Part shown: one piece after another, positions 1-64,000 of the stretch
How positions within the stretch are numbered: the stretch's first letter is position 1
How the letters are laid out: the number at the start of each line of letters is the position of its first letter
Translations under genes and position numbers: made by a program
The notes under the pieces: model-generated
Database searches by the model: none
Seen by the model: only the letters and a program-made list of their open reading frames with translations
What the model was told of the DNA's origin: nothing
NCBI GenBank assembly: GCA_000621425.1
Contig: JHYJ01000007.1
Span: forward strand, 186,001 to 250,000
DNA from: Lachnospiraceae bacterium AB2028
Lineage (GTDB): Bacteria > Bacillota > Clostridia > Lachnospirales > Lachnospiraceae
DNA: 64,000 bases
Direction: 5' to 3'

Positions 1-2003
1 TCAAAATTTCTATAACCATTGCGGGTTAAGTGATCCGCAACTGCACCCTTGGCCGCATCTATGGCATAGCTCTTTGCGTTGATATCAGAGGCAACTGAGC
101 CCGCATGGGAACGCCAGTAGTAAAGGATCTTCGGAACATGCACTACCTTTTCAGCCCTGGATGTCAGGCGCAGTATCATGTCGTGATCCTGGCTGCCATC
201 AAACTTTGTCCTGAAAAGTTCTGTTCCGTCAAGCAGTGTTCTCTTAAACACACTGAAATGACAGATATAGTTATTCGCCCTCAGATTATCCGGCGCAAAG
301 TCCGGCTTAAAATGCAGGGTCAGCATCTGGTCTATGGTCTTATTGCCCTTAAAGGTAGTCTCATCGCAATAGATATAATCCGCATGTTCCTCACATATGC
401 GTTTCATGTATTCGTAAAGAACTGACGGATGCAACACATCATCATGATCAAAAAGTCCTATGTAGCTTCCGGTAGCCATCTTAAGACATTCGTTAGTATT
501 GCCTGATATACCTTCATTTTTCTCAAGCTTTTTATACACTATCCTTTTGTCGTCCTTCGCATATTCCATACAAATATTGCCCACAAAGGAATGTGCATCG
601 TCGGAACCGTCTGCCAGGCACAGCTCCCATCCCCCATAGGTCTGGGCCTTTACGGAGTCTATCATCTCCCGCAGGAAATTCTGGGGTGTATTGTATAAAG
701 GCACCAGTATACTTATCTTTATTCCTTCCGGAAAGACAGTCTCTTCCTGGCGTTTCCTCTCCTCTGCATCAGGAAAACTTGCAGTACCGTGCTGAAGTCT
801 TGCCTTTTTTTCAATGGACTTGGAAGAAAGTTTCCTTGCTATACCCTTTATAGAACCATACCTTGTAACACGGTCCTTCGTTCTCTGAAGAAAGTGGTAA
901 AAACTTCTTGCCGGACCGGAAAGTTTCCATATGCCGGTGGATTTAATTTCAGCAAGACGCTTGCCGGCTGCCTCTGCCGCCTGCCTTTCCTGAAATATGC
1001 GGAGCCTTAATTTTTGCGTCCGCCAGCGTTCACTCATGTACAGTTCAATGTAGTCCGTATCTGAATCCTCAGCTGACAAAGAACCACTATCATCACCGGC
1101 AACACTGATTTCACTTATGGCATCATAATATTCGTTACTGCTATCATTGAATTTAAGAAGTGCCGCTCTTCCACAGGTAATGCACTTTGAGCCTGCCTTT
1201 TTGATCTGTCCATAAATTATTTCATACAGGTCCCCTGTATTATTTGCTAATTCCAACAGTTCAAGACTTCCAAACAATTCCCTTTTTACGAGCATGCAGG
1301 CAGCTACCCCTATTTCTTCATCTGTGGTTTCCCTGTTCTTCGGCACGCGCTGACAATAGCTCTCGTCCCATGCCCCTGCAACTACTGCCGAAACATTTTC
1401 ATCAAATGCCGCAAGCATATGGTCAAGCCAGCTTTCTTCTATAACGCATGCACCATCACCCATGATGAGAACATAACCATCCCTGGTAACAGCTGCGCCT
1501 TCCATGACTCCATCGGAATAAAGTTTCTTTTCCGCTATGCTTATATGATCTAAACGGAGACTACGATTTTCAATGTAGGATGCCAGAAGCCTGGTAACAT
1601 TTTGCTTGTCAGCCGCACTGCTGCCATCAACTATTACCGGCGTAATAGCTTTATGTTTTGTTCTTACAATAAGATTGTTGACACATACCTTTAGATATTC
1701 CGGATGTCCGGATGTCAATAAAAGCACCGATACATTGTCTGTACTCTCAGGAATTTCTTCCCCGACAGTTTCCGGTCCTTTCTCAGATTCAAAATTCTCC
1801 GGGGTTTCCGCATCCTTTTGATCCGGAACCGATACACCACTATAGAACAGCTTAAAGGGAAAGCGTCCAACGATCCTATTTAACTTAAACTCATTTTCTG
1901 ACCTGAGCCGTCCGGCCTCTGCCAGGTCAGATGTCAGATTCATATTCAGATTCTGCTGTTTTATACAGACATTTTTATACCAGTCATTCCATGTGTAACT
2001 CAT
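1..2003 (-). CDS. Two-domain GT2 glycosyltransferase, 3' end cut by window edge
   Basis: The reading frame starts at the ATG at 2003 (MSYTWNDWYKNV) and runs open to base 1, so the C-terminus is missing. Two GT2-like (GT-A) domains are visible. The first, near residues 90-290, begins with NVSVLLLTSGHPEYLKVCV and contains GYVLIMGDGACVIEESWL. The second begins with KISILVPLYNTPQNFLREM and has the typical YIGLFDHDDVLHPSVLYEY metal-binding region. Double-GT2 proteins of this kind commonly extend rhamnan or mannan chains in ABC-transporter-dependent polysaccharide loci. It lies 14 bp downstream of the methyltransferase/kinase gene and continues the wzm-wzt transcription unit. Donor and acceptor cannot be read from the sequence. 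Confidence 0.85.
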   Translation of the reverse strand, partial: MSYTWNDWYKNVCIKQQNLNMNLTSDLAEAGRLRSENEFKLNRIVGRFPFKLFYSGVSVPDQKDAETPENFESEKGPETVGEEIPESTDNVSVLLLTSGHPEYLKVCVNNLIVRTKHKAITPVIVDGSSAADKQNVTRLLASYIENRSLRLDHISIAEKKLYSDGVMEGAAVTRDGYVLIMGDGACVIEESWLDHMLAAFDENVSAVVAGAWDESYCQRVPKNRETTDEEIGVAACMLVKRELFGSLELLELANNTGDLYEIIYGQIKKAGSKCITCGRAALLKFNDSSNEYYDAISEISVAGDDSGSLSAEDSDTDYIELYMSERWRTQKLRLRIFQERQAAEAAGKRLAEIKSTGIWKLSGPARSFYHFLQRTKDRVTRYGSIKGIARKLSSKSIEKKARLQHGTASFPDAEERKRQEETVFPEGIKISILVPLYNTPQNFLREMIDSVKAQTYGGWELCLADGSDDAHSFVGNICMEYAKDDKRIVYKKLEKNEGISGNTNECLKMATGSYIGLFDHDDVLHPSVLYEYMKRICEEHADYIYCDETTFKGNKTIDQMLTLHFKPDFAPDNLRANNYICHFSVFKRTLLDGTELFRTKFDGSQDHDMILRLTSRAEKVVHVPKILYYWRSHAGSVASDINAKSYAIDAAKGAVADHLTRNGYRNF

Positions 2004-2017
2004 ATTTCTATTCCTAT

Positions 2018-4108
2018 TCAGCCCCCGAACAGGCCCTTCTTCTTTTTAAGCTTATTAGTAAGTCCTTTAGCCATAGCCTCAGATAAAAGCTCCCGTTCAT
2101 ACACTATGCTGATCTGCATCTCACCTTTAGACTTAAGTGTTTCTATGTTGCAGGATATGTTGGGATCACTGCTGTCAAATACAAAAGCATTGTCATCAAT
2201 ATCAGTACCGTTATGTCCGCTTATTACAGATGCCACATTACTGATTTCCCGCTGTCCGCATACAATCTTTACTACACGCAACATACATGACTGCATGGCG
2301 GGATCAAACCTGAAGGCTTTTACATCAGCTCCCGTTTCAAAGCTCAGAGTGAAAAGATTCTTTTCACGGCCTTCACATTCCTCTTCCTTGGGAAAAATAG
2401 AATCAGCCTCGCTGTATCCTGCTCCCCTGTCAAAATATATCTGGCACAGGGCAGCCGGAACTTCCTTTACATCCTCACCGTATTTCTTTACATCATAAAC
2501 CGGGTGCTTCAGGTTAAAACACATATCACTTAACGAAGGCAGTCCGCCGGAAACTTTTTTCTGGAATGCCGCCTCATTCTCCGCAAGCTCGGCTTCTTTT
2601 TCAGATGCAAAACCAAACTTCTGAAGTGCAGCTTTATAGAATTCCTCCGTTGCAGTCCGGTCCTCAAGGTACCAGCAGTAGAGTGCCCTGAAGAGTATCA
2701 TCTTGACCGATATCCTCTCAGTGGTTATCCACTCATAGTCAATGATGTTCCATATATCTTTATCTTCGCCGGTGATTATCACATTGGAAAATGCCATGTC
2801 CAGATTTGAGATCTCGGCATTTCTTCCGGCATCCATCCTTTGCACAAACTCATCAAGCAGCTTAAAGAAACCTTCTTTATCACCATTTCGTCTGCACTCA
2901 TGGAGCAGGTTATTTAGGGATACGCCTTTTAAATAATCAAACTCTGCTGATGCCAGCCCGTATTTCTTATAGACTGCAGCATGATTTATTTCGAAACTTC
3001 CCTTGTATATCTCTGTCAGTTTTTTATCAGTATCGGCAAGCTGTCTAATATGGTCCTGTGCCGCATCAGTCAGGGCACGCTTTACAACCATCCTTCCTGC
3101 AGGCCTTGAATCATCCTTTACCATCTCTGTAACGATACTGTACTCAGGTGCACGGTCGTTGGAATACTTGGCATATTCAACATCCACGTCCTTACCTAAG
3201 ATCAGCAGGAATGAATTCGAGAAATCAGGGAAATACCCGTCACGCACCAGGCTGTCGTATACTCTGGTCTCGTCAAAAAGAGCCATCCTTGACCTGTCGA
3301 AATTCCTGATGTTTTCATAAAGCATGCCTTCCCCGGGCAGAATTTTGTCCGAGAAAATCTGCGTCGTAAACTTATAATCCGGATAGGGATAATAAAATGA
3401 ATATTCGGAAATAGAATTCTTTTTTAATCTTTCTTCAAGGGAGCGTCTGGAAAATGTTCTTACCACGCCGCCATTAGGATAGTCTTCAAGACCTTCAAAA
3501 TATGTACCTAAATGGTCTTCCCTGCAACCGGCGAAATACTTAAGACCCATGCGGTTTTCTATGGCAATAACTATACGTCCTTCCGGTGCAAGGTGTTTTT
3601 TCAGTATCCTTAAGAATTCATCATAAGGGTCCTTAGCATGTATATATGCCTGACTATATTCGTACACGCCGATCAGGAAAATATAATCATAGTCTTCCGG
3701 AAGGCCAGGCTCTATATCCTCGAAATTACCTACGAAAATCTCTACATTCTCTGCCTCACGGTTTCTCCATGCATTGATGCTGCTGCGTTTCTTGGAAAGC
3801 TCCACACAGGATACTGATCCTGCCTTTGCGGAAAGCATGCCTGTAATAGCACCGCAGCCGCTGCCAACCTCCAGAACCTTTGCATCTTTTTCAATTGGTA
3901 TCCATTCGATTATATTCTGTCTCTTATCAGAGAAATGATAGAAGACCTCCCAGCTGTTTTCCTTTGCAATGATCTCAGGATATTCGGATGCCTCATGGTC
4001 ACGGGCAATCTCAAGGAGCCTGTCCTCTATCGCACCATCACAGTAAAAATCCTCACCGGGATATTTTTCAAGATTAAGTTTTACTTTACCGATAAACTCT
4101 TCTTTCAC
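2018..4108 (-). CDS. WbdD-like methyltransferase-kinase fusion (candidate chain terminator)
   Basis: The 696-aa protein starts at a GTG preceded by GGAAG with a 7-nt gap. Residues 75-190 form a class I SAM-dependent methyltransferase with motif I VLEVGSGCG at 78-86. Residues about 320-465 look like an aminoglycoside/choline-kinase-type fold: K343 in MVVKRAL, D437 and N442 in NLDMAFSN (spaced as in the HxDxxxxN catalytic loop), and D457 in IIDYEW as the metal-binding Asp. A methyltransferase followed by a kinase is the order found in WbdD, which caps E. coli O8/O9a chains with phosphate and methyl. The gene lies directly downstream of a wzt with a C-terminal carbohydrate-binding domain, the context expected for a capping enzyme. 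No long coiled-coil tail is obvious. The capping role is inferred. Confidence 0.72.
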   Translation of the reverse strand: MKEEFIGKVKLNLEKYPGEDFYCDGAIEDRLLEIARDHEASEYPEIIAKENSWEVFYHFSDKRQNIIEWIPIEKDAKVLEVGSGCGAITGMLSAKAGSVSCVELSKKRSSINAWRNREAENVEIFVGNFEDIEPGLPEDYDYIFLIGVYEYSQAYIHAKDPYDEFLRILKKHLAPEGRIVIAIENRMGLKYFAGCREDHLGTYFEGLEDYPNGGVVRTFSRRSLEERLKKNSISEYSFYYPYPDYKFTTQIFSDKILPGEGMLYENIRNFDRSRMALFDETRVYDSLVRDGYFPDFSNSFLLILGKDVDVEYAKYSNDRAPEYSIVTEMVKDDSRPAGRMVVKRALTDAAQDHIRQLADTDKKLTEIYKGSFEINHAAVYKKYGLASAEFDYLKGVSLNNLLHECRRNGDKEGFFKLLDEFVQRMDAGRNAEISNLDMAFSNVIITGEDKDIWNIIDYEWITTERISVKMILFRALYCWYLEDRTATEEFYKAALQKFGFASEKEAELAENEAAFQKKVSGGLPSLSDMCFNLKHPVYDVKKYGEDVKEVPAALCQIYFDRGAGYSEADSIFPKEEECEGREKNLFTLSFETGADVKAFRFDPAMQSCMLRVVKIVCGQREISNVASVISGHNGTDIDDNAFVFDSSDPNISCNIETLKSKGEMQISIVYERELLSEAMAKGLTNKLKKKKGLFGG

Positions 4109-4158
4109 TTTTTATCTTCCATTTCCTGACAATATGACTTTCAGTTATAGACTTACTA

Positions 4159-5625
4159 CTACTCCACCTTCACTTCAGAACCGGGGTCAAAATAGCCCAC
4201 GGTATTTTTATCCGAGATGACTTCCATTGCTATGGCATCGTAGAGTCTGTGGTAAACGGTGAATTTCTCGTTTTCAAAACCGGTCACACCGAAGGAGACC
4301 AGATAGTTTCCGCCCTGCAGCATCATTTTCTGCCTAAAGGTTATGGTCTTTTTCTCGCCGGCTTTAACAGACGAAAGAAAGGCTTTTTCGTACATGGTAT
4401 TGGTACCGGTTATGTCCGTACCTTTTACATCTTTAATGGTAAATGCAAATATCGGTGCCGGGCAGTCCTGTGAGAAAGTGACATTCATGTGAATGGTATA
4501 ATAACTTTCCTTTACGATAGCATTTACCTTTCTGTCATTTTCGTCAGTAAGGTAAACATCCGTAATGGTTGCCTTTCCGCTTCCATACTCAAGGGTATCT
4601 TTCTCTAAGTTAGAAGGACCACTTGAAACACCGGTCTCATTTTCTGATGAAATATTATCTGACTTAGCATTATCCGTTTCTGCGGCCTTATTTAAATCTT
4701 TACCGGAATCATTTTGAGATCCTTTTTTCCTCTTGTTCTTTCTGCGATTCTTTTTATTCTTCTTTGAATTATTTTCTTTATTGCTTTCGTCTGTCTTTTT
4801 TTCTGAAGAATTCACTTTATTACCGGCAGCCTCTGCACTCTTAGCCGTATCTTCCATTACAGAATCTTCAGCCTTGTACTGGCCCACCAGCACCTGCTTA
4901 TAGATATCGATTACTTTCTTGGAATCGCCTTCAGCAAGCTTTGTACCTTTATCAAGCAGCACTACCCTGTCGCAATACTTGCTTATGCTGGACATGTCAT
5001 GAGAAACAAAAAGTATTGTCTTACCCTGCTCTTTGAATTCCTCAAACTTATGGTAACATTTTGCCTGGAAGAATACGTCACCTACTGACAGTGCCTCATC
5101 CACTATAAGTATTTCAGGATCGATATTGATGGAAAGTGCAAATGCAAGACGAACGAACATACCGGAAGAATAGGTCTTTACCGGCTGGTAAACATAGTCA
5201 CCTATATCCGCAAACTCAAGTATTGAATCCAGCTTTTTATCTATCTCCTCCCTGGAAAAACCGATCATCATTCCATTGAGATAGATATTCTCTATGCCGT
5301 TATATTCGGGATTAAAACCCGCACCAAGCTCTAACAGTGCGGATATGCGGCCGTTGATCTCCACTGTTCCCGCAGTAGGTGTAAGCACTCCGGTGATGAT
5401 CTTAAGTATGGTGGATTTTCCGGAACCGTTAGTTCCTATTATTCCCACGCACTCGCCGGTACCTACATCAAAGCTCACGTCCTTTAAGGCATAATGATCC
5501 TTATGTCTTTTCTTGGCCATAGGAAGCAGAGCTTCCCTAAGCCGGTCCGAACGCCTGTCGTACAGCTTGTAGATTTTTTCTATATGAGATACTGATATCG
5601 CTTTTTTATTTTTGCTCTCGCTCAT
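4159..5625 (-). CDS. wzt: Polysaccharide ABC exporter ATPase with C-terminal binding domain
   Basis: The 488-aa protein has a full ABC ATPase in residues 1-245: Walker A GTNGSGKS at 64-71, signature YSSGM at 152-156, Walker B ILIVDEA at 172-178 and the switch His in FVSHD near 209. Residues 250-345 are a low-complexity linker rich in Lys, Asn, Ser and Glu, with a very basic core near 288-302. Residues 346-488 form a beta-rich domain like the Wzt C-terminal substrate-binding domain (YLVSFGVTGFENEKFTVYH). Such domains recognise the capped non-reducing end of the chain. It pairs with wzm 61 bp upstream. I see no Shine-Dalgarno in front of the ATG, only an A/T-rich stretch, unlike its neighbours. 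TagH is the alternative family name. Confidence 0.9.
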   Translation of the reverse strand: MSESKNKKAISVSHIEKIYKLYDRRSDRLREALLPMAKKRHKDHYALKDVSFDVGTGECVGIIGTNGSGKSTILKIITGVLTPTAGTVEINGRISALLELGAGFNPEYNGIENIYLNGMMIGFSREEIDKKLDSILEFADIGDYVYQPVKTYSSGMFVRLAFALSINIDPEILIVDEALSVGDVFFQAKCYHKFEEFKEQGKTILFVSHDMSSISKYCDRVVLLDKGTKLAEGDSKKVIDIYKQVLVGQYKAEDSVMEDTAKSAEAAGNKVNSSEKKTDESNKENNSKKNKKNRRKNKRKKGSQNDSGKDLNKAAETDNAKSDNISSENETGVSSGPSNLEKDTLEYGSGKATITDVYLTDENDRKVNAIVKESYYTIHMNVTFSQDCPAPIFAFTIKDVKGTDITGTNTMYEKAFLSSVKAGEKKTITFRQKMMLQGGNYLVSFGVTGFENEKFTVYHRLYDAIAMEVISDKNTVGYFDPGSEVKVE

Positions 5626-5686
5626 ATTATTTTTATTTATATGCTACATCAGCTTTTTACCAATGACAGCTTATTTCTATACGATT

Positions 5687-6505
5687 TTAAAGTACATCCG
5701 CGAAATGCACCTTCAGTTTCTTAAACACATATGCACCAATTACGAACGTCGCTATAGTAAAACCCCAGAAATACATGGTGCCGGATAGATCCTGCCAGAA
5801 CCAGGCTGTCCCGGCCACAGCATCCCTATAACCGTTTACGATGTAGCACATGGGGTTTAACTCAAGTACAAAAGTAAGTTTCTTATGACTTGCAACATTA
5901 TTGATATTCCAAAGAATCGGTGTAGCCCACATTCCTATCTGGAGTCCAACCTGGATCAGATGGCTTAAATCCCTGAAAAATACCACCACTGCCGAAGTAG
6001 CATATGATATTCCAAGCACCAGTATAAACAGGCAGAAACCATAATAGAAGATCTGCAGTGTATAAATACTGGGATACATGCCGTAAACTGCCGCAACTGC
6101 CAGCATTACCACAATGAAAAATGCATGGACAAAAACAGCCGCCGTAACTTTGATAAGCGGAAGTATGCTTATCTTGAAAACAACCTGCTTTACAAGAAAG
6201 ACATATTCCAGTAAAGCGTTAGTTGCCTGCTGCAATGCTTCCGTGAAGAAAAACCAGGGCACAAGACCTGCAGTAAGATATACCACATAGGGAAGTTCTA
6301 TCCCTTCTTTTACTAACTGTGCCTTCTGTCCGAAAAAGATATCAAAGACAAACCAATACATAAGAACCGTTACTACCGGCGGTACCAATGCCCAGGCAAA
6401 TCCCAGGTAAGAACCGGCGTAACGCTTCTTGAAATCATTCCATGATAATTTCCATATCAGCGCTCTGTTGTCTATAAGCTCTTTTAAGAGTGAGACAGGC
6501 TTCAT
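5687..6505 (-). CDS. wzm: Polysaccharide ABC exporter permease
   Basis: This is an ABC-2-type permease of 272 aa with six predicted membrane segments, starting MKPVSLLKELIDNR and containing the family motif YLGFAWALVPPVVTVLMYW. I place the start at the ATG at 6505 rather than 12 codons upstream, because it overlaps the rfbC stop as TGATG and has AGAGGAA about six bases before it. It would form the membrane channel with the Wzt ATPase downstream and export an undecaprenyl-linked polysaccharide. TagG is the alternative name in Gram-positives. Confidence 0.9.
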   Translation of the reverse strand: MKPVSLLKELIDNRALIWKLSWNDFKKRYAGSYLGFAWALVPPVVTVLMYWFVFDIFFGQKAQLVKEGIELPYVVYLTAGLVPWFFFTEALQQATNALLEYVFLVKQVVFKISILPLIKVTAAVFVHAFFIVVMLAVAAVYGMYPSIYTLQIFYYGFCLFILVLGISYATSAVVVFFRDLSHLIQVGLQIGMWATPILWNINNVASHKKLTFVLELNPMCYIVNGYRDAVAGTAWFWQDLSGTMYFWGFTIATFVIGAYVFKKLKVHFADVL

Positions 6506-7062
6506 CAATGTTCCTCTATATATTTTGCAAATGATTCCCATTTGGTGTCCTTATCAGAAAGGTTAAGCTCCACACCATCCTTAAAGGGCCACTCTATCCC
6601 TATATCGGGATCATTGTAGGGCAGTCCGCCCTCGTCATCCGGATGATAAAAGTCAGTACATTTATAGCAGAACTCCGCATAGTCCGAAAGCACCAGGAAA
6701 CCGTGGGCAAAATTCTTCGGGATGAAAAACTGCTTTTTATTCTCCTCGGAAAGAACCACTCCGAACCACTTTCCGAAAGTCTCGGAACCTTTCCGCAGAT
6801 CCACAGCCACATCAAAGACCTCGCCTTTTATAACCCTTACAAGCTTATCCTGGGGGAAGTTTTTCTGGAAGTGAAGGCCCCTCAGCACTCCGCCCTTTGA
6901 GGCAGACTGGTTATCCTGTACAAAAGTGCAGTCAATGCCTGCTGCTGCGAAATCATTATAGTTATATGTCTCCATAAAGTATCCGCGCTTATCCCCGAAC
7001 ACTGTAGGAGTAATAACTTTAAGTCCCTCTATCTCACATGTTTCAACAGTAATTTTTCCCAT
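6505..7062 (-). CDS. rfbC: dTDP-4-dehydrorhamnose 3,5-epimerase
   Basis: The 185-aa protein matches the RmlC family over its length. It shows GGVLRGLHFQ with the catalytic His at 64, a conserved FDVAVDLRKGS strand, and Tyr133 in FCYKCTDFYH. It epimerises dTDP-4-keto-6-deoxyglucose at C3 and C5 on the way to dTDP-L-rhamnose. An AGGAGG site precedes the ATG. rfbA and rfbB lie upstream in the same unit, but rfbD, which completes the pathway, is not in the window. The stop overlaps the wzm start. Confidence 0.95.
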   Translation of the reverse strand: MGKITVETCEIEGLKVITPTVFGDKRGYFMETYNYNDFAAAGIDCTFVQDNQSASKGGVLRGLHFQKNFPQDKLVRVIKGEVFDVAVDLRKGSETFGKWFGVVLSEENKKQFFIPKNFAHGFLVLSDYAEFCYKCTDFYHPDDEGGLPYNDPDIGIEWPFKDGVELNLSDKDTKWESFAKYIEEH

Positions 7063-7086
7063 TTTATCCTCCTATATTATATTCAT

Positions 7087-7297
7087 TGCGTCCTTCACTG
7101 GAAAGATGGTAAACGAACTTGCCTTAGCACTTAGCGAGTTCGAGCAGCCCACTTCCCCGCAGCAACTGTTTGAGCGCAGCTCGCGCTACGATAGGCGCGA
7201 GCAAGCGAGTTTGCAAGGGGAAGTCGGTTTTAGGGTTGCGATGAACGAGCTTAGTGCAAAGGCACCGTGAGTTTACCGCTTTCCAGTGCAAGACGCA
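7087..7297. repeat. 211-bp imperfect palindrome between rfbC and a GH25 gene
   Basis: The whole gap can fold on itself. The outer arms are TGCGTCCTTCACTGGAAAG from 7087 and its near complement ending TTTCCAGTGCAAGACGCA at 7297, followed inward by a shared GGTAAAC block and GCCTT-GCACT-AGC blocks. The middle pairs ACTTCCCC (7151-7158) with GGGGAAGT (7217-7224). The tip pairs GCTCGCGC (7179-7186) with GCGCGAGC (7195-7202) around an 8-nt loop. No coding frame fits. It could be a MITE-like insertion, a dispersed intergenic repeat or a structured intercistronic RNA. Only one copy is seen here. Confidence 0.75.
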
Positions 7298-7303
7298 TTA
7301 TTA

Positions 7304-8521
7304 TCATCTATTCCACACAAGGTCTAAATCAACTCTCGTATTTATCCCGTCAATCGTCCCCGATGATGTATACTGCCACAGTGCGAAATCACCGGTATAT
7401 AATGGTGTCTTCCTATATTCCGCAAGCCAATGAGTAATGTCATTTAACTCGCTGTCATTGAGTTTGTTGTAGTACCATGACCGGCAGGTATATATGCCGC
7501 CGTGATAGCCGGCATTTTCAATGGTCTGGCAGAAAGCCCTGCAGACTGCCGTTCTGGTAGCATTGTCCAGCGAATCGGCACGGCCGCCACTGGACTCCAC
7601 ATCTATGAAGATGGGGAAATCAATCTTCTGTCCCTGAAGAAGGGCCACTGCCATGGAGGCTTCTTCAACAGCTTCCACTTCGTTTACTGCCTGTGAGAAG
7701 AAGTAAAGTCCTACATCTATTCCGGCTGCCTTGGCTCCCGCAAGGTTCTGCTCGAAATAAGGATCAACCACAAGGCTTCCGCTGGAAGATCCCCTGTATC
7801 CACAGCGGATGATCGCAAACTCTACACCGGATGCTGCCACCTTTTCCCAGGCTATGTCTTTCTGCCACTTGGAAACATCTATACCGAAGACGGCATCCGA
7901 TCCTTCCCATCTGGTACGGACTTCCGTGTCATCCACGTCCTCTATCTCATTCTGATCCTCCGTGTCTTCCACGGCAGCATCTATTTCGCTTTCATCATGC
8001 ATATAAAGGCGGATGTCATCTATCACTTCATATTCAATCTGATCCTTCACCGCCACACGCATAGGTTCATTAGGAATGACATAACCATCAACAGGTTGCA
8101 GGGTCACAAAATAATCTCCTGCCTTTATCTCCGGAACATAGATCATTCCGTCCTGGTCCAGGTCCTTGTACTCACCTAAGCCTTCTATGCTGACATAAAA
8201 AGACTGACCTGTCACCGGGTTTCCCCTGGAATCAGTAACAGTCAGTCTGATATCCTGCATCACGCTGTATCCTTGCAGATAAAGCCTCGGCACAGATTCC
8301 GTCTGTGACTGATCGGATCGCGATACCGGATCCGGATCAAAAAAATTTTCATCCTTCAAAAAGTCCCTGTAACCGTCATCCTCCTCCTTGGCTTCCTGAA
8401 CATTTTCAGGCTGCCCGTTAGCCGGCGTGGACGGCTTATTCGTATACCACACCAGTGCAAAAGCAAAGAGCACGACACTCACTGCTGCCACAATGGCAAA
8501 GAACTTTACCTTAGAGTCCAT
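7304..8521 (-). CDS. Membrane-anchored GH25 muramidase-like protein
   Basis: The 405-aa protein starts at the ATG at 8521, with GAGG five bases upstream, rather than at the TTG two codons earlier. A single membrane segment at residues 7-26 would anchor it with the C-terminus outside. Residues 80-170 resemble a prealbumin/Cna-B-like beta domain ([19 protein letters not shown]). Residues 212-405 are a GH25 lysozyme domain with FGIDVSKWQ (D215) and IFIDVES (D307, E309) as the expected catalytic acids. It overlaps the end of rfbA by 11 bp. The domain order parallels the much larger protein at 10523-13690. It may trim peptidoglycan where the polysaccharide is attached; that role is inferred from context. 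Confidence 0.88.
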
Positions 8522-9380
8522 TAGCAACCTCAGTCAGATATTTGCCGTAAGCAGTCTTCATCAACGGCTCGGCAAGTTCCAATAGCTGTTCCTTGGTGAT
8601 AAAACCTCTCTTGTACGCTATTTCTTCGATGCATGAAATATACAGTCCCTGTCTCTTCTGGAAAGCAGCAACAAAATCCGCAGCGTCCAGCAATGCATCG
8701 TGGTTTCCTGTATCCAGCCACGCAAAGCCACGTCCCAGCGGTTCTACATGAAGTGTTCCACGATTTAAGTATTCATTATTGATACTGGTTATCTCTATCT
8801 CGCCCCTTGCGGAAGGCTTGACATTCTTAGCAATTTCAACAACATCATTGTCGTAAAAATACAATCCCGGAACAGCATAATTGCTCTTGGGATTTTCCGG
8901 CTTTTCCTCAATGGAAACAGCCATTCCGTTCTCGTCAAACTCTACCACGCCATATTCCCTGGGGTCACGGACATAGTAACCGAATATGGTAGCTCCCTTT
9001 TCCCTGGTAGCTACTTCCCTTAAAAGTTTAGAAAAGCTCTGGCCATAGAAAATATTGTCACCCAGGATCAGGCATACACTGTCATCACCTATGAAATCTG
9101 CACCTATAATGAAGGCATCAGCCAGTCCTCTGGGCACTTCCTGTACCGCATATTCAAAACGCATTCCCAGTTGTGAACCGTCTGATAAAAGCTCCTCAAA
9201 TACAGGAAGGTCACGCGGTGTGGAGATTATCATTACCTCCCTGATCCCAGCAAGCATCAGGATGGAAAGAGGATAATATATCATAGGCTTGTCATAAACA
9301 GGCATTATCTGTTTTGACACAGCCTTTGTTAACGGATAAAGTCTGGTGCCGGATCCGCCGGCCAATATTATTCCCTTCAT
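8511..9380 (-). CDS. rfbA: Glucose-1-phosphate thymidylyltransferase
   Basis: This 289-aa protein is a full-length RmlA, starting [18 protein letters not shown] with the nucleotide-binding GGSGTR loop, followed by [18 protein letters not shown] and LGDNIFYGQ. It makes dTDP-glucose from glucose-1-phosphate and dTTP, the first step to dTDP-rhamnose. A GGAGGTAA site precedes the ATG. Its 3' end overlaps the anchored GH25 gene, so the two are translationally linked. Confidence 0.96.
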
Positions 9381-9406
9381 CAGTTACCTCCGTACACAGT
9401 CGTTAG

Positions 9407-10510
9407 TTATACATTGTACATAGTCTCGTAGTACTTCATGTAATCTCCGCTGGTGACATTCTTCATCCAGTCCTCATGCTCGAAATACCACTTTATGGTA
9501 AGCTTTATTCCATCCTTGAACATGGTCTCGGGCTCCCAGCCGATTTCTGCCTTTATCTTGTCAGGTGCAATGGCATATCTTCTGTCATGTCCCTTACGGT
9601 CCTCCACGTATGTAATAAGATCTTCCGAAACATTTGCTTTCCTGGGATCGGAATCCGGAAGCATTTCCTTTAAAGTCTCAAGTATTATCTTTATTATTTC
9701 TATGTTCTGCTTTTCATTGTGTCCGCCTACGTTGTAGGTTTCGAAAAGCTTTCCTTTCTCCTGAACCATATCTATAGCCTTAGCATGGTCACGGACATAC
9801 AGCCAGTCACGGACATTTTTTCCATCTCCGTAAACCGGAAGTTTCTTGCCCTGCAGCGCATTGTTGATAATAAGCGGGATCAGTTTCTCCGGGAACTGAT
9901 AAGGTCCATAGTTATTGGAGCAGTTTGTTATATTCGCCGGGAAATGGTATGTATCCATATACGCTCTTACTAACATATCAGATCCTGCCTTACTTGCAGA
10001 ATAAGGTGAATGGGGTGAGTATGGTGTAGTCTCGTAGAAATAACCATCACCTTCCGGAAGTGATCCGTATACCTCATCCGTTGAAACATGCAGGAACTTC
10101 TTGTCAGGCTTATAATTTCCCAAAGGATCGGGACCATCCGGCAACTCCCACGCTTCCTTTGCACAGCCAAGCATCACACCTGTTCCATATACATTAGTCT
10201 TTATGAAAAGCTCAGGATCCTTGATACTTCTATCCACATGGCTCTCAGCCGCAAAGTGTACCACACGGTCTATGTCATTCTCTGCGAAGATCTTTGATAC
10301 AGCTTCCTTATCGGTAATGTCAGCCTTTACAAAAGTGTAATTCGGCCTGGACTCAATATCCTTAAGATTTTCCGGATTGCCCGCATAGGTAAGTGCATCT
10401 AAATTGATTATACGGATATCATCCCCATATTTTTCAAACATGTAATGAATGTAATTTGATCCGATAAAACCGGCGCCACCTGTCACAAGATAAGTTTTCA
10501 TCTGCTGCAT
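9407..10510 (-). CDS. rfbB: dTDP-glucose 4,6-dehydratase
   Basis: The protein is an extended short-chain dehydrogenase of the RmlB family, with the NAD-binding loop GGAGFIGSNY, the STDEVYG motif and the YSASKAG catalytic Tyr/Lys. It converts dTDP-glucose to dTDP-4-keto-6-deoxyglucose. Two starts are possible: the ATG at 10510 has AAGGAG very close to it, and the ATG at 10501 (MKTYLVTGG) is where family members usually begin. At 364-367 aa it is slightly longer than many homologues. It sits between rfbA and the giant GH25 gene. Confidence 0.95.
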   Translation of the reverse strand: MQQMKTYLVTGGAGFIGSNYIHYMFEKYGDDIRIINLDALTYAGNPENLKDIESRPNYTFVKADITDKEAVSKIFAENDIDRVVHFAAESHVDRSIKDPELFIKTNVYGTGVMLGCAKEAWELPDGPDPLGNYKPDKKFLHVSTDEVYGSLPEGDGYFYETTPYSPHSPYSASKAGSDMLVRAYMDTYHFPANITNCSNNYGPYQFPEKLIPLIINNALQGKKLPVYGDGKNVRDWLYVRDHAKAIDMVQEKGKLFETYNVGGHNEKQNIEIIKIILETLKEMLPDSDPRKANVSEDLITYVEDRKGHDRRYAIAPDKIKAEIGWEPETMFKDGIKLTIKWYFEHEDWMKNVTSGDYMKYYETMYNV

Positions 10511-10522
10511 ATCTCCTTCTTT

Positions 10523-13500
10523 TTAATATCCTAAATAACTGATGTTCATGTCCACATTGCCTTTTATTCCATCCACTGATCCTTTTGCAGTGTGCTGCCA
10601 AAGGTCATACTTTCCGCTGAAAGTAGGCTTTGATGCATACTGTGCAAGCCAGATCTTGTATCCGCTCAAAGAACCAAAATTGACATTGTTATTATACCAT
10701 GCCTTTGATGCATATACGCCCGGAGTATATCCACCACTCTTTATGGTCTCACAGAAAGCCCTGCAGACCGCAGTCCTCTGCTCAGCACTTATGCCATCAG
10801 CCCTTCCGCCGCAGGCTTCCGTATCAATGAATACCGGATAACCTATACCCAGTCCCTTAATAAGAGAAAGGGTCATGGAAGCTTCTTCCACCGCCTCTAC
10901 TTCATTTATCGCCTGGGTAAAGAAATAAACACCAACCTTAAGGCCTGCAGCCCTTGCCCCCTGGACATTGCTCTTGAATTTCGGATCGGTTACCAGTACT
11001 CCGGAAGACGAACCCCTGTAGCCGCATCTTACTATTACAAAGCTAATGCCGGAATCCCTGACAGCATTCCAGTCTATAGTGCCGTTCCACTTCGAAACAT
11101 CTATACCGATCGACCCATTCTTATCAACCGAAAGTATACCTTCATCAGTAAACTTATATTCAACACCCTGGATGATCTGTGTACCGGTAACCTTATTGCC
11201 GTTCTTGTCATAGTAGTACACGTTGCCGTTTATTGTCTGCCATCCCTTGTAAATATAGGCACTTTCGTTCTTGATATAAAACTTCTCTGCAGTATAATAA
11301 TCCGCTACAACTGCTTCCCTGTGCTTGCCATTTTCCTTTACATATACCTGATTGCCCTTGCTGTCCTTAAGAAGTGTCTTCTTATCATCCATTCCCTTGG
11401 GCGTAGGTGTAGGAGTTGCCGTTACACTGGCACTTGGGCTTGCGCTGGCACTAGGCGTTGCAGTTACAGATGGTGATGCCGACGGTGTAGCTGTTGCTGA
11501 AGCCTTAGGCGTTGCAGTTGCCGTAGGCGTAGGCGTAGCTGTCGCCTGTGGAACAGGCGTAGGGGTCGGTACAGGTGTAGGTGTAGGCGCCGGTGTGGGA
11601 GTCGGTGCCGGTGTAGGCGTAGGTGCCGGTGTACTTGTCGCTGTAGGTGCACTTGTTGCAGTAGCCTCAGGAGTACTCGTCGCCGTAGGCTCTTCAGTAG
11701 TCACGGTAGTAGGAGTATCCTCAGATGTCTTAACCACAGTGCCTAACACATATTTTGCCCCACAAGCCGAATCTGCTGCCATGGCAGGAAGTGTAACATC
11801 AGCTGTATTCATTGCACTGCTGGCAGGATCAGGTATATCTTCTTTTTTTATTTTCTCATACTCATCCGCCCCACTCTTTACACTTCTGCTGGATTCTACA
11901 AATTCAACAGTATCGGTAACTGTAGGTGCCTCCTCAACCACAGGAGGAGCACTGTTTTCCTTATCCTCAACAGCGACATTGACTTCAGTTTCCGTCTTTA
12001 TTTCCTGGGTCACATCAATCTGTTCGTATACGATCTTGTCTTCCACATGTATCTTTGTATCATATTCCGCAAAAACAAGACCATCCACAGGATCTATTTC
12101 AACTGTGTAGTCTCCACTTTCTACATTGGTCTCATAAATGATTCCGTCCAGGTCAGAGTCCTTGAATACCGTCTCTTTATCATTTTTGTCTGTCAGATGC
12201 ACGACGAATTCCGTATCTTTGACGAGTTTGTCAGTCTCATTATCTATGAATTTTATTTTGAGATCCTTTTCAAGAGATGTGAAAGTGACTTTTACTTTAT
12301 TACCTTCCTCATCATCGTCATCATCCTGATCTTCATCATCTGCCTGTTGATCTTCTTCTGCCTCAGCCGCTAACTTAGCCGCAAGTTTTGAATCAGCCAC
12401 AGCCATAAGCCCGGCCTCTCCGGCAACAGAAACATTCCCCAGCATTGCCCCTGTGTCTGCAATCTTCTTTGACATGTTCTTCTGGTTCCTGCCGGAATTG
12501 ATGGAAAAGACTGCGATCAGACACACCAAAAGCAAGGCAACAGCTGCAACAATTGATGCAATCTGCTGCGTCTTCTTATCGTGCATAAGCTTATCAGCGA
12601 TAAAGGTAACCTTTTCCTTGAAATCTTTTTCCTTAAAAGGCTTCTCTACAACGCCGTTCTTGTTCTTCTTTAGTGAAGGATCAGTCTTCTTTGCTGCTGT
12701 TCCTTTATTTTTCTTGTCTGAAGGATTTTTTGCGTCCTTTTCTTTATCTTTCTTTAATCTGTTATCTGCGGACTTTTTTTCTTTCTTATCTTTCCTGGCT
12801 ACGGGATCTTTTCCCTTATGTTTCCTTTCCCTGCTGTCCGCTGCCTTTTTCTCTTTTTTATGCTTTTCCTTTCCCGCTTTTTCGGATTTCTCTGCTTTAT
12901 CCGCTTTTTTCTGCTTGTCCTTTCTTCTGACAGGCGCAGCATCTATTTCTGCATCCGAAAAATCGTCATCCTCTTCCCCGTATTCTTCCTCATATTCATC
13001 GGTATCATCAGCGGAATTTTCATCATACTCGTCATCGTATTCATCGGAGTCATCGTACTCCTCTTCATATTCATCCAAGTCATCATCGCCGTCATACGCG
13101 TCATCTTCCGGTTCAGACTCTGCCTCGTCTCCATCAAATTCATCTATGTTTTCACCAAACCCGTCTTCAGGGCCGTCAAAATCATCGTCCGCGATTTCAT
13201 CGTCTATTTCAGGCAGATCATCATCTTCTGTGTCATCTGCTCCCTCGAACACTTCCGGCTCATCATACTTATCCAGATCCGCAAATTCGTCAGTTTCAGG
13301 CTCATTCCGACGTACCCGCCTTACTTTACGGCCCTTTTTTGCAGCTGACTTGTCTGCAATCCGGGGCTCTTCCGCACTGTCTTCAGGCACAACATCATCC
13401 ACCAGGACATCCTCTATGATCTCCCCCTGGAAAATTTCACTACCGGCATGTTCCTCATCTGCCCCACCATTTTCGAAAGTCTCGACATGGCTGTCATACT

Positions 13501-13690
13501 CAGGCGTTTCTTCCGGCTCATCGTAATCATCGAAACCTTCGTCACCGTTTTCGGCATAGTCTTCATCCAAAAAATCCCCATCATTTAAGGGTTCAGGATC
13601 CCTGTCGTCACGCCCGTCAGAAACCATGCGCTCAAGTACGCCGGTATCGTCAATGTCTATGAATTCAATTTTGTCTTTATTCTTACCCAT
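10523..13690 (-). CDS. Giant anchored GH25 protein with charge-block cytoplasmic tail
   Basis: The 1055-aa protein has an unusual order. Residues 1-250 are extremely acidic (runs of D, E and Y). Residues 255-365 are extremely basic (Lys-rich). A single membrane helix lies at 376-397. Outside, residues 450-462 are an acidic run and 465-560 a Cna-B/prealbumin-like domain. Residues 657-765 are a Thr/Pro/Ala/Ser spacer. Residues 765-855 hold a cell-wall-binding-like repeat (GWQTINGNVYYYDKNGNKV). Residues 860-1055 are a GH25 lysozyme domain with D864 in GIDVSKW and D956/E958 in FIDTE. It would be a type II membrane muramidase whose spacer reaches into the wall. The ATG has no clear Shine-Dalgarno. 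It is a larger paralogue of the protein at 7304-8521, and the two flank rfbBA. Confidence 0.88.
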   Translation of the reverse strand: MGKNKDKIEFIDIDDTGVLERMVSDGRDDRDPEPLNDGDFLDEDYAENGDEGFDDYDEPEETPEYDSHVETFENGGADEEHAGSEIFQGEIIEDVLVDDVVPEDSAEEPRIADKSAAKKGRKVRRVRRNEPETDEFADLDKYDEPEVFEGADDTEDDDLPEIDDEIADDDFDGPEDGFGENIDEFDGDEAESEPEDDAYDGDDDLDEYEEEYDDSDEYDDEYDENSADDTDEYEEEYGEEDDDFSDAEIDAAPVRRKDKQKKADKAEKSEKAGKEKHKKEKKAADSRERKHKGKDPVARKDKKEKKSADNRLKKDKEKDAKNPSDKKNKGTAAKKTDPSLKKNKNGVVEKPFKEKDFKEKVTFIADKLMHDKKTQQIASIVAAVALLLVCLIAVFSINSGRNQKNMSKKIADTGAMLGNVSVAGEAGLMAVADSKLAAKLAAEAEEDQQADDEDQDDDDDEEGNKVKVTFTSLEKDLKIKFIDNETDKLVKDTEFVVHLTDKNDKETVFKDSDLDGIIYETNVESGDYTVEIDPVDGLVFAEYDTKIHVEDKIVYEQIDVTQEIKTETEVNVAVEDKENSAPPVVEEAPTVTDTVEFVESSRSVKSGADEYEKIKKEDIPDPASSAMNTADVTLPAMAADSACGAKYVLGTVVKTSEDTPTTVTTEEPTATSTPEATATSAPTATSTPAPTPTPAPTPTPAPTPTPVPTPTPVPQATATPTPTATATPKASATATPSASPSVTATPSASASPSASVTATPTPTPKGMDDKKTLLKDSKGNQVYVKENGKHREAVVADYYTAEKFYIKNESAYIYKGWQTINGNVYYYDKNGNKVTGTQIIQGVEYKFTDEGILSVDKNGSIGIDVSKWNGTIDWNAVRDSGISFVIVRCGYRGSSSGVLVTDPKFKSNVQGARAAGLKVGVYFFTQAINEVEAVEEASMTLSLIKGLGIGYPVFIDTEACGGRADGISAEQRTAVCRAFCETIKSGGYTPGVYASKAWYNNNVNFGSLSGYKIWLAQYASKPTFSGKYDLWQHTAKGSVDGIKGNVDMNISYLGY

Positions 13691-13733
13691 AAGATGCTAT
13701 TTTAACATAAATAAGCTTTTTTTGCCATCTCAG

Positions 13734-14522
13734 TTACCTTGTCTCACCGGTCCCGACCACCTTGCCGTCAGTCGGAGCATACTGATATATGCTGTAACCG
13801 GACACTTCAGCCACGCGCCTAAATGCATAATGCCCGAATGGACGCTTTGGCTTTCTGTCTGACGGAAGCACTATATACTCCGTTCCGGTATGTATGCACT
13901 TCTGCTCCAATTGGGAAAAATCTACCACATCGCTGCTCATCAGCAGATAGAATTCTGCCGGCCGGTCAGATGTAACCACGCTGTATCCGTAAGGCATTAT
14001 GATATTTGCATCATACTGTCGTACATAGGGAAGGAATTCTTCGGTAAAAGCTGCATGCACCACTTCTTCATCAGAAAGGTCATGGAGCCTGTCCACTACC
14101 TCCACCACCTCTGTCGGCATACGATATACATTTGAAAGGTTTGACAGATCTTCATCCTCTATGGATGTGGATATGAATTCACCACCGAAAAAAAGCACAA
14201 CCAGTACAAGTACCACGCCACTTATTGTATGCTCACGTATAAGCTTGCTGGCTACATAGCCCAAACCTATTCCTATGGGGAGCATCCAGAAAAGCTGCCA
14301 GTATGTTCCGTCACTAATGAACTTTGTATAAACATAATAAACAGGCGGCAGGAATATTCCCAACAAAAGCAGAGCACTGACATCCACCAAAATGGTGCGT
14401 GTCCCGGTATTCTTTTCTGTCGCAGCAACATAAACCAGTCCCACGAAAAAGATGATCATTATCACACCGCTTCCGCTGTACTGGGAATATGCTGTAAAAA
14501 TACCATTAAGTATCTCTGCCAT
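13734..14522 (-). CDS. Membrane protein, probable C-terminal partner of a split GT-C protein
   Basis: The 262-aa protein has about four or five hydrophobic segments in residues 15-120, then a soluble domain (residues 130-262) with YDANIIMPYGYSVVTSDRP and TEYIVLPSDRK, which looks like the extracytoplasmic tail of GT-C-type proteins. The ATG has GAGG six bases upstream. It begins 21 bases after the stop of the upstream membrane gene and in the same reading frame. The pair may equal one DUF6077-like membrane protein divided in two. No enzymatic motif of its own is seen. Family assignment is tentative. Confidence 0.6.
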   Translation of the reverse strand: MAEILNGIFTAYSQYSGSGVIMIIFFVGLVYVAATEKNTGTRTILVDVSALLLLGIFLPPVYYVYTKFISDGTYWQLFWMLPIGIGLGYVASKLIREHTISGVVLVLVVLFFGGEFISTSIEDEDLSNLSNVYRMPTEVVEVVDRLHDLSDEEVVHAAFTEEFLPYVRQYDANIIMPYGYSVVTSDRPAEFYLLMSSDVVDFSQLEQKCIHTGTEYIVLPSDRKPKRPFGHYAFRRVAEVSGYSIYQYAPTDGKVVGTGETR

Positions 14523-14543
14523 TACGCACCTCGTCCAAAAACA

Positions 14544-15629
14544 TCAGGTCAGATAAAACATCATGCAGGCAATACCGGGAATTGCCGATAAAACCCACTT
14601 TAGGATCATGATCGGTCTTTTAGCCCTTAATGCAAGCAACGCCACTAAAATAAGCTCCATGAAAAGCATAATGAAAACCGTCTCCGTACCTATAAGAGCC
14701 GCTGCCGTATTAAGTATGAAAAGCATTACTCCAAGACCATTCATAGATTCGTAAACAGAGTCATCATTTCCTGCACTGTAACGCTGTGATATGGTACACA
14801 GTATTAAAAACGCATACAGGACAAAAATACCCGCTGTCAGTCCCTCGCTGCATTCCGCAAAAATTCCCTGATAAACTTCCCTGGTGTATTCCGAATATCC
14901 TCCAAGCAGATTTATCATGCTCATTATCATCATGAAAACAGGAATTTTCCTTATATTCCCCTCAAAAAGCCTTATGGCAATCTCCTTATATATGATACAG
15001 GACACTATACCGAGAAAAACCGGCATAACTGTATGCGCTATGATCAAAACATGGAGCCCGCTGACATTTGAAAGCGTAGCAATAAACATCGGATAAGGCG
15101 AAACAATATCCCTTAACAGATGTCCGCCGGGCATTCCCGTAAATGGGTAGACCGTATACATCTCGCCGCCTGAAGATGCCGCAACTGCATCCGCGATCCA
15201 GGCTGCGTCATCTGAATAAGATCTGGCTGCAAAAAGCGAAAGGAAAAGCTGCAGGGCAAAAACCACGCCAAAAACCAGCCAGACAGCCGCATCAGCAAAC
15301 CTGAATCCCTCAAATGACGACAAGCGAAAATATGTATTTATTGTTCTGGATGCAAATGCATAGGTTATGATAATAACTGAAGCTATACAGAACACCGTCA
15401 TTACCATCATTACCGTTACAGTCAGGAAAACAAGACTTTTATGCAACAGAATACACGGAACAGCACAGACTTCAAAAACAGCGAACATAAGAAACAGTCC
15501 GCACAGATATATCTCTGCCAGGGATTTGTCCCTTTTTTTAATGAATTCAGAAGGGACAATCCCCGAAACAGCCGGAAAGATAACCAGCCATATTAAGAGA
15601 TTTATTATTGTCTGCGGACCTAAAGCCAA
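14544..15629 (-). CDS. Multi-pass membrane protein, GT-C-like (DUF6077-like)
   Basis: About ten hydrophobic segments span this protein of about 361 aa. A first large loop contains AARSYSDDAAWIADAV, and the double Asp (140-141) is where GT-C glycosyltransferases place their catalytic acid pair. I prefer the TTG at 15629, one base after the manC stop and about ten bases after GAGAGGAG, over a TTG at 15671 inside manC. The overall look matches DUF6077 proteins of Lachnospiraceae glycan loci, but I recognise it from memory only. It may use a polyprenyl-phosphate sugar such as the product of the DPM1-like enzyme at 16870. Confidence 0.62.
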   Translation of the reverse strand: MALGPQTIINLLIWLVIFPAVSGIVPSEFIKKRDKSLAEIYLCGLFLMFAVFEVCAVPCILLHKSLVFLTVTVMMVMTVFCIASVIIITYAFASRTINTYFRLSSFEGFRFADAAVWLVFGVVFALQLFLSLFAARSYSDDAAWIADAVAASSGGEMYTVYPFTGMPGGHLLRDIVSPYPMFIATLSNVSGLHVLIIAHTVMPVFLGIVSCIIYKEIAIRLFEGNIRKIPVFMMIMSMINLLGGYSEYTREVYQGIFAECSEGLTAGIFVLYAFLILCTISQRYSAGNDDSVYESMNGLGVMLFILNTAAALIGTETVFIMLFMELILVALLALRAKRPIMILKWVLSAIPGIACMMFYLT

Positions 15630-15630
15630 A

Positions 15631-16713
15631 TCAGAGATACTCCTCTCTGCCCTTACTCCTGAGTTCCTCAAGAAGTTTCTTTATATCGGCAGTATGCTCA
15701 GCCGAACATATGAGAGTTGCATCTTCAGTATCTACTACCACTACATCTTCAAGCCCGACAACAGCTACCAGCTTATCACCGGCCTTAACAATAGTCCTTT
15801 TAGTGGATGTGCTCTCTACATTTCCCATGAACACATTTCCGTTTTCATCAGTAGCATTGAGACGGCTGAGTGCCAGCCAGGATCCAACATCATCCCAGCC
15901 AAAATCTCCCGGACATACGAAAATAGAATCTTCCTTTTCAAGGATGCCGTAATCCACCGACTGGGAAGGCATTGCCTCAAATGCAGACTTAAGCACCGCA
16001 TCTTCATCTCCGGTTCCTATTGCAACCTCAATATCGGTAAGCCCCTTATAAACCTCAGGCATATTCTTTTCCATGGATGAAAGGATGGCCGAAACCTTCC
16101 ATATGAACATACCGGAATTCCAGAGATAGTCACCTGATGCCAGATACTGCTTTGCCTTCTCAAGATCCGGTTTCTCAACAAACTTTTCAACCCTGCACAC
16201 ACCGCCATTCTCAGAAGACTTATCAAATTTAATATAGCCGTATCCTGTCTCCGGCTCATTCGGTGTGATTCCCAGAGTAACAAGACGTCTCTCGCCGGAA
16301 ACCCCATTTTCCGCAGTCTCAACAGCCTTCTTAAGGATTTCCGTATATTTATCCTCGTATGCAATCTGATGGTCACTGGGAAGAACCAGCATTACTGCAT
16401 CGCCGTATTTCCTGCGCATATAGACCGCCCCTAAACCTATACCCGGCGCAGTATTCCTGCCCACAGGCTCACAGATAACATTTTCTTTTGGGAGCTCAGG
16501 CAACTGTTCATAAACAAGCTGTCTGTACATTTCATTAGTTGAAACATAGATATCTTCCATATTTACTATAGGCAGAATACGCTCCACGGTATGGCGTATC
16601 ATTGTCTTACCATCCCCTGTGAGACACAAAAACTGCTTTGGATGGGAAGTCCTGCTTCCCGGCCAGAATCTCTCACCTTTTCCACCTGCCAGTATCAGAG
16701 CTGTAGTCTTCAT
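15631..16713 (-). CDS. manC: Mannose-1-phosphate guanylyltransferase
   Basis: The 360-aa protein carries the nucleotidyltransferase loop GGKGERFWPGSR, the LPSDHQ motif and a left-handed beta-helix-like C-terminus. It is the short form without a fused isomerase domain. It makes GDP-mannose, the substrate for gmd at 17724-18758 and for mannosyltransferases. An AAGGAGG site lies ahead of the ATG, and it is the first gene of its unit, behind the promoter at 16748-16776. Confidence 0.94.
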   Translation of the reverse strand: MKTTALILAGGKGERFWPGSRTSHPKQFLCLTGDGKTMIRHTVERILPIVNMEDIYVSTNEMYRQLVYEQLPELPKENVICEPVGRNTAPGIGLGAVYMRRKYGDAVMLVLPSDHQIAYEDKYTEILKKAVETAENGVSGERRLVTLGITPNEPETGYGYIKFDKSSENGGVCRVEKFVEKPDLEKAKQYLASGDYLWNSGMFIWKVSAILSSMEKNMPEVYKGLTDIEVAIGTGDEDAVLKSAFEAMPSQSVDYGILEKEDSIFVCPGDFGWDDVGSWLALSRLNATDENGNVFMGNVESTSTKRTIVKAGDKLVAVVGLEDVVVVDTEDATLICSAEHTADIKKLLEELRSKGREEYL

Positions 16714-16747
16714 ACTTCCTCCTTCATTTCATAAAAACTCCTAAAAA

Positions 16748-16776
16748 ATTATACCATATATTTCAAATATGGAAAA
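16748..16776 (-). promoter_or_regulatory. Extended -10 promoter for manC unit with overlapping inverted repeat
   Basis: On the minus strand TATAAT (16748-16753) is preceded by TGG, giving TGnTATAAT, with a weak -35 TTTTCC 17 bases upstream. The spacer holds an inverted repeat, CCATAT (16754-16759) and ATATGG (16767-16772), which also touches the divergent promoter on the plus strand. It would be a natural operator site, but no regulator gene is nearby. Confidence 0.6.
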
Positions 16777-16799
16777 ACCGCCGCCTGATATGGTAAAAT
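16770..16799 (+). promoter_or_regulatory. Candidate divergent promoter for the DPM1-like gene
   Basis: On the plus strand TGGTAAAAT provides an extended -10 (TAAAAT at 16794-16799), with TGGAAA 18 bases upstream at 16770-16775. The leader of about 65 nt can form a small hairpin (TGCCCGC pairing with GCAGGCA) before the CGGAGG ribosome binding site. Confidence 0.45.
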
Positions 16800-16869
16800 A
16801 AGGTCAGTTATTCTGAATGCCCGCAGGTAACGCTATAGCAGGCATATAAAAACGATAACGGAGGTTATT

Positions 16870-17634
16870 ATGATATCTATAGTTGTTCCTACATTCAATG
16901 AAAAAGGAAATATCAATCCGCTTCTTGAACGAATCGATAAGGCACTTCCCGGGATAGACTATGAGGTCATCTTTGTGGATGACAGCAATGACGATACCCC
17001 TGAGGTAATAAAGCAGGCCACAGAAACCAATAAACACGTGGTACTCCATCACAGAGAGAATGAAAAGGGTCTTGCTACTGCAGTCGTTAAGGGCTTTAAA
17101 CTTGCCAAGGGCGATTTCGTTGCCTGCATGGATGCAGACTTACAGCACCCGCCCGAAGTTCTTCTCGATATGTATGCAGCAATGTTAGCCCATGCAGATA
17201 TGGCAATCCCCAGCCGCCTGATCCCCGGTGGTTCCGATGGCGGACTGGACATAATCAGAAAGATCATATCCGGCTCTGCCAGATACATTGCAAAGATCAT
17301 CCTGCCCTGCTTAAGACCTATATCAGACCCCACCAGTGGACTTTTCATGGTCAGAAGAGAACTTCTCGAGGATGCTGACCTTAATCCCATCGGATGGAAG
17401 ATAATGGTTGAGGTTATCTCACAGTGTAATGTAAAGAAAATCCTGGAAACCCCTTACTCATTCCATGACCGTGAATCCGGAGAGTCCAAGATTTCCTTAA
17501 AGGTAAGCTTCGAGTTCATCCAGCAGCTTTTCAACTTAAGGTTCAACGGAAAGAACGATGGAAAAAATATGAAGGTTGCCCGTTGGAGCCCTTCCAAACT
17601 GGCTGAAAAGAAAGCAAAACTTACAGCTGAGTAA
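16870..17634 (+). CDS. DPM1-like polyprenyl-phosphate glycosyltransferase (GT2)
   Basis: The 254-aa protein starts MISIVVPTFNEKGN and shows the GT2 motifs EVIFVDDSNDDT and ACMDADLQHPPE plus the late GESKISLK block typical of dolichol/polyprenol-phosphate mannose synthases. No membrane helices follow, as in the soluble DPM1 class. It would load a sugar, probably mannose or glucose, onto undecaprenyl phosphate for GT-C enzymes such as those at 14544 or 48313. It is the only glycan gene on the plus strand, with CGGAGG before the ATG, its own promoter and its own terminator. Confidence 0.88.
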   Translation: MISIVVPTFNEKGNINPLLERIDKALPGIDYEVIFVDDSNDDTPEVIKQATETNKHVVLHHRENEKGLATAVVKGFKLAKGDFVACMDADLQHPPEVLLDMYAAMLAHADMAIPSRLIPGGSDGGLDIIRKIISGSARYIAKIILPCLRPISDPTSGLFMVRRELLEDADLNPIGWKIMVEVISQCNVKKILETPYSFHDRESGESKISLKVSFEFIQQLFNLRFNGKNDGKNMKVARWSPSKLAEKKAKLTAE

Positions 17635-17659
17635 TGATCATCCAATCGAATATGACATC

Positions 17660-17689
17660 AAAAAATCCGGCAACATCGCCGGATTTTTT
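17660..17689. terminator. Bidirectional intrinsic terminator
   Basis: AAAAAATCCGGC (17660-17671) and GCCGGATTTTTT (17678-17689) form a perfect 12-bp inverted repeat with a 6-nt loop. It can end both the plus-strand DPM1-like gene and the minus-strand gmd transcript, and so closes the 36-kb minus-strand run. Confidence 0.9.
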
Positions 17690-17723
17690 AATGCTTTCAA
17701 TTCATGATATTGATTTCGTATTC

Positions 17724-18785
<1,062 letters not shown>

Positions 18786-18833
18786 TCAAACCACTAACTT
18801 ATATTTTATCAAAAAAAAGGCAATTCTTCCACT

Positions 18834-20006
18834 CTATAATAATCCTGCACCGGAGATCAGTTTTGCCAGAGCATCCGCTATACTCTCTCCCCGCTTTAGT
18901 ATCAAAACCCTGCTCTTATCCCTGTACATTTCCAAAAGGATATTCATGACATCGGCTATCTCTTTTTTTTCAATACCGGTTTCGCCGAAAAGCTCATCAT
19001 AAGTGAAAATAACCCTGGGTTCCTTATCAAATAAGAGCTTGGGAGTAAGCTGTGCCGTAGAGCAGCCACCTACAAGAATATGCTCATCGCCGATCTGCTC
19101 CATCGCTGTCATTTCCCACTGTCCGGATACCATATCCACAAAGCCGTTTTTCGTTTCCGGAATGGCGTTTTTTTCCTTCGGATGAGGTCTTATCACAAAA
19201 CCATCGCACACTGAATCAATGTCCGCGCAAAGCTTTTTATTTCGCTCTGCCACTATTTCATAATCAGGATTGTCGCCAACTGTCAGCGGTGAAAAATAGA
19301 CTATTTTATTGTCCGCATAAATCCTGCTATCCACCGACCCGAACACAGCATGTAGTGCGTTCCTTATTTCAGTCGATTCCGAATCTCCGCAGTCCATCTT
19401 TGTTATCCTCGGAGCAGTTTTGCTTTTGCTGGACTCCGGATAGCTTACCATAATTTCGGAAGGCCTGAGACTTTCAGGATCTATACCACAAGATGACAGC
19501 TTATCCGAAAGGCTCCGGAAATACTTTCCAAGTACAAACATGTCCCCGTAGTATCCGCCTATTCCATCCTCATAATATATTATCTCAGCCCCCGGATTTA
19601 TCACGGAAAGTGCCATGGTGAGGCCGGTTCCCGCAGGAGCCATTATCCTGTCATAAGCCACCAGGCTTTCACCTGAAATATTCCCGCCCGTCATGGACAG
19701 CGCACGCTTTACGAAATGTGCAAAAGCTATCTTTTTTTTCAGGGTACTGTAATCAGCTTTTTTTCCGTACTTTCCGCTAATTCCGGAAATAATACTTTCG
19801 GCATGATTTACCTTTACAGCTTCCTGATCGAATCTTACGACCTTTTCAAACAGGCCGCAGCCTTCCGCATCAACAGATTTTCCGCAATCCGTATCTGCAT
19901 TCTTATTTAAAAACAGGTCGTAAGCATCACCGCCCTTATTATGGCAGACATACCTTACGCACTGAAACAGATGAAAAGATGTCTCACATATATAGGCTAC
20001 TCTCAC
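18834..20006 (-). CDS. GT52/polysialyltransferase-like glycosyltransferase
   Basis: I start it at the GTG at 20006, giving MRVAYICETSFHLFQCV and 390 aa; a TTG nine bases upstream is possible. Both overlap the end of the ABC exporter gene. It shows the motif pattern of bacterial sialyltransferases of the GT52/GT38 kind: an acidic EDG at 146-148, RPHP at 273-276 and a Ser/Thr motif GGCSTAQ at 313-319. A retaining or inverting transferase using a nucleotide sugar is likely, but the donor need not be CMP-sialic acid, and no CMP-sugar synthesis genes are present here. Confidence 0.6.
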   Translation of the reverse strand: MRVAYICETSFHLFQCVRYVCHNKGGDAYDLFLNKNADTDCGKSVDAEGCGLFEKVVRFDQEAVKVNHAESIISGISGKYGKKADYSTLKKKIAFAHFVKRALSMTGGNISGESLVAYDRIMAPAGTGLTMALSVINPGAEIIYYEDGIGGYYGDMFVLGKYFRSLSDKLSSCGIDPESLRPSEIMVSYPESSKSKTAPRITKMDCGDSESTEIRNALHAVFGSVDSRIYADNKIVYFSPLTVGDNPDYEIVAERNKKLCADIDSVCDGFVIRPHPKEKNAIPETKNGFVDMVSGQWEMTAMEQIGDEHILVGGCSTAQLTPKLLFDKEPRVIFTYDELFGETGIEKKEIADVMNILLEMYRDKSRVLILKRGESIADALAKLISGAGLL

Positions 20007-21741
20007 TCCCCACAACCTTTCCTTCCGAAACCTCGTATATCCTGTCGCACACAGTCAGCGTTTCTCTTCTGTGTGCTATCAGTATCATGGTATTATTTCC
20101 CTTAAGGGCTCTCACCGCTTCCATAAAATCCGCTTCGGTTTTATTATCTAAAGATGAAGTGGCCTCATCAAAAATAAGCACTTCCGGTTTCCTGTACAAA
20201 GCCCTGGCAATTCCAAGACGCTGTCTCTGTCCGCCTGAAAGTCTTATGCCGTGTTCACCAATTACTGTGTCAACTCCTTTTTCCAGTTTCTCCACGAAAT
20301 CATAAGCCTGAGCCATCTCAAGCACTTCCTTTATACGCTCACGGTCTATTTCACTGTTTTCCGTGCCGAAGGCCACATTTTCAGCAACGCTTGCATTGGC
20401 CAGGTAGATATCCTGTGGCACATAGCCTATGGACATCATCCAGGTTCTTTTTACATCTTCAATATTTCTGTCATTTATGCAAACCGCACCGTCAGTAGCA
20501 GATAGTAAACCCATCAGAAGATCCACAAATGTAGTCTTTCCGGCGCCGGATTTTCCAATAATGCCGATGGTCTCACCCTTTCTTATCTCCAGATTTACTC
20601 CGTTAAGAATATCCGCGCCTGTTGCATATCTGAAACTTACATCCTTAAATGCAATCTGTCTGAAATCAAGTTCTGTAACTGTCTGTTCATCTTTGTTGTC
20701 ACCATGCCCCTTCGCTTTACTGTCAAAAGTTCTTATCATGTCTATCTCTTTGTAAAGGCTTTCAAGGGCAGGCCTGTTAAATGCCATCTCATTAATAAAT
20801 CCGTTTATCTTTCCTACTGATGGAAGTAAACGGAAAGCTGCTACAGCGAATACGGCAAAAACAGGAAGCATGGTATTTATATCCGTCCCCGAAACAGTTA
20901 CCGCTATCATGGTTATCATCAGTGCAATTATGCACAAAGTCTCTGTCAGCAGTCTCGGTATCTGAATATAGAACTGCTGCTTTTCCTCGCAGTCAGCGGC
21001 GTGCTGCCTGTCAAAAGAATAAAGATCTATGAAATAATCCTCCGTACCAAGAATCTTTAATTCCTTTATTCCACCGAATGCGCTCATTACATCACGCATC
21101 ATCATGGTTCTGGCTTCTATGTCCTCATCTCCGAGTTTTGCAACCATTTTCTTGGAACGAAGAATGAAGAAAATATCAATGACTCCAATGAACAAAACCA
21201 TAAAAAGGCTCATACGCCAATCGGTGATAAAAAGCAGAATGCCAAGGATCACACAGATAAGGACCTCCGACAAAATCTGGAGCAGTGGCTTAAGTACCCT
21301 GTACATTCCCTCCACATCTGCCCTGACAATTCTCTCCAGCTCCGCACTGTCCCTTTCCATAAAAACATCATAAGGCGCTTTAATAAAAAGTGAAAACATC
21401 TGTCTTGAAGTGTGTACTGTGCCATTTCTGACAAACGAAAAAATCCTATGATACATAAATGACAGGTAGAGATTCTTCAGGATATATACAACTATCATAA
21501 AGACTGCCAGACCGATTATCAGCTCATACCGCCCAGCCACAAGGTCTATCCCTGCAATCCCTGAAACAAACTCAGACATGGCATTGTCACTGTTCATAAC
21601 TACGGAAATAAGCGGAAAAACCGCAGACACACCCACAAGTTCCAATATTCCGCCTATGAACATAAGAAATATTAAACCTGCGATATGTTTCTTTTCTTCG
21701 GCTGTAAGAACGCCGTTAAGTTGTTTTACAATGGTTCTCAT
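19984..21741 (-). CDS. MsbA/PglK-type ABC exporter (lipid-linked glycan flippase candidate) 1
   Basis: The 585-aa half-transporter has six membrane segments in residues 1-320 and a C-terminal ATPase with GIIGKSGAGKTT, LSGGQRQRLGIARAL and EVLIFDEATSSLD. Full-length ABC exporters placed among glycosyltransferase genes often flip lipid-linked oligosaccharides, as PglK does. It is one of three such genes in the window (others at 43642 and 51678). It overlaps the glycosyltransferase genes on both sides. Confidence 0.9.
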   Translation of the reverse strand: MRTIVKQLNGVLTAEEKKHIAGLIFLMFIGGILELVGVSAVFPLISVVMNSDNAMSEFVSGIAGIDLVAGRYELIIGLAVFMIVVYILKNLYLSFMYHRIFSFVRNGTVHTSRQMFSLFIKAPYDVFMERDSAELERIVRADVEGMYRVLKPLLQILSEVLICVILGILLFITDWRMSLFMVLFIGVIDIFFILRSKKMVAKLGDEDIEARTMMMRDVMSAFGGIKELKILGTEDYFIDLYSFDRQHAADCEEKQQFYIQIPRLLTETLCIIALMITMIAVTVSGTDINTMLPVFAVFAVAAFRLLPSVGKINGFINEMAFNRPALESLYKEIDMIRTFDSKAKGHGDNKDEQTVTELDFRQIAFKDVSFRYATGADILNGVNLEIRKGETIGIIGKSGAGKTTFVDLLMGLLSATDGAVCINDRNIEDVKRTWMMSIGYVPQDIYLANASVAENVAFGTENSEIDRERIKEVLEMAQAYDFVEKLEKGVDTVIGEHGIRLSGGQRQRLGIARALYRKPEVLIFDEATSSLDNKTEADFMEAVRALKGNNTMILIAHRRETLTVCDRIYEVSEGKVVGSESSLYM

Positions 21742-22969
21742 TTAGTTCTCTCTCATACTCCTCAAACAGACGGGCGCCTTCTTCAAAGGACAATTTCTCA
21801 TATACTGCGGTCTTTGCACGCTGTCCCTTAGTAATACGGTATTCTTCATTCTCTCCAAGATGCTTTATAGCCTCTGCCGCAGCCTCTATATCAGGTTCTG
21901 CCCAAACCGTTCCCTTTCTGTAGGCAGTCACATCATGGGATATCTTGGTCAAAGTACAGGGTATGGCAACAGCCCCGTCATCAGACACAAATTCAGTAGT
22001 TGATGAATAATCGGTAGCCACTGCCACACATCCCAGCTGCATTGCCTCCGCTATAGGAAGTCCGAAACCTTCTGCACGATGAAGAGACAAAAGTATGTCG
22101 GATGATGCGATCAGTGCATCAGTTTCATGACGGCTCATAAGCTCTTCTATCCATACTACATTTTTATAATCCTTAAGCAAAGACCTAAGGAGTTTCATCT
22201 GTTTTTTATCTGCACATTTTGCTTTTACTATAAGCCATGTGTTTTCTTTTTCAACAGGGTAGGCCATCGTGTATGCTTTTATTGCCCCCTCCGGATTTTT
22301 CCTTTCAAATCCGCTGCGACCGTCAAACATCACCAGATGGACCAGGGCATCCGCAGCTATATTATATTTTTCCCTTAACTGCAGCCTGTCATTTTCCGAT
22401 ACGGACTCCGCCTTGGCAGGATTCAATCCGAACCGAAGTGTCCGTACAGGCCGGTCAGACACTTTACGCACCGCATCCGTAACAAAAGATGACGGAGTCC
22501 AGATCTCATCAAACCATGCGCACAAGGGTATCCACTCTTCAGGTATCTCCGGTGTTTCCCACAGCCAGAAACCTATATTTATCTTTCCGTCAAATACCTC
22601 CGAAGAAAGCTTTGAAGAAACTATTGGCCAGACAGGAGGCTGAACCACAAAAAGATTTATAAGCCAACTGTCATCCTTAAACTGTTCTTCATCAGGTATG
22701 ATACATTCACCATTCTTATTTATTTCTATATGAATACTTTCTACGTCCGATGTTTCCAGCATATCCCAGAGCATCGCTGCTCCGTTGCTGAGCCCTGTAC
22801 CTGATTCTGTATCTGCAAAAAACCTGATTCCGCCCCGCGCTCTGCCATCACTTACCCTCTTAGGCAAAACACTTACAGATGCCTTTATTCTTTTGCTGTC
22901 ACGAATCCTGTTCCTTTCATTTATCCATGAAGGTGGAACATGACTCCTGATTGCCGACTTTATGCTCAT
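21716..22969 (-). CDS. GT4 family glycosyltransferase
   Basis: I use the ATG at 22969 (MSIKSAIRSHVPPSWINE), five bases after the preceding stop and with AGGGA upstream; the longer frame would overlap the neighbour by 64 bp. The 417-aa protein has a GT-B fold with the GT4 C-terminal signature LSLHRAEGFGLPIAEAMQLG. The N-terminal part contains INIGFWLWETPEIPEEW, seen in GT4 enzymes acting on polysaccharides. Its 3' end overlaps the ABC exporter start. Confidence 0.85.
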   Translation of the reverse strand: MSIKSAIRSHVPPSWINERNRIRDSKRIKASVSVLPKRVSDGRARGGIRFFADTESGTGLSNGAAMLWDMLETSDVESIHIEINKNGECIIPDEEQFKDDSWLINLFVVQPPVWPIVSSKLSSEVFDGKINIGFWLWETPEIPEEWIPLCAWFDEIWTPSSFVTDAVRKVSDRPVRTLRFGLNPAKAESVSENDRLQLREKYNIAADALVHLVMFDGRSGFERKNPEGAIKAYTMAYPVEKENTWLIVKAKCADKKQMKLLRSLLKDYKNVVWIEELMSRHETDALIASSDILLSLHRAEGFGLPIAEAMQLGCVAVATDYSSTTEFVSDDGAVAIPCTLTKISHDVTAYRKGTVWAEPDIEAAAEAIKHLGENEEYRITKGQRAKTAVYEKLSFEEGARLFEEYERELNENHCKTT

Positions 22970-22974
22970 TAATC

Positions 22975-24126
22975 TTATCCCTGTATGGCAGCATACACCG
23001 CTGCAGCACTCTTCGCCCATGAATACTTTTTCAGACATGAGTTATCTTTACTGTGACCATGATCATCCCTGCACAGTATATCCAGCTTTGCAGAAAGGTC
23101 GCTTACGTTATGCAGCCTGAAATACGACGCATCATCCCCTAACACTTCCCTATGGGCAGGTATATCCGAAACCAGCACATGTTTTACTCCATATGATAAT
23201 GCCTCTAAAGGCGGCATACCAAAACCCTCATAAACAGATGCATCCACAAAAACATCTGCATGTGAATATACGGCCTTTAAGTCATCTTCATCAATAAATC
23301 CCGTAAAACAGACGCAGTCGGAAAAATTCTCATTTACAGCAGATAACTCTCTATCCACCATCCAGCCCTTTCTGCCGGCAACCACCAGCTTGGGTGCATC
23401 AGTATTTTTCGATACCAGATCTGCATACGCACTAAATACCTGACCTATGTTTTTTCTGGGTTCCAGCGTTGACAAAACCAGAATATACTTCTCCGGCAGG
23501 CCATATTTTTTCTTTATCTCAGTCCATGTTTTTTCCGATGATCTTCGACCATCTTTAACAGCTGTTCCATCCGACATAACACCGCAAGGGGCGTAGATCA
23601 TATTCCTTACATTCTTAAAATGTTTCCGTATCCGTTTCTCTGAAAAACGGGATATTGTGATCACGGATTCACATACACGCACACTGTGCCTGTATCCCAA
23701 TCCGAAAAGCAACCTTGATTTCAGTTTCATGGTCTCCGGCACATCCATCACGGCAGCGTCTGCAATGAGCGAGTATATTTTCCTACGCTTTCTTCCGCAG
23801 TCGCAACAACCGCCAAAAGCATTTCCAAATAAAAGCGGCACCGGAAAAGCAGGAAACAGATACGCATCCGCCTTGATGCGAGACATAACAAGTGGAAGCT
23901 TTACCTGATTAACAATAAGTTTCCCACCGCTTATATGTACAAGACATACCCTGTCCGGATAAGTCCTTTTAAGCTGCTTTATCCGCTCCGGCACATCATT
24001 CTTTACAACTAAATACCACTTATCCCGGCCAAGACCTATCATCTCACTGACAATGCAGAAGGCATAGCGCTCAAGGCCTGAAAGATTATCTGATAATGAT
24101 GTCATATCTGCCGCTATACGCATCAT
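22975..24126 (-). CDS. GT4 family glycosyltransferase
   Basis: The start at 24126 (MMRIAADMTSLSDNLSGLERYAF) shares its A with the upstream stop in TGATG and has AAGGAG five bases before it. The 383-aa protein has the GT4 core YILVLSTLEPRKNIGQVFSAY and VDASVYEGFGMPPLEALSYG, with the ExxxxxxxE pair for donor binding. It resembles mannosyltransferases of the WbaZ/MtfA kind. Translation is coupled to the VanZ-TagA gene. Confidence 0.87.
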   Translation of the reverse strand: MMRIAADMTSLSDNLSGLERYAFCIVSEMIGLGRDKWYLVVKNDVPERIKQLKRTYPDRVCLVHISGGKLIVNQVKLPLVMSRIKADAYLFPAFPVPLLFGNAFGGCCDCGRKRRKIYSLIADAAVMDVPETMKLKSRLLFGLGYRHSVRVCESVITISRFSEKRIRKHFKNVRNMIYAPCGVMSDGTAVKDGRRSSEKTWTEIKKKYGLPEKYILVLSTLEPRKNIGQVFSAYADLVSKNTDAPKLVVAGRKGWMVDRELSAVNENFSDCVCFTGFIDEDDLKAVYSHADVFVDASVYEGFGMPPLEALSYGVKHVLVSDIPAHREVLGDDASYFRLHNVSDLSAKLDILCRDDHGHSKDNSCLKKYSWAKSAAAVYAAIQG

Positions 24127-25385
24127 CAGATCTCCTTCCTGTATTTCCATGCCAAAAGGAAAATCTGCATGTCTTCAATAAAATATCTGTGAAAGAGCCT
24201 TCCCGGCTCCTGCAAAAATCTGTAAAACCATTCCAGTCCGCATTTGCGCATCCAAACTGGTGCACGCAGACTTTTCTCTGCCGCAAAATCCACAGCCGCT
24301 CCAAAAGGAAGGGCTACATGGAACTCCAATTCATCTTTATTTGAATAAATAAACTTCTCCTGTTTTGGCATTCCCAGGCATACAAAGATTATGTCAGGCT
24401 TTGACTTGTTCACAGCCTTTATGGTTTTCTTAAGCTCTTTCTCATCCTTATCAAAATCCATAGGCGGCTCATAATATCCACAGATATTCAGCCCTTCGAA
24501 TTTCTCTTTCATTTTTTTTGACGCAGTCTCAGCGCTGCCTCCGGTGCCACCAAGAATAAAGACTGACTTTTCATTTTCGGCAGCTCTCTTGCAGATTTCA
24601 GGAAACATGTCTGCTCCCGTCACCCGTTCCTTTATGGGATGTCCCAACGACTCAGCAATCCATAAAAGCGGTGTTCCGTCCGTGATCACCAGATCTGCAG
24701 CTTTATAAATCTTCAGGAACTCTTCATCCTTCTGGAGACGCATCACGTGATCCGCATTTGGCGTAACCACATAATGCCTGCCATCTTCTGCATACTTCAT
24801 TATGCGCTCAGCTGCTTCATCAAAGCTTATGTCATCAAGCTCGAAGTTCATGTATTTTCTGCGTCCATGCTTTGAATCATCCCTCTTCTGCTTAGCAAAA
24901 AACTTAGCCCTTATGTTGCCGCATATCTGCCATACAAGCGCAGCGATCATAAGACCTGCCATGTCTATGGCAAAATCCTTTACCTCACCGTATCTCCCCG
25001 GCACAAAGATTTGAACAAACTCATCAGTCAGGGATATACAGGCTCCAATAACACAGATATAAAAAACACGCAGTTTCTCCCTGAATCCGTTTACCGTAAC
25101 AGCTGCTCCGAGAAGAAGCCCCAGTACGATATATTCATTCATATGGGCAAAAGTGCGTGTTATTCCATCAAAACTTTTTAAGCCGACGTCCGTAGCAGGA
25201 ATCTGTGCCACCGTCTCAGTTCCAAAAAACATCCCCCAGATCCATCTGGTAACATGAAGGCTCGCATTCTCTGAACCTTCTCCCGGCTGAAGTGAAAAGA
25301 TAAAGATCACTACAATCCAGAAAACCACGGGAATCCATATAACATACTCTATGGCAGAAGTTTTTTTAGACGGAGCCTTTTTCAT
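24126..25385 (-). CDS. VanZ-like membrane domain fused to a TagA/WecG (GT26) transferase
   Basis: Residues 12-155 form a VanZ-like domain with about four membrane segments and the motifs HMNEYIVLGLLLG and DEFVQIFVPGRYGEVKDFAID. Residues 178-410 form a GT26 transferase with VVTPNADHVM (210-212), ITDGTPLLW (D236) and ERVTGADMF (R254, D259). TagA adds ManNAc to GlcNAc-PP-undecaprenol, and WecG adds ManNAcA. The fusion gives the normally peripheral GT26 enzyme its own membrane anchor. No strong Shine-Dalgarno is seen. It would act on the second step after a phosphoglycosyltransferase such as the one at 29597. Confidence 0.88.
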   Translation of the reverse strand: MKKAPSKKTSAIEYVIWIPVVFWIVVIFIFSLQPGEGSENASLHVTRWIWGMFFGTETVAQIPATDVGLKSFDGITRTFAHMNEYIVLGLLLGAAVTVNGFREKLRVFYICVIGACISLTDEFVQIFVPGRYGEVKDFAIDMAGLMIAALVWQICGNIRAKFFAKQKRDDSKHGRRKYMNFELDDISFDEAAERIMKYAEDGRHYVVTPNADHVMRLQKDEEFLKIYKAADLVITDGTPLLWIAESLGHPIKERVTGADMFPEICKRAAENEKSVFILGGTGGSAETASKKMKEKFEGLNICGYYEPPMDFDKDEKELKKTIKAVNKSKPDIIFVCLGMPKQEKFIYSNKDELEFHVALPFGAAVDFAAEKSLRAPVWMRKCGLEWFYRFLQEPGRLFHRYFIEDMQIFLLAWKYRKEI

Positions 25386-25405
25386 TGCAGTTTATTGACC
25401 ACTCT

Positions 25406-26341
25406 TTACACAAACTGCTTGAAATACTCAATAGTCTTGTCCAGTCCCTTATCGAGAGGAATAGTAGGCTCCCAGTCAAGCTCCTTCTTTGCCAGATCGA
25501 TAACGGGTCTGCGCTGTATGGGATCATCCGAAGGAAGCGGCTTATATACGATCTTTGAGTCTGATCCTGTCTTTTCAAGAACCATCTCTGCCAGTTCCTT
25601 AATGGTGAACTCTCCCGGGTTACCTATATTGACAGGTCCCGTGAATCCATCTCTTGAATTCATCAGCCTTACCATACCTTCAATAAGGTCATCAACATAG
25701 CAGAAACTTCTGGTCTGTGAACCGTCGCCGTAAACTGTTATGTCATCACCCTTAAGAGCCTGCATTATGAAATTGGAAACAACCCTTCCGTCAGCAGGAT
25801 GCATATTGGGACCATAGGTATTAAATATTCTCATTACCTTAATGTCCACCTTGTTCATTCTATGGTAGTCGAAGAAAAGGGTCTCAGCCACACGCTTACC
25901 TTCGTCATAGCATGACCTGATGCCTATGGTATTTACGCAGCCCCTATAGCTTTCAGGCTGTGGATGAACTTCAGGATCACCGTATACTTCCGATGTAGAT
26001 GCCTGAAGGATCCTTGCATGGACTCTCTTTGCCAGTCCCAACATGTTCATAGCACCAATAACGGATGTCTTGGTAGTCTTAATGGGATTATACTGATAAT
26101 GAACCGGGCTTGCAGGACATGCTAAGTTATAAATCTGATCCACTTCAATAACGATAGGCACAGTAACATCATGCCTTATGAATTCAAAATAAGGATTGCC
26201 AATAAGATGTCTTATATTATCCTTGGTTCCCGTGAAAAGGTTATCAAGGCATATAACATCATTGCCTTCCTCTATCAATCTGTTACATAGATGCGATCCC
26301 AGAAAACCTGCTCCGCCTGTTACCAGTATTCTCTTACCCAT
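25406..26341 (-). CDS. uxs: UDP-glucuronate decarboxylase (UDP-xylose synthase)
   Basis: The ATG at 26341 has AAGGAG seven bases upstream and gives [18 protein letters not shown], so the longer frame is unlikely. The 311-aa protein matches UXS enzymes: [36 protein letters not shown] and [16 protein letters not shown] with the catalytic Tyr/Lys. It decarboxylates UDP-glucuronate to UDP-xylose. A UDP-glucose dehydrogenase to supply the substrate is not in the window. The 82-nt hairpin element lies just upstream. Confidence 0.92.
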
Positions 26342-26378
26342 AGTATTTCTCCTTATAACATAATTTATTATTAATACT

Positions 26379-26460
26379 CCCACACCGATAGCTCACCTGC
26401 CGGTGGGGTCAGTTCGCAGAGTCTCACTTTACACCGTCAGGCGAGTCTATACGGTGTGGG
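26379..26460. repeat. 82-nt intergenic hairpin element, copy 1
   Basis: The termini CCCACACCG (26379-26387) and CGGTGTGGG (26452-26460) are perfect complements. Inside, ATAG pairs with CTAT, CTCACCTG (26392-26399) with CAGGCGAG (26438-26445) apart from one A-C mismatch, and CGGTG (26401-26405) with CACCG (26432-26436). A second copy at 50387-50466 keeps the fold with compensatory changes. It lies between two minus-strand genes and has no coding frame. Confidence 0.8.
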
Positions 26461-26472
26461 AAATTCAGTTGG

Positions 26473-27324
26473 TTAAATTCCTAATATAATCCTCAAATAT
26501 GGTGTTATCGAGTGATAAATCGCCGATAACATACCGTAGTTCTTCTTTACAAAATAAAACCAATCCTTCGCAGGCAGACCTTTAGGATTCTCTTTTTTCA
26601 TTATCCTCTCAAATATAGGAAGTTCGGGATCCAGCCAGCTGTCTGCTATAGGATTTGCTTCACATATCCCAACATATCCTGCACTGCTTATAACTTTAAG
26701 GCCTTTTTTCTTCATGCGAAGACCATAATCGTAGTCACCCATGCTGTGAGTATATTTTCCGTCAAGGTTTCCGTTTTTCTTCATGCACTCCAAAGACATC
26801 AACAGGCAGTTACAGTTAAATGTATCGCATGGCACAGGCTTATTTGAAGGAGAAATCACCTCAAACTTTGCAAAGAATTTCGACAAAGTCCTTACGCCGC
26901 CATATGTCTGCTCTCCGTTTTCCGAACACACCGCACCTACCACGGCTGCTGCCCTGTAGCGTTTTCTTCTCTTCATAAGGGTATCGATGGAGTCCTCATA
27001 AAAGACCACATCGTCATTTACCAGCAGTATATCATCACCGGGCTTAGCATGCTTTGCGGCATAGGACATAGCATAGCGCATGCCCTGGTTCCAATACACA
27101 TTTTTTTTGCAATGCAATATCCTGAGACTGATATCCCGGCTGCCGTAGCGCCTGCTCTTTTTTGCATTCTCCATGCACTTTCTCAGATAGATGCCGGTGC
27201 CATCAATGCTTCCGGCATCTACATCCACTACTGTCATGGCCCCCCTATAAGCACCCAGCAGTGACTTAAAACATTCCACCGTCTGCTCACGTCTGTTGTA
27301 TGTAGTCATTAAAACCCAAAGCAT
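26473..27324 (-). CDS. GT2 family glycosyltransferase
   Basis: The 283-aa protein starts MLWVLMTTYNRREQTVECF, with GGGGGAAA before the ATG. It has a GT-A core with the metal motif LLVNDDVVFYED near residues 100-110 and NCNCLLMSLECMKK further on, as in family 2 rhamnosyl/galactosyl-type enzymes. No membrane segment is evident. The donor is unknown. The hairpin element follows its stop. Confidence 0.85.
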   Translation of the reverse strand: MLWVLMTTYNRREQTVECFKSLLGAYRGAMTVVDVDAGSIDGTGIYLRKCMENAKKSRRYGSRDISLRILHCKKNVYWNQGMRYAMSYAAKHAKPGDDILLVNDDVVFYEDSIDTLMKRRKRYRAAAVVGAVCSENGEQTYGGVRTLSKFFAKFEVISPSNKPVPCDTFNCNCLLMSLECMKKNGNLDGKYTHSMGDYDYGLRMKKKGLKVISSAGYVGICEANPIADSWLDPELPIFERIMKKENPKGLPAKDWFYFVKKNYGMLSAIYHSITPYLRIILGI

Positions 27325-27351
27325 ACAATTTCCCCCTGTTCTGCCTGCATT

Positions 27352-28170
27352 TTAAAATCCCGCTATCTTCTTATCCGTCAGATGAAAAAGCACCTTGCTC
27401 TCAAAATCTACGATATCCTTGAGCCAGGGCCATCCGTTTTTTTCCGCACTGGCATATGCATGATACACATGTCTGCACCAGGATATGTTCAGCTTATCTT
27501 TCCCGATTTCCTTCTGTAGCCGATATACTTCCTTGCGTCTTGCTGCATTATTTAAGCCGGTCTTATTATCCTCATACATCCGGTAAACCGCATATGGCTT
27601 GTGGGTATATACTTTTCTGCCGGATGCAAACAGGCCAATGAAAAACTTCCAGTCGAAAACGTAATGATACTTCTCATCTAAAAGCTTATGTTCATTTTTC
27701 CAAAAGCAGGCAGGCTGCACTATGTAGTACCAGCGTCTGATCACGTCATCAGGCACATTCCTATCCGATTTATTGTACTCAGTAAATTTCTTATTCTTAT
27801 CACAGTACCAGGCATCACCTATGGCAAGTTTCAGATCCTTGTTGTCGGAAAAAACTTTATCTACATTCTCAAGCACATGCTCATCGTAATAAAAATCATC
27901 CGAATTAAGCCATGCCACTATCTCGCCCTTTGCCAGGCGCAAGCCCTTGTTTATGCCATCAGCCTGACCACGGTCTTTTTCACGAATATAATGTATCCTG
28001 CTATCCTTTGCAGCATAGGACTCCACGATCTCCTTCGTGCCATCTTCAGAGCAGCTGTCGATTATTATATACTCGAAATCCTTAAAGCTCTGATTTAATA
28101 CAGAATCAATGGTATCAGAGATATATTCAGCCTGTTCAAATGTAGGTGTTATTATAGAAAATCTGCACAT
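27352..28170 (-). CDS. GT2 family glycosyltransferase
   Basis: The 272-aa protein is a short GT2 with SIITPTFEQAEYISDTIDS, FEYIIIDSCSEDGT and VAWLNSDDFYYDEHVLE (the metal-binding SDD). It resembles WcaA-like transferases that add a single sugar. It is 18 bp downstream of the HAD phosphatase gene. The ribosome binding site is weak. Confidence 0.86.
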   Translation of the reverse strand: MCRFSIITPTFEQAEYISDTIDSVLNQSFKDFEYIIIDSCSEDGTKEIVESYAAKDSRIHYIREKDRGQADGINKGLRLAKGEIVAWLNSDDFYYDEHVLENVDKVFSDNKDLKLAIGDAWYCDKNKKFTEYNKSDRNVPDDVIRRWYYIVQPACFWKNEHKLLDEKYHYVFDWKFFIGLFASGRKVYTHKPYAVYRMYEDNKTGLNNAARRKEVYRLQKEIGKDKLNISWCRHVYHAYASAEKNGWPWLKDIVDFESKVLFHLTDKKIAGF

Positions 28171-28188
28171 ATCAAATACCGCTTATTC

Positions 28189-28662
28189 TTATTTGCATCT
28201 TTCATTAGTTAAAAGCCTGGCAAGTTCCCGCACTACGCCATAACCACCATTCTTCCCGGATATCCAATCAGCTATCTCAAGGATCTCGGGTTCAGCATCC
28301 TTCGGCGCGCCCTTTATGCCAACACATTTCATGGCATCTATATCATTTATATCATTTCCAAGATACATAACTTTATTTAGGCTGACAGATTTTTCCTCAC
28401 AAAACTTTTCCAGGGTTTCCTTCTTATCCGATACGCCATGAATCACTTCCAGGTTAAGTTTTTTAGCGCGCATTTCTACCACAGGATTAACCTCAGTGGA
28501 CAGTATCACCTGCTCAATGCCAAGTTTCCTGATCATGCCTACACCGTAGCCGTCGCCGCGATTTGCCATGATGCTTTCGTTTCCATTCTGATCCACCATG
28601 ACCCTGTTATCAGTCATGACTCCATCAAAATCATATACTATCAATTCTATGTCTTCAAACAT
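28189..28662 (-). CDS. KdsC-like HAD phosphatase
   Basis: The 157-aa protein is a cap-less HAD phosphatase: VYDFDGVMTDN with nucleophile D11 and D13, ILSTEVNPVV with the second Ser/Thr motif, and YLGNDINDIDAM for metal binding. This family (KdsC, and the phosphatase part of CMP-nonulosonate clusters) removes phosphate from Kdo-8-P or nonulosonate-9-P. No KdsA/NeuB-type synthase or cytidylyltransferase is present in the window, so the substrate is unclear. It lies between two transferase genes. Confidence 0.78.
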   Translation of the reverse strand: MFEDIELIVYDFDGVMTDNRVMVDQNGNESIMANRGDGYGVGMIRKLGIEQVILSTEVNPVVEMRAKKLNLEVIHGVSDKKETLEKFCEEKSVSLNKVMYLGNDINDIDAMKCVGIKGAPKDAEPEILEIADWISGKNGGYGVVRELARLLTNERCK

Positions 28663-28682
28663 ATCCGGTTATCTCCTGACCG

Positions 28683-29597
28683 TCAAAATATATTGAGTCT
28701 TTTTTTCACGGCCTCTATAAGTTTCTTCGTTCCGTAATACTTTTTAATATAGGCCTTATCGTATTCGGTATCGCGGCGTATAGTCTTTCTCTTTCTCATA
28801 GGAAAATGCATTTTACCATATGAAAAATCTTCCTCACAATGCCAGTTAGTATGCGTGGCATCTTCCCTGTCAAAACCTATATTACGTATCATATTAACGG
28901 CAGGAACTATTCCCAAGCCTCCATGGGTATGTCTGCAATAGTCCCACTGTATATCCCAGGTATCCTTTTTATGTGTATATACACTATTCACATGCTTTTT
29001 AATGAACAAATATGAAATACCGTTCTGGACTTTCTTGAGCTCACCTTTTTTCTTCACCTGAGGCCAGGTCTTAACATCCGGATCATAGTACTTCCAGGCT
29101 CTTGCCCAGGTCGCCCATCCCCATATGCTTGAAAAACAAGAGAAGGTATATGTCCCCTTTACTTTTTGTCCCTTAAGCAGATTAGTACCGGACACCATCA
29201 TTACCTTTTTGTCATTCTTGTATAATTCCAGGAGTTCATCACAATACCTGAAGAATTCCGGTGCAGGCACCACATCATCTTCCAGTATTATGGTATGAGG
29301 TTCCTGGGAGAGCACCCAGCTGATGCCGGTGTGCATTCTCTCCTTGCAGCCCATATTTTCTTCTGCATAATTCTTTTTGAACTCACAGGGCCAGTCTATA
29401 TGGGACTCCACATACTCACGGCACTCCTTCACCTTATCTATGTCATCCGGCCTTCCCCTGCGGGGAGCATCAGAAACCAGGTAAAACCTTGAAGGCCGCG
29501 CCTTCCTTATCTGCTCAAAAACTTCCTTTGTAGTATCAGGCCGATTGAAAACTATCATCATCACAGCCGTTTTTAACTTATATACTTCCCCGTTCAT
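28683..29597 (-). CDS. GNT-I-like GT-A glycosyltransferase
   Basis: The ATG at 29597 overlaps the upstream stop as TGATG, with AAAGGG nine bases before it; a GTG one codon earlier also exists. The 304-aa protein has AVMMIVFNRPDTTKEVF, TIILEDDVVPAPEFFRYC with the acidic metal-binding EDD, and SIWGWATWARAW. These match bacterial proteins related to eukaryotic GnT-I (GT13-like). Acceptor and donor are not predictable. It is coupled to the phosphoglycosyltransferase gene. Confidence 0.8.
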   Translation of the reverse strand: MNGEVYKLKTAVMMIVFNRPDTTKEVFEQIRKARPSRFYLVSDAPRRGRPDDIDKVKECREYVESHIDWPCEFKKNYAEENMGCKERMHTGISWVLSQEPHTIILEDDVVPAPEFFRYCDELLELYKNDKKVMMVSGTNLLKGQKVKGTYTFSCFSSIWGWATWARAWKYYDPDVKTWPQVKKKGELKKVQNGISYLFIKKHVNSVYTHKKDTWDIQWDYCRHTHGGLGIVPAVNMIRNIGFDREDATHTNWHCEEDFSYGKMHFPMRKRKTIRRDTEYDKAYIKKYYGTKKLIEAVKKRLNIF

Positions 29598-31021
29598 CAC
29601 TTTGAACCCTTTCCTAATAAAACAACTCCCACTGTCTGCAGTAGTATTTTGCAGTCAAGCAGAAGCGACCACTGGTCTATGTACTCCAGATCAAGCTTTA
29701 CTACTTCATCAAAATCAGTTATATCACTGCGTCCACTTACCTGCCACATCCCCGTAAGTCCCGGGGTTATGGACAAGCGCCTTCTGTAATGCGCATTGTA
29801 CTTCTCATACTCATCCACTGTAGGCGGCCTTGTTCCCACCATTGACATATCACCCTTAAGGATATTAAAAAACTGTGGCAGCTCATCTATACTGGTCTTT
29901 CTAAGAAAGCGTCCCACTTTTGTTATCCTGGGGTCATCCTTCATTTTGAACATCAGACCTTCCATCTCATTTTTATCATAAAGGTCTTTCTTTTTTTCTT
30001 CCGCGTCCACATACATTGAGCGGAACTTATACATCATAAATTTTCTGCCACTCCGGCCTACTCTTTCCTGCTTGAATATCACAGGTCCTTTTGATTCAAT
30101 TTTTATTGCAAGAGCCACAAAAGGATAGAAGATCAAAAGTATTATTATCCCGAAAAAGCTCCCGATAATATCAAAAAGACGTTTTATCATAAGGCGTCTG
30201 TAATCCAAGTTCTTTAACGAGAAAGAAAGCACAGGATAGCCTGCTATGTCATCTGCTTCCTTGCCTTCGAGATTGAGTTCCTCAAGCCCTATGTCATAGT
30301 GACAAAGCACACCCATGCTCTCAAAATCGAAGATCATATTCCTGATAGTATTAATGGGCACTTCTCTTGGCAATGAGATAAACACACGATCAACCACTTC
30401 TTTAGTGGCCATCTCCAGCATATTGTCAGAGTCGCCCACTACCTTAATGCCTTCAATTTCATGACCCACCATTTCAGCATCTGTAATGACAAGACTTTTG
30501 ACCTCATAGTTCCATTCATTGGAATTTATGAGTTTCCTTATTATTTCAGCTGCACGGTCCTTAGTAGTCACCACCATAAGCTTATCGCTGTCCGCACCGT
30601 TCCTGTAGCATTTCAACATATACTCCTTGAATATAAGGTGGGCTGAAAATGTTATCAGGATATTCAGCAGTATAAAGAAAAAAAGTACAGTTCTCGAAAT
30701 AGGACGGTCCTTAAAAACCGTATACATCACAAGTGCCGGCAACGCTATTGTGATGGTAAGGCATTTTGTGATGGCAATAGTTTCCTTGAAGAATCCCCGG
30801 ATAAAAAAATCCCTGTTCCAGTCAGTAAAAATGTTATACAGCAGTAAAAAAAGGATATACAGTCCGCCAAAACTGATATAAAGCTCATAATATCCGTCAC
30901 AATACAGACTTCTGTACCTTATAAACAAAGCCAATGTAAGCGCAAATACTCCTGACAGAATCTCTATCAGTATCAGCCCATAGGTCTTTATGACATTGTT
31001 CTTTTTATATATCCTATTCAT
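29597..31021 (-). CDS. Polyprenyl glycosylphosphotransferase (initiating enzyme)
   Basis: The 474-aa protein has four or five N-terminal membrane segments, a CoA-binding-like middle domain near residues 150-260, and a C-terminal sugar transferase domain: KRLFDIIGSFFGIIILL, FKQERVGRSGRKFMMYKFRS, KTSIDELPQFFNILKGDMS and GLTGMWQVSGRSD. This is the large form of the WbaP/WcaJ group, which moves a sugar-1-phosphate from a UDP-sugar to undecaprenyl phosphate to start a repeat unit. The added sugar cannot be read off. Confidence 0.92.
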   Translation of the reverse strand: MNRIYKKNNVIKTYGLILIEILSGVFALTLALFIRYRSLYCDGYYELYISFGGLYILFLLLYNIFTDWNRDFFIRGFFKETIAITKCLTITIALPALVMYTVFKDRPISRTVLFFFILLNILITFSAHLIFKEYMLKCYRNGADSDKLMVVTTKDRAAEIIRKLINSNEWNYEVKSLVITDAEMVGHEIEGIKVVGDSDNMLEMATKEVVDRVFISLPREVPINTIRNMIFDFESMGVLCHYDIGLEELNLEGKEADDIAGYPVLSFSLKNLDYRRLMIKRLFDIIGSFFGIIILLIFYPFVALAIKIESKGPVIFKQERVGRSGRKFMMYKFRSMYVDAEEKKKDLYDKNEMEGLMFKMKDDPRITKVGRFLRKTSIDELPQFFNILKGDMSMVGTRPPTVDEYEKYNAHYRRRLSITPGLTGMWQVSGRSDITDFDEVVKLDLEYIDQWSLLLDCKILLQTVGVVLLGKGSK

Positions 31022-31029
31022 TTGCTGTA

Positions 31030-32031
31030 TTATTTTCTGCCTGTAACAGTATTGTACAAACCTTCAAACCTGCTTATAGCGGAATATAGACTATGGCTTG
31101 TATAAAACGCCTTCATCCTAACTTTTTTCCCTAAGGGCCATTTTTCTTTCACGAAGTATTCCTTATAAAATCTGTCAAAGGCTTCCTTCATTTCCCTTTT
31201 GCCTTCTGCATCAGACGACTTCTCATAGAAATTGATCACCGTATACATAAGGCTGTTCAACTCCAAGCGGTATAACTCTTCCTCTTTGTATTTTGCAAAG
31301 AAGATAAGCTTCCCTTCCCCCGCCTCAAAAGCGGCATGGTAATTCTTGTTTCCGTTCATCTGCATTATGCTGTCGTTCCGCTGCCTATAGGCATACATAA
31401 CAGCATCCGTTACTACTACCCTTTCAGCCTTGTAGATAAGCCTGTATGTAGTGTAGCCATCTTCAAAAATCTTTCCGTAAGGGTACCTTACCTGGGGCAT
31501 ACCTTCAAAGAGACTTTTGGAATAAATCTTATTCCATGCCACCATGCATTCGCCCATCATGCCCATGCGATAGAAAAGATACTCCGCATCCCTTCCGCTG
31601 TAGATTTCTTCCACGGATCCCCGGCTGTCAAAAGCAGCATCTTCTTCATCCGCCGCTGTTTCCTTATATCGGCACCAGGCTATGTCAGCAGAGTTTTCAT
31701 CAGCCACAGCTTTAAGGTAGCCTATCATCTCTGTTGATATGTAATCATCAGAATCAACAAAAACTATCCACTGTCCTGTGGCCACCTCTATTCCCGCATT
31801 CCTTGCGTCTGAAAGTCCACCGTTCTTTTTATGAATTACTTTTATCCTGTCATCGCTTACGGCGTACTCATCGCACATGTGCCCACAGGAATCCGGCGAA
31901 CCATCATCAACAAGTATTATTTCAAGCTCCGTATATGACTGTTCCCGTATGCTCTTTATGCACCTGTCTAAGTATTTTTCAACCTTATATACAGGAACTA
32001 TTACACTTACAAGGTCTTTGTTATCTTCCAT
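31030..32031 (-). CDS. GT2 family glycosyltransferase (EpsH-like)
   Basis: The 333-aa protein starts with LVSVIVPVYKVEKYLDRCI, then EIILVDDGSPDSCG and WIVFVDSDDYISTEMIGYL, the classic GT2 metal and nucleotide motifs. The rest matches capsular-type transferases such as EpsH/CpsJ. AGAGGA precedes the ATG. It acts in the cytoplasm on the lipid-linked repeat unit. Confidence 0.9.
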   Translation of the reverse strand: MEDNKDLVSVIVPVYKVEKYLDRCIKSIREQSYTELEIILVDDGSPDSCGHMCDEYAVSDDRIKVIHKKNGGLSDARNAGIEVATGQWIVFVDSDDYISTEMIGYLKAVADENSADIAWCRYKETAADEEDAAFDSRGSVEEIYSGRDAEYLFYRMGMMGECMVAWNKIYSKSLFEGMPQVRYPYGKIFEDGYTTYRLIYKAERVVVTDAVMYAYRQRNDSIMQMNGNKNYHAAFEAGEGKLIFFAKYKEEELYRLELNSLMYTVINFYEKSSDAEGKREMKEAFDRFYKEYFVKEKWPLGKKVRMKAFYTSHSLYSAISRFEGLYNTVTGRK

Positions 32032-32040
32032 TAGATTCCT

Positions 32041-33066
32041 CTAAAACATTCCAAACATTTTTTTTATGGCTCTTTTTAGCCTTGTGGCATTATAGCCAAA
32101 CCAGCCTCGCTTTAAGCTTGGAGCTATCCATTCACCGCACATTGAATAAGCATCAAGGGCTTCCTTCATATCGTGGGTCTTTGCGGTAGTATAAAATGGT
32201 TCCAGATCTGAAGGTTTCAGCTCATTTCTATGATCTGAGAGGTACTTTAAATCAGGATAATGCCTTATGTCGCTTAACTTTCTTAAGCCCGGAGCCACTT
32301 CCCTTTCCACGCTGTAACCCACCATGTTAGATGCGCTGCGCTTTAATAAATCTATAGCACTCCAGGAAGATCCTTCCACCTGCCTGTATGCTCCCATGAA
32401 TTCCGGGATGTAATACATCTTTCCGCGCTGCATAAGCCAGAATACGATATTGTTATCATCGAATGTTGCTGACAGCCGCTCCCCCGGAATATTGTCCGCA
32501 TATATATTCCTGAACATCATAGCATTGGCCTGAATGAACATCATGGTCCAGTACTCTTTAAGGCCAATCTTCCTTTCCTTTTTAGCTGATGACAATGGTT
32601 CCATCCTGCCATCCTCATAAGAAAGATAAAGGTTATGGGCACATAGTACGCAGTCTGCATTAGCCGGATCATCCAGTATGTCAGCCTGTCTCTGCAGCTT
32701 CTTTTTATCTATGTAGTAGTCATCCCCGTCAAGGAAACAACAATACTTTCCCTTAGCCTTCGCTAAAAGCCCCAGGCGGTTTGCCGCTGAACGTTCTACC
32801 CTGTTGTACTTTTTATCCTTCTCCCTGGGATTTTCATACAGCTCTATACGACCGGGATACTGTGAGATAAAATCCTTTACTATATCCACTGTTCCATCAT
32901 CAGAGCCGTCATCCCCAACCAGGATCTCAAATTTAAAATCCGTCTCCTGCTCAAGCACACTTTCCAAGGTCCGGGCAACATATTTTTCCAGGTTATAAAC
33001 TGTTACCAAAACACTTACACGGATATCATTATCATCTTTATGCAGATTTTCCATATGGTTGTCCAT
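32041..33066 (-). CDS. GT2 family glycosyltransferase
   Basis: The 341-aa protein has RVSVLVTVYNLEKYVARTLES, EILVGDDGSDDGT and YCCFLDGDDYYIDKKKLQR, so both GT2 metal motifs are intact. It begins ten bases upstream of the previous transferase gene's start region and 15 bp after the GT4 stop. A second in-frame ATG four codons on (MENLHK) is possible. The donor is unknown. Confidence 0.88.
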   Translation of the reverse strand: MDNHMENLHKDDNDIRVSVLVTVYNLEKYVARTLESVLEQETDFKFEILVGDDGSDDGTVDIVKDFISQYPGRIELYENPREKDKKYNRVERSAANRLGLLAKAKGKYCCFLDGDDYYIDKKKLQRQADILDDPANADCVLCAHNLYLSYEDGRMEPLSSAKKERKIGLKEYWTMMFIQANAMMFRNIYADNIPGERLSATFDDNNIVFWLMQRGKMYYIPEFMGAYRQVEGSSWSAIDLLKRSASNMVGYSVEREVAPGLRKLSDIRHYPDLKYLSDHRNELKPSDLEPFYTTAKTHDMKEALDAYSMCGEWIAPSLKRGWFGYNATRLKRAIKKMFGMF

Positions 33067-33081
33067 CAGCCGTAACGCGCC

Positions 33082-34338
33082 TTATTTCTTCTGCAAATCA
33101 TGAATAGAAGGCACCCATTTAAGGAAGGGTACGCTGTGTATCCCATGCATGATGCTTCTTATCCGTTTATTGTTATTATCCATATTTGCCACAGGCTTTC
33201 TGTAGGCGGCCTTCTTTCCTTCAGACACCTCGGAGATCAATCTCTCCCATTCGGGAATCAGGAGCTCTGGCCTAAAATCATTCAAGGCAAATTCCATGGC
33301 ATTCTTTGAAAAAATCTCACGCTTTGCATCATCTGTCAAAAGATCAGCAAGCATATCCGGGAACTCACTTATGTCTTTATACAAAGTTCCGGTTTTTCCA
33401 TCCATAACAGAATCGCACAATCCGTTCTTCCTGCGACATACTACGGGAAGTCCACAGGCCTCCATCTCTACCGCTGCCAGCCCGAAAGTCTCAGTGGCCA
33501 TGGGGTTTATGGCGCCTATGCTGCACTTCCTGAACACGTCGTATTTCTCCGCGCCAAGTATCCCGTGAAAACGGACATTAGGAAGTATCTCTCCCTTTTC
33601 ATCCGTTAGCCACTTCATAAACTCCTGTTCATAGGACTCTTCTGCTAAACCGTACTTTCCGAGTTTTGCATTTTCGTCATATAGTCTTCCGGTACCTATA
33701 ACATCAAGTCCTGCATCCGGAACCTTCACCCGTACCTTGCTCCATGCCTCAGCCAGCATATGGAAATTCTTGTCAGGTATAAGGCTGCCCATATATGCAA
33801 CAGACTTTTCCCTGCTGACATCATTTTTTCTTATATCCTGTACCAGGTCCTCCGGCATGATAAACGGATTATTTATATAATCCATCTTTTCGATCACTGC
33901 ATCATCAATGTACAGGTCATACATCTCACGGCAGACCGCTATCACCCGCTTTACTTTTTCCTCTGCCGAAAAGAGCCTTATTTCCGGATAGGTCAGCCTG
34001 TTATGCATCCAGAAGACATAATTAAGCTCGTATTTCCCCAGGATGGCATATACCTGATCATCCTGATGGTTACGGAGTATAACCGTTTTTCCGCCATCGC
34101 TCTGCGCTTTTGATAACGCATCTTCAACAGAGTCAGCCTTTATTACATTATCGCAGTGCAGCTTTACATTCTGTACCGAATATACACTGACAGTATTCCC
34201 GGCATCCTCTGACAAATACTTAATTATGATGGCAAAGCAGTAAGCCGTGCCGCCTACACCGGGATTACCCAGCTCCGGCATCGACAGATCCTTGCCATCT
34301 GTCTCCGGTTCGTGAAATATAAATCTAAAATCAGGCAT
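33082..34338 (-). CDS. GT4 family glycosyltransferase
   Basis: The 418-aa GT-B protein has VAYMGSLIPDKNFHMLAEAW and AINPMATETFGLAAVEMEACG, with the E(x7)E donor-binding pair, and an N-terminus starting MPDFRFIFHEPETDGKD. It differs from the other GT4 proteins here mainly in the N-terminal acceptor half. It follows the SDR gene by 6 bp and so links the acyl-carrier module to the transferase block. Confidence 0.86.
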   Translation of the reverse strand: MPDFRFIFHEPETDGKDLSMPELGNPGVGGTAYCFAIIIKYLSEDAGNTVSVYSVQNVKLHCDNVIKADSVEDALSKAQSDGGKTVILRNHQDDQVYAILGKYELNYVFWMHNRLTYPEIRLFSAEEKVKRVIAVCREMYDLYIDDAVIEKMDYINNPFIMPEDLVQDIRKNDVSREKSVAYMGSLIPDKNFHMLAEAWSKVRVKVPDAGLDVIGTGRLYDENAKLGKYGLAEESYEQEFMKWLTDEKGEILPNVRFHGILGAEKYDVFRKCSIGAINPMATETFGLAAVEMEACGLPVVCRRKNGLCDSVMDGKTGTLYKDISEFPDMLADLLTDDAKREIFSKNAMEFALNDFRPELLIPEWERLISEVSEGKKAAYRKPVANMDNNNKRIRSIMHGIHSVPFLKWVPSIHDLQKK

Positions 34339-34344
34339 GATCCC

Positions 34345-35073
34345 TTATCCTAATGTTACACATCTGTTCTCGCCATTTCCGTTATACTCCGCAGACAGCA
34401 TTTCATCGAATGCTTCTACAAGGTCCTCCGGTGTCATAAGACGGCCCTTCTGATACACAGCCATCTCCTTTATCCTTGAATCCATATTCTTTAAAAATGA
34501 TGTATCCATCATATCCGGCGAGATTCCGTTTATCATAAGCTTTCCCCCACCATACTCGGAAGCGGCAGCCTTCATGGCACCAAGCAGGGCATATTTAGCC
34601 ACGATATAATCTGTCATGAATTTAGGCGGCAGGTCATCAGCCACATATTTGGTAAGCATGACCAAAGCCCTTGTGCCTTCCGTCTTCTTCATATCCGGGC
34701 AGAATTCCGATGCAAGCATAAGAAAACTCTCTGCCTGTATCCTAAATGACTCATCAACCCTGCTTATATCCAGGTCTTTTAGCCGCATATAAGAAAAAGC
34801 AGGGGCCGGCAGGAACAAAAACTTTTCCGGCACCCTGCCAGTATCCCGTATATCCTTTATGAGTTTCTCCGTTTCAGACAAATCCGAAAGGTCAGCCTTG
34901 AACACTCTTATATCTAATTCAGGAAACTCTGTCTTTATGGCATCAAACTTTTCCGGCCTTCCGAAACAATGGGCAAGAATACACAAGCCTTCTTCCTTCC
35001 TGCCTGCCAGATGCCTTATATATGTGCTCCCCACATCTGAAGATGCACCGATCACAAGATACGTATTGCTCAA
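34345..35073 (-). CDS. Short-chain dehydrogenase of the acyl-carrier module
   Basis: The 242-aa protein is a classical SDR: LVIGASSDVGSTYIRHLAG at the N-terminus and Tyr/Lys in YIVAKYALLG. The start is a TTG whose bases overlap the MaoC stop (TTGA), with AGGA just upstream. It is the fourth member of an FkbH, ACP, MaoC, SDR run, where it would reduce or oxidise a carrier-bound acyl group, as FabG-type enzymes do. The NAD(P) preference cannot be told. Confidence 0.82.
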   Translation of the reverse strand: MSNTYLVIGASSDVGSTYIRHLAGRKEEGLCILAHCFGRPEKFDAIKTEFPELDIRVFKADLSDLSETEKLIKDIRDTGRVPEKFLFLPAPAFSYMRLKDLDISRVDESFRIQAESFLMLASEFCPDMKKTEGTRALVMLTKYVADDLPPKFMTDYIVAKYALLGAMKAAASEYGGGKLMINGISPDMMDTSFLKNMDSRIKEMAVYQKGRLMTPEDLVEAFDEMLSAEYNGNGENRCVTLG

Positions 35074-35489
35074 TTTTCCTGTACTCCCGCAGTTATCATT
35101 GCTTGCGACACTTTCTGCCCGTCCTGATTCACTATCACAGCTTTAATCCTGATAGTCCTTACCGCTTCATGTACCTCCTCGACGGTTCCCATCACCGTCA
35201 GCACATCGCCGATATACACCGGATTGTGAAATCTCGACTTCACCTCGTGCAGGATGCAGTGCTCACCGGGAAGATACACACCTGCAAGTCTTGAGTAAAA
35301 GGATGAAGTAAGCATTCCGTATACAAGCCTTCCCTTACAGCCATGATTCTTTGCATATTCTTCATCTATATGCATTGGATTTATATCTTCACTGATCTCA
35401 GTGAATTTATCCTGCATCTCCTCCGTAACCTCTACGGTGAAAGACTCTGTCATGCCAATGGCAAGCTCTGAAATAGTATAATGGTTCAT
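35070..35489 (-). CDS. MaoC-like hot-dog dehydratase
   Basis: The 139-aa protein has the hydratase-2 motif DINPMHIDEEYA with the catalytic Asp and His, and a hot-dog fold core (GRLVYGMLTSSFYSRL). MaoC enzymes hydrate or dehydrate acyl thioesters on CoA or ACP. It lies 2 bp after the ACP gene and overlaps the SDR start by 4 bp, so the set is made together. The substrate is probably the carrier-bound product of the FkbH protein. Confidence 0.85.
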   Translation of the reverse strand: MNHYTISELAIGMTESFTVEVTEEMQDKFTEISEDINPMHIDEEYAKNHGCKGRLVYGMLTSSFYSRLAGVYLPGEHCILHEVKSRFHNPVYIGDVLTVMGTVEEVHEAVRTIRIKAVIVNQDGQKVSQAMITAGVQEN

Positions 35490-35491
35490 AT

Positions 35492-35734
35492 TCAGGATAC
35501 CGCCTTTTCGATGATGTCGAGCATTTCGCCGACATTCTTCATTCCAACTACATCCTTCATCTGGAACTTCATACCGAAGGCGGACTCGATCTCTGATATG
35601 AGAGTGATGTGCATAAGGGAATCCCAGTCCTCTACATCGTCAGCAGTGGTAGACTCCACTACTACTATGCTGTCATCATCAAAAACATCATGAAAAACAT
35701 CATTCACCTTGCTAAGGATCTCTTCTCTGCTCAT
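35492..35734 (-). CDS. Acyl carrier protein
   Basis: The 80-aa acidic protein has the phosphopantetheine attachment motif WDSL with Ser39, inside a four-helix carrier fold. It resembles free-standing ACPs that pair with FkbH-like HAD proteins. A GGAGGG site precedes the ATG. It has its own candidate promoter (35779-35787) in the 74-bp gap after the FkbH gene. Confidence 0.93.
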   Translation of the reverse strand: MSREEILSKVNDVFHDVFDDDSIVVVESTTADDVEDWDSLMHITLISEIESAFGMKFQMKDVVGMKNVGEMLDIIEKAVS

Positions 35735-35778
35735 GCCATCCCTCCATACTATCCGCGTATAGTTTCCATAACTGAGAT

Positions 35779-35787
35779 ATTATAGCA
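35779..35787 (-). promoter_or_regulatory. Extended -10 promoter candidate before the ACP gene
   Basis: The minus strand reads TGCTATAAT, a perfect TGnTATAAT, about 45 bases before the ACP start in the only sizeable gap of this part of the operon. No good -35 is seen 16-18 bases upstream. It would allow extra transcription of ACP, MaoC, SDR and the genes below. Confidence 0.5.
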
Positions 35788-35808
35788 TAAATCCACAAAT
35801 TCTGCCAT

Positions 35809-37527
35809 CTATGGCTTGATGTACGTATCCCTTACCTTGTATTCATCTACCTTGCATATGTACTTACCGGGTTCTGTTTCAGTAAAGCCTTTTTCTTTGT
35901 AGATGTCTTTGACCATAGAGTTCTTGGCTGTAGGAAGGTATTCGGCGCGGATTTCATTGAAGCCACTGGATTTGGCCGTGGAGACGATTGTATTTACGAT
36001 GTAGTCTTCCATGGTGCGCTTGAGGACACGGCAGCTCATAAGCCATGTATCCACGAATGCATAGCCATCTTCCTTCTTCATTATGACCACGCTTACCAGA
36101 CCATGGTCGCCGAAACGGTCCTTAAGGGTAAAATAAAGCGTGATATAGGAATCATCTGCTGCCAGAGCCTCTATCTCCTCCTGGGTATAACGAACGGTCC
36201 TAAGATTAAACTGGTTGGAACGCTGGGTAAGCTGTGCGATCCTGGGATAGTGGAATTTGTCAAAAGGACCGGCATAGGCCTCCATCTGAAGGTCTTTCAG
36301 ATAATCCTCATAGCTGCCGAAACTCTCTCGCACCTTTGTACGCTGAGCCTCTGCCCTGTACTGATCTGTCCGCCCTGCATCCTCTGCACTGAAAGCAACT
36401 GTTTCAAAGAGATTCAATCCCTTCAGGTAATTCAGGTACTCTGCCGGATCTTCCGGCATTTCGGGAACTGTTATATCAGGGATAAGCTCGCGCACAAGAT
36501 TCCTTTCAAAGGGATTGTCATCGATAAATACAAAGCTATCCATTCCGAGATTCAGAGTTTCCCGGATATATTTTATATTTGATGCCTTATCCTCCCAGTT
36601 TGCAACAAAGCATGCTATGTCTTCCAGGCGAATCACCATCTCAGGATGCTTTTCAAAGGGTTCCTTCGCCTTATCCTCATCATTCTTGCTGCAAACCGCA
36701 AGCAGGATACCGCGCTTCTTCAGTTCCTTAAGCCAGACCTGGAATTCCCGGAACGCCCTTCCTATGCCCAATTCACCTACCTGTATTCCTTCAAGTCCGT
36801 CATCACCAATTACGCCGCCCCACAGAGTATTGTCCAGGTCAAGGACAACGCATTTCTTTATGCATCCACGCATTGCGACTATCACCTTCATGAGTTCTTC
36901 CGCAATATCAGGAAGTATTTCCGTTGAATAGGGCATTCTGGCAGCAAAATAGAGTTTGCTGTCGCAGAACCTCTCCACGCCTACACGGCTCTGTAATGAA
37001 TTAAGGTCTATGATGTAGACTCCGGGGTGCTTTGCAGCCTCCTCCATCAGCACCAGGTTAAGTTTTCTCTGCTGGAAAATAAATGAGGCATCTATGGAAT
37101 TTGCATAATTTCCGAATACCCGGTCATCCCTTTCGGGGAAATTGAACTGCAGGACTTTGCATTTTGCATTGCTTAAAAGCATTTCCCAGTATCCGGCCAT
37201 CTGATTTATTTTATCGTCTGCAAAATTTTTTCTTTCGTTTGCAGATAGATTGCAAAAATCCGCATAAAGCTTTTCGGTACACATATCTATGAGTACAACT
37301 TCCGGTCTGTTTTCATAAAGCTCAGATGAAGGATCGGTTATCTGCGCTCTGATTTCATCATAGTCCGCATCAAATACTGACATATTAAGACCATATTCAT
37401 ATGCAGCTCCTGCTACTGCTGTTGCAAGATGCTGGGTGGCACAGTCTCCGGTTATGGCCATCCTTATTTCCGGAAAACCGGTCATATCCTTTTTTAGATT
37501 CTTCTTCAACTCGATAAAAGTGCTCAT
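35809..37527 (-). CDS. FkbH-like HAD-IIIC protein (glyceryl-ACP synthase type)
   Basis: The ATG at 37527 (MSTFIELKKNLKKDM) has GAGG eight bases upstream; the longer frame would run into the MBOAT gene. The 572-aa protein has an SGNH-like N-terminal region (MAITGDCATQHLATAVAG), a HAD-IIIC domain with CVVLDLDNTLWGGVIGDDG (D230 and D232), and a GNAT-like C-terminus (FGDHGLVSVVIM). FkbH enzymes take 1,3-bisphosphoglycerate and load a glyceryl group onto an ACP. An ACP gene follows directly, which supports that reaction. Confidence 0.88.
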   Translation of the reverse strand: MSTFIELKKNLKKDMTGFPEIRMAITGDCATQHLATAVAGAAYEYGLNMSVFDADYDEIRAQITDPSSELYENRPEVVLIDMCTEKLYADFCNLSANERKNFADDKINQMAGYWEMLLSNAKCKVLQFNFPERDDRVFGNYANSIDASFIFQQRKLNLVLMEEAAKHPGVYIIDLNSLQSRVGVERFCDSKLYFAARMPYSTEILPDIAEELMKVIVAMRGCIKKCVVLDLDNTLWGGVIGDDGLEGIQVGELGIGRAFREFQVWLKELKKRGILLAVCSKNDEDKAKEPFEKHPEMVIRLEDIACFVANWEDKASNIKYIRETLNLGMDSFVFIDDNPFERNLVRELIPDITVPEMPEDPAEYLNYLKGLNLFETVAFSAEDAGRTDQYRAEAQRTKVRESFGSYEDYLKDLQMEAYAGPFDKFHYPRIAQLTQRSNQFNLRTVRYTQEEIEALAADDSYITLYFTLKDRFGDHGLVSVVIMKKEDGYAFVDTWLMSCRVLKRTMEDYIVNTIVSTAKSSGFNEIRAEYLPTAKNSMVKDIYKEKGFTETEPGKYICKVDEYKVRDTYIKP

Positions 37528-37537
37528 GAGCATTACC

Positions 37538-38971
37538 TCAGAAAATGTAATAAGCGAATCCCGCTGCGCTTCGGTCTCCCTTGCACACATATATCAAAAC
37601 TGCCACAGCTATGTATATAGTCCATCTGAATACAGGATTCAGGGAATGGATCATAGTCAGTATATCCTTTTCCCTATACTTGAATATATCAACAACCAGA
37701 AGAATCACAAAAGGGATCATGATCAAAAACAGATCATAAATATTATTATAAATAAAATTCGCACATCCGCTAATATCCGTCTTTATGAATATCTCCTTCA
37801 TCATAAGGAACGATGTTGATAGTTGTGTCGGTCTGAACATCATAAAGCTGAACATCACTATAATGAATGTACGCACTACCCTGAGGGCATCCATAAACTT
37901 AGACTTAAAAACCTTTGGTGCCTTATCATTTACCGAAGCATACACCGGCCGCATAAATTCCGAGAAGATGATAACTGCCCCGCAGAACCAGTCATAGCAT
38001 AGATAATTGGCATCAAAACCATGCCAAAGTCCTATAAGCGTCCAGTTCACAGTCAAGGCTATAGCCGTAGGAAGGGTCTTCATCAGGTATTTGTTTTTCT
38101 TCTTTTTAAAATAGAAACTTACCCCTGAACAGAGCTTAGTTCTTAACATGGGATAGAAAACATAAACCTTAAACCACAAGCCAAGTGACATATGCCACCT
38201 GCGCCAGAACTCCGCCATGGACTTTGATGCATAAGGAACATTGAAGTTTTCCCTTATCTCTATCCCCAGCATTTTTGACATACCCACAGCCATATCCATG
38301 TAACCGGAAAAATCAGCGTAAAGCTGTATCGTATAAAGAGCCATTACAAAAACGATGGTAAAACCGTAGTAACCGGAAGCATTATCAAAAACAGGATCCA
38401 CAACATAGCCTATACGGTCTGCCAAAACAAGTTTCTTTAAAAGTCCCAGCGCAAATCTTCCGGCGCCATTGCATACATTCGAATAATCAAAATCGTGACC
38501 TTCGTTAAGCCGTGACTTAAGTTCATTATAATCTTCAAAAGGTCCCTGAAGGATATGAGGGAAAAATGATACATACAGGAGTACACGCAGTGGATTCTTT
38601 TCCGCATCGGTGGAACCGCGATAAACTTCCGTCACATAACCTATACATTGCAGGGTGTAAAACGAAAGCCCCAAAGGCATCACAAGTGAACCGAAGGGTG
38701 TACGCATAAGTACAAGGACTACAATAAATATCAGTACAGACACAGCGAATATAAGCGATGCCTTATTCCTTGCTTTTTCTATAAAAAGCGCAGAACCCCA
38801 GCTTACCAGAACACTTAAAAGCATCATAATGAATCCGGGAATTCCTGTTTCAAAATAAAAAAACAGAGATGCTAAGAGTGTAACGATCCACTGCCATTTC
38901 TTCGGCACTATATAGTACAACAGGAAAACAGCAATAAAGAAATATGCAAATGTAAGAGTCGTAAATGTCAT
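37538..38971 (-). CDS. MBOAT-family O-acyltransferase (DltB/AlgI-like)
   Basis: The 477-aa protein has about ten membrane helices and the family motifs: LYADFSGYMDMAVG, ENFNVPYASKSMAEFWRRWH, and the catalytic His317 in LIGLWHGFDANYL. DltB/AlgI enzymes carry acyl groups across the membrane and attach them to extracellular polymers. It lies 10 bp upstream of the FkbH gene, so it is the natural acceptor of the carrier-bound acyl group. A polysaccharide is the likely target. Confidence 0.92.
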   Translation of the reverse strand: MTFTTLTFAYFFIAVFLLYYIVPKKWQWIVTLLASLFFYFETGIPGFIMMLLSVLVSWGSALFIEKARNKASLIFAVSVLIFIVVLVLMRTPFGSLVMPLGLSFYTLQCIGYVTEVYRGSTDAEKNPLRVLLYVSFFPHILQGPFEDYNELKSRLNEGHDFDYSNVCNGAGRFALGLLKKLVLADRIGYVVDPVFDNASGYYGFTIVFVMALYTIQLYADFSGYMDMAVGMSKMLGIEIRENFNVPYASKSMAEFWRRWHMSLGLWFKVYVFYPMLRTKLCSGVSFYFKKKKNKYLMKTLPTAIALTVNWTLIGLWHGFDANYLCYDWFCGAVIIFSEFMRPVYASVNDKAPKVFKSKFMDALRVVRTFIIVMFSFMMFRPTQLSTSFLMMKEIFIKTDISGCANFIYNNIYDLFLIMIPFVILLVVDIFKYREKDILTMIHSLNPVFRWTIYIAVAVLIYVCKGDRSAAGFAYYIF

Positions 38972-38972
38972 T

Positions 38973-40334
38973 TCACATTCCGGCCTTTCTTATCTGCAGA
39001 CCCACCGTCAATATCAGGTTTGCGATGATACCCATCACAATAACCGCATATACCAAATATTTCTGCCATTTCTTATCCAGCTTTTTATAAAGCAGATAAC
39101 TGTCAGCCAGAAAAGCAAAATACATAAATATAAGAACACGGTGCCAGGATGCAAACATTGTAGGAGAAAGCATAAGCGCCATCCTTACTGCAAAACCAAC
39201 ACCCACGCACCATATGCTTATAAGTTTTTCATTAAAATCAGCACCCACATTCCAGAGAACGATAACAGCAGCAGCTATATATACCACAAGGCCTGTCACT
39301 TCAGACAGTTGTATAAATGCAGTCTTTGCATCCGTCATATATACGGATGGAAATGAAAAATCATAATTTCTTTTATGCCCGATAATGAAATCAAACACAA
39401 AATATACAGATGTGAAGATAACATCTATGAGCAGCGGAACAAACGATACTATCCGCAGCCAAAGCTTATTTTCTTTTTTGACTCCCGCGAATAAAAGCAA
39501 CAGTGAAAAGAGAAAGAAAATAACATCAGGTATGGCAACGAAATGCTCGAATACGAACACGCTGCAGAGTCTCGCTTTCTCAATAATGGAGAGATCAAAG
39601 AATTCCGGCATCCAGTTTGCCGCCTCCATCGCAGTACGCTCTTCATTGCCCGGTGCGGACAGTGCAAATATGAGTCCAAAGATTCCGATGCAAAGGGCAG
39701 TTATCTCAAACCATTTACTTTTTTTCTCCTTTATCATAAACCACAGAACAAGGGCAAAGGACATGATGATAACTGTAGCAGACTGTTCGCAATTGGCTGC
39801 AAACACAAGGGCTATAAGTCCGCACCTGACAGCACCTCCGCTCACTTTTTCATCACGATATCGTCTCATGCTGCGGCTCAAAGCATAAAGAAAGGCCGCA
39901 AGTGGCCAGATGTAATTAAGGGATGTGCATATCCAGCCTGCGGATCCCATATGCATATATGGATAGCAGGCAAAGAGCCCGAATACCAGATAGTTCTTCT
40001 TATCATACTTATCATTTACAAGGATAACTGAAGCACTGTGTGCGATAAGAATGCAGATAAGGGTATCCAGTATCTGCCACACAATAAAAGGCATCCTGAT
40101 CAGAGTGAAAAGTATCGCCTCCGACAGCACCCTTGAAGAATCAGTCTTATATCTGAACAGCAACAGCTCAGTCAGTGAAGGCCACTCCTGCCGTACCAGT
40201 ACAAAATATGAATCATCATTGGTAAAGCCCACAAATGTTAAATGCATAGCAAAGAAAAAAACAGCCGTAATGATCATCATACGGAGATAATGATTTTTAT
40301 TTTGCATATTATCCGCTGCTTTAATCTCTGTCAT
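38973..40334 (-). CDS. Multi-pass membrane protein, GT-C-like (DUF6056-like)
   Basis: The 453-aa protein has about ten to twelve hydrophobic segments. The first external loop holds GFTNDDSYFVLV, with D40-D41 where GT-C enzymes keep their catalytic acids, and MGSAGWICTSLNYIWPLAAF lies further on. I associate this pattern with DUF6056 proteins found in surface glycan loci. It could add a sugar from a polyprenyl-phosphate donor outside the membrane. It lies 1 bp from the MBOAT gene. Confidence 0.65.
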   Translation of the reverse strand: MTEIKAADNMQNKNHYLRMMIITAVFFFAMHLTFVGFTNDDSYFVLVRQEWPSLTELLLFRYKTDSSRVLSEAILFTLIRMPFIVWQILDTLICILIAHSASVILVNDKYDKKNYLVFGLFACYPYMHMGSAGWICTSLNYIWPLAAFLYALSRSMRRYRDEKVSGGAVRCGLIALVFAANCEQSATVIIMSFALVLWFMIKEKKSKWFEITALCIGIFGLIFALSAPGNEERTAMEAANWMPEFFDLSIIEKARLCSVFVFEHFVAIPDVIFFLFSLLLLFAGVKKENKLWLRIVSFVPLLIDVIFTSVYFVFDFIIGHKRNYDFSFPSVYMTDAKTAFIQLSEVTGLVVYIAAAVIVLWNVGADFNEKLISIWCVGVGFAVRMALMLSPTMFASWHRVLIFMYFAFLADSYLLYKKLDKKWQKYLVYAVIVMGIIANLILTVGLQIRKAGM

Positions 40335-40340
40335 TTATAT

Positions 40341-41348
40341 CTACACCAGCTTTTCCTTTGTCTTCATCTGCGCCTTAACCTTGTTCATCAGATGCATAGG
40401 TTTCTTCACCACATCAAGGGCACGCTGTACTTTCTTTGCATCCTTCAGTTTCTTCTGGTAATCCCTGCCAATATAAACCATATTTCTGCGCTTTGCATCT
40501 TTTATATCCTGATCAAATATGTTACGCAGGAATGCATCCGCAAAATCATCACTTAAGATCTTCTTGGCGCCGGTATCATCTGTAAGGATCGGAGCCTTCA
40601 CCATCTTAAGAAAAAGCTCATCATCTGCATCTATCCGCTTTACTTCCTCTATTGCCGCTTCTACACTGCCAAAGGATGAAGCATCTATAAAGGACTCCGG
40701 ATTGAATTCTTCCTTTATCCGGGGATTACCCCAGTAGATCGGAATGGTATCTCCGGCAAATGCCTCGAGAATTTTTTCCGTGGTATATCCGCTCATGCCG
40801 GAATTTTCAAAAGCAAGAGTAAACCTGTAATCCTTCTCGAAAGCTATCTTATCATCAACGGGTCCGCCAACATTATTTCTATACCTACCGCCGGAATCAA
40901 CCTGCTTGTACTCAGAAAGTTTCAAGTACATCTCATCACGCTCACCCATAGCATAAGGATTTGAGACAACACGATTACAGAATTTCTTTTTGGCAAGATA
41001 ATACTCGTCGCTATAGGTATGTTTCTTAAGCGCCGGCTCTATTACCTTGTCCTTGGAATAGAGAGCATACAGCGGAAGTCTTAAATAACGGTCCTCAAAA
41101 TCAATATAATGAAATCCCATAGCATAATCATAAAGATTGAAATCCGGAATGATATTTTCTCCGGTAAAATAAATCTTTACACAATCCTGATAATTAAAAT
41201 GCTTATCAGAAAAACAGCTGCAGAATACATAATCAGGAGTATCACTCAGCTCTACATCATAATACCTGCAAAGGGTGTTATAAAACAGATTATCGGTTTT
41301 ATCAAGGTCAGACCAGAAGTCTATGAAATCAATCTTTATCTTTTTCAT
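40341..41348 (-). CDS. GT10 alpha-1,3-fucosyltransferase-like protein
   Basis: The 335-aa protein has the GT10 C-terminal signature FTLAFENSGMSGYTTEKILE, then IPIYWGNPRIKEEFNPESFI, and an N-terminal acceptor half with YVFCSCFSDKHFNYQD. GT10 enzymes move L-fucose (rarely other 6-deoxy sugars) from GDP-fucose to GlcNAc- or glucose-type acceptors. gmd at 17724 could provide the first step to GDP-fucose. AAGGAAAG precedes the ATG. It overlaps the end of the Wzy-like gene by 20 bp. Confidence 0.85.
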   Translation of the reverse strand: MKKIKIDFIDFWSDLDKTDNLFYNTLCRYYDVELSDTPDYVFCSCFSDKHFNYQDCVKIYFTGENIIPDFNLYDYAMGFHYIDFEDRYLRLPLYALYSKDKVIEPALKKHTYSDEYYLAKKKFCNRVVSNPYAMGERDEMYLKLSEYKQVDSGGRYRNNVGGPVDDKIAFEKDYRFTLAFENSGMSGYTTEKILEAFAGDTIPIYWGNPRIKEEFNPESFIDASSFGSVEAAIEEVKRIDADDELFLKMVKAPILTDDTGAKKILSDDFADAFLRNIFDQDIKDAKRRNMVYIGRDYQKKLKDAKKVQRALDVVKKPMHLMNKVKAQMKTKEKLV

Positions 41349-42492
41349 CTTTTCTTTCCTTATATCTCTCGTCCACTTTTTCTTCTATAAGATTCTCATA
41401 ACCTATAAGCATCAACCATAAAGGATTCTTATTAAAGTATGCCAAGTAGCTCTCGCCCATGGAATATGCTGCACTTCCCGCAAATACTGCCTGTGCAGAT
41501 TTATCCCTGTATTTATTCGCCTTTATGCAAAGGATCATGAACAATGCCGAATACAAAACAAAAAACACAAATCCCTGCTGTATATTGGTATTTGCAAAAC
41601 CCATTTCAGTCAATGGCTCAACTATCTTTATTCCAAACAAATTAAACCTATTCTGCTGCAAAACCTCCGCAGCACCCCATAATCTGCCGGTAGTCACTTT
41701 ATTCAGTAAATCCCAGAGATTTTTCTGCTCGCCAAAATTCGGTTGCGGTATTGGCAGCAGCATAAATATAAGGACCATGATCATCTGTACTGCAGCCGTG
41801 GCTACACTGATAATAAATAAGACCATTCCGGAAATCTTATCAGGAAAAAATCTTTTTATCGCACACATGAATAACGTCAGCAGCAAAGCAGCTATACCCA
41901 TTTTAGAAACAGACATAACAATGAGTGTTCCACAGAATATGGTCAGCAACCAAAAGCATAACGTCTTCCATTTAAAATCCCGATCCAGCAAAAAACAACC
42001 AAGTATAAAAACACGATATGTAAAAAATGAAAGACTGTTGGGATGATAGAATCCCAGACACAGTCTGGTCTCTTCATCACTCCTGAAGTTATCCGTCATT
42101 GTCACGGTATTATGAAGTCCCAGCAGCGAAAGTACAGCAGTATAAACCACTATAAGCAATGTACCATAAAAGAAAAATCTTACCACATGCTCCCTTTTCT
42201 GCCGTCTTCCCGCAAGTATAGCCAGGGCTATTCTTAGAATAAGTGCCGAATTCTGAAAATGGTAACAAGCAAGTCCATAAGCTCCACATATACAATAAAG
42301 TTTCCAGTTCTTTTTAAATTCCGGAACACACAATATGGACAAGGCAAGACAGACCATTCCCACGACTATATATACTTTCTCATGATACCATCCAAAAGCA
42401 TAGCCTGACGGGGTAACGATCAGCTCGCATACCATTCCTATCCAGAAAAGGACAGCCGATATTTTCTTTCTTATTTCAAGGCTATTACTCAT
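41329..42492 (-). CDS. wzy: Wzy-like polysaccharide polymerase
   Basis: The 387-aa protein has about ten membrane helices, with a large loop after the middle and the conserved-looking RLCLGFYHPNSLSFFTYRVF. Poorly conserved multi-pass proteins with a FxHxNxLg-type motif among glycosyltransferases are typical Wzy or O-antigen ligase proteins. It would join lipid-linked repeat units outside the membrane. No Wzx flippase is seen in the window. The ribosome binding site is weak. Confidence 0.75.
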   Translation of the reverse strand: MSNSLEIRKKISAVLFWIGMVCELIVTPSGYAFGWYHEKVYIVVGMVCLALSILCVPEFKKNWKLYCICGAYGLACYHFQNSALILRIALAILAGRRQKREHVVRFFFYGTLLIVVYTAVLSLLGLHNTVTMTDNFRSDEETRLCLGFYHPNSLSFFTYRVFILGCFLLDRDFKWKTLCFWLLTIFCGTLIVMSVSKMGIAALLLTLFMCAIKRFFPDKISGMVLFIISVATAAVQMIMVLIFMLLPIPQPNFGEQKNLWDLLNKVTTGRLWGAAEVLQQNRFNLFGIKIVEPLTEMGFANTNIQQGFVFFVLYSALFMILCIKANKYRDKSAQAVFAGSAAYSMGESYLAYFNKNPLWLMLIGYENLIEEKVDERYKERKDEKDKD

Positions 42493-42496
42493 CCGT

Positions 42497-43642
42497 CTAT
42501 TTCATCACTTCTTCATAAACAGCCATTACGCCGCCGGCATTTTTCTCGGCAGTAAAGCATTCTTTTACCCGATTCCTGCCCTTTTCGCCCATGCTCTTCC
42601 CAAGTTCATGGTCATCTATGAATCTTTGCATAAGTGCTGCCAATCCATTTACATCATCAAACAAAAAACCGGTGACACCATCAAGGATTATTTCCGGTGT
42701 CGCGCCGGACCTTCTTCCCAACACAGGCAAGCCACCCAGCATATATTCTGCTGTCACCAGACCAAAACCTTCATACTCAGAAGCAATAACCCCCACATTG
42801 CTCTTCTTTATCAGCTCAGAAACTTTATCCGTAAAGCCAGTCATTGTCACATAGTTTTCCAGCTTATTTTTCTTTATATAATTTTCTAATGTCCTGCAAT
42901 ACCTTTCATCACCGTTTCCTGCCAGTGTTATATGAAATGTAGAACAACCACCATTTAACAGTACAACAGCTGCCTTCAACAGATCCAGCTGATGCTTGGC
43001 CGGAAATATATAGCCGGTATAAAGGAACTCGGTTACTCCATCCTGCAAAGCACTTATTTCACCTGCATCATCTGCAGCCGTTATTTCTATCCCATCGTAC
43101 ACAACCGTCGCATTCGCCCCGGGATACTTCTTTTCCACAGACTTACTAATAGCATCGGATATCGCAATTACCCTGTCTGCTTCTTCGTAATATTCCTTCA
43201 CCACGCTTTCAGGATAGAAATACCTCATCCCGTAGTGTTCCCTGGCAAATTCCCTTACATGCCATATATGCTTACAATTAAAACACCTTGCAAGCATTGC
43301 TCCGGTCCCTATCACACTGGAATTCGAATGTATAATATCAGGAGCATTATCCTTAAAATGTTCATACAGGATCTCTAACTCCTTTGATATAGCTTTTTTT
43401 CTCTTGTTCTTTTTTATTTCAAAGCTTATAGCTTCAGCATATACTGCCTGCCACTGTGTTATGGGACACACAAAATAGGATATTCCTTCTTTATCAAGAA
43501 TATCCGTAAAACTACCTTCAGCAGGTATCACAACGGTGGGCTCATATCTTCCGCTTGCATGCATCTTTAGCACCAGCTTAAGAAGTGCTTTATTTGCCCC
43601 ATACATATTGTCATAATGGGTAAGCAGAAGGACCCTTACCAT
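42497..43642 (-). CDS. GT4 family glycosyltransferase
   Basis: The 381-aa GT-B protein has FLYTGYIFPAKHQLDLLKAAV, KSNVGVIASEYEGFGLVTAEY and an N-terminal MVRVLLLTHYDNMYGANKAL. The ATG overlaps the stop of the ABC exporter as TGATG. The E(x7)E pair is present. The donor is unknown. Confidence 0.88.
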   Translation of the reverse strand: MVRVLLLTHYDNMYGANKALLKLVLKMHASGRYEPTVVIPAEGSFTDILDKEGISYFVCPITQWQAVYAEAISFEIKKNKRKKAISKELEILYEHFKDNAPDIIHSNSSVIGTGAMLARCFNCKHIWHVREFAREHYGMRYFYPESVVKEYYEEADRVIAISDAISKSVEKKYPGANATVVYDGIEITAADDAGEISALQDGVTEFLYTGYIFPAKHQLDLLKAAVVLLNGGCSTFHITLAGNGDERYCRTLENYIKKNKLENYVTMTGFTDKVSELIKKSNVGVIASEYEGFGLVTAEYMLGGLPVLGRRSGATPEIILDGVTGFLFDDVNGLAALMQRFIDDHELGKSMGEKGRNRVKECFTAEKNAGGVMAVYEEVMK

Positions 43643-45456
43643 CAGTTACTGTCCTCCGCAACTGCATTCTCTATTTCTTCATAGGCAGAACGGATCACTT
43701 CTTCTTTGTCTCGCTTAACAGCCCTGCCATCCTTGATCTCGAATATCTCATCACAGTTCCTTATGGTAGTCAGCCTGTGAGCTACGATTATCATAGTCTT
43801 AACCCCATGCAGGGAATCAATCGCTTCCATAACGGCAGTTTCAGTCTCAGTATCCAAAGCACTGGTTGCTTCATCTAACACGAGAATGGAAGGATTCTGG
43901 TAAAGAGCCCTGGCTATTGCTATCCTCTGACGCTGTCCTCCGGAAAGCCTTACGCCTCTCTCACCCACCATTGTATCAAGCCCGTCATGCAAGTGCTTTA
44001 CGAAATCTGCCAACTGCGCCTCTTCCAACGCACGCCACACTTCCGCCTCATCAATCTGATCCGCATAAATACCGAAGGCCACGTTATTCCTTATGGTGTC
44101 ATCAGTAAGATACACTGTCTGGGGAACATAGCCGATTATCTTTGCCCACTGGGGAAGGTTTTCATATATGTCAGTACCGTCAGACTTAACATGTCCTTCC
44201 TGGGGCTTTAACAGACCAAGTATCACATCCGCAAGGGTTGTCTTTCCTGCACCGGAAGGACCAATAAAAGCAACAGAACTGCCCTTCTTTATGGTCATGG
44301 ACAGATGCTCAAGGACATTTTCATCTCCGGCAGGATATTTCATATTTATATTATCCACTACAAGCTCTTTTTCGAACTCTAAAGGAACATAGTTTGATTC
44401 ATCAATATGCTTGACCCTATACATCTCTGTTTCCTCGAGGAGCTTTAACATATCATAAGTGGAATCGAGCCTGGGCTTATTATAAAGAACAGAGTTCATA
44501 GCATTCGTAAGACGACCCACGGCAGGGAAAAGCCTAAAAGCAGCAACAGCAACTATGGCCACCTTAGTCAACATCTCCGAAACATCCTCAGAACTGTTGA
44601 TCCTGAGCACAACTATACCGATGAGTCCGCCCACACAGGCTATCTCATATATATATGACGGAATACTGTTTAAGAATCCGTTTCGTCTCATGGTCCTTGC
44701 ACTTATGGTACAGGCTTCCTCAAAACTCTGCGAAAAATATTCCTGCCTGTTCATTACCATTATCTCTTTTATACCGTTGAAGGCCTGGTTAAGATACTGA
44801 TACATCTTTGTATCATATTCAGCACCGATCCTTCCGAATTTCTTTATCAGACCCTTTAATCCGAAAAATATCATCAGCATACAGGATCCAAGTATAGCTG
44901 CAAGAGAAAATGCCAACACCGGATCGAGAGTCACCAGATAGATAGTAATTGCCAATACAGTAAATGATTCTGCAAATATACGGAAAAGATGAAGGAACAA
45001 AGCGAAAACGCCGTCCACGTCCTGACGGATGCTCCTTATCAACAGGGATGAATTGACACCCAGATGAAACAGATAGGAGCTATTAAGATAAGCCTTTTCC
45101 ATCTTTATGGAGAGATCCTTTTGCACAGTGGTGGAATACCAGGACTGCACGTATGATGAAAACATGAGATACAGATTCTTTATTATGAAAACAATGATTA
45201 TCAGCACACCAAAAACGGTAACTGTCTTGGTCTGACTATCAAAAAAGACATAGCGGGCTACGATCTGATAATACCACTCGTTTACCAGGTCATCAGGCAT
45301 CATTACAGACTGGATAAAAGGAAGGACTGCGGATACGCTTATCAGTTCGCAGAAAGAACCTACCAAGGCTACCAGCATTACAAAAATATACTGGAGTTTC
45401 TGCTTTGATGTCATTACATAATGTATTTTTTTCAGTATGTCTGAGATGCTTCTCAT
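43642..45456 (-). CDS. MsbA/PglK-type ABC exporter (flippase candidate) 2
   Basis: The 604-aa half-transporter has six N-terminal membrane segments and an ATPase with AFIGPSGAGKTT, RLSGGQRQRIAIARALYQ and ILVLDEATSALD. It is the second of three paralogues in the window, each next to a GT4 gene. A GAGGAAG site lies five bases before the ATG. Placed between the Wzy-like polymerase and GtrB-like genes, it may move lipid-linked repeat units across the membrane. Confidence 0.9.
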   Translation of the reverse strand: MRSISDILKKIHYVMTSKQKLQYIFVMLVALVGSFCELISVSAVLPFIQSVMMPDDLVNEWYYQIVARYVFFDSQTKTVTVFGVLIIIVFIIKNLYLMFSSYVQSWYSTTVQKDLSIKMEKAYLNSSYLFHLGVNSSLLIRSIRQDVDGVFALFLHLFRIFAESFTVLAITIYLVTLDPVLAFSLAAILGSCMLMIFFGLKGLIKKFGRIGAEYDTKMYQYLNQAFNGIKEIMVMNRQEYFSQSFEEACTISARTMRRNGFLNSIPSYIYEIACVGGLIGIVVLRINSSEDVSEMLTKVAIVAVAAFRLFPAVGRLTNAMNSVLYNKPRLDSTYDMLKLLEETEMYRVKHIDESNYVPLEFEKELVVDNINMKYPAGDENVLEHLSMTIKKGSSVAFIGPSGAGKTTLADVILGLLKPQEGHVKSDGTDIYENLPQWAKIIGYVPQTVYLTDDTIRNNVAFGIYADQIDEAEVWRALEEAQLADFVKHLHDGLDTMVGERGVRLSGGQRQRIAIARALYQNPSILVLDEATSALDTETETAVMEAIDSLHGVKTMIIVAHRLTTIRNCDEIFEIKDGRAVKRDKEEVIRSAYEEIENAVAEDSN

Positions 45457-45504
45457 AAATGCTTCCTCAAAATATTTATTTCATATCTGCGTTCTGCATA
45501 ATCT

Positions 45505-46452
45505 CTACTCTTCTCTATCAAGCAGATCTTTTTTCCGATCGTGTATATGATTTAATTCTATCTCAAAATTCCGGCGGTTCTTAGTTACCATGTCGGACAG
45601 GATCAGGCCGGAGAAAAAGGACTGGATCGCTGCCAGGGCGATAAAGCCGCTGACTATCAGGGTGGGCATGTTTTCAACCAGATGGGTATTAAGGAATTTT
45701 GCAAATACCCAGAGGAACATTACCGCTGCGACGATCAGCATCAGGACTGCAAGGGTGGTGAAGAATTTCATGGGCTTGTAGTTCTTGTAAAGGCTGACTA
45801 TGGTTCCCAGGACTTTTGCGCCGTCGGAGTAGGTGTTCAGCTTGCTTTCGCTGCCTTCAGGCCTGTCTCGGTAATCTACAACCACATTTTCTATGACCAT
45901 TTCGTTGAATACGGCATGTATGGTCATCTCTGTCTCTATCTCGAATCCTCTGGACAGGACAGGGTAGCTTTTGACGAATTCATAGGACATGGCCCGGAAG
46001 CCTGTCATGATATCCTTTACATCACAGTGGAAGAAACTGTTGATGGTAGACCTGACCATGGAATTACCGAAATTATGGAAAGGACGCTTGTTCTCCTTGA
46101 AATATGTTGAAGACAAACGGTCACCGACTACCATATCCACATTGTGTTCCAGCACCTTATCAGCCATCTCCCTGGCTGATTCCATGGAATAAGTATCGTC
46201 ACCGTCCACACAGATATAGCACATGGCGTCAATCTCACGGAACATCCTTCTTAATACGAAACCTTTCCCCTGCCTTGGTTCCTTCCTGACTATAGCCCCG
46301 GCCTTCAATGCGATTTCTGCCGTTTTATCGGTGGAATTATTGTCATATACGTAGACCACCGCCTCCGGAAGTACCCGTTTAGCATCTGTCACAACTTTTT
46401 CAATTGTCGTTTCCTCGTTATAGCAAGGAATCAGCACCGCTATGCGATCCAT
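45505..46452 (-). CDS. GtrB-like polyprenyl-phosphate glycosyltransferase
   Basis: I use the ATG at 46452, with CGGAG six bases upstream, giving MDRIAVLIPCYNEETTIEKV and 315 aa. It has VYVYDNNSTDKTAE, MCYICVDGDDTY and ultimately two membrane helices near residues 230-290, the GtrB/DPM-with-tail layout. It would make an undecaprenyl-phosphate sugar for an outside GT-C enzyme. The C-terminal tail after the helices is short and charged. Confidence 0.87.
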   Translation of the reverse strand: MDRIAVLIPCYNEETTIEKVVTDAKRVLPEAVVYVYDNNSTDKTAEIALKAGAIVRKEPRQGKGFVLRRMFREIDAMCYICVDGDDTYSMESAREMADKVLEHNVDMVVGDRLSSTYFKENKRPFHNFGNSMVRSTINSFFHCDVKDIMTGFRAMSYEFVKSYPVLSRGFEIETEMTIHAVFNEMVIENVVVDYRDRPEGSESKLNTYSDGAKVLGTIVSLYKNYKPMKFFTTLAVLMLIVAAVMFLWVFAKFLNTHLVENMPTLIVSGFIALAAIQSFFSGLILSDMVTKNRRNFEIELNHIHDRKKDLLDREE

Positions 46453-46470
46453 ATCCATCTCCGTTACTTA

Positions 46471-47271
46471 TCAGCTATCTTTACCTGTCACAGTGTTCAA
46501 ATACTTAACCGTACTTTTGGGCAGACCATGGGGATCCTTTTTCAGCACTTCCCGCATGTGTTCTATATCCGTTATAACAGCAGGATGTACGTTTCCTGTA
46601 GAAACGCCCCCTATGGAATGTTCCACTGTGACAGTGTTCATAAAATCAATCCGCACACCATTTCGCAACAGATCCACAGCATAGGGATAATCCTCTACCA
46701 GCCTGTATGAAGTGTCATACTTTCCATACTTTTCAAACAGCTCCCTGTTTTCGAAAGTACAGCACCCGCTGATAAGGTTTCTTTTCCTAACCATATACCC
46801 TGCCAGTGCCCTGGGACACAAGCGGAGCGCAACACCTAATATTGACGAAGGCCTTTTTTTGACCTTGTCAGGATAGACATCAAGACGCCTGCCGGTCATG
46901 ATCAGCGACTTCTTTTTTTCCATCGACGACACAATGGCTGACACTGTACCGGTTGTATGAAAGCGTTCCCCGGGACAACAGCTTACGAAATACTTGCCAT
47001 CCGACCTGTCTATCACGGAATTAATATGTGCCACAGTCCCTACATTTTCTTTGTTAAAGAAAACCTTTGTGGCATATCCGCGATTCCTGACCTTTTCAGC
47101 CATTGCCTCCACCTTGTCAGGATCAGTTACTTTTGAACCGTCATCACTGAATATAACCTCAGCATTCGGATAATCCTGGGATATAACGGAGTCAACCGTT
47201 TTATCCAATTCAGACGCATTATTATACATCAGTATCCATATGCTGACCAAAGGGGCATTCTGCTTATCCAT
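46471..47271 (-). CDS. GT2 family glycosyltransferase
   Basis: The 266-aa protein has LVSIWILMYNNASELDKTVDS and EVIFSDDGSKVTDP, standard GT2 starts, though the later GKYFVSCCPGERFHTTGT lacks the usual DxD and reads CPGE instead. Metal binding may therefore differ. Its ATG overlaps the previous stop as TAATG. It lies between two GtrB-like genes. Confidence 0.8.
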   Translation of the reverse strand: MDKQNAPLVSIWILMYNNASELDKTVDSVISQDYPNAEVIFSDDGSKVTDPDKVEAMAEKVRNRGYATKVFFNKENVGTVAHINSVIDRSDGKYFVSCCPGERFHTTGTVSAIVSSMEKKKSLIMTGRRLDVYPDKVKKRPSSILGVALRLCPRALAGYMVRKRNLISGCCTFENRELFEKYGKYDTSYRLVEDYPYAVDLLRNGVRIDFMNTVTVEHSIGGVSTGNVHPAVITDIEHMREVLKKDPHGLPKSTVKYLNTVTGKDS

Positions 47272-48305
47272 TATGACGATTCACCAACATTGCCGTTCTT
47301 AGCAGCCTCATCCAGCATGCTTTCAGCCTGAGCACTTGCAGCTTCCTGCCAGACTTTTGCGGAACTCTCATCGTATGTAAGTTTTCGCACGTTATACTGA
47401 ACGTCCTCCAGAATCTTTCTGTTAGCAGAAATAATATCCGCCAGCATACCGATTATAAAGGTCATAAAGCCTATGATCATCAACGTACACGCAAGTATAA
47501 GTGACTGTACATGTCCCCCGGCCTGATGTTGAAAGAATAGTATCAAAAATCTCACACCAATGCCAAAACCTACGGCAAAAGGCATGAATCCAAGAACGGA
47601 TAATACCATCAAAGGTCTGTACATAAGGAGCGCCCTTAGTATGGTCAACATGGACTTCTTGATATAACCCCACATGCTGTTGAAAAGCCTTGATTTTCTA
47701 AGTTCCGGATTGGTCCTTACGGGAACTGATGTGATAGCCATCTTATTCCTTCCGGCCTGCACGATGGTTTCGAGGGTGTATGTATATTCATTTACTACAT
47801 TGATATGCATAGCTGCTTCACGGGAAAAAGCCCTGAATCCCGAAGGTGCGTCAGGTATATCTGTCTTTGAAGCCTTCCGTACCACCCAGCTACCGAAATG
47901 CTGGAGCTTTTTCTTTATCCATGAAAAATGCGGTGTCTCGTCTATGGGACGTTCACCTATAACGACATCTGCCTTTCCTTCCAAAATAGGTGCAATAAGC
48001 TTTTCTATGTCAGCACCACAATACTGATTATCTGCATCCGTATTGACTATGATATCTGCACCATAAGACAGAGACGCTTCGATTCCGGCCATAAAACCTT
48101 TTGCAAGGCCCTTATTTCTGGTAAAACTCACGATATGATGAACACCCCACTCGGCAGCGACCTTAACGGTATCATCAGTACTTCCGTCATTTATGATCAG
48201 ATACTCGATCCGGTCTATGCCGTCAATATGTTTCGGCAGGTCATTCAACGCTATTTCCAATGTTTCCGCTTCGTTATAGCAGGGAATTTGAATTATAAGT
48301 TTCAT
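47271..48305 (-). CDS. GtrB-like polyprenyl-phosphate glycosyltransferase
   Basis: The 344-aa protein starts MKLIIQIPCYNEAETLEIAL and has YLIINDGSTDDTVKVA, DIIVNTDADNQYCGADIEKL and two membrane segments near residues 225-300. It is the second GtrB-like enzyme in a row and lies directly below a large GT-C gene, a common donor-maker plus transferase pairing. The C-terminal tail is Ala/Glu-rich. Confidence 0.88.
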   Translation of the reverse strand: MKLIIQIPCYNEAETLEIALNDLPKHIDGIDRIEYLIINDGSTDDTVKVAAEWGVHHIVSFTRNKGLAKGFMAGIEASLSYGADIIVNTDADNQYCGADIEKLIAPILEGKADVVIGERPIDETPHFSWIKKKLQHFGSWVVRKASKTDIPDAPSGFRAFSREAAMHINVVNEYTYTLETIVQAGRNKMAITSVPVRTNPELRKSRLFNSMWGYIKKSMLTILRALLMYRPLMVLSVLGFMPFAVGFGIGVRFLILFFQHQAGGHVQSLILACTLMIIGFMTFIIGMLADIISANRKILEDVQYNVRKLTYDESSAKVWQEAASAQAESMLDEAAKNGNVGESS

Positions 48306-48312
48306 AGTTTTA

Positions 48313-50364
48313 TTACCTCGACTTCACGTACAGCGCCACGGGCGAATCAAACACTTCAGCATTTGTCGGATATGTTCCTGAACGTCTGTAATATGTTTCA
48401 TACATAGAGCTGTGCATCATATCCCTATAGACAAGATTCCATGATTTATCATCTGAATACTGTCCTACATCATATGTCAGCAGGAATACGTCATCATAAA
48501 GCTGATCATATATCTGCATCTGTATTTCAAGATTATCCTTATCCACAAAATATACATCAGCGCCGCTTAGCATCTTCACAGGAAGGAGAAATACCGAATG
48601 ACACTGGTATCCTTCTTCATTTACAAGCACCACATCTTTTGAAGATATGCAAGACACAATCTTCTGTATCATATCGTACTGGCAGTAGGTCAGATCCTGA
48701 TCCTTATACAAAAGCCTGCTCTGCCACATCATCACCAGCGTCCCCAAAGCTATTATCGGCGCAAGAATCTTCGCATTAAGTCTATTCAGTATATATCCCG
48801 CCGGGATAACGGCCATAAAGATAAATACCGCAAGATATCTGGCAAAATAGTAGTAAAAATATATCTGCGGTATGACTATTATACAATATAGTACCATCAC
48901 AGACAAAAGGGCGACCACTGATGTAGCATAGAGCCTGTTGGTAAACCACTCGTTTCCCTTTTTTATCATAGCGACAAGACTCAAAGGGAAAATCACAAAG
49001 CCGGTCATCTGCATCAGTCCCATAAACGACATTCTGCTTATCTCAAGTTTATGATTATGTACATGTACTATTCCGTAATATACAAAATATACGAGCAAAA
49101 GTGCTATTGCCAGAGATACCAGCAGTTTCATAAACTTACCGAGCCGTTCCTCATGCCGTGCCGCATGTACAGCCTTTACTATAATTCCCTTCGCCGCAAG
49201 AATGCGGAGTGCTACAGTCAACGCTATGAAAGCGATCACAATAAGCCATATTATCAGCTTAAAATTACCCATATAGAACAGGTACCCGGTCTTATAAAAC
49301 AGGTGACCAAAATTCTTTTCCACGTAGTCATATGCCACGCTATGCATCATGGAAAAACCAAAACCGAAGGATACCATTACCATTATAAGTGCATTCAGGT
49401 ATCCCTTATGGGATGTCCGTACATAGTTTATAAAATATATAACTATCACCACCGGTATAAGCATTGCCATCTGTATATGCAGGAAACATGCTCCCATAAT
49501 AGGAATCGCGGATATAAAAGTCACACGCTTCCTTGCATTCTCCGTGACCAGCGCATAAAACAATGCCATGAACATTCCGAGCACCGTTTCGCTCAAGGAA
49601 CTCTGCGAACACCAAAGTATTATGGGGCAGAGCATCATGACAGTAGTCAGTGTGATCTTTACCCAGGGCTTAAACTTATAGTTTTCACATATGAGCCATA
49701 TACAGCAAAGGAACAGAAGATAACATATCGTAAGGATACCGGTCACTTCCTTTATTCCAAACATCTTTCCCCAGAGCGCCATCATGGCCGGAAAAGTATT
49801 TATTCCGTGGGTCAACCCCGTAGCTATTGACTGTCCGCTTGTTTCATCCGTCACATCCCAGTTATAATATGCAGTCAATTCACCCAGCTTTTCGAAATAA
49901 AAGTCCCGCTCCCAGTCATTCAGGACATTGTTCATTTCATAGAATGTGATCCTATTGTCATTATATCCGCCCATATAGCTGAAGGCCCTTACCACATAGC
50001 CACCTTCATCCTGAGTCATGTTATAAAGACCTGCACGGTTTCCACAGGATATCAATGTGGCAACGCCAAGTATTATTGCAAGGGGGATATATTCTTTCCA
50101 TTTAAAGCTGACCTTGGGGAAACCGCCGGTCCATGCCAAAAGCAGTACGATATCAATCAGGACAGCAACCGCCAGGACGCAGGCGGCTCCACGCTTGATT
50201 GAAAACGCATTCCACCATATGAGCATTCCCGACATGACAGCATAACCGGCAAGGTACAAGCCGGTGCCCACTGCTACCACTCGCAGGACATCACTTTTTC
50301 TGAATGCCAGGGCTGTGAGGAACCATGTCCCCAGGAGACCCAAGATGAAAATAACTAACAGCAT
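48313..50364 (-). CDS. Large GT-C-type membrane glycosyltransferase
   Basis: The 683-aa protein has 12 or more hydrophobic segments. The first large external loop contains GLYNMTQDEGGYVVRAFSY, with D119-E120 as the expected GT-C catalytic pair, and a long loop follows (residues 130-190). The C-terminus (590-683) is soluble and starts near KDVVLVNEEGYQCHSVF. It would transfer a sugar from a polyprenyl-phosphate donor made by the adjacent GtrB-like enzymes. GGTGGAA precedes the ATG. The second copy of the hairpin element lies in its leader. Confidence 0.75.
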   Translation of the reverse strand: MLLVIFILGLLGTWFLTALAFRKSDVLRVVAVGTGLYLAGYAVMSGMLIWWNAFSIKRGAACVLAVAVLIDIVLLLAWTGGFPKVSFKWKEYIPLAIILGVATLISCGNRAGLYNMTQDEGGYVVRAFSYMGGYNDNRITFYEMNNVLNDWERDFYFEKLGELTAYYNWDVTDETSGQSIATGLTHGINTFPAMMALWGKMFGIKEVTGILTICYLLFLCCIWLICENYKFKPWVKITLTTVMMLCPIILWCSQSSLSETVLGMFMALFYALVTENARKRVTFISAIPIMGACFLHIQMAMLIPVVIVIYFINYVRTSHKGYLNALIMVMVSFGFGFSMMHSVAYDYVEKNFGHLFYKTGYLFYMGNFKLIIWLIVIAFIALTVALRILAAKGIIVKAVHAARHEERLGKFMKLLVSLAIALLLVYFVYYGIVHVHNHKLEISRMSFMGLMQMTGFVIFPLSLVAMIKKGNEWFTNRLYATSVVALLSVMVLYCIIVIPQIYFYYYFARYLAVFIFMAVIPAGYILNRLNAKILAPIIALGTLVMMWQSRLLYKDQDLTYCQYDMIQKIVSCISSKDVVLVNEEGYQCHSVFLLPVKMLSGADVYFVDKDNLEIQMQIYDQLYDDVFLLTYDVGQYSDDKSWNLVYRDMMHSSMYETYYRRSGTYPTNAEVFDSPVALYVKSR

Positions 50365-50386
50365 TTTTCCACCTATTTCTTATCAA

Positions 50387-50466
50387 CCCGCACCGATAGC
50401 TCTTCTGCCGGTGGGGTCAGTTCGCAGACTCACTTTACACCGTCAGAAGAGTCTATACGGTGCGGG
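50387..50466. repeat. 80-nt intergenic hairpin element, copy 2
   Basis: This copy has termini CCCGCACCG (50387-50395) and CGGTGCGGG (50458-50466), a perfect 9-bp stem. The inner arms CTCTTCTG and CAGAAGAG pair perfectly. Compared with copy 1 at 26379, the outer stem swaps an A-T for a G-C pair, the inner arm swaps a C-G for a T-A, and an A-C mismatch becomes T-A. The loop is 2 nt shorter. It sits in the same setting, between minus-strand genes. Confidence 0.8.
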
Positions 50467-50500
50467 AGCACAAGCATACAACTAATCGAAGAACCCGCTT

Positions 50501-51685
50501 CTACTTACCCAATAGGTCGTCGTAAATTTCGTTTAATCCCTCATACATGGCCTCATGGGTAAATACTTTCTCAGGAATATCGATAAAGGCGCTTTCGCCG
50601 CTACGGATTACGCTTTCCAACTTGTCAGCGAGGTCTTCGGCATCGCGATTCTTAAATATAAGGCATTTGCCACTGACAACTTCAGGCAAAGCGCCGGCAT
50701 CGCTGCATATAAGTGGTGTTCCTGTCATACAAGCCTCTGCGGCACTGAATCCGAAGCCTTCCGTAAGGGAGGGTACCACCACACAGTCTGCCTGTTTTAT
50801 GCACATCCCAAGCTCATCGCGGCCTACTGATTCCCTTATACGCACCATGTCCCTGAGGCCGTTCTTTTTTATGAAACTTAGGAATTCGTGCCTTGGGGCT
50901 GCAGGTTCCTTTCCGAGTATGAAACAAAACTTAACACCGGATGTATCAATGCCACGTTCTTTTAAAAGCTTAAGAGCATCGGCATAAACAAATATTCCCT
51001 TGGTACGGCCCGGCCTGCCGTAGTAAAGGAAGATGAAATCTTTCTTTACCTTGAAATACTTCCGCAAGGAAAAGACCTTATCATCTGATGTGATGTCACG
51101 CCACTCATTGTCTGTAGCGTTATATACGCGCCTGATATTTCCATTGCCGATGAATTTTATGAAATCCCTCTTTGTTGCATCCGATACCACATGGTAAACA
51201 TCAAATTTCTGCCTGCAGCTGAACTGCTCCACTGCCCAGTAGATGCATGCCTTATACCAGGCATCCGACCAGAACCATTTATCGCCCCTGATCTCATGTA
51301 CGGTAAGCACTGAGGGCTTATGGTACTTCTTAGCCAGTGCACTTACAACAGGAGAGGTGGTAAAAGTTGATGTGTGCACAATGTCACACCACTTTATGTG
51401 TTTCTCAATATCTTTCTTCCTTGGGAAGGGGTGGCCGAACATGGATTTCCAGGGACAATACCAAACCGTCATGCCGTCCAGCTTATACTTCCCATTATGC
51501 TCCTCATCAACCTTCTCCGCCACTACCCTGACTTCATAACCGGCCTTTACCATCTGAACAGCCATCTCGTAAAACAGTTTTTCCGCTCCACCTACATAAG
51601 GGTAGAAATGGGGCAGTATAAATGCTATTCTACGTTTCCTGGCTTTAGCTCCGGATTTATTTTTAAGGCTTTTTTCTTCAGGCAT
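50501..51685 (-). CDS. GT4 family glycosyltransferase
   Basis: The 394-aa GT-B protein starts with a basic tail (residues 1-18), then RIAFILPHFYPYVGGAEKLF, FLYYGRPGRTKGIFVYADAL and CVVVPSLTEGFGFSAAEACMT. These are the glycogen-synthase-like GT4 motifs, with both donor-binding Glu. GGAG lies eight bases before the ATG, and its start overlaps the ABC exporter stop by 8 bp. Confidence 0.9.
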   Translation of the reverse strand: MPEEKSLKNKSGAKARKRRIAFILPHFYPYVGGAEKLFYEMAVQMVKAGYEVRVVAEKVDEEHNGKYKLDGMTVWYCPWKSMFGHPFPRKKDIEKHIKWCDIVHTSTFTTSPVVSALAKKYHKPSVLTVHEIRGDKWFWSDAWYKACIYWAVEQFSCRQKFDVYHVVSDATKRDFIKFIGNGNIRRVYNATDNEWRDITSDDKVFSLRKYFKVKKDFIFLYYGRPGRTKGIFVYADALKLLKERGIDTSGVKFCFILGKEPAAPRHEFLSFIKKNGLRDMVRIRESVGRDELGMCIKQADCVVVPSLTEGFGFSAAEACMTGTPLICSDAGALPEVVSGKCLIFKNRDAEDLADKLESVIRSGESAFIDIPEKVFTHEAMYEGLNEIYDDLLGK

Positions 51686-53414
51686 TTTGAAGCTCCGTTA
51701 TATTTATCTTGCCATTCTCTACTTTGTACAGTATGTCGCAGTTCTCTACAGTTTTAAGCCTATGCGCTATGATCACAAGGGTCTTGCGTCCCTTAAGGGA
51801 ATTGATAGCATCCATAATGGCTGATTCCGTGTCATTATCCAATGCACTGGTAGCCTCGTCAAATACCAGCAGCTCCGGGTCATGGTAAAGGGCTCTGGCA
51901 ATGCCTAAGCGCTGTCTCTGACCGCCGGATATACGCACACCCCTGTCTCCTATAACAGTATCGAGGCCCTCAGGAAGAGACTTAACAAAGGTATCCATCT
52001 GTGCTTCTTTAAGGACTTCCCATATGCGAGCCTCATCCACATCCTTTACTCCAAAGGCCACATTTGCACGGATCGTGGTATCCAGCATATATATATTCTG
52101 CGCAATATAGCCGGTATTATGAAGCCAGCCGGGCATATCATCCTCTATATTAACCGAATCCGAAAGAACTTGTCCTTTTTCCGGTTTAAGCAGACCTAAA
52201 AGTATGTCGATTATGGTGGTCTTGCCGGCACCGCTGGGACCTATGACACCCACGCTCTTTCCTACGGGGATCTCCATATCAGCGTCATCAAATATGGCCT
52301 TCTCTGTATTGGGATATCTGTAGGTAATATGTTCAAGAGAAATCTTCTTCTCTGAACTTATCCTGTTTTTGCTCTCAACTATCTCAGTATCCTTAAGCTC
52401 TGTTATGTTCAAGTTATCGCATACATAGTTAAGGGATGTCTCGTAGTAAGCGATAGTAGAAAGATGGGTGGATATACGGTTAACACCCGGCATAAGCCTG
52501 ACAGCCGCAAAAGCAAAAGCTGACAGCTGTGGAAACATTGCCATCATGTCCTTTCCGCTTACAACACAGATGTACATATATGCGAGGGCTCCCACCATGC
52601 ATACCAGCTCGATGGCCAGCCTGGGGGAATTATTATATACAGTGTATTTTCTATTGGCATTTGCCAGTTTGTCATATGCTCCGGAAAAAGCACTTAAGAA
52701 ATGCCCTTCCTTTGCAGCAACCTTCACATCCTTTATGCCGAATACAGCCTGCTGCATCCACTTCATGGTAGCGACCTGCTGCTGCACTCTTTCCTGCCCC
52801 AGCCTGCCAAGGAGAGGCTTTATTACCAGCACTATCACCAGTACCATGGCAAACATAAGTCCTGCAAAGAACAGGGTCATTGCAGGGTCAACGATCAATA
52901 AAAGCACACACAGGCATATGGACACAGCCACTTCAGTAAGCAGGAGCATTACTTCCTGCAGAAGCAGGAATACATGGGGTATGTCCTTATTTATGGTCTG
53001 GAAGATGGCATTGACATCAGCATTCAGGTAATACTCATAGGGACGGTTAAGGTACTCCCCCAGGAGCCTGGATGATGTGCGGCTTTCCAGTCTGTTGACA
53101 TATTTCGACTGCACATAGTAAAGGAAAAGCAGATAAAGATTCTTGATAAGGTAAATGGCCATAGCCACTATAAGCACGATCTTTACAAAAGACAGATTGT
53201 CAGCTGGTTCCAGTCCTGCCCGGAGCATCACATCCTGTACGATTTCGTTTGAAAGTATCTCATCAGGAGTCACAACGGCTGAAATAATAGGGACGATAAC
53301 AGAAACCCCCAGGGTCTCAAGCAAAGCACTTATAAAGATAAGCACCAGCATCCCTGCGAACTGCACTTTTTCCTTTTTCCCAAGCAGAGTATTCAGCCTG
53401 CGATATACGTTCAT
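51678..53414 (-). CDS. MsbA/PglK-type ABC exporter (flippase candidate) 3
   Basis: The 578-aa half-transporter has six N-terminal membrane segments and an ATPase with GVIGPSGAGKTT, RISGGQRQRLGIARALYH and LLVFDEATSALD. It is the first gene behind the strong promoter at 53472-53500 and so heads the 36-kb minus-strand operon run. AAGGA lies nine bases before the ATG. Its two paralogues are at 19984 and 43642. Confidence 0.9.
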   Translation of the reverse strand: MNVYRRLNTLLGKKEKVQFAGMLVLIFISALLETLGVSVIVPIISAVVTPDEILSNEIVQDVMLRAGLEPADNLSFVKIVLIVAMAIYLIKNLYLLFLYYVQSKYVNRLESRTSSRLLGEYLNRPYEYYLNADVNAIFQTINKDIPHVFLLLQEVMLLLTEVAVSICLCVLLLIVDPAMTLFFAGLMFAMVLVIVLVIKPLLGRLGQERVQQQVATMKWMQQAVFGIKDVKVAAKEGHFLSAFSGAYDKLANANRKYTVYNNSPRLAIELVCMVGALAYMYICVVSGKDMMAMFPQLSAFAFAAVRLMPGVNRISTHLSTIAYYETSLNYVCDNLNITELKDTEIVESKNRISSEKKISLEHITYRYPNTEKAIFDDADMEIPVGKSVGVIGPSGAGKTTIIDILLGLLKPEKGQVLSDSVNIEDDMPGWLHNTGYIAQNIYMLDTTIRANVAFGVKDVDEARIWEVLKEAQMDTFVKSLPEGLDTVIGDRGVRISGGQRQRLGIARALYHDPELLVFDEATSALDNDTESAIMDAINSLKGRKTLVIIAHRLKTVENCDILYKVENGKINITELQNA

Positions 53415-53471
53415 CTAAAGTATTCCTTAGTCTCTTTATTGCCGTTTACATAATATGGCACACACTTTCAT

Positions 53472-53500
53472 ATTATAAGCGAAAAATGCCCTAAAATCAA
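53472..53500 (-). promoter_or_regulatory. Strong sigma-A-type promoter heading the main operon
   Basis: On the minus strand TTGATT (53495-53500) and a perfect TATAAT (53472-53477) are 17 bases apart. It starts just after the terminator of the phosphoribosyltransferase gene and gives a leader of about 50 nt before the ABC exporter gene. Confidence 0.8.
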
Positions 53501-53502
53501 AT

Positions 53503-53537
53503 AAAAAAGGCGGTATGGATAATCATCCCATACCGCC
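53503..53537 (-). terminator. Intrinsic terminator of the phosphoribosyltransferase gene
   Basis: GGCGGTATGG (53509-53518) and CCATACCGCC (53528-53537) form a 10-bp stem. On the minus strand it is followed by six T and further T-rich sequence. Confidence 0.9.
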
Positions 53538-53557
53538 CTAAAGTCACATTTTTAAGC

Positions 53558-54205
53558 TTATTTCAGTGTAGAATATCCGAAACCGTTACAGATGGCATCC
53601 ACAGGTACCCCGTTCTTGCAGAGCGGACAGTTATCCGTGGGATAGCTGCAGTAATCCGACAGATCTGCGTTTGAATAAAGAGCACGGATCTGATAGCCGT
53701 CCAGATGGCTTGCTACGGAGTAAATAGCTGAAATACCAACTGTCTCGCCGCCATAGTACCGGATGGAACGGATGGCACTCTGAAGGGTAGCACCTGTTGT
53801 AGCTGTATCTATCAGAATCAGAACCTTCTTGTTCTTGATCATGTGCTGATTGTTCTCACGGAACATCATCTGGCCGCTGCTATTATACTCAGGAGTGGTA
53901 ATATATATGGTCTGATGACGGTTTGCAGAAATGATACCCGCTTGGGTCAGCTTATTTGCCATATACGCACCAACAACCTCCATGCTGTTCAGACAGAGTA
54001 TGGTATCAATAACATCAGAGTAATTATAGAACTCAGCCAGCTCTTCGCCGGTGGCCCTGGCCTCACGCTGCCTGGACTTCATATCACTCAGGTCCATGTA
54101 GTAATTAACATGGGAATTAGGTGTGATGAAATGCCCCGGAATGTAACGCAATACCACATCCTTGTTTCTCTGATAGTCAATCTTCTTGTAATCCTGCATA
54201 ATCAT
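53558..54205 (-). CDS. Orotate-type phosphoribosyltransferase family protein
   Basis: The 215-aa protein carries the PRPP-binding signature VLILIDTATTGATL at 128-141, inside a Rossmann-like core. The C-terminus has CPLC (C193, C196) in DNCPLCKNGVPVD, possibly a metal or structural site. It is monocistronic, with its own promoter (54286-54315) and terminator. It is not the usual PyrE in length or N-terminus, and a role in nucleotide salvage or regulation is only inferred. An alternative ATG lies two codons downstream. Confidence 0.82.
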   Translation of the reverse strand: MIMQDYKKIDYQRNKDVVLRYIPGHFITPNSHVNYYMDLSDMKSRQREARATGEELAEFYNYSDVIDTILCLNSMEVVGAYMANKLTQAGIISANRHQTIYITTPEYNSSGQMMFRENNQHMIKNKKVLILIDTATTGATLQSAIRSIRYYGGETVGISAIYSVASHLDGYQIRALYSNADLSDYCSYPTDNCPLCKNGVPVDAICNGFGYSTLK

Positions 54206-54285
54206 TTACCCCCATTCATTATTTTGCCATAAACCAGCCCGGACTTAAGACCACACCGGACAATTTACGCCGTCTCATACTTGAA

Positions 54286-54315
54286 ACTATAACATATTTT
54301 GCCCTTTCCGTCCAA
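54286..54315 (-). promoter_or_regulatory. Extended -10 promoter for the phosphoribosyltransferase gene
   Basis: On the minus strand TATAGT (54286-54291) is preceded by TGT, an extended -10, with TTGGAC (54310-54315) 18 bases upstream. The leader is about 75 nt. Confidence 0.65.
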
Positions 54316-54326
54316 TGTAATCGACT

Positions 54327-55349
54327 TTATTTCACCTCTTCTCCGCCCCACTCTACTACGGAGAATCCGTTCCTTTCAAAGCCGTCAAAGCTCTGGGGCT
54401 CTATCTCAACATACTCGTCAACAGCCTGCCATGCCATCATTACACGCAGCATATCAGCTTCTTCACCGTCAGCCGCAACGACTTCCAGTGGGCAGGACTC
54501 AGCATAGCTGTCAGCCTGGAATGAGATCAGGTTGTACTCATTGTCCTGCATCCTGGGCAGCCAGTATACTATGAACTCATTAGCCTCATCCGTGTTAAGT
54601 CCTATATCAGCAAGGGCAGTACGCAGGAACTCGGCAGTATCCTCGCCCTTTACACAGAAACCCTGTGAGAAATCAGGCTCTGCATAATTAGAAGCTTCCC
54701 AAAACAGGTATGAATACTCTGTTCCGTCTGCATCATAAAGGGTACCGTCAGGAAGTGCATGCATGTTCCATACATACTCGTCCCCATCCATCACGGGATC
54801 AGGATAAGTGCAGAGCATCTCGCCGTCGTTTAACTTAAGCCTTACCTCTACATCTGTTTCATTTTCCGGATAAACATAGATAACCGGCTTTTCTGCTTCC
54901 ATAGGATAAGGATCGTAATAAGGATCGGCATCGGTGTACGGATCATAATAGTATGAATACTCTTCATTCATGTAGTCGACAATTGCTTCCATTCCGCTGC
55001 ATATCTCATTTACTGTGCGCTCCTGCTTGGAGATGCTCTCCGCACAGTTAGACAGGTCCATGGACATCTCATCCATCACTATGTCCAGCCTGATGAACAT
55101 TACCGTTGTAATGCCTGCAAATATGATCAGGAGCAGAGCATTGATTACGAGCGCGGCTATCATTATCCCTTTCTGCTTCTTTAATTCCGACACAACACTG
55201 TCGATAGAATGGACAGTCTGCGGTGCAGGAATATAAGAATTGTCCTGATAACCATTATAGCCGCCGTTCTGATACGGATTGGGCTGATACGCATTCTGTA
55301 CCGGAGTGTAGCCCGGCTGATTCCCCATGATATTACTCTGATTATCCAT
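54327..55349 (-). CDS. Single-pass KPVIYLYP-domain surface protein, copy 2
   Basis: The 340-aa protein has an Asn/Gln/Tyr/Pro-rich N-terminal tail (residues 1-48), a membrane helix at 61-87, a short acidic Tyr-rich stretch and an ectodomain starting KPVIYVYPE at 154-162 and ending ERNGFSVVEWGGEEVK. The KPVIYLYP domain occurs in many bacterial proteins of unknown function. AAGGACAGG precedes the ATG. It is a tandem copy of the gene at 55598-56752; the ectodomain DNA is nearly the same by eye. No catalytic motif is recognised. Confidence 0.8.
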   Translation of the reverse strand: MDNQSNIMGNQPGYTPVQNAYQPNPYQNGGYNGYQDNSYIPAPQTVHSIDSVVSELKKQKGIMIAALVINALLLIIFAGITTVMFIRLDIVMDEMSMDLSNCAESISKQERTVNEICSGMEAIVDYMNEEYSYYYDPYTDADPYYDPYPMEAEKPVIYVYPENETDVEVRLKLNDGEMLCTYPDPVMDGDEYVWNMHALPDGTLYDADGTEYSYLFWEASNYAEPDFSQGFCVKGEDTAEFLRTALADIGLNTDEANEFIVYWLPRMQDNEYNLISFQADSYAESCPLEVVAADGEEADMLRVMMAWQAVDEYVEIEPQSFDGFERNGFSVVEWGGEEVK

Positions 55350-55374
55350 TTCCTGTCCTTTCTCCCATCACTTT

Positions 55375-55578
55375 TTATGCACGCTTGGTGTTAAGCTTGT
55401 CGCTTACTGCAATATAATCGTCAACCGCAACATGAAAGTCTCTTACAAGCTCTTTGGCCGATGAGCCCTCGTATGATATAAGAGATCGTATCCCCTGCAC
55501 TTTACCGAAAAACATCTCATCAGCTTCAGAAAACTCCACACTCCCGACATAGCCCTTATATTCCATTACACTGCTCAT
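55375..55578 (-). CDS. HicB-like domain protein, short and lacking the DNA-binding end
   Basis: The 67-aa protein (MSSVMEYKGYVGSVEFSEAD) matches the N-terminal partially degraded RNase-H-like fold of HicB-family antitoxins, with GKVQGIRSLISYEG and DFHVAVDDYI. Full HicB proteins of this type continue with a ribbon-helix-helix DNA-binding end, and here the frame stops after KLNTKRA. No HicA toxin gene is next to it. AGGAGGGG gives a strong ribosome binding site, so it is probably translated. It lies between the two KPVIYLYP copies. Confidence 0.75.
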   Translation of the reverse strand: MSSVMEYKGYVGSVEFSEADEMFFGKVQGIRSLISYEGSSAKELVRDFHVAVDDYIAVSDKLNTKRA

Positions 55579-55597
55579 ATAAGCCCCTCCTGTTGCA

Positions 55598-56752
55598 TTA
55601 CTTTACTTCTTCTCCGCCCCACTCTACTACAGAGAAACCGTTTCTTTCGAATCCTTCAAAGCTCTGGGGCTCTATCTCGACATACTCGTCAACAGCCTGC
55701 CATGCCATCATTACACGCAACATATCAGTTTCTTCACCGTCAGCCGCGATGACTTCCAGCGGGCAGGACTCAGTATAGTTCTCAGCCTGGAATGAGATAA
55801 GGTTGTACTCATTGTCCTGCATCTTAGGCAGCCAGTATATTATGAACTCGTTGGCCTCATCTGCAGTAAGTCCTATTTCTGTCAGGGTAGCGCGAAGGAA
55901 CTCGGCTGTGTCCTCACCCTTTACACAGAATCCCTGTGAAAAATCAGGCTCTGTATAGCCGGAAGCCTCCCAGAACAGGTATGAATATTCTGTACCGTCT
56001 GCATCATAAAGAGTTCCGTCAGGAAGTGCATGCATGTTCCATACATACTCCTCTCCCTCTATCACAGGATCGGGATATGTGCAGAGCATCTCGCCTTCGT
56101 TTAACTTAAGCCTTACTTCCACATCTGTTTCATTTTCAGGATAAAGATATATTACAGGCTTGTCTTCAGTATAGGGATAATAAGGATCATAAGGGTCCTC
56201 ATAATAATACGGATCACTATATGAATACTCACCATTTATGTATTCAACGATACCTTCCATACCATTGCTTATGGCTGTAATCGTGCGTCCCTGCTTGCAG
56301 ATGCTTTCCTCGCAGTTAGACAGATCATACGCCATATCCTGGGTAACAATATCAAGACGGATGAACATCACCGTCGTAATGGCAGCAAATGCGAGCAACA
56401 ACAATGTGTTTAGAATAAGCGCAGTTATCATCACGCCCTTCTGCTTTTTTAATTCAGACACAACACTGTCGATACTGTGAGTGCTCTGTGCCGGCGCCGG
56501 AATATATGCACCGCTGCCATATGAAGCGTTCTGATAAGCATTGCCCTGATACGAATTAGCTGAATAACTATTGGCGCCGTAAGAACCGTTCTGGTTCGAA
56601 TTCGGCTGATATGAATTCTGAACAGGGGTATAATCCGGCTGAACGGCAGTCTGTCCCTGCACACTTTCACTGTTCAGTGCCTGTGTATTCGAAACATCCT
56701 GAGTAATCCCGGATGTCTCCGTATTCTGTGTGTTCACGCTCTGGTTATCCAT
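55598..56752 (-). CDS. Single-pass KPVIYLYP-domain surface protein, copy 1
   Basis: The 384-aa protein has a longer Asn/Gln/Ser/Tyr-rich tail (residues 1-90), then HSIDSVVSELKKQKG, a membrane helix at 107-132, a Tyr/Asp-rich stretch, and KPVIYLYPE at 198-206 leading the ectodomain. The tail holds repeated NSYxxN-like units, so it looks disordered and on the cytoplasmic side. AGGAGG precedes the ATG. It is the upstream member of the tandem pair; divergence is concentrated in the tail. Confidence 0.8.
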   Translation of the reverse strand: MDNQSVNTQNTETSGITQDVSNTQALNSESVQGQTAVQPDYTPVQNSYQPNSNQNGSYGANSYSANSYQGNAYQNASYGSGAYIPAPAQSTHSIDSVVSELKKQKGVMITALILNTLLLLAFAAITTVMFIRLDIVTQDMAYDLSNCEESICKQGRTITAISNGMEGIVEYINGEYSYSDPYYYEDPYDPYYPYTEDKPVIYLYPENETDVEVRLKLNEGEMLCTYPDPVIEGEEYVWNMHALPDGTLYDADGTEYSYLFWEASGYTEPDFSQGFCVKGEDTAEFLRATLTEIGLTADEANEFIIYWLPKMQDNEYNLISFQAENYTESCPLEVIAADGEETDMLRVMMAWQAVDEYVEIEPQSFEGFERNGFSVVEWGGEEVK

Positions 56753-56841
56753 TCTCTCCTCCTATCACTTTTGTTTAATAACCATATTCATTGCAGGCTT
56801 TCCGCTGCATTCAATTACAGATACGAACCAAAAGAAGCTTT

Positions 56842-59559
56842 TTATGGCAGCTCTTCCCAATTTTCTTCATCTGAAAAATCATCCCTGACCCTAAACCACC
56901 GGTTATCATTCGAAATAAATGTATAACCGTTATTTATTGCCACATTGTAGTAATCGCTGCGAACCACTAATATTCCATCCTTCTTCCCGTCCATAGTAAT
57001 CTCATTGCCCGTGAAAGGATTTGCCGTCACGCCATCTCCAATACCTGCAGTTGCCAGCGCCACAGTATCAGCATTTGTCATAAATGAGGTATCTGTAGTG
57101 AATCCGCTGTCGCCAAAGTCCTTCACCATAAGAAGCGCGTTAATACCCTCGGCATCTATACCATTATCCATAACTAAATCATCAAAATGATGCATCTCTC
57201 CACCATGATCAGATACGAGTATTATCCTTGTATTATCATATACACCCCATTCCCTTAATTGGTCAAACCAGTCCCCGAGTTTCAAAAAAGCAGCCATTGT
57301 AGAATGATATGATCCAAGATTTGACTCAATATTATCCGGATCAAACCTAAGAGTCCTGCCATCAATAGTCCGTTCAGTAAGTACAGCTTCCTTAAGCATC
57401 TCCGGATCTGCCGGTACAATATCATAGTCCGGAAGGCTTAATAATGCAGGCTCATGCGGGGTATTATTACATAGGAGAAAAAAGCAGTCTCCAGCGTTAA
57501 CAGGGTAACACAATGCTTCAAGATTTTCCAATACAGAATAGGCATTATAAAATGCAACACCTCCGCATTCCATAACCCGGTTGCCGCTTAAATACTTACC
57601 CCTGTCGTAAATCTCATCCTGAAAAGTAGCCGGAGTAAGCTTCATTAGGCCATAGAAAAAGAAATTCCTTTCACGTGTCTTACGAAATGATGCCTCGTCG
57701 AAACCCGACGGCAGATTTCCGGCATATTCATGATACACAATATCCGGATAATCCTCGAAAAGAGGGGCACCATCCTCGTCATAATGGATATAGGGCAGAT
57801 CAGCCACATTCACCTCATAGCCTGCCGAATCAAAAATGACCGGCATAACTTTAAGTGCCTCATCATTCTTGTCTGCCAGAAGCACATCGTTCCTTTCATT
57901 CATAGAGTCAGGCGTATACTCATACCCGCCATACAGGGGAGGTGCGCCGAAATTCGTATGGAATCCCGGTGATACTGTATTAGGATAATATGTAAAACCG
58001 TCGAATTTCTCCAATAGTTCCGGCTTTTCATCCATAAGGAACGGTACATATGCGCCCACAGCCCTATCAAGCATAATAACAACCACATTCCTACCATTTT
58101 TACTAAAAGGTAATTCTGCCGATCCCCCCTGTGATTGGTCTGCCCTGCTAAATTCCACGCTGCTCTTATTGACCGCATTCTGTATCCGTATAGCATAGAA
58201 TGCGAATCCGACTGATAAACTGAACGCTATTACAGTAAGCATCAGCCGGGCCACTCTCGGCTTTTTGATCACTATCACAAATGCAGGTATAGGAAGTATG
58301 CAGACCAGCAAGAGATTAATCAGCTGATAGTTCCTTTCAAAATAGGGGATCAATGTGCATACAAGATCTGTAGTAATAGTTCCTGTCTGTGCCCTGAAAA
58401 AAAACAAGTCAACAATAAAGACTATTATGAATGCACACAGCACCGCCTCAAATATCCGCTTCCCATTAGGAGATGAAAAATAATAGACTATGTTTCCCCA
58501 TACAAAACAGGCTCCAACCGCAACGCAAGCAGCTGAGAATACATAATGCAGCGGCGTAAGTCCTTTGTCGGCTACATAAAATTCAAGCGGAGAGGCTCCA
58601 ATAAGAAGAAGCTGCGGAATACAGGAGATAACCAGCGTCAAAATAAGCTCCGCAAGCAGAAGAATTGTAATTCCGGTACGGGTGTCTATATCATTCGCTT
58701 TTATCCGCACGAATCTTCCGGCCAGTCCGGTACCATAGAATGCCACCGAACACAGAATGATAAAGCCGGCAAAATAAAGAATTATCTCATCATCCCGACC
58801 AATGAGAGCATCCTTAAGCTTACCGCTCGCAACGGTATAAACCAAAAATGCTGCAGCCAGAAAGCCATAAAGCGCCGTAATGGCATATCCCGGATGCTTC
58901 ATATACTTTTCAGCAATATTCTTACATAAGGAATATACATTATTCATAGTCCAGTAAAGCACCAACAGTGCGGGACTTTTATATAAAAGCACCAGAAACA
59001 CAAGCGCCATTACATAAGGCTGGATTTTTTCCCTTGCAGATAAGCCTTTAGTATAAATTGCCGAAGAAACCATATTAATAAAGGTCATCAAAATAGGCAG
59101 CACATTTATAGAAAAGCTCCCAATCTGAAAAAGCCCATCTTCATGCATAAGATCAGGAATTGGTCCGAAGGCAGATATCTGTCCCAAGTTAATTCCCGAA
59201 AGAAAATGGTATGCTGCAAGAAAAAAAGGTATCTGTAACAATAGAGGTGCCATACCTTTGATAGAAGAAAGCTGACTATACCCCATCTCATTATAATATG
59301 CTGACAGGATTAACATCCTCTCATCTCCGGAGAAAGCCTTCTTGATATGCTGTATCCAAGAAGCCATCTCTTTTTGACGGCATCGTTCTTTCTCTTGAAC
59401 AAGTTCAGCCTTATTGTAAAGCGGCAACACCAGTGTACTAACCAGTATACTTACAGCAATCACCGCAAGGCCGGCATTGCCAAGAAAGCCGTACATCGTG
59501 ATGAAAACCACCTCTATGAGATATTCTATTGGCTGTATAAAAATATCATAAAGTATCAT
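56842..59559 (-). CDS. YidC/Oxa1-like domain fused to a sulfatase-type ectodomain, copy 2
   Basis: I use the ATG at 59559 (MILYDIFIQPIEYLIEVVF), matching the paralogue's start, not the TTG that overlaps the previous gene. The protein is 905 aa. Residues 1-225 are YidC-like, with LAVIAVSILV and PLLLQIPFFLAAYHFLSG, and about six or more membrane helices follow to residue 460. Residues 490-905 are an alkaline-phosphatase/sulfatase-superfamily domain: VVVIMLDRA (D498), HTNFGAPPLYGGYEY near 535-547 holding the likely Thr/Ser nucleophile, NTPHEP (H702) and VSDHGGEMH (D784, H785). The groove Arg of YidC is Ser41 here. LtaS-like phosphoglycerol or phosphoethanolamine transfer is possible; the function is unknown. 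Confidence 0.85.
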   Translation of the reverse strand: MILYDIFIQPIEYLIEVVFITMYGFLGNAGLAVIAVSILVSTLVLPLYNKAELVQEKERCRQKEMASWIQHIKKAFSGDERMLILSAYYNEMGYSQLSSIKGMAPLLLQIPFFLAAYHFLSGINLGQISAFGPIPDLMHEDGLFQIGSFSINVLPILMTFINMVSSAIYTKGLSAREKIQPYVMALVFLVLLYKSPALLVLYWTMNNVYSLCKNIAEKYMKHPGYAITALYGFLAAAFLVYTVASGKLKDALIGRDDEIILYFAGFIILCSVAFYGTGLAGRFVRIKANDIDTRTGITILLLAELILTLVISCIPQLLLIGASPLEFYVADKGLTPLHYVFSAACVAVGACFVWGNIVYYFSSPNGKRIFEAVLCAFIIVFIVDLFFFRAQTGTITTDLVCTLIPYFERNYQLINLLLVCILPIPAFVIVIKKPRVARLMLTVIAFSLSVGFAFYAIRIQNAVNKSSVEFSRADQSQGGSAELPFSKNGRNVVVIMLDRAVGAYVPFLMDEKPELLEKFDGFTYYPNTVSPGFHTNFGAPPLYGGYEYTPDSMNERNDVLLADKNDEALKVMPVIFDSAGYEVNVADLPYIHYDEDGAPLFEDYPDIVYHEYAGNLPSGFDEASFRKTRERNFFFYGLMKLTPATFQDEIYDRGKYLSGNRVMECGGVAFYNAYSVLENLEALCYPVNAGDCFFLLCNNTPHEPALLSLPDYDIVPADPEMLKEAVLTERTIDGRTLRFDPDNIESNLGSYHSTMAAFLKLGDWFDQLREWGVYDNTRIILVSDHGGEMHHFDDLVMDNGIDAEGINALLMVKDFGDSGFTTDTSFMTNADTVALATAGIGDGVTANPFTGNEITMDGKKDGILVVRSDYYNVAINNGYTFISNDNRWFRVRDDFSDEENWEELP

Positions 59560-59567
59560 ATAGTGTA

Positions 59568-62120
59568 CTATTTTACCCAATTCCAGTTATCAAGATCAAA
59601 TATATCATCATGTACAGAAATCCAGTGCTGAGATTCATTATCATATGTTATTGCATCCGGCTCTTCAAGAACAATACTTCCCGGGAAAATGATTACCTGA
59701 TCATGGGAATACTTTTCCGAACTATCAATTGCCACACCTGTATATGGATTGATGGGATTCTCTATCAAACCCGAAACAGCTATCGTCGGTGTATCCGCAT
59801 TTGTCATAAACGTATTGTCTTCCGAAATATCTCCGTGAGAGTTAAAATCCTTCACCATAAGTACGGGCTGAAACTGTAAAACATCGCATCGATTCTCCAA
59901 ATCATATGGCTCATCTATTATTAGATCCGGAAACTCGAAAGTAGGCTTCCCATGATCCGCTACGATAATTATCCGCGTATTATCATACAGATCATTTTCC
60001 CTAAGATAATCAAAATAATCTGCCAGTCTCAGATATGCGGAAACACTACTATGATAGTAACAACTATCCATATTCAGGTATATCCTATTTCCCAAATCAT
60101 TCTCTCTATAATACTCACTTTCATCATCCACATAGGTCAACAGATCCAAATCTTCATTATAATCCGGAAGGCTCAGTCGTATCGGCTCATGTGCTGTATC
60201 ATTATTTAGTAATAATAATGTATTTACATCGTCTGAAGTTATTTCTGTCAGTGTAGAAAGCTTTTCCAGCACACTCACAGCCTCAAAATATCGAGATTGT
60301 CCACCTGATAATTTCAACAAGCCATCTGCAGAATAATACCTTCCTGCATCATAAACTTTGCTCTGAAGGATCACAGGCATACATTTCATAATCGAATACA
60401 TAAAAAATGCACGCTGACGATTACTTTCATATTCATCCAGACCATCCATATAATATCCCATTGTGTTTAATGCTTTTACACCGGGAATCCCATCAAAAGC
60501 CGCCGGATCAGATACATTTTCAAAACCGGCAAATGGTATATCACACGCGGTTACCTCATAACCCGCGTTTGAAAAAACTCTTGCCAACATGGTGTCTGCT
60601 TCATACCTTTTTTGCTCCTGATTCTTCGTAAGATCACGATCCGACACAGAAGGAACATATTCATATCCTCCCCACACTCCCTGTGAGCCCACGGAAGTAA
60701 ATCTCCCGAAAGAAACGGTATTGGGATAAAAAACAAATCCCTCAAACTTGTTTTTAAGTTCAGGTTTCTCATGCATAATATATGGCACATACACTCCCAT
60801 CGCTGCATCAAGACATATTACCATAACATTCTTCCCTGTTTTACTCAGCCTGAATATAGGTTCATTTTGGTCTCTCTTTTCTTTAACCGAAGGGTCTATA
60901 CTTTCAGCAGCCCGCAATGTAGTGCTACAATCTCTCAGCGATATGATAACCATCGTTGCAGATAATATTAGCAATGCCGCCTTCACAATTCCTTTTTTAT
61001 ATTTCCATAGCAATATACCAATAACAAGAAATACTACCACCATTAATAAATTAATTATCTTTTCCTTATGATCAAAAGAAATATAATTATTCTGGTACAA
61101 CAAATCTGCAGAAATTATTCCTAACTCATGTCCAAAAAACATATAATTAAACACCGCAATACATCCAAATACAGAAATTATCATACAAATTAGTTTTCTT
61201 ACTGAAGATACACTCAGTAAATAAAAAACCGACATCCATACAATGAAATATCCCATAGCAATACAAAATGTGCTGATAACATAATGTATCGGATGTCTAT
61301 AATCAACCATCAAAATAAATTCTAACGGCGAAGCTGCCACCAATGCAGCCGGTATTGCAAGTCCGCAAAGCATTGTCAGACATATCTGTGCAGGCACAAT
61401 ATCATTGAAATTAAGACTATCCTCCTTCTGCTCAGCTTTTGGTTTTTCCACTATTCCAATGGTTTTCATCACAACATTCTTACAAAGGGAAAAAAGATTA
61501 TTCAGAGTCCAGTAGAATACGAGACCTGAGGGACTACCATACAAAAAGAATAAAAATAATAAAGCCAAGCCATATGTCTGCAGCTTACTTTTAAGCGGGA
61601 ATCCCTTTAAATAAATAACACCGGACAATACATTTATTAAAGTCATTAAAATAGGCAATAGATTAACACTTATTCCATAAATATCAATCAAGCCATCCGG
61701 TTTGCTGAGATCTCTCAATATCCAGAATGATTCACCTTCCAGAATATCCAGACTACTCAAAAAATGGTATGCAGCAATAAAAAAAGGAATTTGTAAGAAA
61801 ACCGGCAGTATCCCTCGTAATGCATACAATGGACGATACCCCACTTCTTTATAGTAAGCTGATAACATCATATATCGTTCATCACCACGGAAAGCACTAT
61901 TGATTTTTTGGATATACGGCTTCATCTGCTCCTGTTTTTTCCGCTCTTCCTCCTGGGCTGCATCTGCCCTTCTGTAGATCGGCAACACAAGAAGATTGAC
62001 AGCTAAACTGACACCAATTATAGCTAAACCTGAACTTCCGAACTGACGATACAGGATTACAAAAATCACTTCCACAATTAACTCTATTGGTTTTATAAAA
62101 ATATCATAAATATACATCAT
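59568..62120 (-). CDS. YidC/Oxa1-like domain fused to a sulfatase-type ectodomain, copy 1
   Basis: The 850-aa protein starts MMYIYDIFIKPIELIVEVIF, with AGGA five bases before the ATG. Residues 1-225 are YidC-like (LRGILPVFLQIPFFIAAYHF), then further helices to about 400. Residues 430-850 are the sulfatase-type domain: VMVICLDAA (D438), FGRFTSVGSQGVWGGYEY with candidate Thr475/Ser476, DTAHEP (H644) and VADHGKP (D722, H723). The YidC groove Arg is Asn42. It ends with a Trp-rich tail (HWISVHDDIFDLDNWNW), paralleled in copy 2. The pair lies 8 bp apart and is probably one transcript. No clear promoter is found in the 77 bp upstream. Confidence 0.85.
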   Translation of the reverse strand: MMYIYDIFIKPIELIVEVIFVILYRQFGSSGLAIIGVSLAVNLLVLPIYRRADAAQEEERKKQEQMKPYIQKINSAFRGDERYMMLSAYYKEVGYRPLYALRGILPVFLQIPFFIAAYHFLSSLDILEGESFWILRDLSKPDGLIDIYGISVNLLPILMTLINVLSGVIYLKGFPLKSKLQTYGLALLFLFFLYGSPSGLVFYWTLNNLFSLCKNVVMKTIGIVEKPKAEQKEDSLNFNDIVPAQICLTMLCGLAIPAALVAASPLEFILMVDYRHPIHYVISTFCIAMGYFIVWMSVFYLLSVSSVRKLICMIISVFGCIAVFNYMFFGHELGIISADLLYQNNYISFDHKEKIINLLMVVVFLVIGILLWKYKKGIVKAALLILSATMVIISLRDCSTTLRAAESIDPSVKEKRDQNEPIFRLSKTGKNVMVICLDAAMGVYVPYIMHEKPELKNKFEGFVFYPNTVSFGRFTSVGSQGVWGGYEYVPSVSDRDLTKNQEQKRYEADTMLARVFSNAGYEVTACDIPFAGFENVSDPAAFDGIPGVKALNTMGYYMDGLDEYESNRQRAFFMYSIMKCMPVILQSKVYDAGRYYSADGLLKLSGGQSRYFEAVSVLEKLSTLTEITSDDVNTLLLLNNDTAHEPIRLSLPDYNEDLDLLTYVDDESEYYRENDLGNRIYLNMDSCYYHSSVSAYLRLADYFDYLRENDLYDNTRIIIVADHGKPTFEFPDLIIDEPYDLENRCDVLQFQPVLMVKDFNSHGDISEDNTFMTNADTPTIAVSGLIENPINPYTGVAIDSSEKYSHDQVIIFPGSIVLEEPDAITYDNESQHWISVHDDIFDLDNWNWVK

Positions 62121-62197
62121 ACTAATCCTATCCGCATATAGCTATATACTCATCTTAGCCCATTATATGCAATATATCCTACCTCGTATTATATAGT

Positions 62198-62425
62198 CAT
62201 ACCCCTTCTTTACCTTCTCTATAGGTATAGGGTATGCTGTTGAAGATGCTGTGGATTGGTTTTTGTCCTCCTACCGCATAGACGGTTTTGAATAGGCTCC
62301 AACCACAGCCTCTTTGTCAAAGTGTTAATCAGTTAGATACCGCATGACGGTTTATGTAGAACGAGGTTACATCGGCAGAGAGCCCTGTGGATCCAATACA
62401 GCGTCAAATACTTTTAAGGAGGATC
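62198..62425 (+). ncRNA. Candidate IS110 bridge RNA region
   Basis: This non-coding stretch directly before the transposase is rich in stems. CATACCC (62198-62204) pairs with GGGTATG (62230-62236). GCTGTGG-A-TTGG (62248-62259) pairs with CCAA-CCACAGC (62299-62309), with one bulged A. Inside that loop CCTA/TAGG and ACCG/CGGT can nest. TACCGCATAGACGGTTT (62272-62288) recurs as TACCGCATGACGGTTT (62338-62353). IS110-family elements are known to encode a bridge RNA with two guide loops in a non-coding end, often before the transposase. Ends of the RNA are not defined. Confidence 0.5.
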
Positions 62426-62431
62426 ATGTGT

Positions 62432-63601
62432 ATGATCTATGTTGGTATCGATGTTGCAAATGATAAACACGATTGCTGCATCCTGGGATCAGAAGCCGAT
62501 AATCTCTATCCGGTATTTACTATCCCGAATAACAAGACAGGCTTTGATGAGTTGTATGAGAAGATTTTCTCAGTGACTGATGATAGGACCGAAATAAAAG
62601 TAGGTCTTGAAGCTACCGGTCACTACTCACTCAATCTTCTCGGATCGCTCACTGATAAAGGTCTACCCACCTGTGTTATCAACCCGCTACATACAAATCT
62701 TTACAGAAAAGGTCTAAGCCTTAGAAAGACGAAAACGGATAAAGTCGATGCTGGTTCGATTGCTATGATGTTGATGACTGATAAGACTCTCAAGCCCTAC
62801 TCAAACACATCATATCACAGCGAAGAACTCAAGTCATTAACCCGTTACCGTTTTGACAAGGTTCAGGAGCGGGCCAAGCTTAAATCGTCTGTGGCTCGGC
62901 TTATTAACATCCTGTTTCCGGAACTGGAAAAGCTCGTTCCTAATCTTCATATGGCTTCTGTGTACGCCTTACTTTCTGAGTTTCCCGGTGCTTCTTACAT
63001 CGCTGAAAGTCACCTTACACATCTAAGAAATGTCCTTGAAACAGCTTCTAAGGGACGCTACGGACGAGATATGGCTGTCACCATAAGAGATGCTGCAAAG
63101 GATTCAATCGGTTCTGTTATGCCGGCGAAATCAATGGAGTTGAAGCACACCATCCATCTGATCAAGGTGATGACGGATGAGATTGATGAAATCGAAGCTT
63201 CAATCAAATCCATTATGGATACTTGCAACTCTCCGATTATGACAATCCCTGGTATTAGCTACCGTATGGGAGCCATGATTCTTGCAGAGATTGGCGATTT
63301 CAACCGCTTCAGCAATGCCGATCAGATACTTGCATTTGCAGGCTTATCGCCATCTACATATCAGTCAGGGCAGCTTGATTCAAGCTATTCCCATATGGAA
63401 AAACGAGGATCCCGTTACCTGAGGTATGCTTTGTTTAATGCCACTAAGTTCGTCTGCAAATGGGATGAAAACTTCGGAGCTTACCTTTCTAAGAAAATAA
63501 GCGAAGGCAAGCACTACAATGTTGCAGTCGGTCATGCAACGAAGAAGCTGATACGCACCATCTACCGAATGGAACTTACAGGCGAAGCCTACCGAAAATA
63601 G
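62432..63601 (+). CDS. IS110-family transposase
   Basis: The protein of about 389 aa starts MIYVGIDVANDKHDCCIL, with AAGGAGG nine bases upstream; an ATG two codons earlier is closer to the site. The N-terminal DEDD RuvC-like domain shows GIDVA, KVGLEATGHYSLNL and TKTDKVDAGSIAMM. The C-terminal Transposase_20 domain has TIPGISYRMGAMILAEIGDF and FAGLSPSTYQSGQ, with the catalytic-Ser region SGQLDSSYSHMEKRGSRYLR. The frame is intact, so the element may be active. Confidence 0.95.
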   Translation: MIYVGIDVANDKHDCCILGSEADNLYPVFTIPNNKTGFDELYEKIFSVTDDRTEIKVGLEATGHYSLNLLGSLTDKGLPTCVINPLHTNLYRKGLSLRKTKTDKVDAGSIAMMLMTDKTLKPYSNTSYHSEELKSLTRYRFDKVQERAKLKSSVARLINILFPELEKLVPNLHMASVYALLSEFPGASYIAESHLTHLRNVLETASKGRYGRDMAVTIRDAAKDSIGSVMPAKSMELKHTIHLIKVMTDEIDEIEASIKSIMDTCNSPIMTIPGISYRMGAMILAEIGDFNRFSNADQILAFAGLSPSTYQSGQLDSSYSHMEKRGSRYLRYALFNATKFVCKWDENFGAYLSKKISEGKHYNVAVGHATKKLIRTIYRMELTGEAYRK

Positions 63602-63703
63602 ACCTTTAACTCATATCCTTTTCTGTGAGCACCTGTTTAGATGCTCTGTTTGTCATACAGTTTTCAAGGTACTGATTGAGGCTTAAGCCTGCCTCCGGGC
63701 TAT

Positions 63704-63727
63704 ATAAAACATCCGATGATGTTTTAT
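63704..63727. repeat. Perfect 10-bp inverted repeat after the transposase
   Basis: ATAAAACATC (63704-63713) and GATGTTTTAT (63718-63727) form a perfect stem with a 4-nt loop. A separate 12-bp palindrome AGGCTTAAGCCT lies at 63679-63690. They may belong to the IS right end, or serve as a weak terminator for the minus-strand gene ending at 63776. The T-run after the stem is poor. Confidence 0.5.
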
Positions 63728-63775
63728 CCCAAAAATCATTTTTTACTATTGACTTTTAATAGTTAGTCTATACTA

Positions 63776-64000
63776 TCAGAAATTTCCATGCTCATCGGCT
63801 ACGAACCAGTGTTCATTTTCAGGATAATCATGCCAGAAACCCGGCGGGCATATCCGTATCCCATCAGATATCAGCGCAGGCTTGTATGAAAATGAGCTCC
63901 TACTGGTAATCAATATATCAGCCCTGACCATATGCAGAAATGAAGCTTTTTCTTCCATATCAAGGCAGAAATGAAGATCACCATCCTTTTCAAAACGTTT
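63776..64000 (-). CDS. C-terminal end of a glycan-locus protein, 5' part outside window
   Basis: The last 74 codons are visible, reading KRFEKDGDLHFCLDMEEKAS, then FLHMVRADILITSRSSFSYK and PALISDGIRICPPGFWHDYP before the stop. The SRSSFSY block followed by a Gly-rich strand and FWH is something I associate with nucleotide-sugar-dependent transferases of surface glycan loci (similar in spirit to the GT11 SSTFSWW end), but I cannot name the family with confidence. The frame is open to the right edge. Confidence 0.6.
   Translation of the reverse strand, partial: KRFEKDGDLHFCLDMEEKASFLHMVRADILITSRSSFSYKPALISDGIRICPPGFWHDYPENEHWFVADEHGNF

Follow-up and report, generated by a model that had tools for sequence, protein, structure and literature searches.

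The minus strand of the window, a stretch of 64,000 nt from Lachnospiraceae bacterium AB2028 (JHYJ01000007.1, 186,001-250,000; all positions follow window numbering), carries two adjacent genes, A and B, each encoding a YidC fold, more membrane helices and an alkaline-phosphatase-superfamily ectodomain in a single protein (Table 1). The YidC fold is truly fused to an enzyme whose probable job is to decorate the cell surface with small charged groups that contain phosphorus (aminoethylphosphonate or phosphocholine, for example), and the fusion family is widespread among gut and rumen bacteria. As a reading of the whole we lean towards a relay, in which genes A and B would encode extracytoplasmic phospho-/phosphono-substituent transferases forming its outer half.

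Table 1. The two fusion genes and their parts, in window coordinates.
Feature	Position	Strand	Basis or remark
Fusion gene A	59568..62120	-	850 aa, ATG start; YidC fold, five helices and ectodomain
Gene A YidC/Oxa1 domain, residues 1-220	61461..62120	-	PF02096 match; position 42 in the groove is Asn
Gene A five-helix segment, residues 242-406	60903..61397	-	Structure model; number and place as in EptA/LtaS
Gene A ectodomain, residues 428-850	59571..60839	-	Structure search; D438, T475, H644, D722, H723
Fusion gene B	56842..59559	-	905 aa from ATG at 59559
Gene B YidC/Oxa1 domain	58900..59559	-	PF02096, E 5e-20; groove residue is Ser
Gene B hydrophobic stretches between the two domains	58120..58887	-	Alignment reading
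Gene B alkaline-phosphatase-superfamily ectodomain	56845..58107	-	Pfam and alignment

Structure and recurrence of the fusion

A sequence-only reading of this DNA had described two neighbouring genes joining a YidC domain to a metal-dependent superfamily ectodomain through extra helices, and both Pfam and structure models bear this out. The open reading frame of gene B was listed as 56842-59580 (912 aa from a TTG), although the ATG at 59557-59559, 8 bp past the gene A stop, is the more likely start. A mis-joined gene or assembly error, which that reading had named as a possible undoing of its claim, is ruled out because the AB2028 genome contains seven fusion ORFs without internal stops (and, by genome search, one ordinary yidC), and because 77 fusion loci were retrieved from other genomes. 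The fusion recurs in 105 distinct proteins, a subset of 117 ORFs of at least 800 aa defined by a match at E<=1e-100 to the profile of a 13-row alignment (A1); they comprise the 13 rows of A1 and 92 proteins from 75 of the 77 loci. The fusions at L081 and L112 were missed by the ORF caller, and both have a complete membrane half in the membrane-half listing. No report of a YidC-ectodomain fusion was found in the literature searched, which consisted of titles and abstract openings and covered few subscription papers.

The N-terminal assignment is secure in both genes; a lack of any YidC match in residues 1-225 would have told against the sequence-only reading, and PF02096 matches residues 31-219 of gene A (E 5.9e-27, 95.1 bits) and residues 37-221 of gene B (72.5 bits), against a Pfam cut-off of 35. 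An AlphaFold model of gene A residues 1-430, the second of two and built on an alignment of 70 membrane halves, has a pLDDT of 91.4 and a pTM of 0.87, and its YidC part superposes on Bacillus halodurans YidC (3wo6) with Z 17.9 over 202 of 212 residues, cytosolic hairpin included. In Gram-positive YidC a positively charged residue in the hydrophilic groove is important. At this position all 105 fusions have Asn, Ser or Gln, whereas 24 of 25 ordinary YidC proteins have Arg or Lys; the exception is the AB2028 genome's own ordinary YidC, which has Tyr there, and so the loss of groove charge is not unique to the fusions.

The Pfam search, which that reading had suggested for each half, confirmed YidC but left the Sulfatase family (PF00884) below its cut-off in both genes (E ~8e-4, 19.2 bits against 25), and therefore the ectodomain assignment needed evidence beyond Pfam. 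Three paralogues do reach that cut-off (C4:296130, C5:56197 and C4:215941, the last together with in-frame neighbours). With the AlphaFold model of the whole of gene A (13-sequence alignment; pLDDT 77.9, pTM 0.62), the best 50 rows of VIA range in Z from 18.5 to 20.9 and match the alkaline phosphatase superfamily, almost always over residues 427-850; within these rows the Z-scores do not tell transferases from sulfatases and phosphonate hydrolases. The best two Foldseek matches of the model are the phosphoethanolamine transferases MCR-1 and EptA, the third is a phosphonate monoester hydrolase, and LtaS-type enzymes are also among the best of the 50 rows listed.

Sulfatases and phosphonate monoester hydrolases use formylglycine made from Cys or Ser, the type I sulfatase motif being C/S-x-P-x-R, while transferases of the alkaline phosphatase superfamily use Thr. 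Five residues (D438, T475, H644, D722 and H723), which from known motifs we take to be the metal-site and nucleophile positions of LtaS and EptA, are invariant in all 105 fusions; the formylglycine motif is absent and Thr stands in the nucleophile place throughout, in a MAFFT alignment in which LtaS-like rows are poorly aligned near that Thr. The Thr assignment leans on this alignment and on the known motifs because, when profiles of the ectodomain and of the LtaS-like proteins in this genome were aligned, only 30 columns were covered, up to the DH pair, at a probability of 45. Since the five catalytic positions are invariant, with Thr as putative nucleophile, a transferase seems the likelier identity of the ectodomain; a plain sulfatase is disfavoured, and the earlier label of that name calls for correction.

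The idea that an Oxa1-like fold here takes the place of the usual membrane anchor has likewise to be given up. The anchor of LtaS and EptA consists of five helices, and the gene A model retains five beyond the YidC fold (242-263, 277-302, 305-329, 351-374 and 376-406), with a weak fold match (Z 4.5) to the membrane part of MCR-1. The middle part of gene B contains, by alignment only, a hydrophobic insert absent from gene A (approximately columns 232-305 of A1).

Partner genes, donor genes and other YidC fusions

A gene of the CDP-glycerol-transferase family (IDPGTGS-PF04464) adjoins the fusion on the same strand in 54 of the 77 loci, most commonly with a gap of -4 bp; it is present somewhere in 57 loci and absent from 20, some of which lie on short contigs. 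Genes for activated donors (CDP-choline, CMP-phosphonate or related) occur in 30 of 77 loci and in none of 20 control windows, the latter taken at fixed steps, not at random, along three contigs of two fusion genomes. Choline genes account for 17 of these loci, phosphonate genes for seven and nucleotidyltransferase-CobD genes for eight, with two loci having both choline and phosphonate genes; no donor gene lies within ~7 kb in the other 47, where again some contigs are short. Each donor label is the best BLAST match to any of 15 panel proteins at E<=1e-10 and does not amount to a family test of the gene; LicC and PntC labels were not counted.

The association holds between genomes as well as within loci. 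In two draws of 291 genomes of the class (the same genomes, as far as listed), 8 of the 9 fusion genomes have a close form of the PF04464 transferase (E<=1e-100) and none of the 282 others does (Fisher p 8e-15, ignoring kinship), the nine belonging to four genera and six of them to one. The fusion genome G909 has no PF04464-transferase match at E<=1e-30. PEP mutase is present in 4 of 5 fusion genomes compared with 24 of 290 others in the order (p 3e-4); G151 is the fusion genome without it. One genome (G041) has two pairs of fusion and PF04464 genes; a complete AEP gene run accompanies the first, and choline genes lie near the second. Schwartzia succinivorans DSM 10502 (L109) has a fusion, an IDPGTGS-PF04464 gene and AEP genes together in 17 kb.

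AB2028 itself encodes the set of enzymes for CMP-2-aminoethylphosphonate: PEP mutase, phosphonopyruvate decarboxylase, AEP transaminase and a nucleotidyltransferase, the last identified by Pfam and the others by NCBIfam equivalogs above their cut-offs (TIGR02320, TIGR03297 and TIGR03301). The only PF04464 transferase found in the genome, with an N-terminal IDPGTGS hydrophobic segment, sits in this gene run, which is on another contig than genes A and B, and none of the AB2028 fusions is near it. The two-gene picture of the sequence-only reading leaves out this transferase, the other half of the proposed system, which lies elsewhere. A search of the AB2028 genome found no choline kinase. In place of the CMP-2-aminoethylphosphonate genes, relatives carry CDP-choline, hydroxyethylphosphonate-type or nucleotidyltransferase-CobD-like genes.

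Some relatives carry a different fusion, of YidC with the cytosolic PF04464 transferase, and in four of five such cases (L051, L052, L053 and L054; L052 by profile) a separate superfamily ectodomain enzyme is encoded beside it. The fifth (L177) lies within a phosphonate gene run, with no superfamily ectodomain enzyme recognised in 19 kb. YidC changes fusion partner between the putative inner and outer enzymes, which is what a middle component would be expected to do. Another locus (L153) combines an AEP gene run, a PF04464 gene and two superfamily enzymes with no YidC match in 13.5 kb, and YidC may thus be dispensable in some cases. The groove position is Lys in all four YidC-PF04464 proteins examined. 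A YidC tree was built from 32 fusion rows (those of the AB2028 genome and its relatives plus 25 at random, from 99 found), 25 ordinary rows and four YidC-PF04464 rows; four relatives' rows were lost with short duplicate loci and two fragments were excluded. The two YidC groups each occupy one side of a branch with support of 100, while a test placing them in one clade gave a p-AU of 0.53 (L001 left out), a result that neither demonstrates nor rejects a common origin.

A proposed relay and its rivals

In proposing how these parts might work together, we begin from what is evident at the gene level: the CMP-2-aminoethylphosphonate enzymes and a cytosolic PF04464 transferase are encoded in one gene run. 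The PF04464 protein would transfer the group from CMP or CDP to a membrane lipid. The YidC fold would then handle the loaded lipid and allow or assist the passage of its charged head to the outer side, a role proposed for a fold without the groove Arg/Lys of most insertases compared. Finally, Thr475 would hold the group covalently and hand it on to a surface glycan; the catalytic residues are conserved, and the substrate is suggested by context. The group in AB2028 is most likely 2-aminoethylphosphonate, and its seven paralogues probably serve different acceptor glycans. An outer-transferase role paired with the cytosolic PF04464 transferase is the part we consider likely; that the YidC fold flips the lipid is an appreciable possibility, though one we would not presume. 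An earlier guess at the acceptor was a lipid-linked glycan or a teichoic-like polymer. A surface glycan is indeed the likely target, but the donor genes nearby favour phosphocholine, a phosphonate (aminoethyl- or hydroxyethyl-) or a group resembling phosphoethanolamine over a teichoic polymer.

The main rival takes the YidC fold as a mere anchor or assembly domain. EptA, LtaS and GacH take phosphoethanolamine or phosphoglycerol from bulk phospholipid, and LicD decorates lipid-linked glycan in the cytosol; the fusion ectodomain could likewise draw on bulk phospholipid while PF04464 separately decorates a lipid-linked glycan. The Foldseek matches to EptA/MCR-1 and LtaS-type enzymes, the five-helix anchor retained in gene A and the enzymes at L153 with no YidC seen are all consistent with this. 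We nevertheless consider it unlikely: the YidC part is highly conserved, with 28 invariant columns in residues 1-220 across 70 membrane halves; its fusion to the cytosolic enzyme in other lineages is hard to square with an anchor; and PF04464 is closely linked to the fusion both by position and by co-occurrence.

A hydrolase that trims or edits surface phosphonate or phosphocholine groups would agree with the phosphonate monoester hydrolases among the best fold and profile matches, but we regard it as improbable, given that such an enzyme should have formylglycine where every fusion has the Thr of superfamily transferases, and that several copies per genome beside synthesis genes fit making better than trimming. 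Lastly, a YidC domain still acting as an insertase, placing its own ectodomain or a partner membrane protein, can appeal to a clear fold and family match and to the strong conservation of the cytosolic hairpin at residues 49-95, yet is very improbable in view of the groove charge missing from the fusions and kept by nearly all ordinary YidC, the ordinary YidC also present in AB2028 and the recurrent donor and phosphate-transfer neighbours.

Implications and known systems

The relay, which remains our preferred reading, suggests that the YidC fold was recruited for lipids rather than proteins. More tentatively, an Oxa1/YidC fold may have quit protein insertion and now serve as flippase or scramblase in a machine that decorates the surface, with inner loading and a Thr-type outer transferase, fused or separate. 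If so, many gut bacteria would have in this system the transfer step so far missing from CMP-AEP tailoring. The family offers candidate genes for phosphonate transfer steps in gut and rumen bacteria, and for the display of phosphocholine there. It is also a natural example of an Oxa1-superfamily fold joined by fusion to enzymes that probably depend on lipids. In vitro, lipids are scrambled by YidC and by further Oxa1 proteins (PMC10491306), an activity that becomes testable here where lipid movement may be the real job.

Most bacterial phosphonate capacity is directed to cell surfaces, and the tailoring that follows C-P bond formation was called enigmatic, in the abstract of Rice et al. 2019 (PMC6697681). 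The PntC/Ppm tailoring treated there shares the CMP-AEP logic, with its genes beside PF04464 in AB2028 or beside the fusions in some relatives. The neighbours it names are LicD-like phosphotransferases and glycosyltransferases, unlike the fusion loci, and the words 'YidC', 'sulfatase' and 'glycerophospho' are absent from its main text.

EptA and MCR-1 (5fgn, 9nww) resemble the fusions in having a superfamily ectodomain behind five helices, and their nucleophile is a Thr, as is proposed for the fusions, but they lack a YidC fold and are only 11-12% identical to the fusion. They use bulk phosphatidylethanolamine. LtaS and LtaP (4uoo, 4uop, 2w5q), which polymerise glycerol phosphate from phosphatidylglycerol, have the same ectodomain fold (Z ~19) and a five-helix anchor, again without the YidC fold. 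With the YidC/SpoIIIJ/Oxa1 insertases (3wo6, 6al2) the fusions have the fold and PF02096 in common, and differ from them in lacking the groove Arg/Lys and in the attached enzyme. There is also an analogy in logic with three-component glycan decoration, which employs a GtrA flippase, a cytosolic GT and an outer transferase. Such systems carry sugars rather than phosphorus groups, rely on GtrA where the fusions would use a YidC fold, and are built from other families; nevertheless, a lipid is loaded in the cytosol, crosses the membrane and gives up its group outside, which is the same order of events that we propose for the fusions.

Architecture and fold of the fusion pair

Genes A and B lie at one edge of a large polysaccharide cluster that encodes glycosyltransferases and an ABC exporter pair (named by sequence reading, with Pfam for some). 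The sequence-only reading had placed a YidC domain at the front of both, and Pfam bears this out (PF02096, E 5.9e-27 in gene A and 5e-20 in gene B); otherwise NCBIfam, beyond its YidC models, gave only a few weak rows for the two genes (E 0.017 or higher). Behind it, PF00884 matches both genes weakly and below cut-off (E about 8e-4). Residues 428-850 of gene A give Z 18.5-20.9 (best 50 rows) against members of the alkaline phosphatase superfamily, to which the ectodomain belongs by its modelled fold. The likelier start of gene B is the ATG at 59559 (905 aa), 8 bp past the gene A stop.

Coordinates of the fusion genes, their neighbours and associated genes
Feature	Location	Strand or position	Remarks
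Gene A	59568-62120	minus	850 aa
Gene B	56842-59580	minus	912 aa from TTG; adjoins gene A
IS110-family transposase	62387-63601	opposite to fusion pair, directly beyond	DEDD_Tnp_IS110 + Transposase_20 (Pfam)
Two tandem paralogous proteins	54327-55349, 55598-56752	same strand as fusion pair, downstream	
Two further fusion paralogues	L039 (window genome, contig C5) 3573-12495	about 3.6-12.5 kb past window	same polysaccharide region
Window genome PF04464 gene	C9:42313 (locus L066, 8941-10296)		N-terminal YIDPGTGSMLF before PF04464; only one found
NTP_transf_3-CobD/HisC-like PLP enzyme fusion	L096 3912-5717, L184 6092-8008		about 600 aa; Pfam
NTP_transf_3-CobD/HisC-like PLP enzyme fusion	L051 2490-4304		about 600 aa; look of sequence

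For residues 1-430 of gene A, its membrane half, a model built from 70 sequences (pLDDT 91.4, pTM 0.87) predicts a YidC core followed by helices at 242-263, 277-302, 305-329, 351-374 and 376-406. Its core aligns with solved YidC structures (3wo6, Z 17.9, rmsd 3.0 over 202 residues, 18% identity; 6al2, Z 17.7). With the whole model, Foldseek placed MCR-1 and EptA at the top, then phosphonate monoester hydrolase, PbgA and LtaP. D438, T475, H644, D722 and H723 are unchanged in all 105 distinct fusions. Around the threonine, a wider alignment shows fusions with, for example, TNFGAPALFGG, separate enzymes with TIIAVPSMFTG and locus L153 with TITSLPALIDG, which we take to resemble the phosphoethanolamine-transferase motif; the LtaS-like rows of the window genome align poorly here.

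The N-terminus is YidC/Oxa1 by fold and Pfam, with the groove charge missing: the groove position (residue 42 of gene A) is Asn in 93, Ser in 10 and Gln in 2 of the 105 fusions, against Arg or Lys in 24 of 25 ordinary YidC rows. This charge is not universal among ordinary YidC, because that of the window genome (L001 / L044 5718-7079), a long branch of 1.41, has Tyr. In the fusions the cytosolic hairpin varies little (His 72 in 66, Glu 81 in 68 and Arg 91 in 65 of 70 rows; both 72 and 91 are Lys in gene A) and may serve for docking.

Several neighbours also merit description. The tandem paralogues downstream apparently have one membrane helix each and share a conserved PVIY(V/L)YPENETDVEVRLKLN stretch; a Pfam search with the one at 54327-55349 gave nothing above cut-off. 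The two further fusion paralogues are separated by a Capsule_synth-type gene (PF05159) and one that reads like an ABC transporter. Elsewhere in the window, 7304-8527 and 10523-13690 encode proteins whose C-terminal domains resemble each other and, by sequence reading, GH25-type lysozymes; the latter protein, the larger, carries very long acidic and Pro/Thr-rich linkers.

Distribution and the PF04464 partner

Of the eight PF02096 genes in the window genome, seven are fusions with frames of 856-1003 aa; the other is an ordinary YidC of 453 aa. A clear fusion was found in 5 of 295 genomes of the order (the window genome G000, G041, G073, G150 and G151), a survey that scored up to three candidates in each genome. 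The class gave 9 of 291. A GTDB genome scan found at least 550 stretches encoding a relative of the query, the fusion state being established for part; the 77 loci retained are, by NCBI rank, 72 from Bacillota (71 Clostridia, 1 Negativicutes), 3 from Actinomycetota and 2 unassigned, and rumen or gut metagenome bins are the named origin of many. No report of this domain combination was found in the literature searched.

At 54 of the 77 loci the fusion adjoins, on the same strand, a gene similar to the PF04464 protein of the window genome (CDP-glycerol:poly(glycerophosphate) glycerophosphotransferase family), mostly of 407-478 aa and with YIDPGTGSMLF or a near variant in its opening part. The commonest spacing, -4 bp, is a sign of translational coupling. 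Of the nine fusion genomes of the class, eight have a close form of the partner, against 0 of 282 others (p 8e-15, uncorrected for kinship, the nine spanning four genera with six from one genus); G909 is the fusion genome in which this survey did not find it. Distant forms in two further genomes, G052 and G903, are both YidC-PF04464 fusions.

Judged by sequence, a hydrophobic segment with the YIDP motif accompanies the fusion/PF04464 system. The motif stands ahead of PF04464 in many relatives, and related versions are found in a small separate protein (L051 13680-13955, L054 6002-6331) and in the N-terminal part of an ectodomain enzyme at L053 (8780-11050).

Donor genes and domain exchange

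Donor-pathway genes, by best BLAST match, are present at 30 of the 77 loci: choline uptake, choline kinase or LicCA-type genes at 17, phosphonate genes at 7 and a nucleotidyltransferase-CobD-like fusion at 8, two loci counting under both choline and phosphonate. Pfam backs PEP_mutase, Choline_kinase, BCCT, EamA, NTP_transf_3, Aminotran_1_2 and Fe-ADH among the panel proteins, and panel matches were absent from all 20 control windows, each 16.7 kb long. Within the order, 4 of 5 fusion genomes encode PEP mutase, versus 24 of 290 others (p 3e-4). G041 has two fusion-PF04464 pairs: at L045 a single run comprises fusion, PF04464, nucleotidyltransferase, 2-aminoethylphosphonate (AEP) transaminase, PEP mutase and phosphonopyruvate decarboxylase, and at L046 BCCT, LicC-like and LicCA-like genes lie nearby on the other strand. 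L183 has, successively on one strand, fusion, NTP-PEP mutase, Fe-ADH, decarboxylase and PF04464. The NTP_transf_3-CobD/HisC-like sequences would be consistent with a phospho-amino acid as the source of a CDP-ethanolamine-like or aminopropanol-like donor.

In the window genome, the PF04464 gene is on a different contig from all seven fusions, beside PEP mutase/cytidylyltransferase, nucleotidyltransferase, phosphonopyruvate decarboxylase and AEP transaminase genes, three genes of this run being NCBIfam equivalogs above cut-off; a search of the genome for choline kinase found none. As the one PF04464 gene found lies in an AEP run, a single AEP-loading enzyme would serve all seven fusions.

At L051, L052, L053 and L054 YidC is instead joined to the PF04464 enzyme, and a gene of its own next door encodes the superfamily ectodomain (below Pfam cut-off at L054, assigned by similarity and profile at L052). 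A fifth such gene, at L177, lies within a phosphonate run (PEP mutase, decarboxylase, nucleotidyltransferase, Fe-ADH), where a superfamily ectodomain was not recognised. Since YidC is joined to the inner or the outer enzyme according to locus, it is a movable part of one system. In the tree, the fusion and YidC-PF04464 groups each occupy one side of a branch, which agrees with either shared or separate origin.

A proposed relay

From gene content, order, co-occurrence, folds and conserved residues we infer a relay in which the PF04464 enzyme would load a lipid, the YidC fold would handle or flip it, and the threonine enzyme would pass the group on to a surface glycan. Flipping is an idea drawn by analogy, with a physical precedent in the in vitro lipid scrambling by YidC, Oxa1 and Get1 that one study reports (PMC10491306). 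Against such a role counts L153, where two superfamily enzymes come after a PEP mutase-decarboxylase-nucleotidyltransferase-transaminase-PF04464 run and no YidC match was found in the 13.5 kb covered. Compared with known systems, the fusions share the fold of ordinary YidC/Oxa1 proteins but lack the groove charge that most of those compared carry, and their ectodomain looks, within its superfamily, most like the EptA/LtaS-type transferases.
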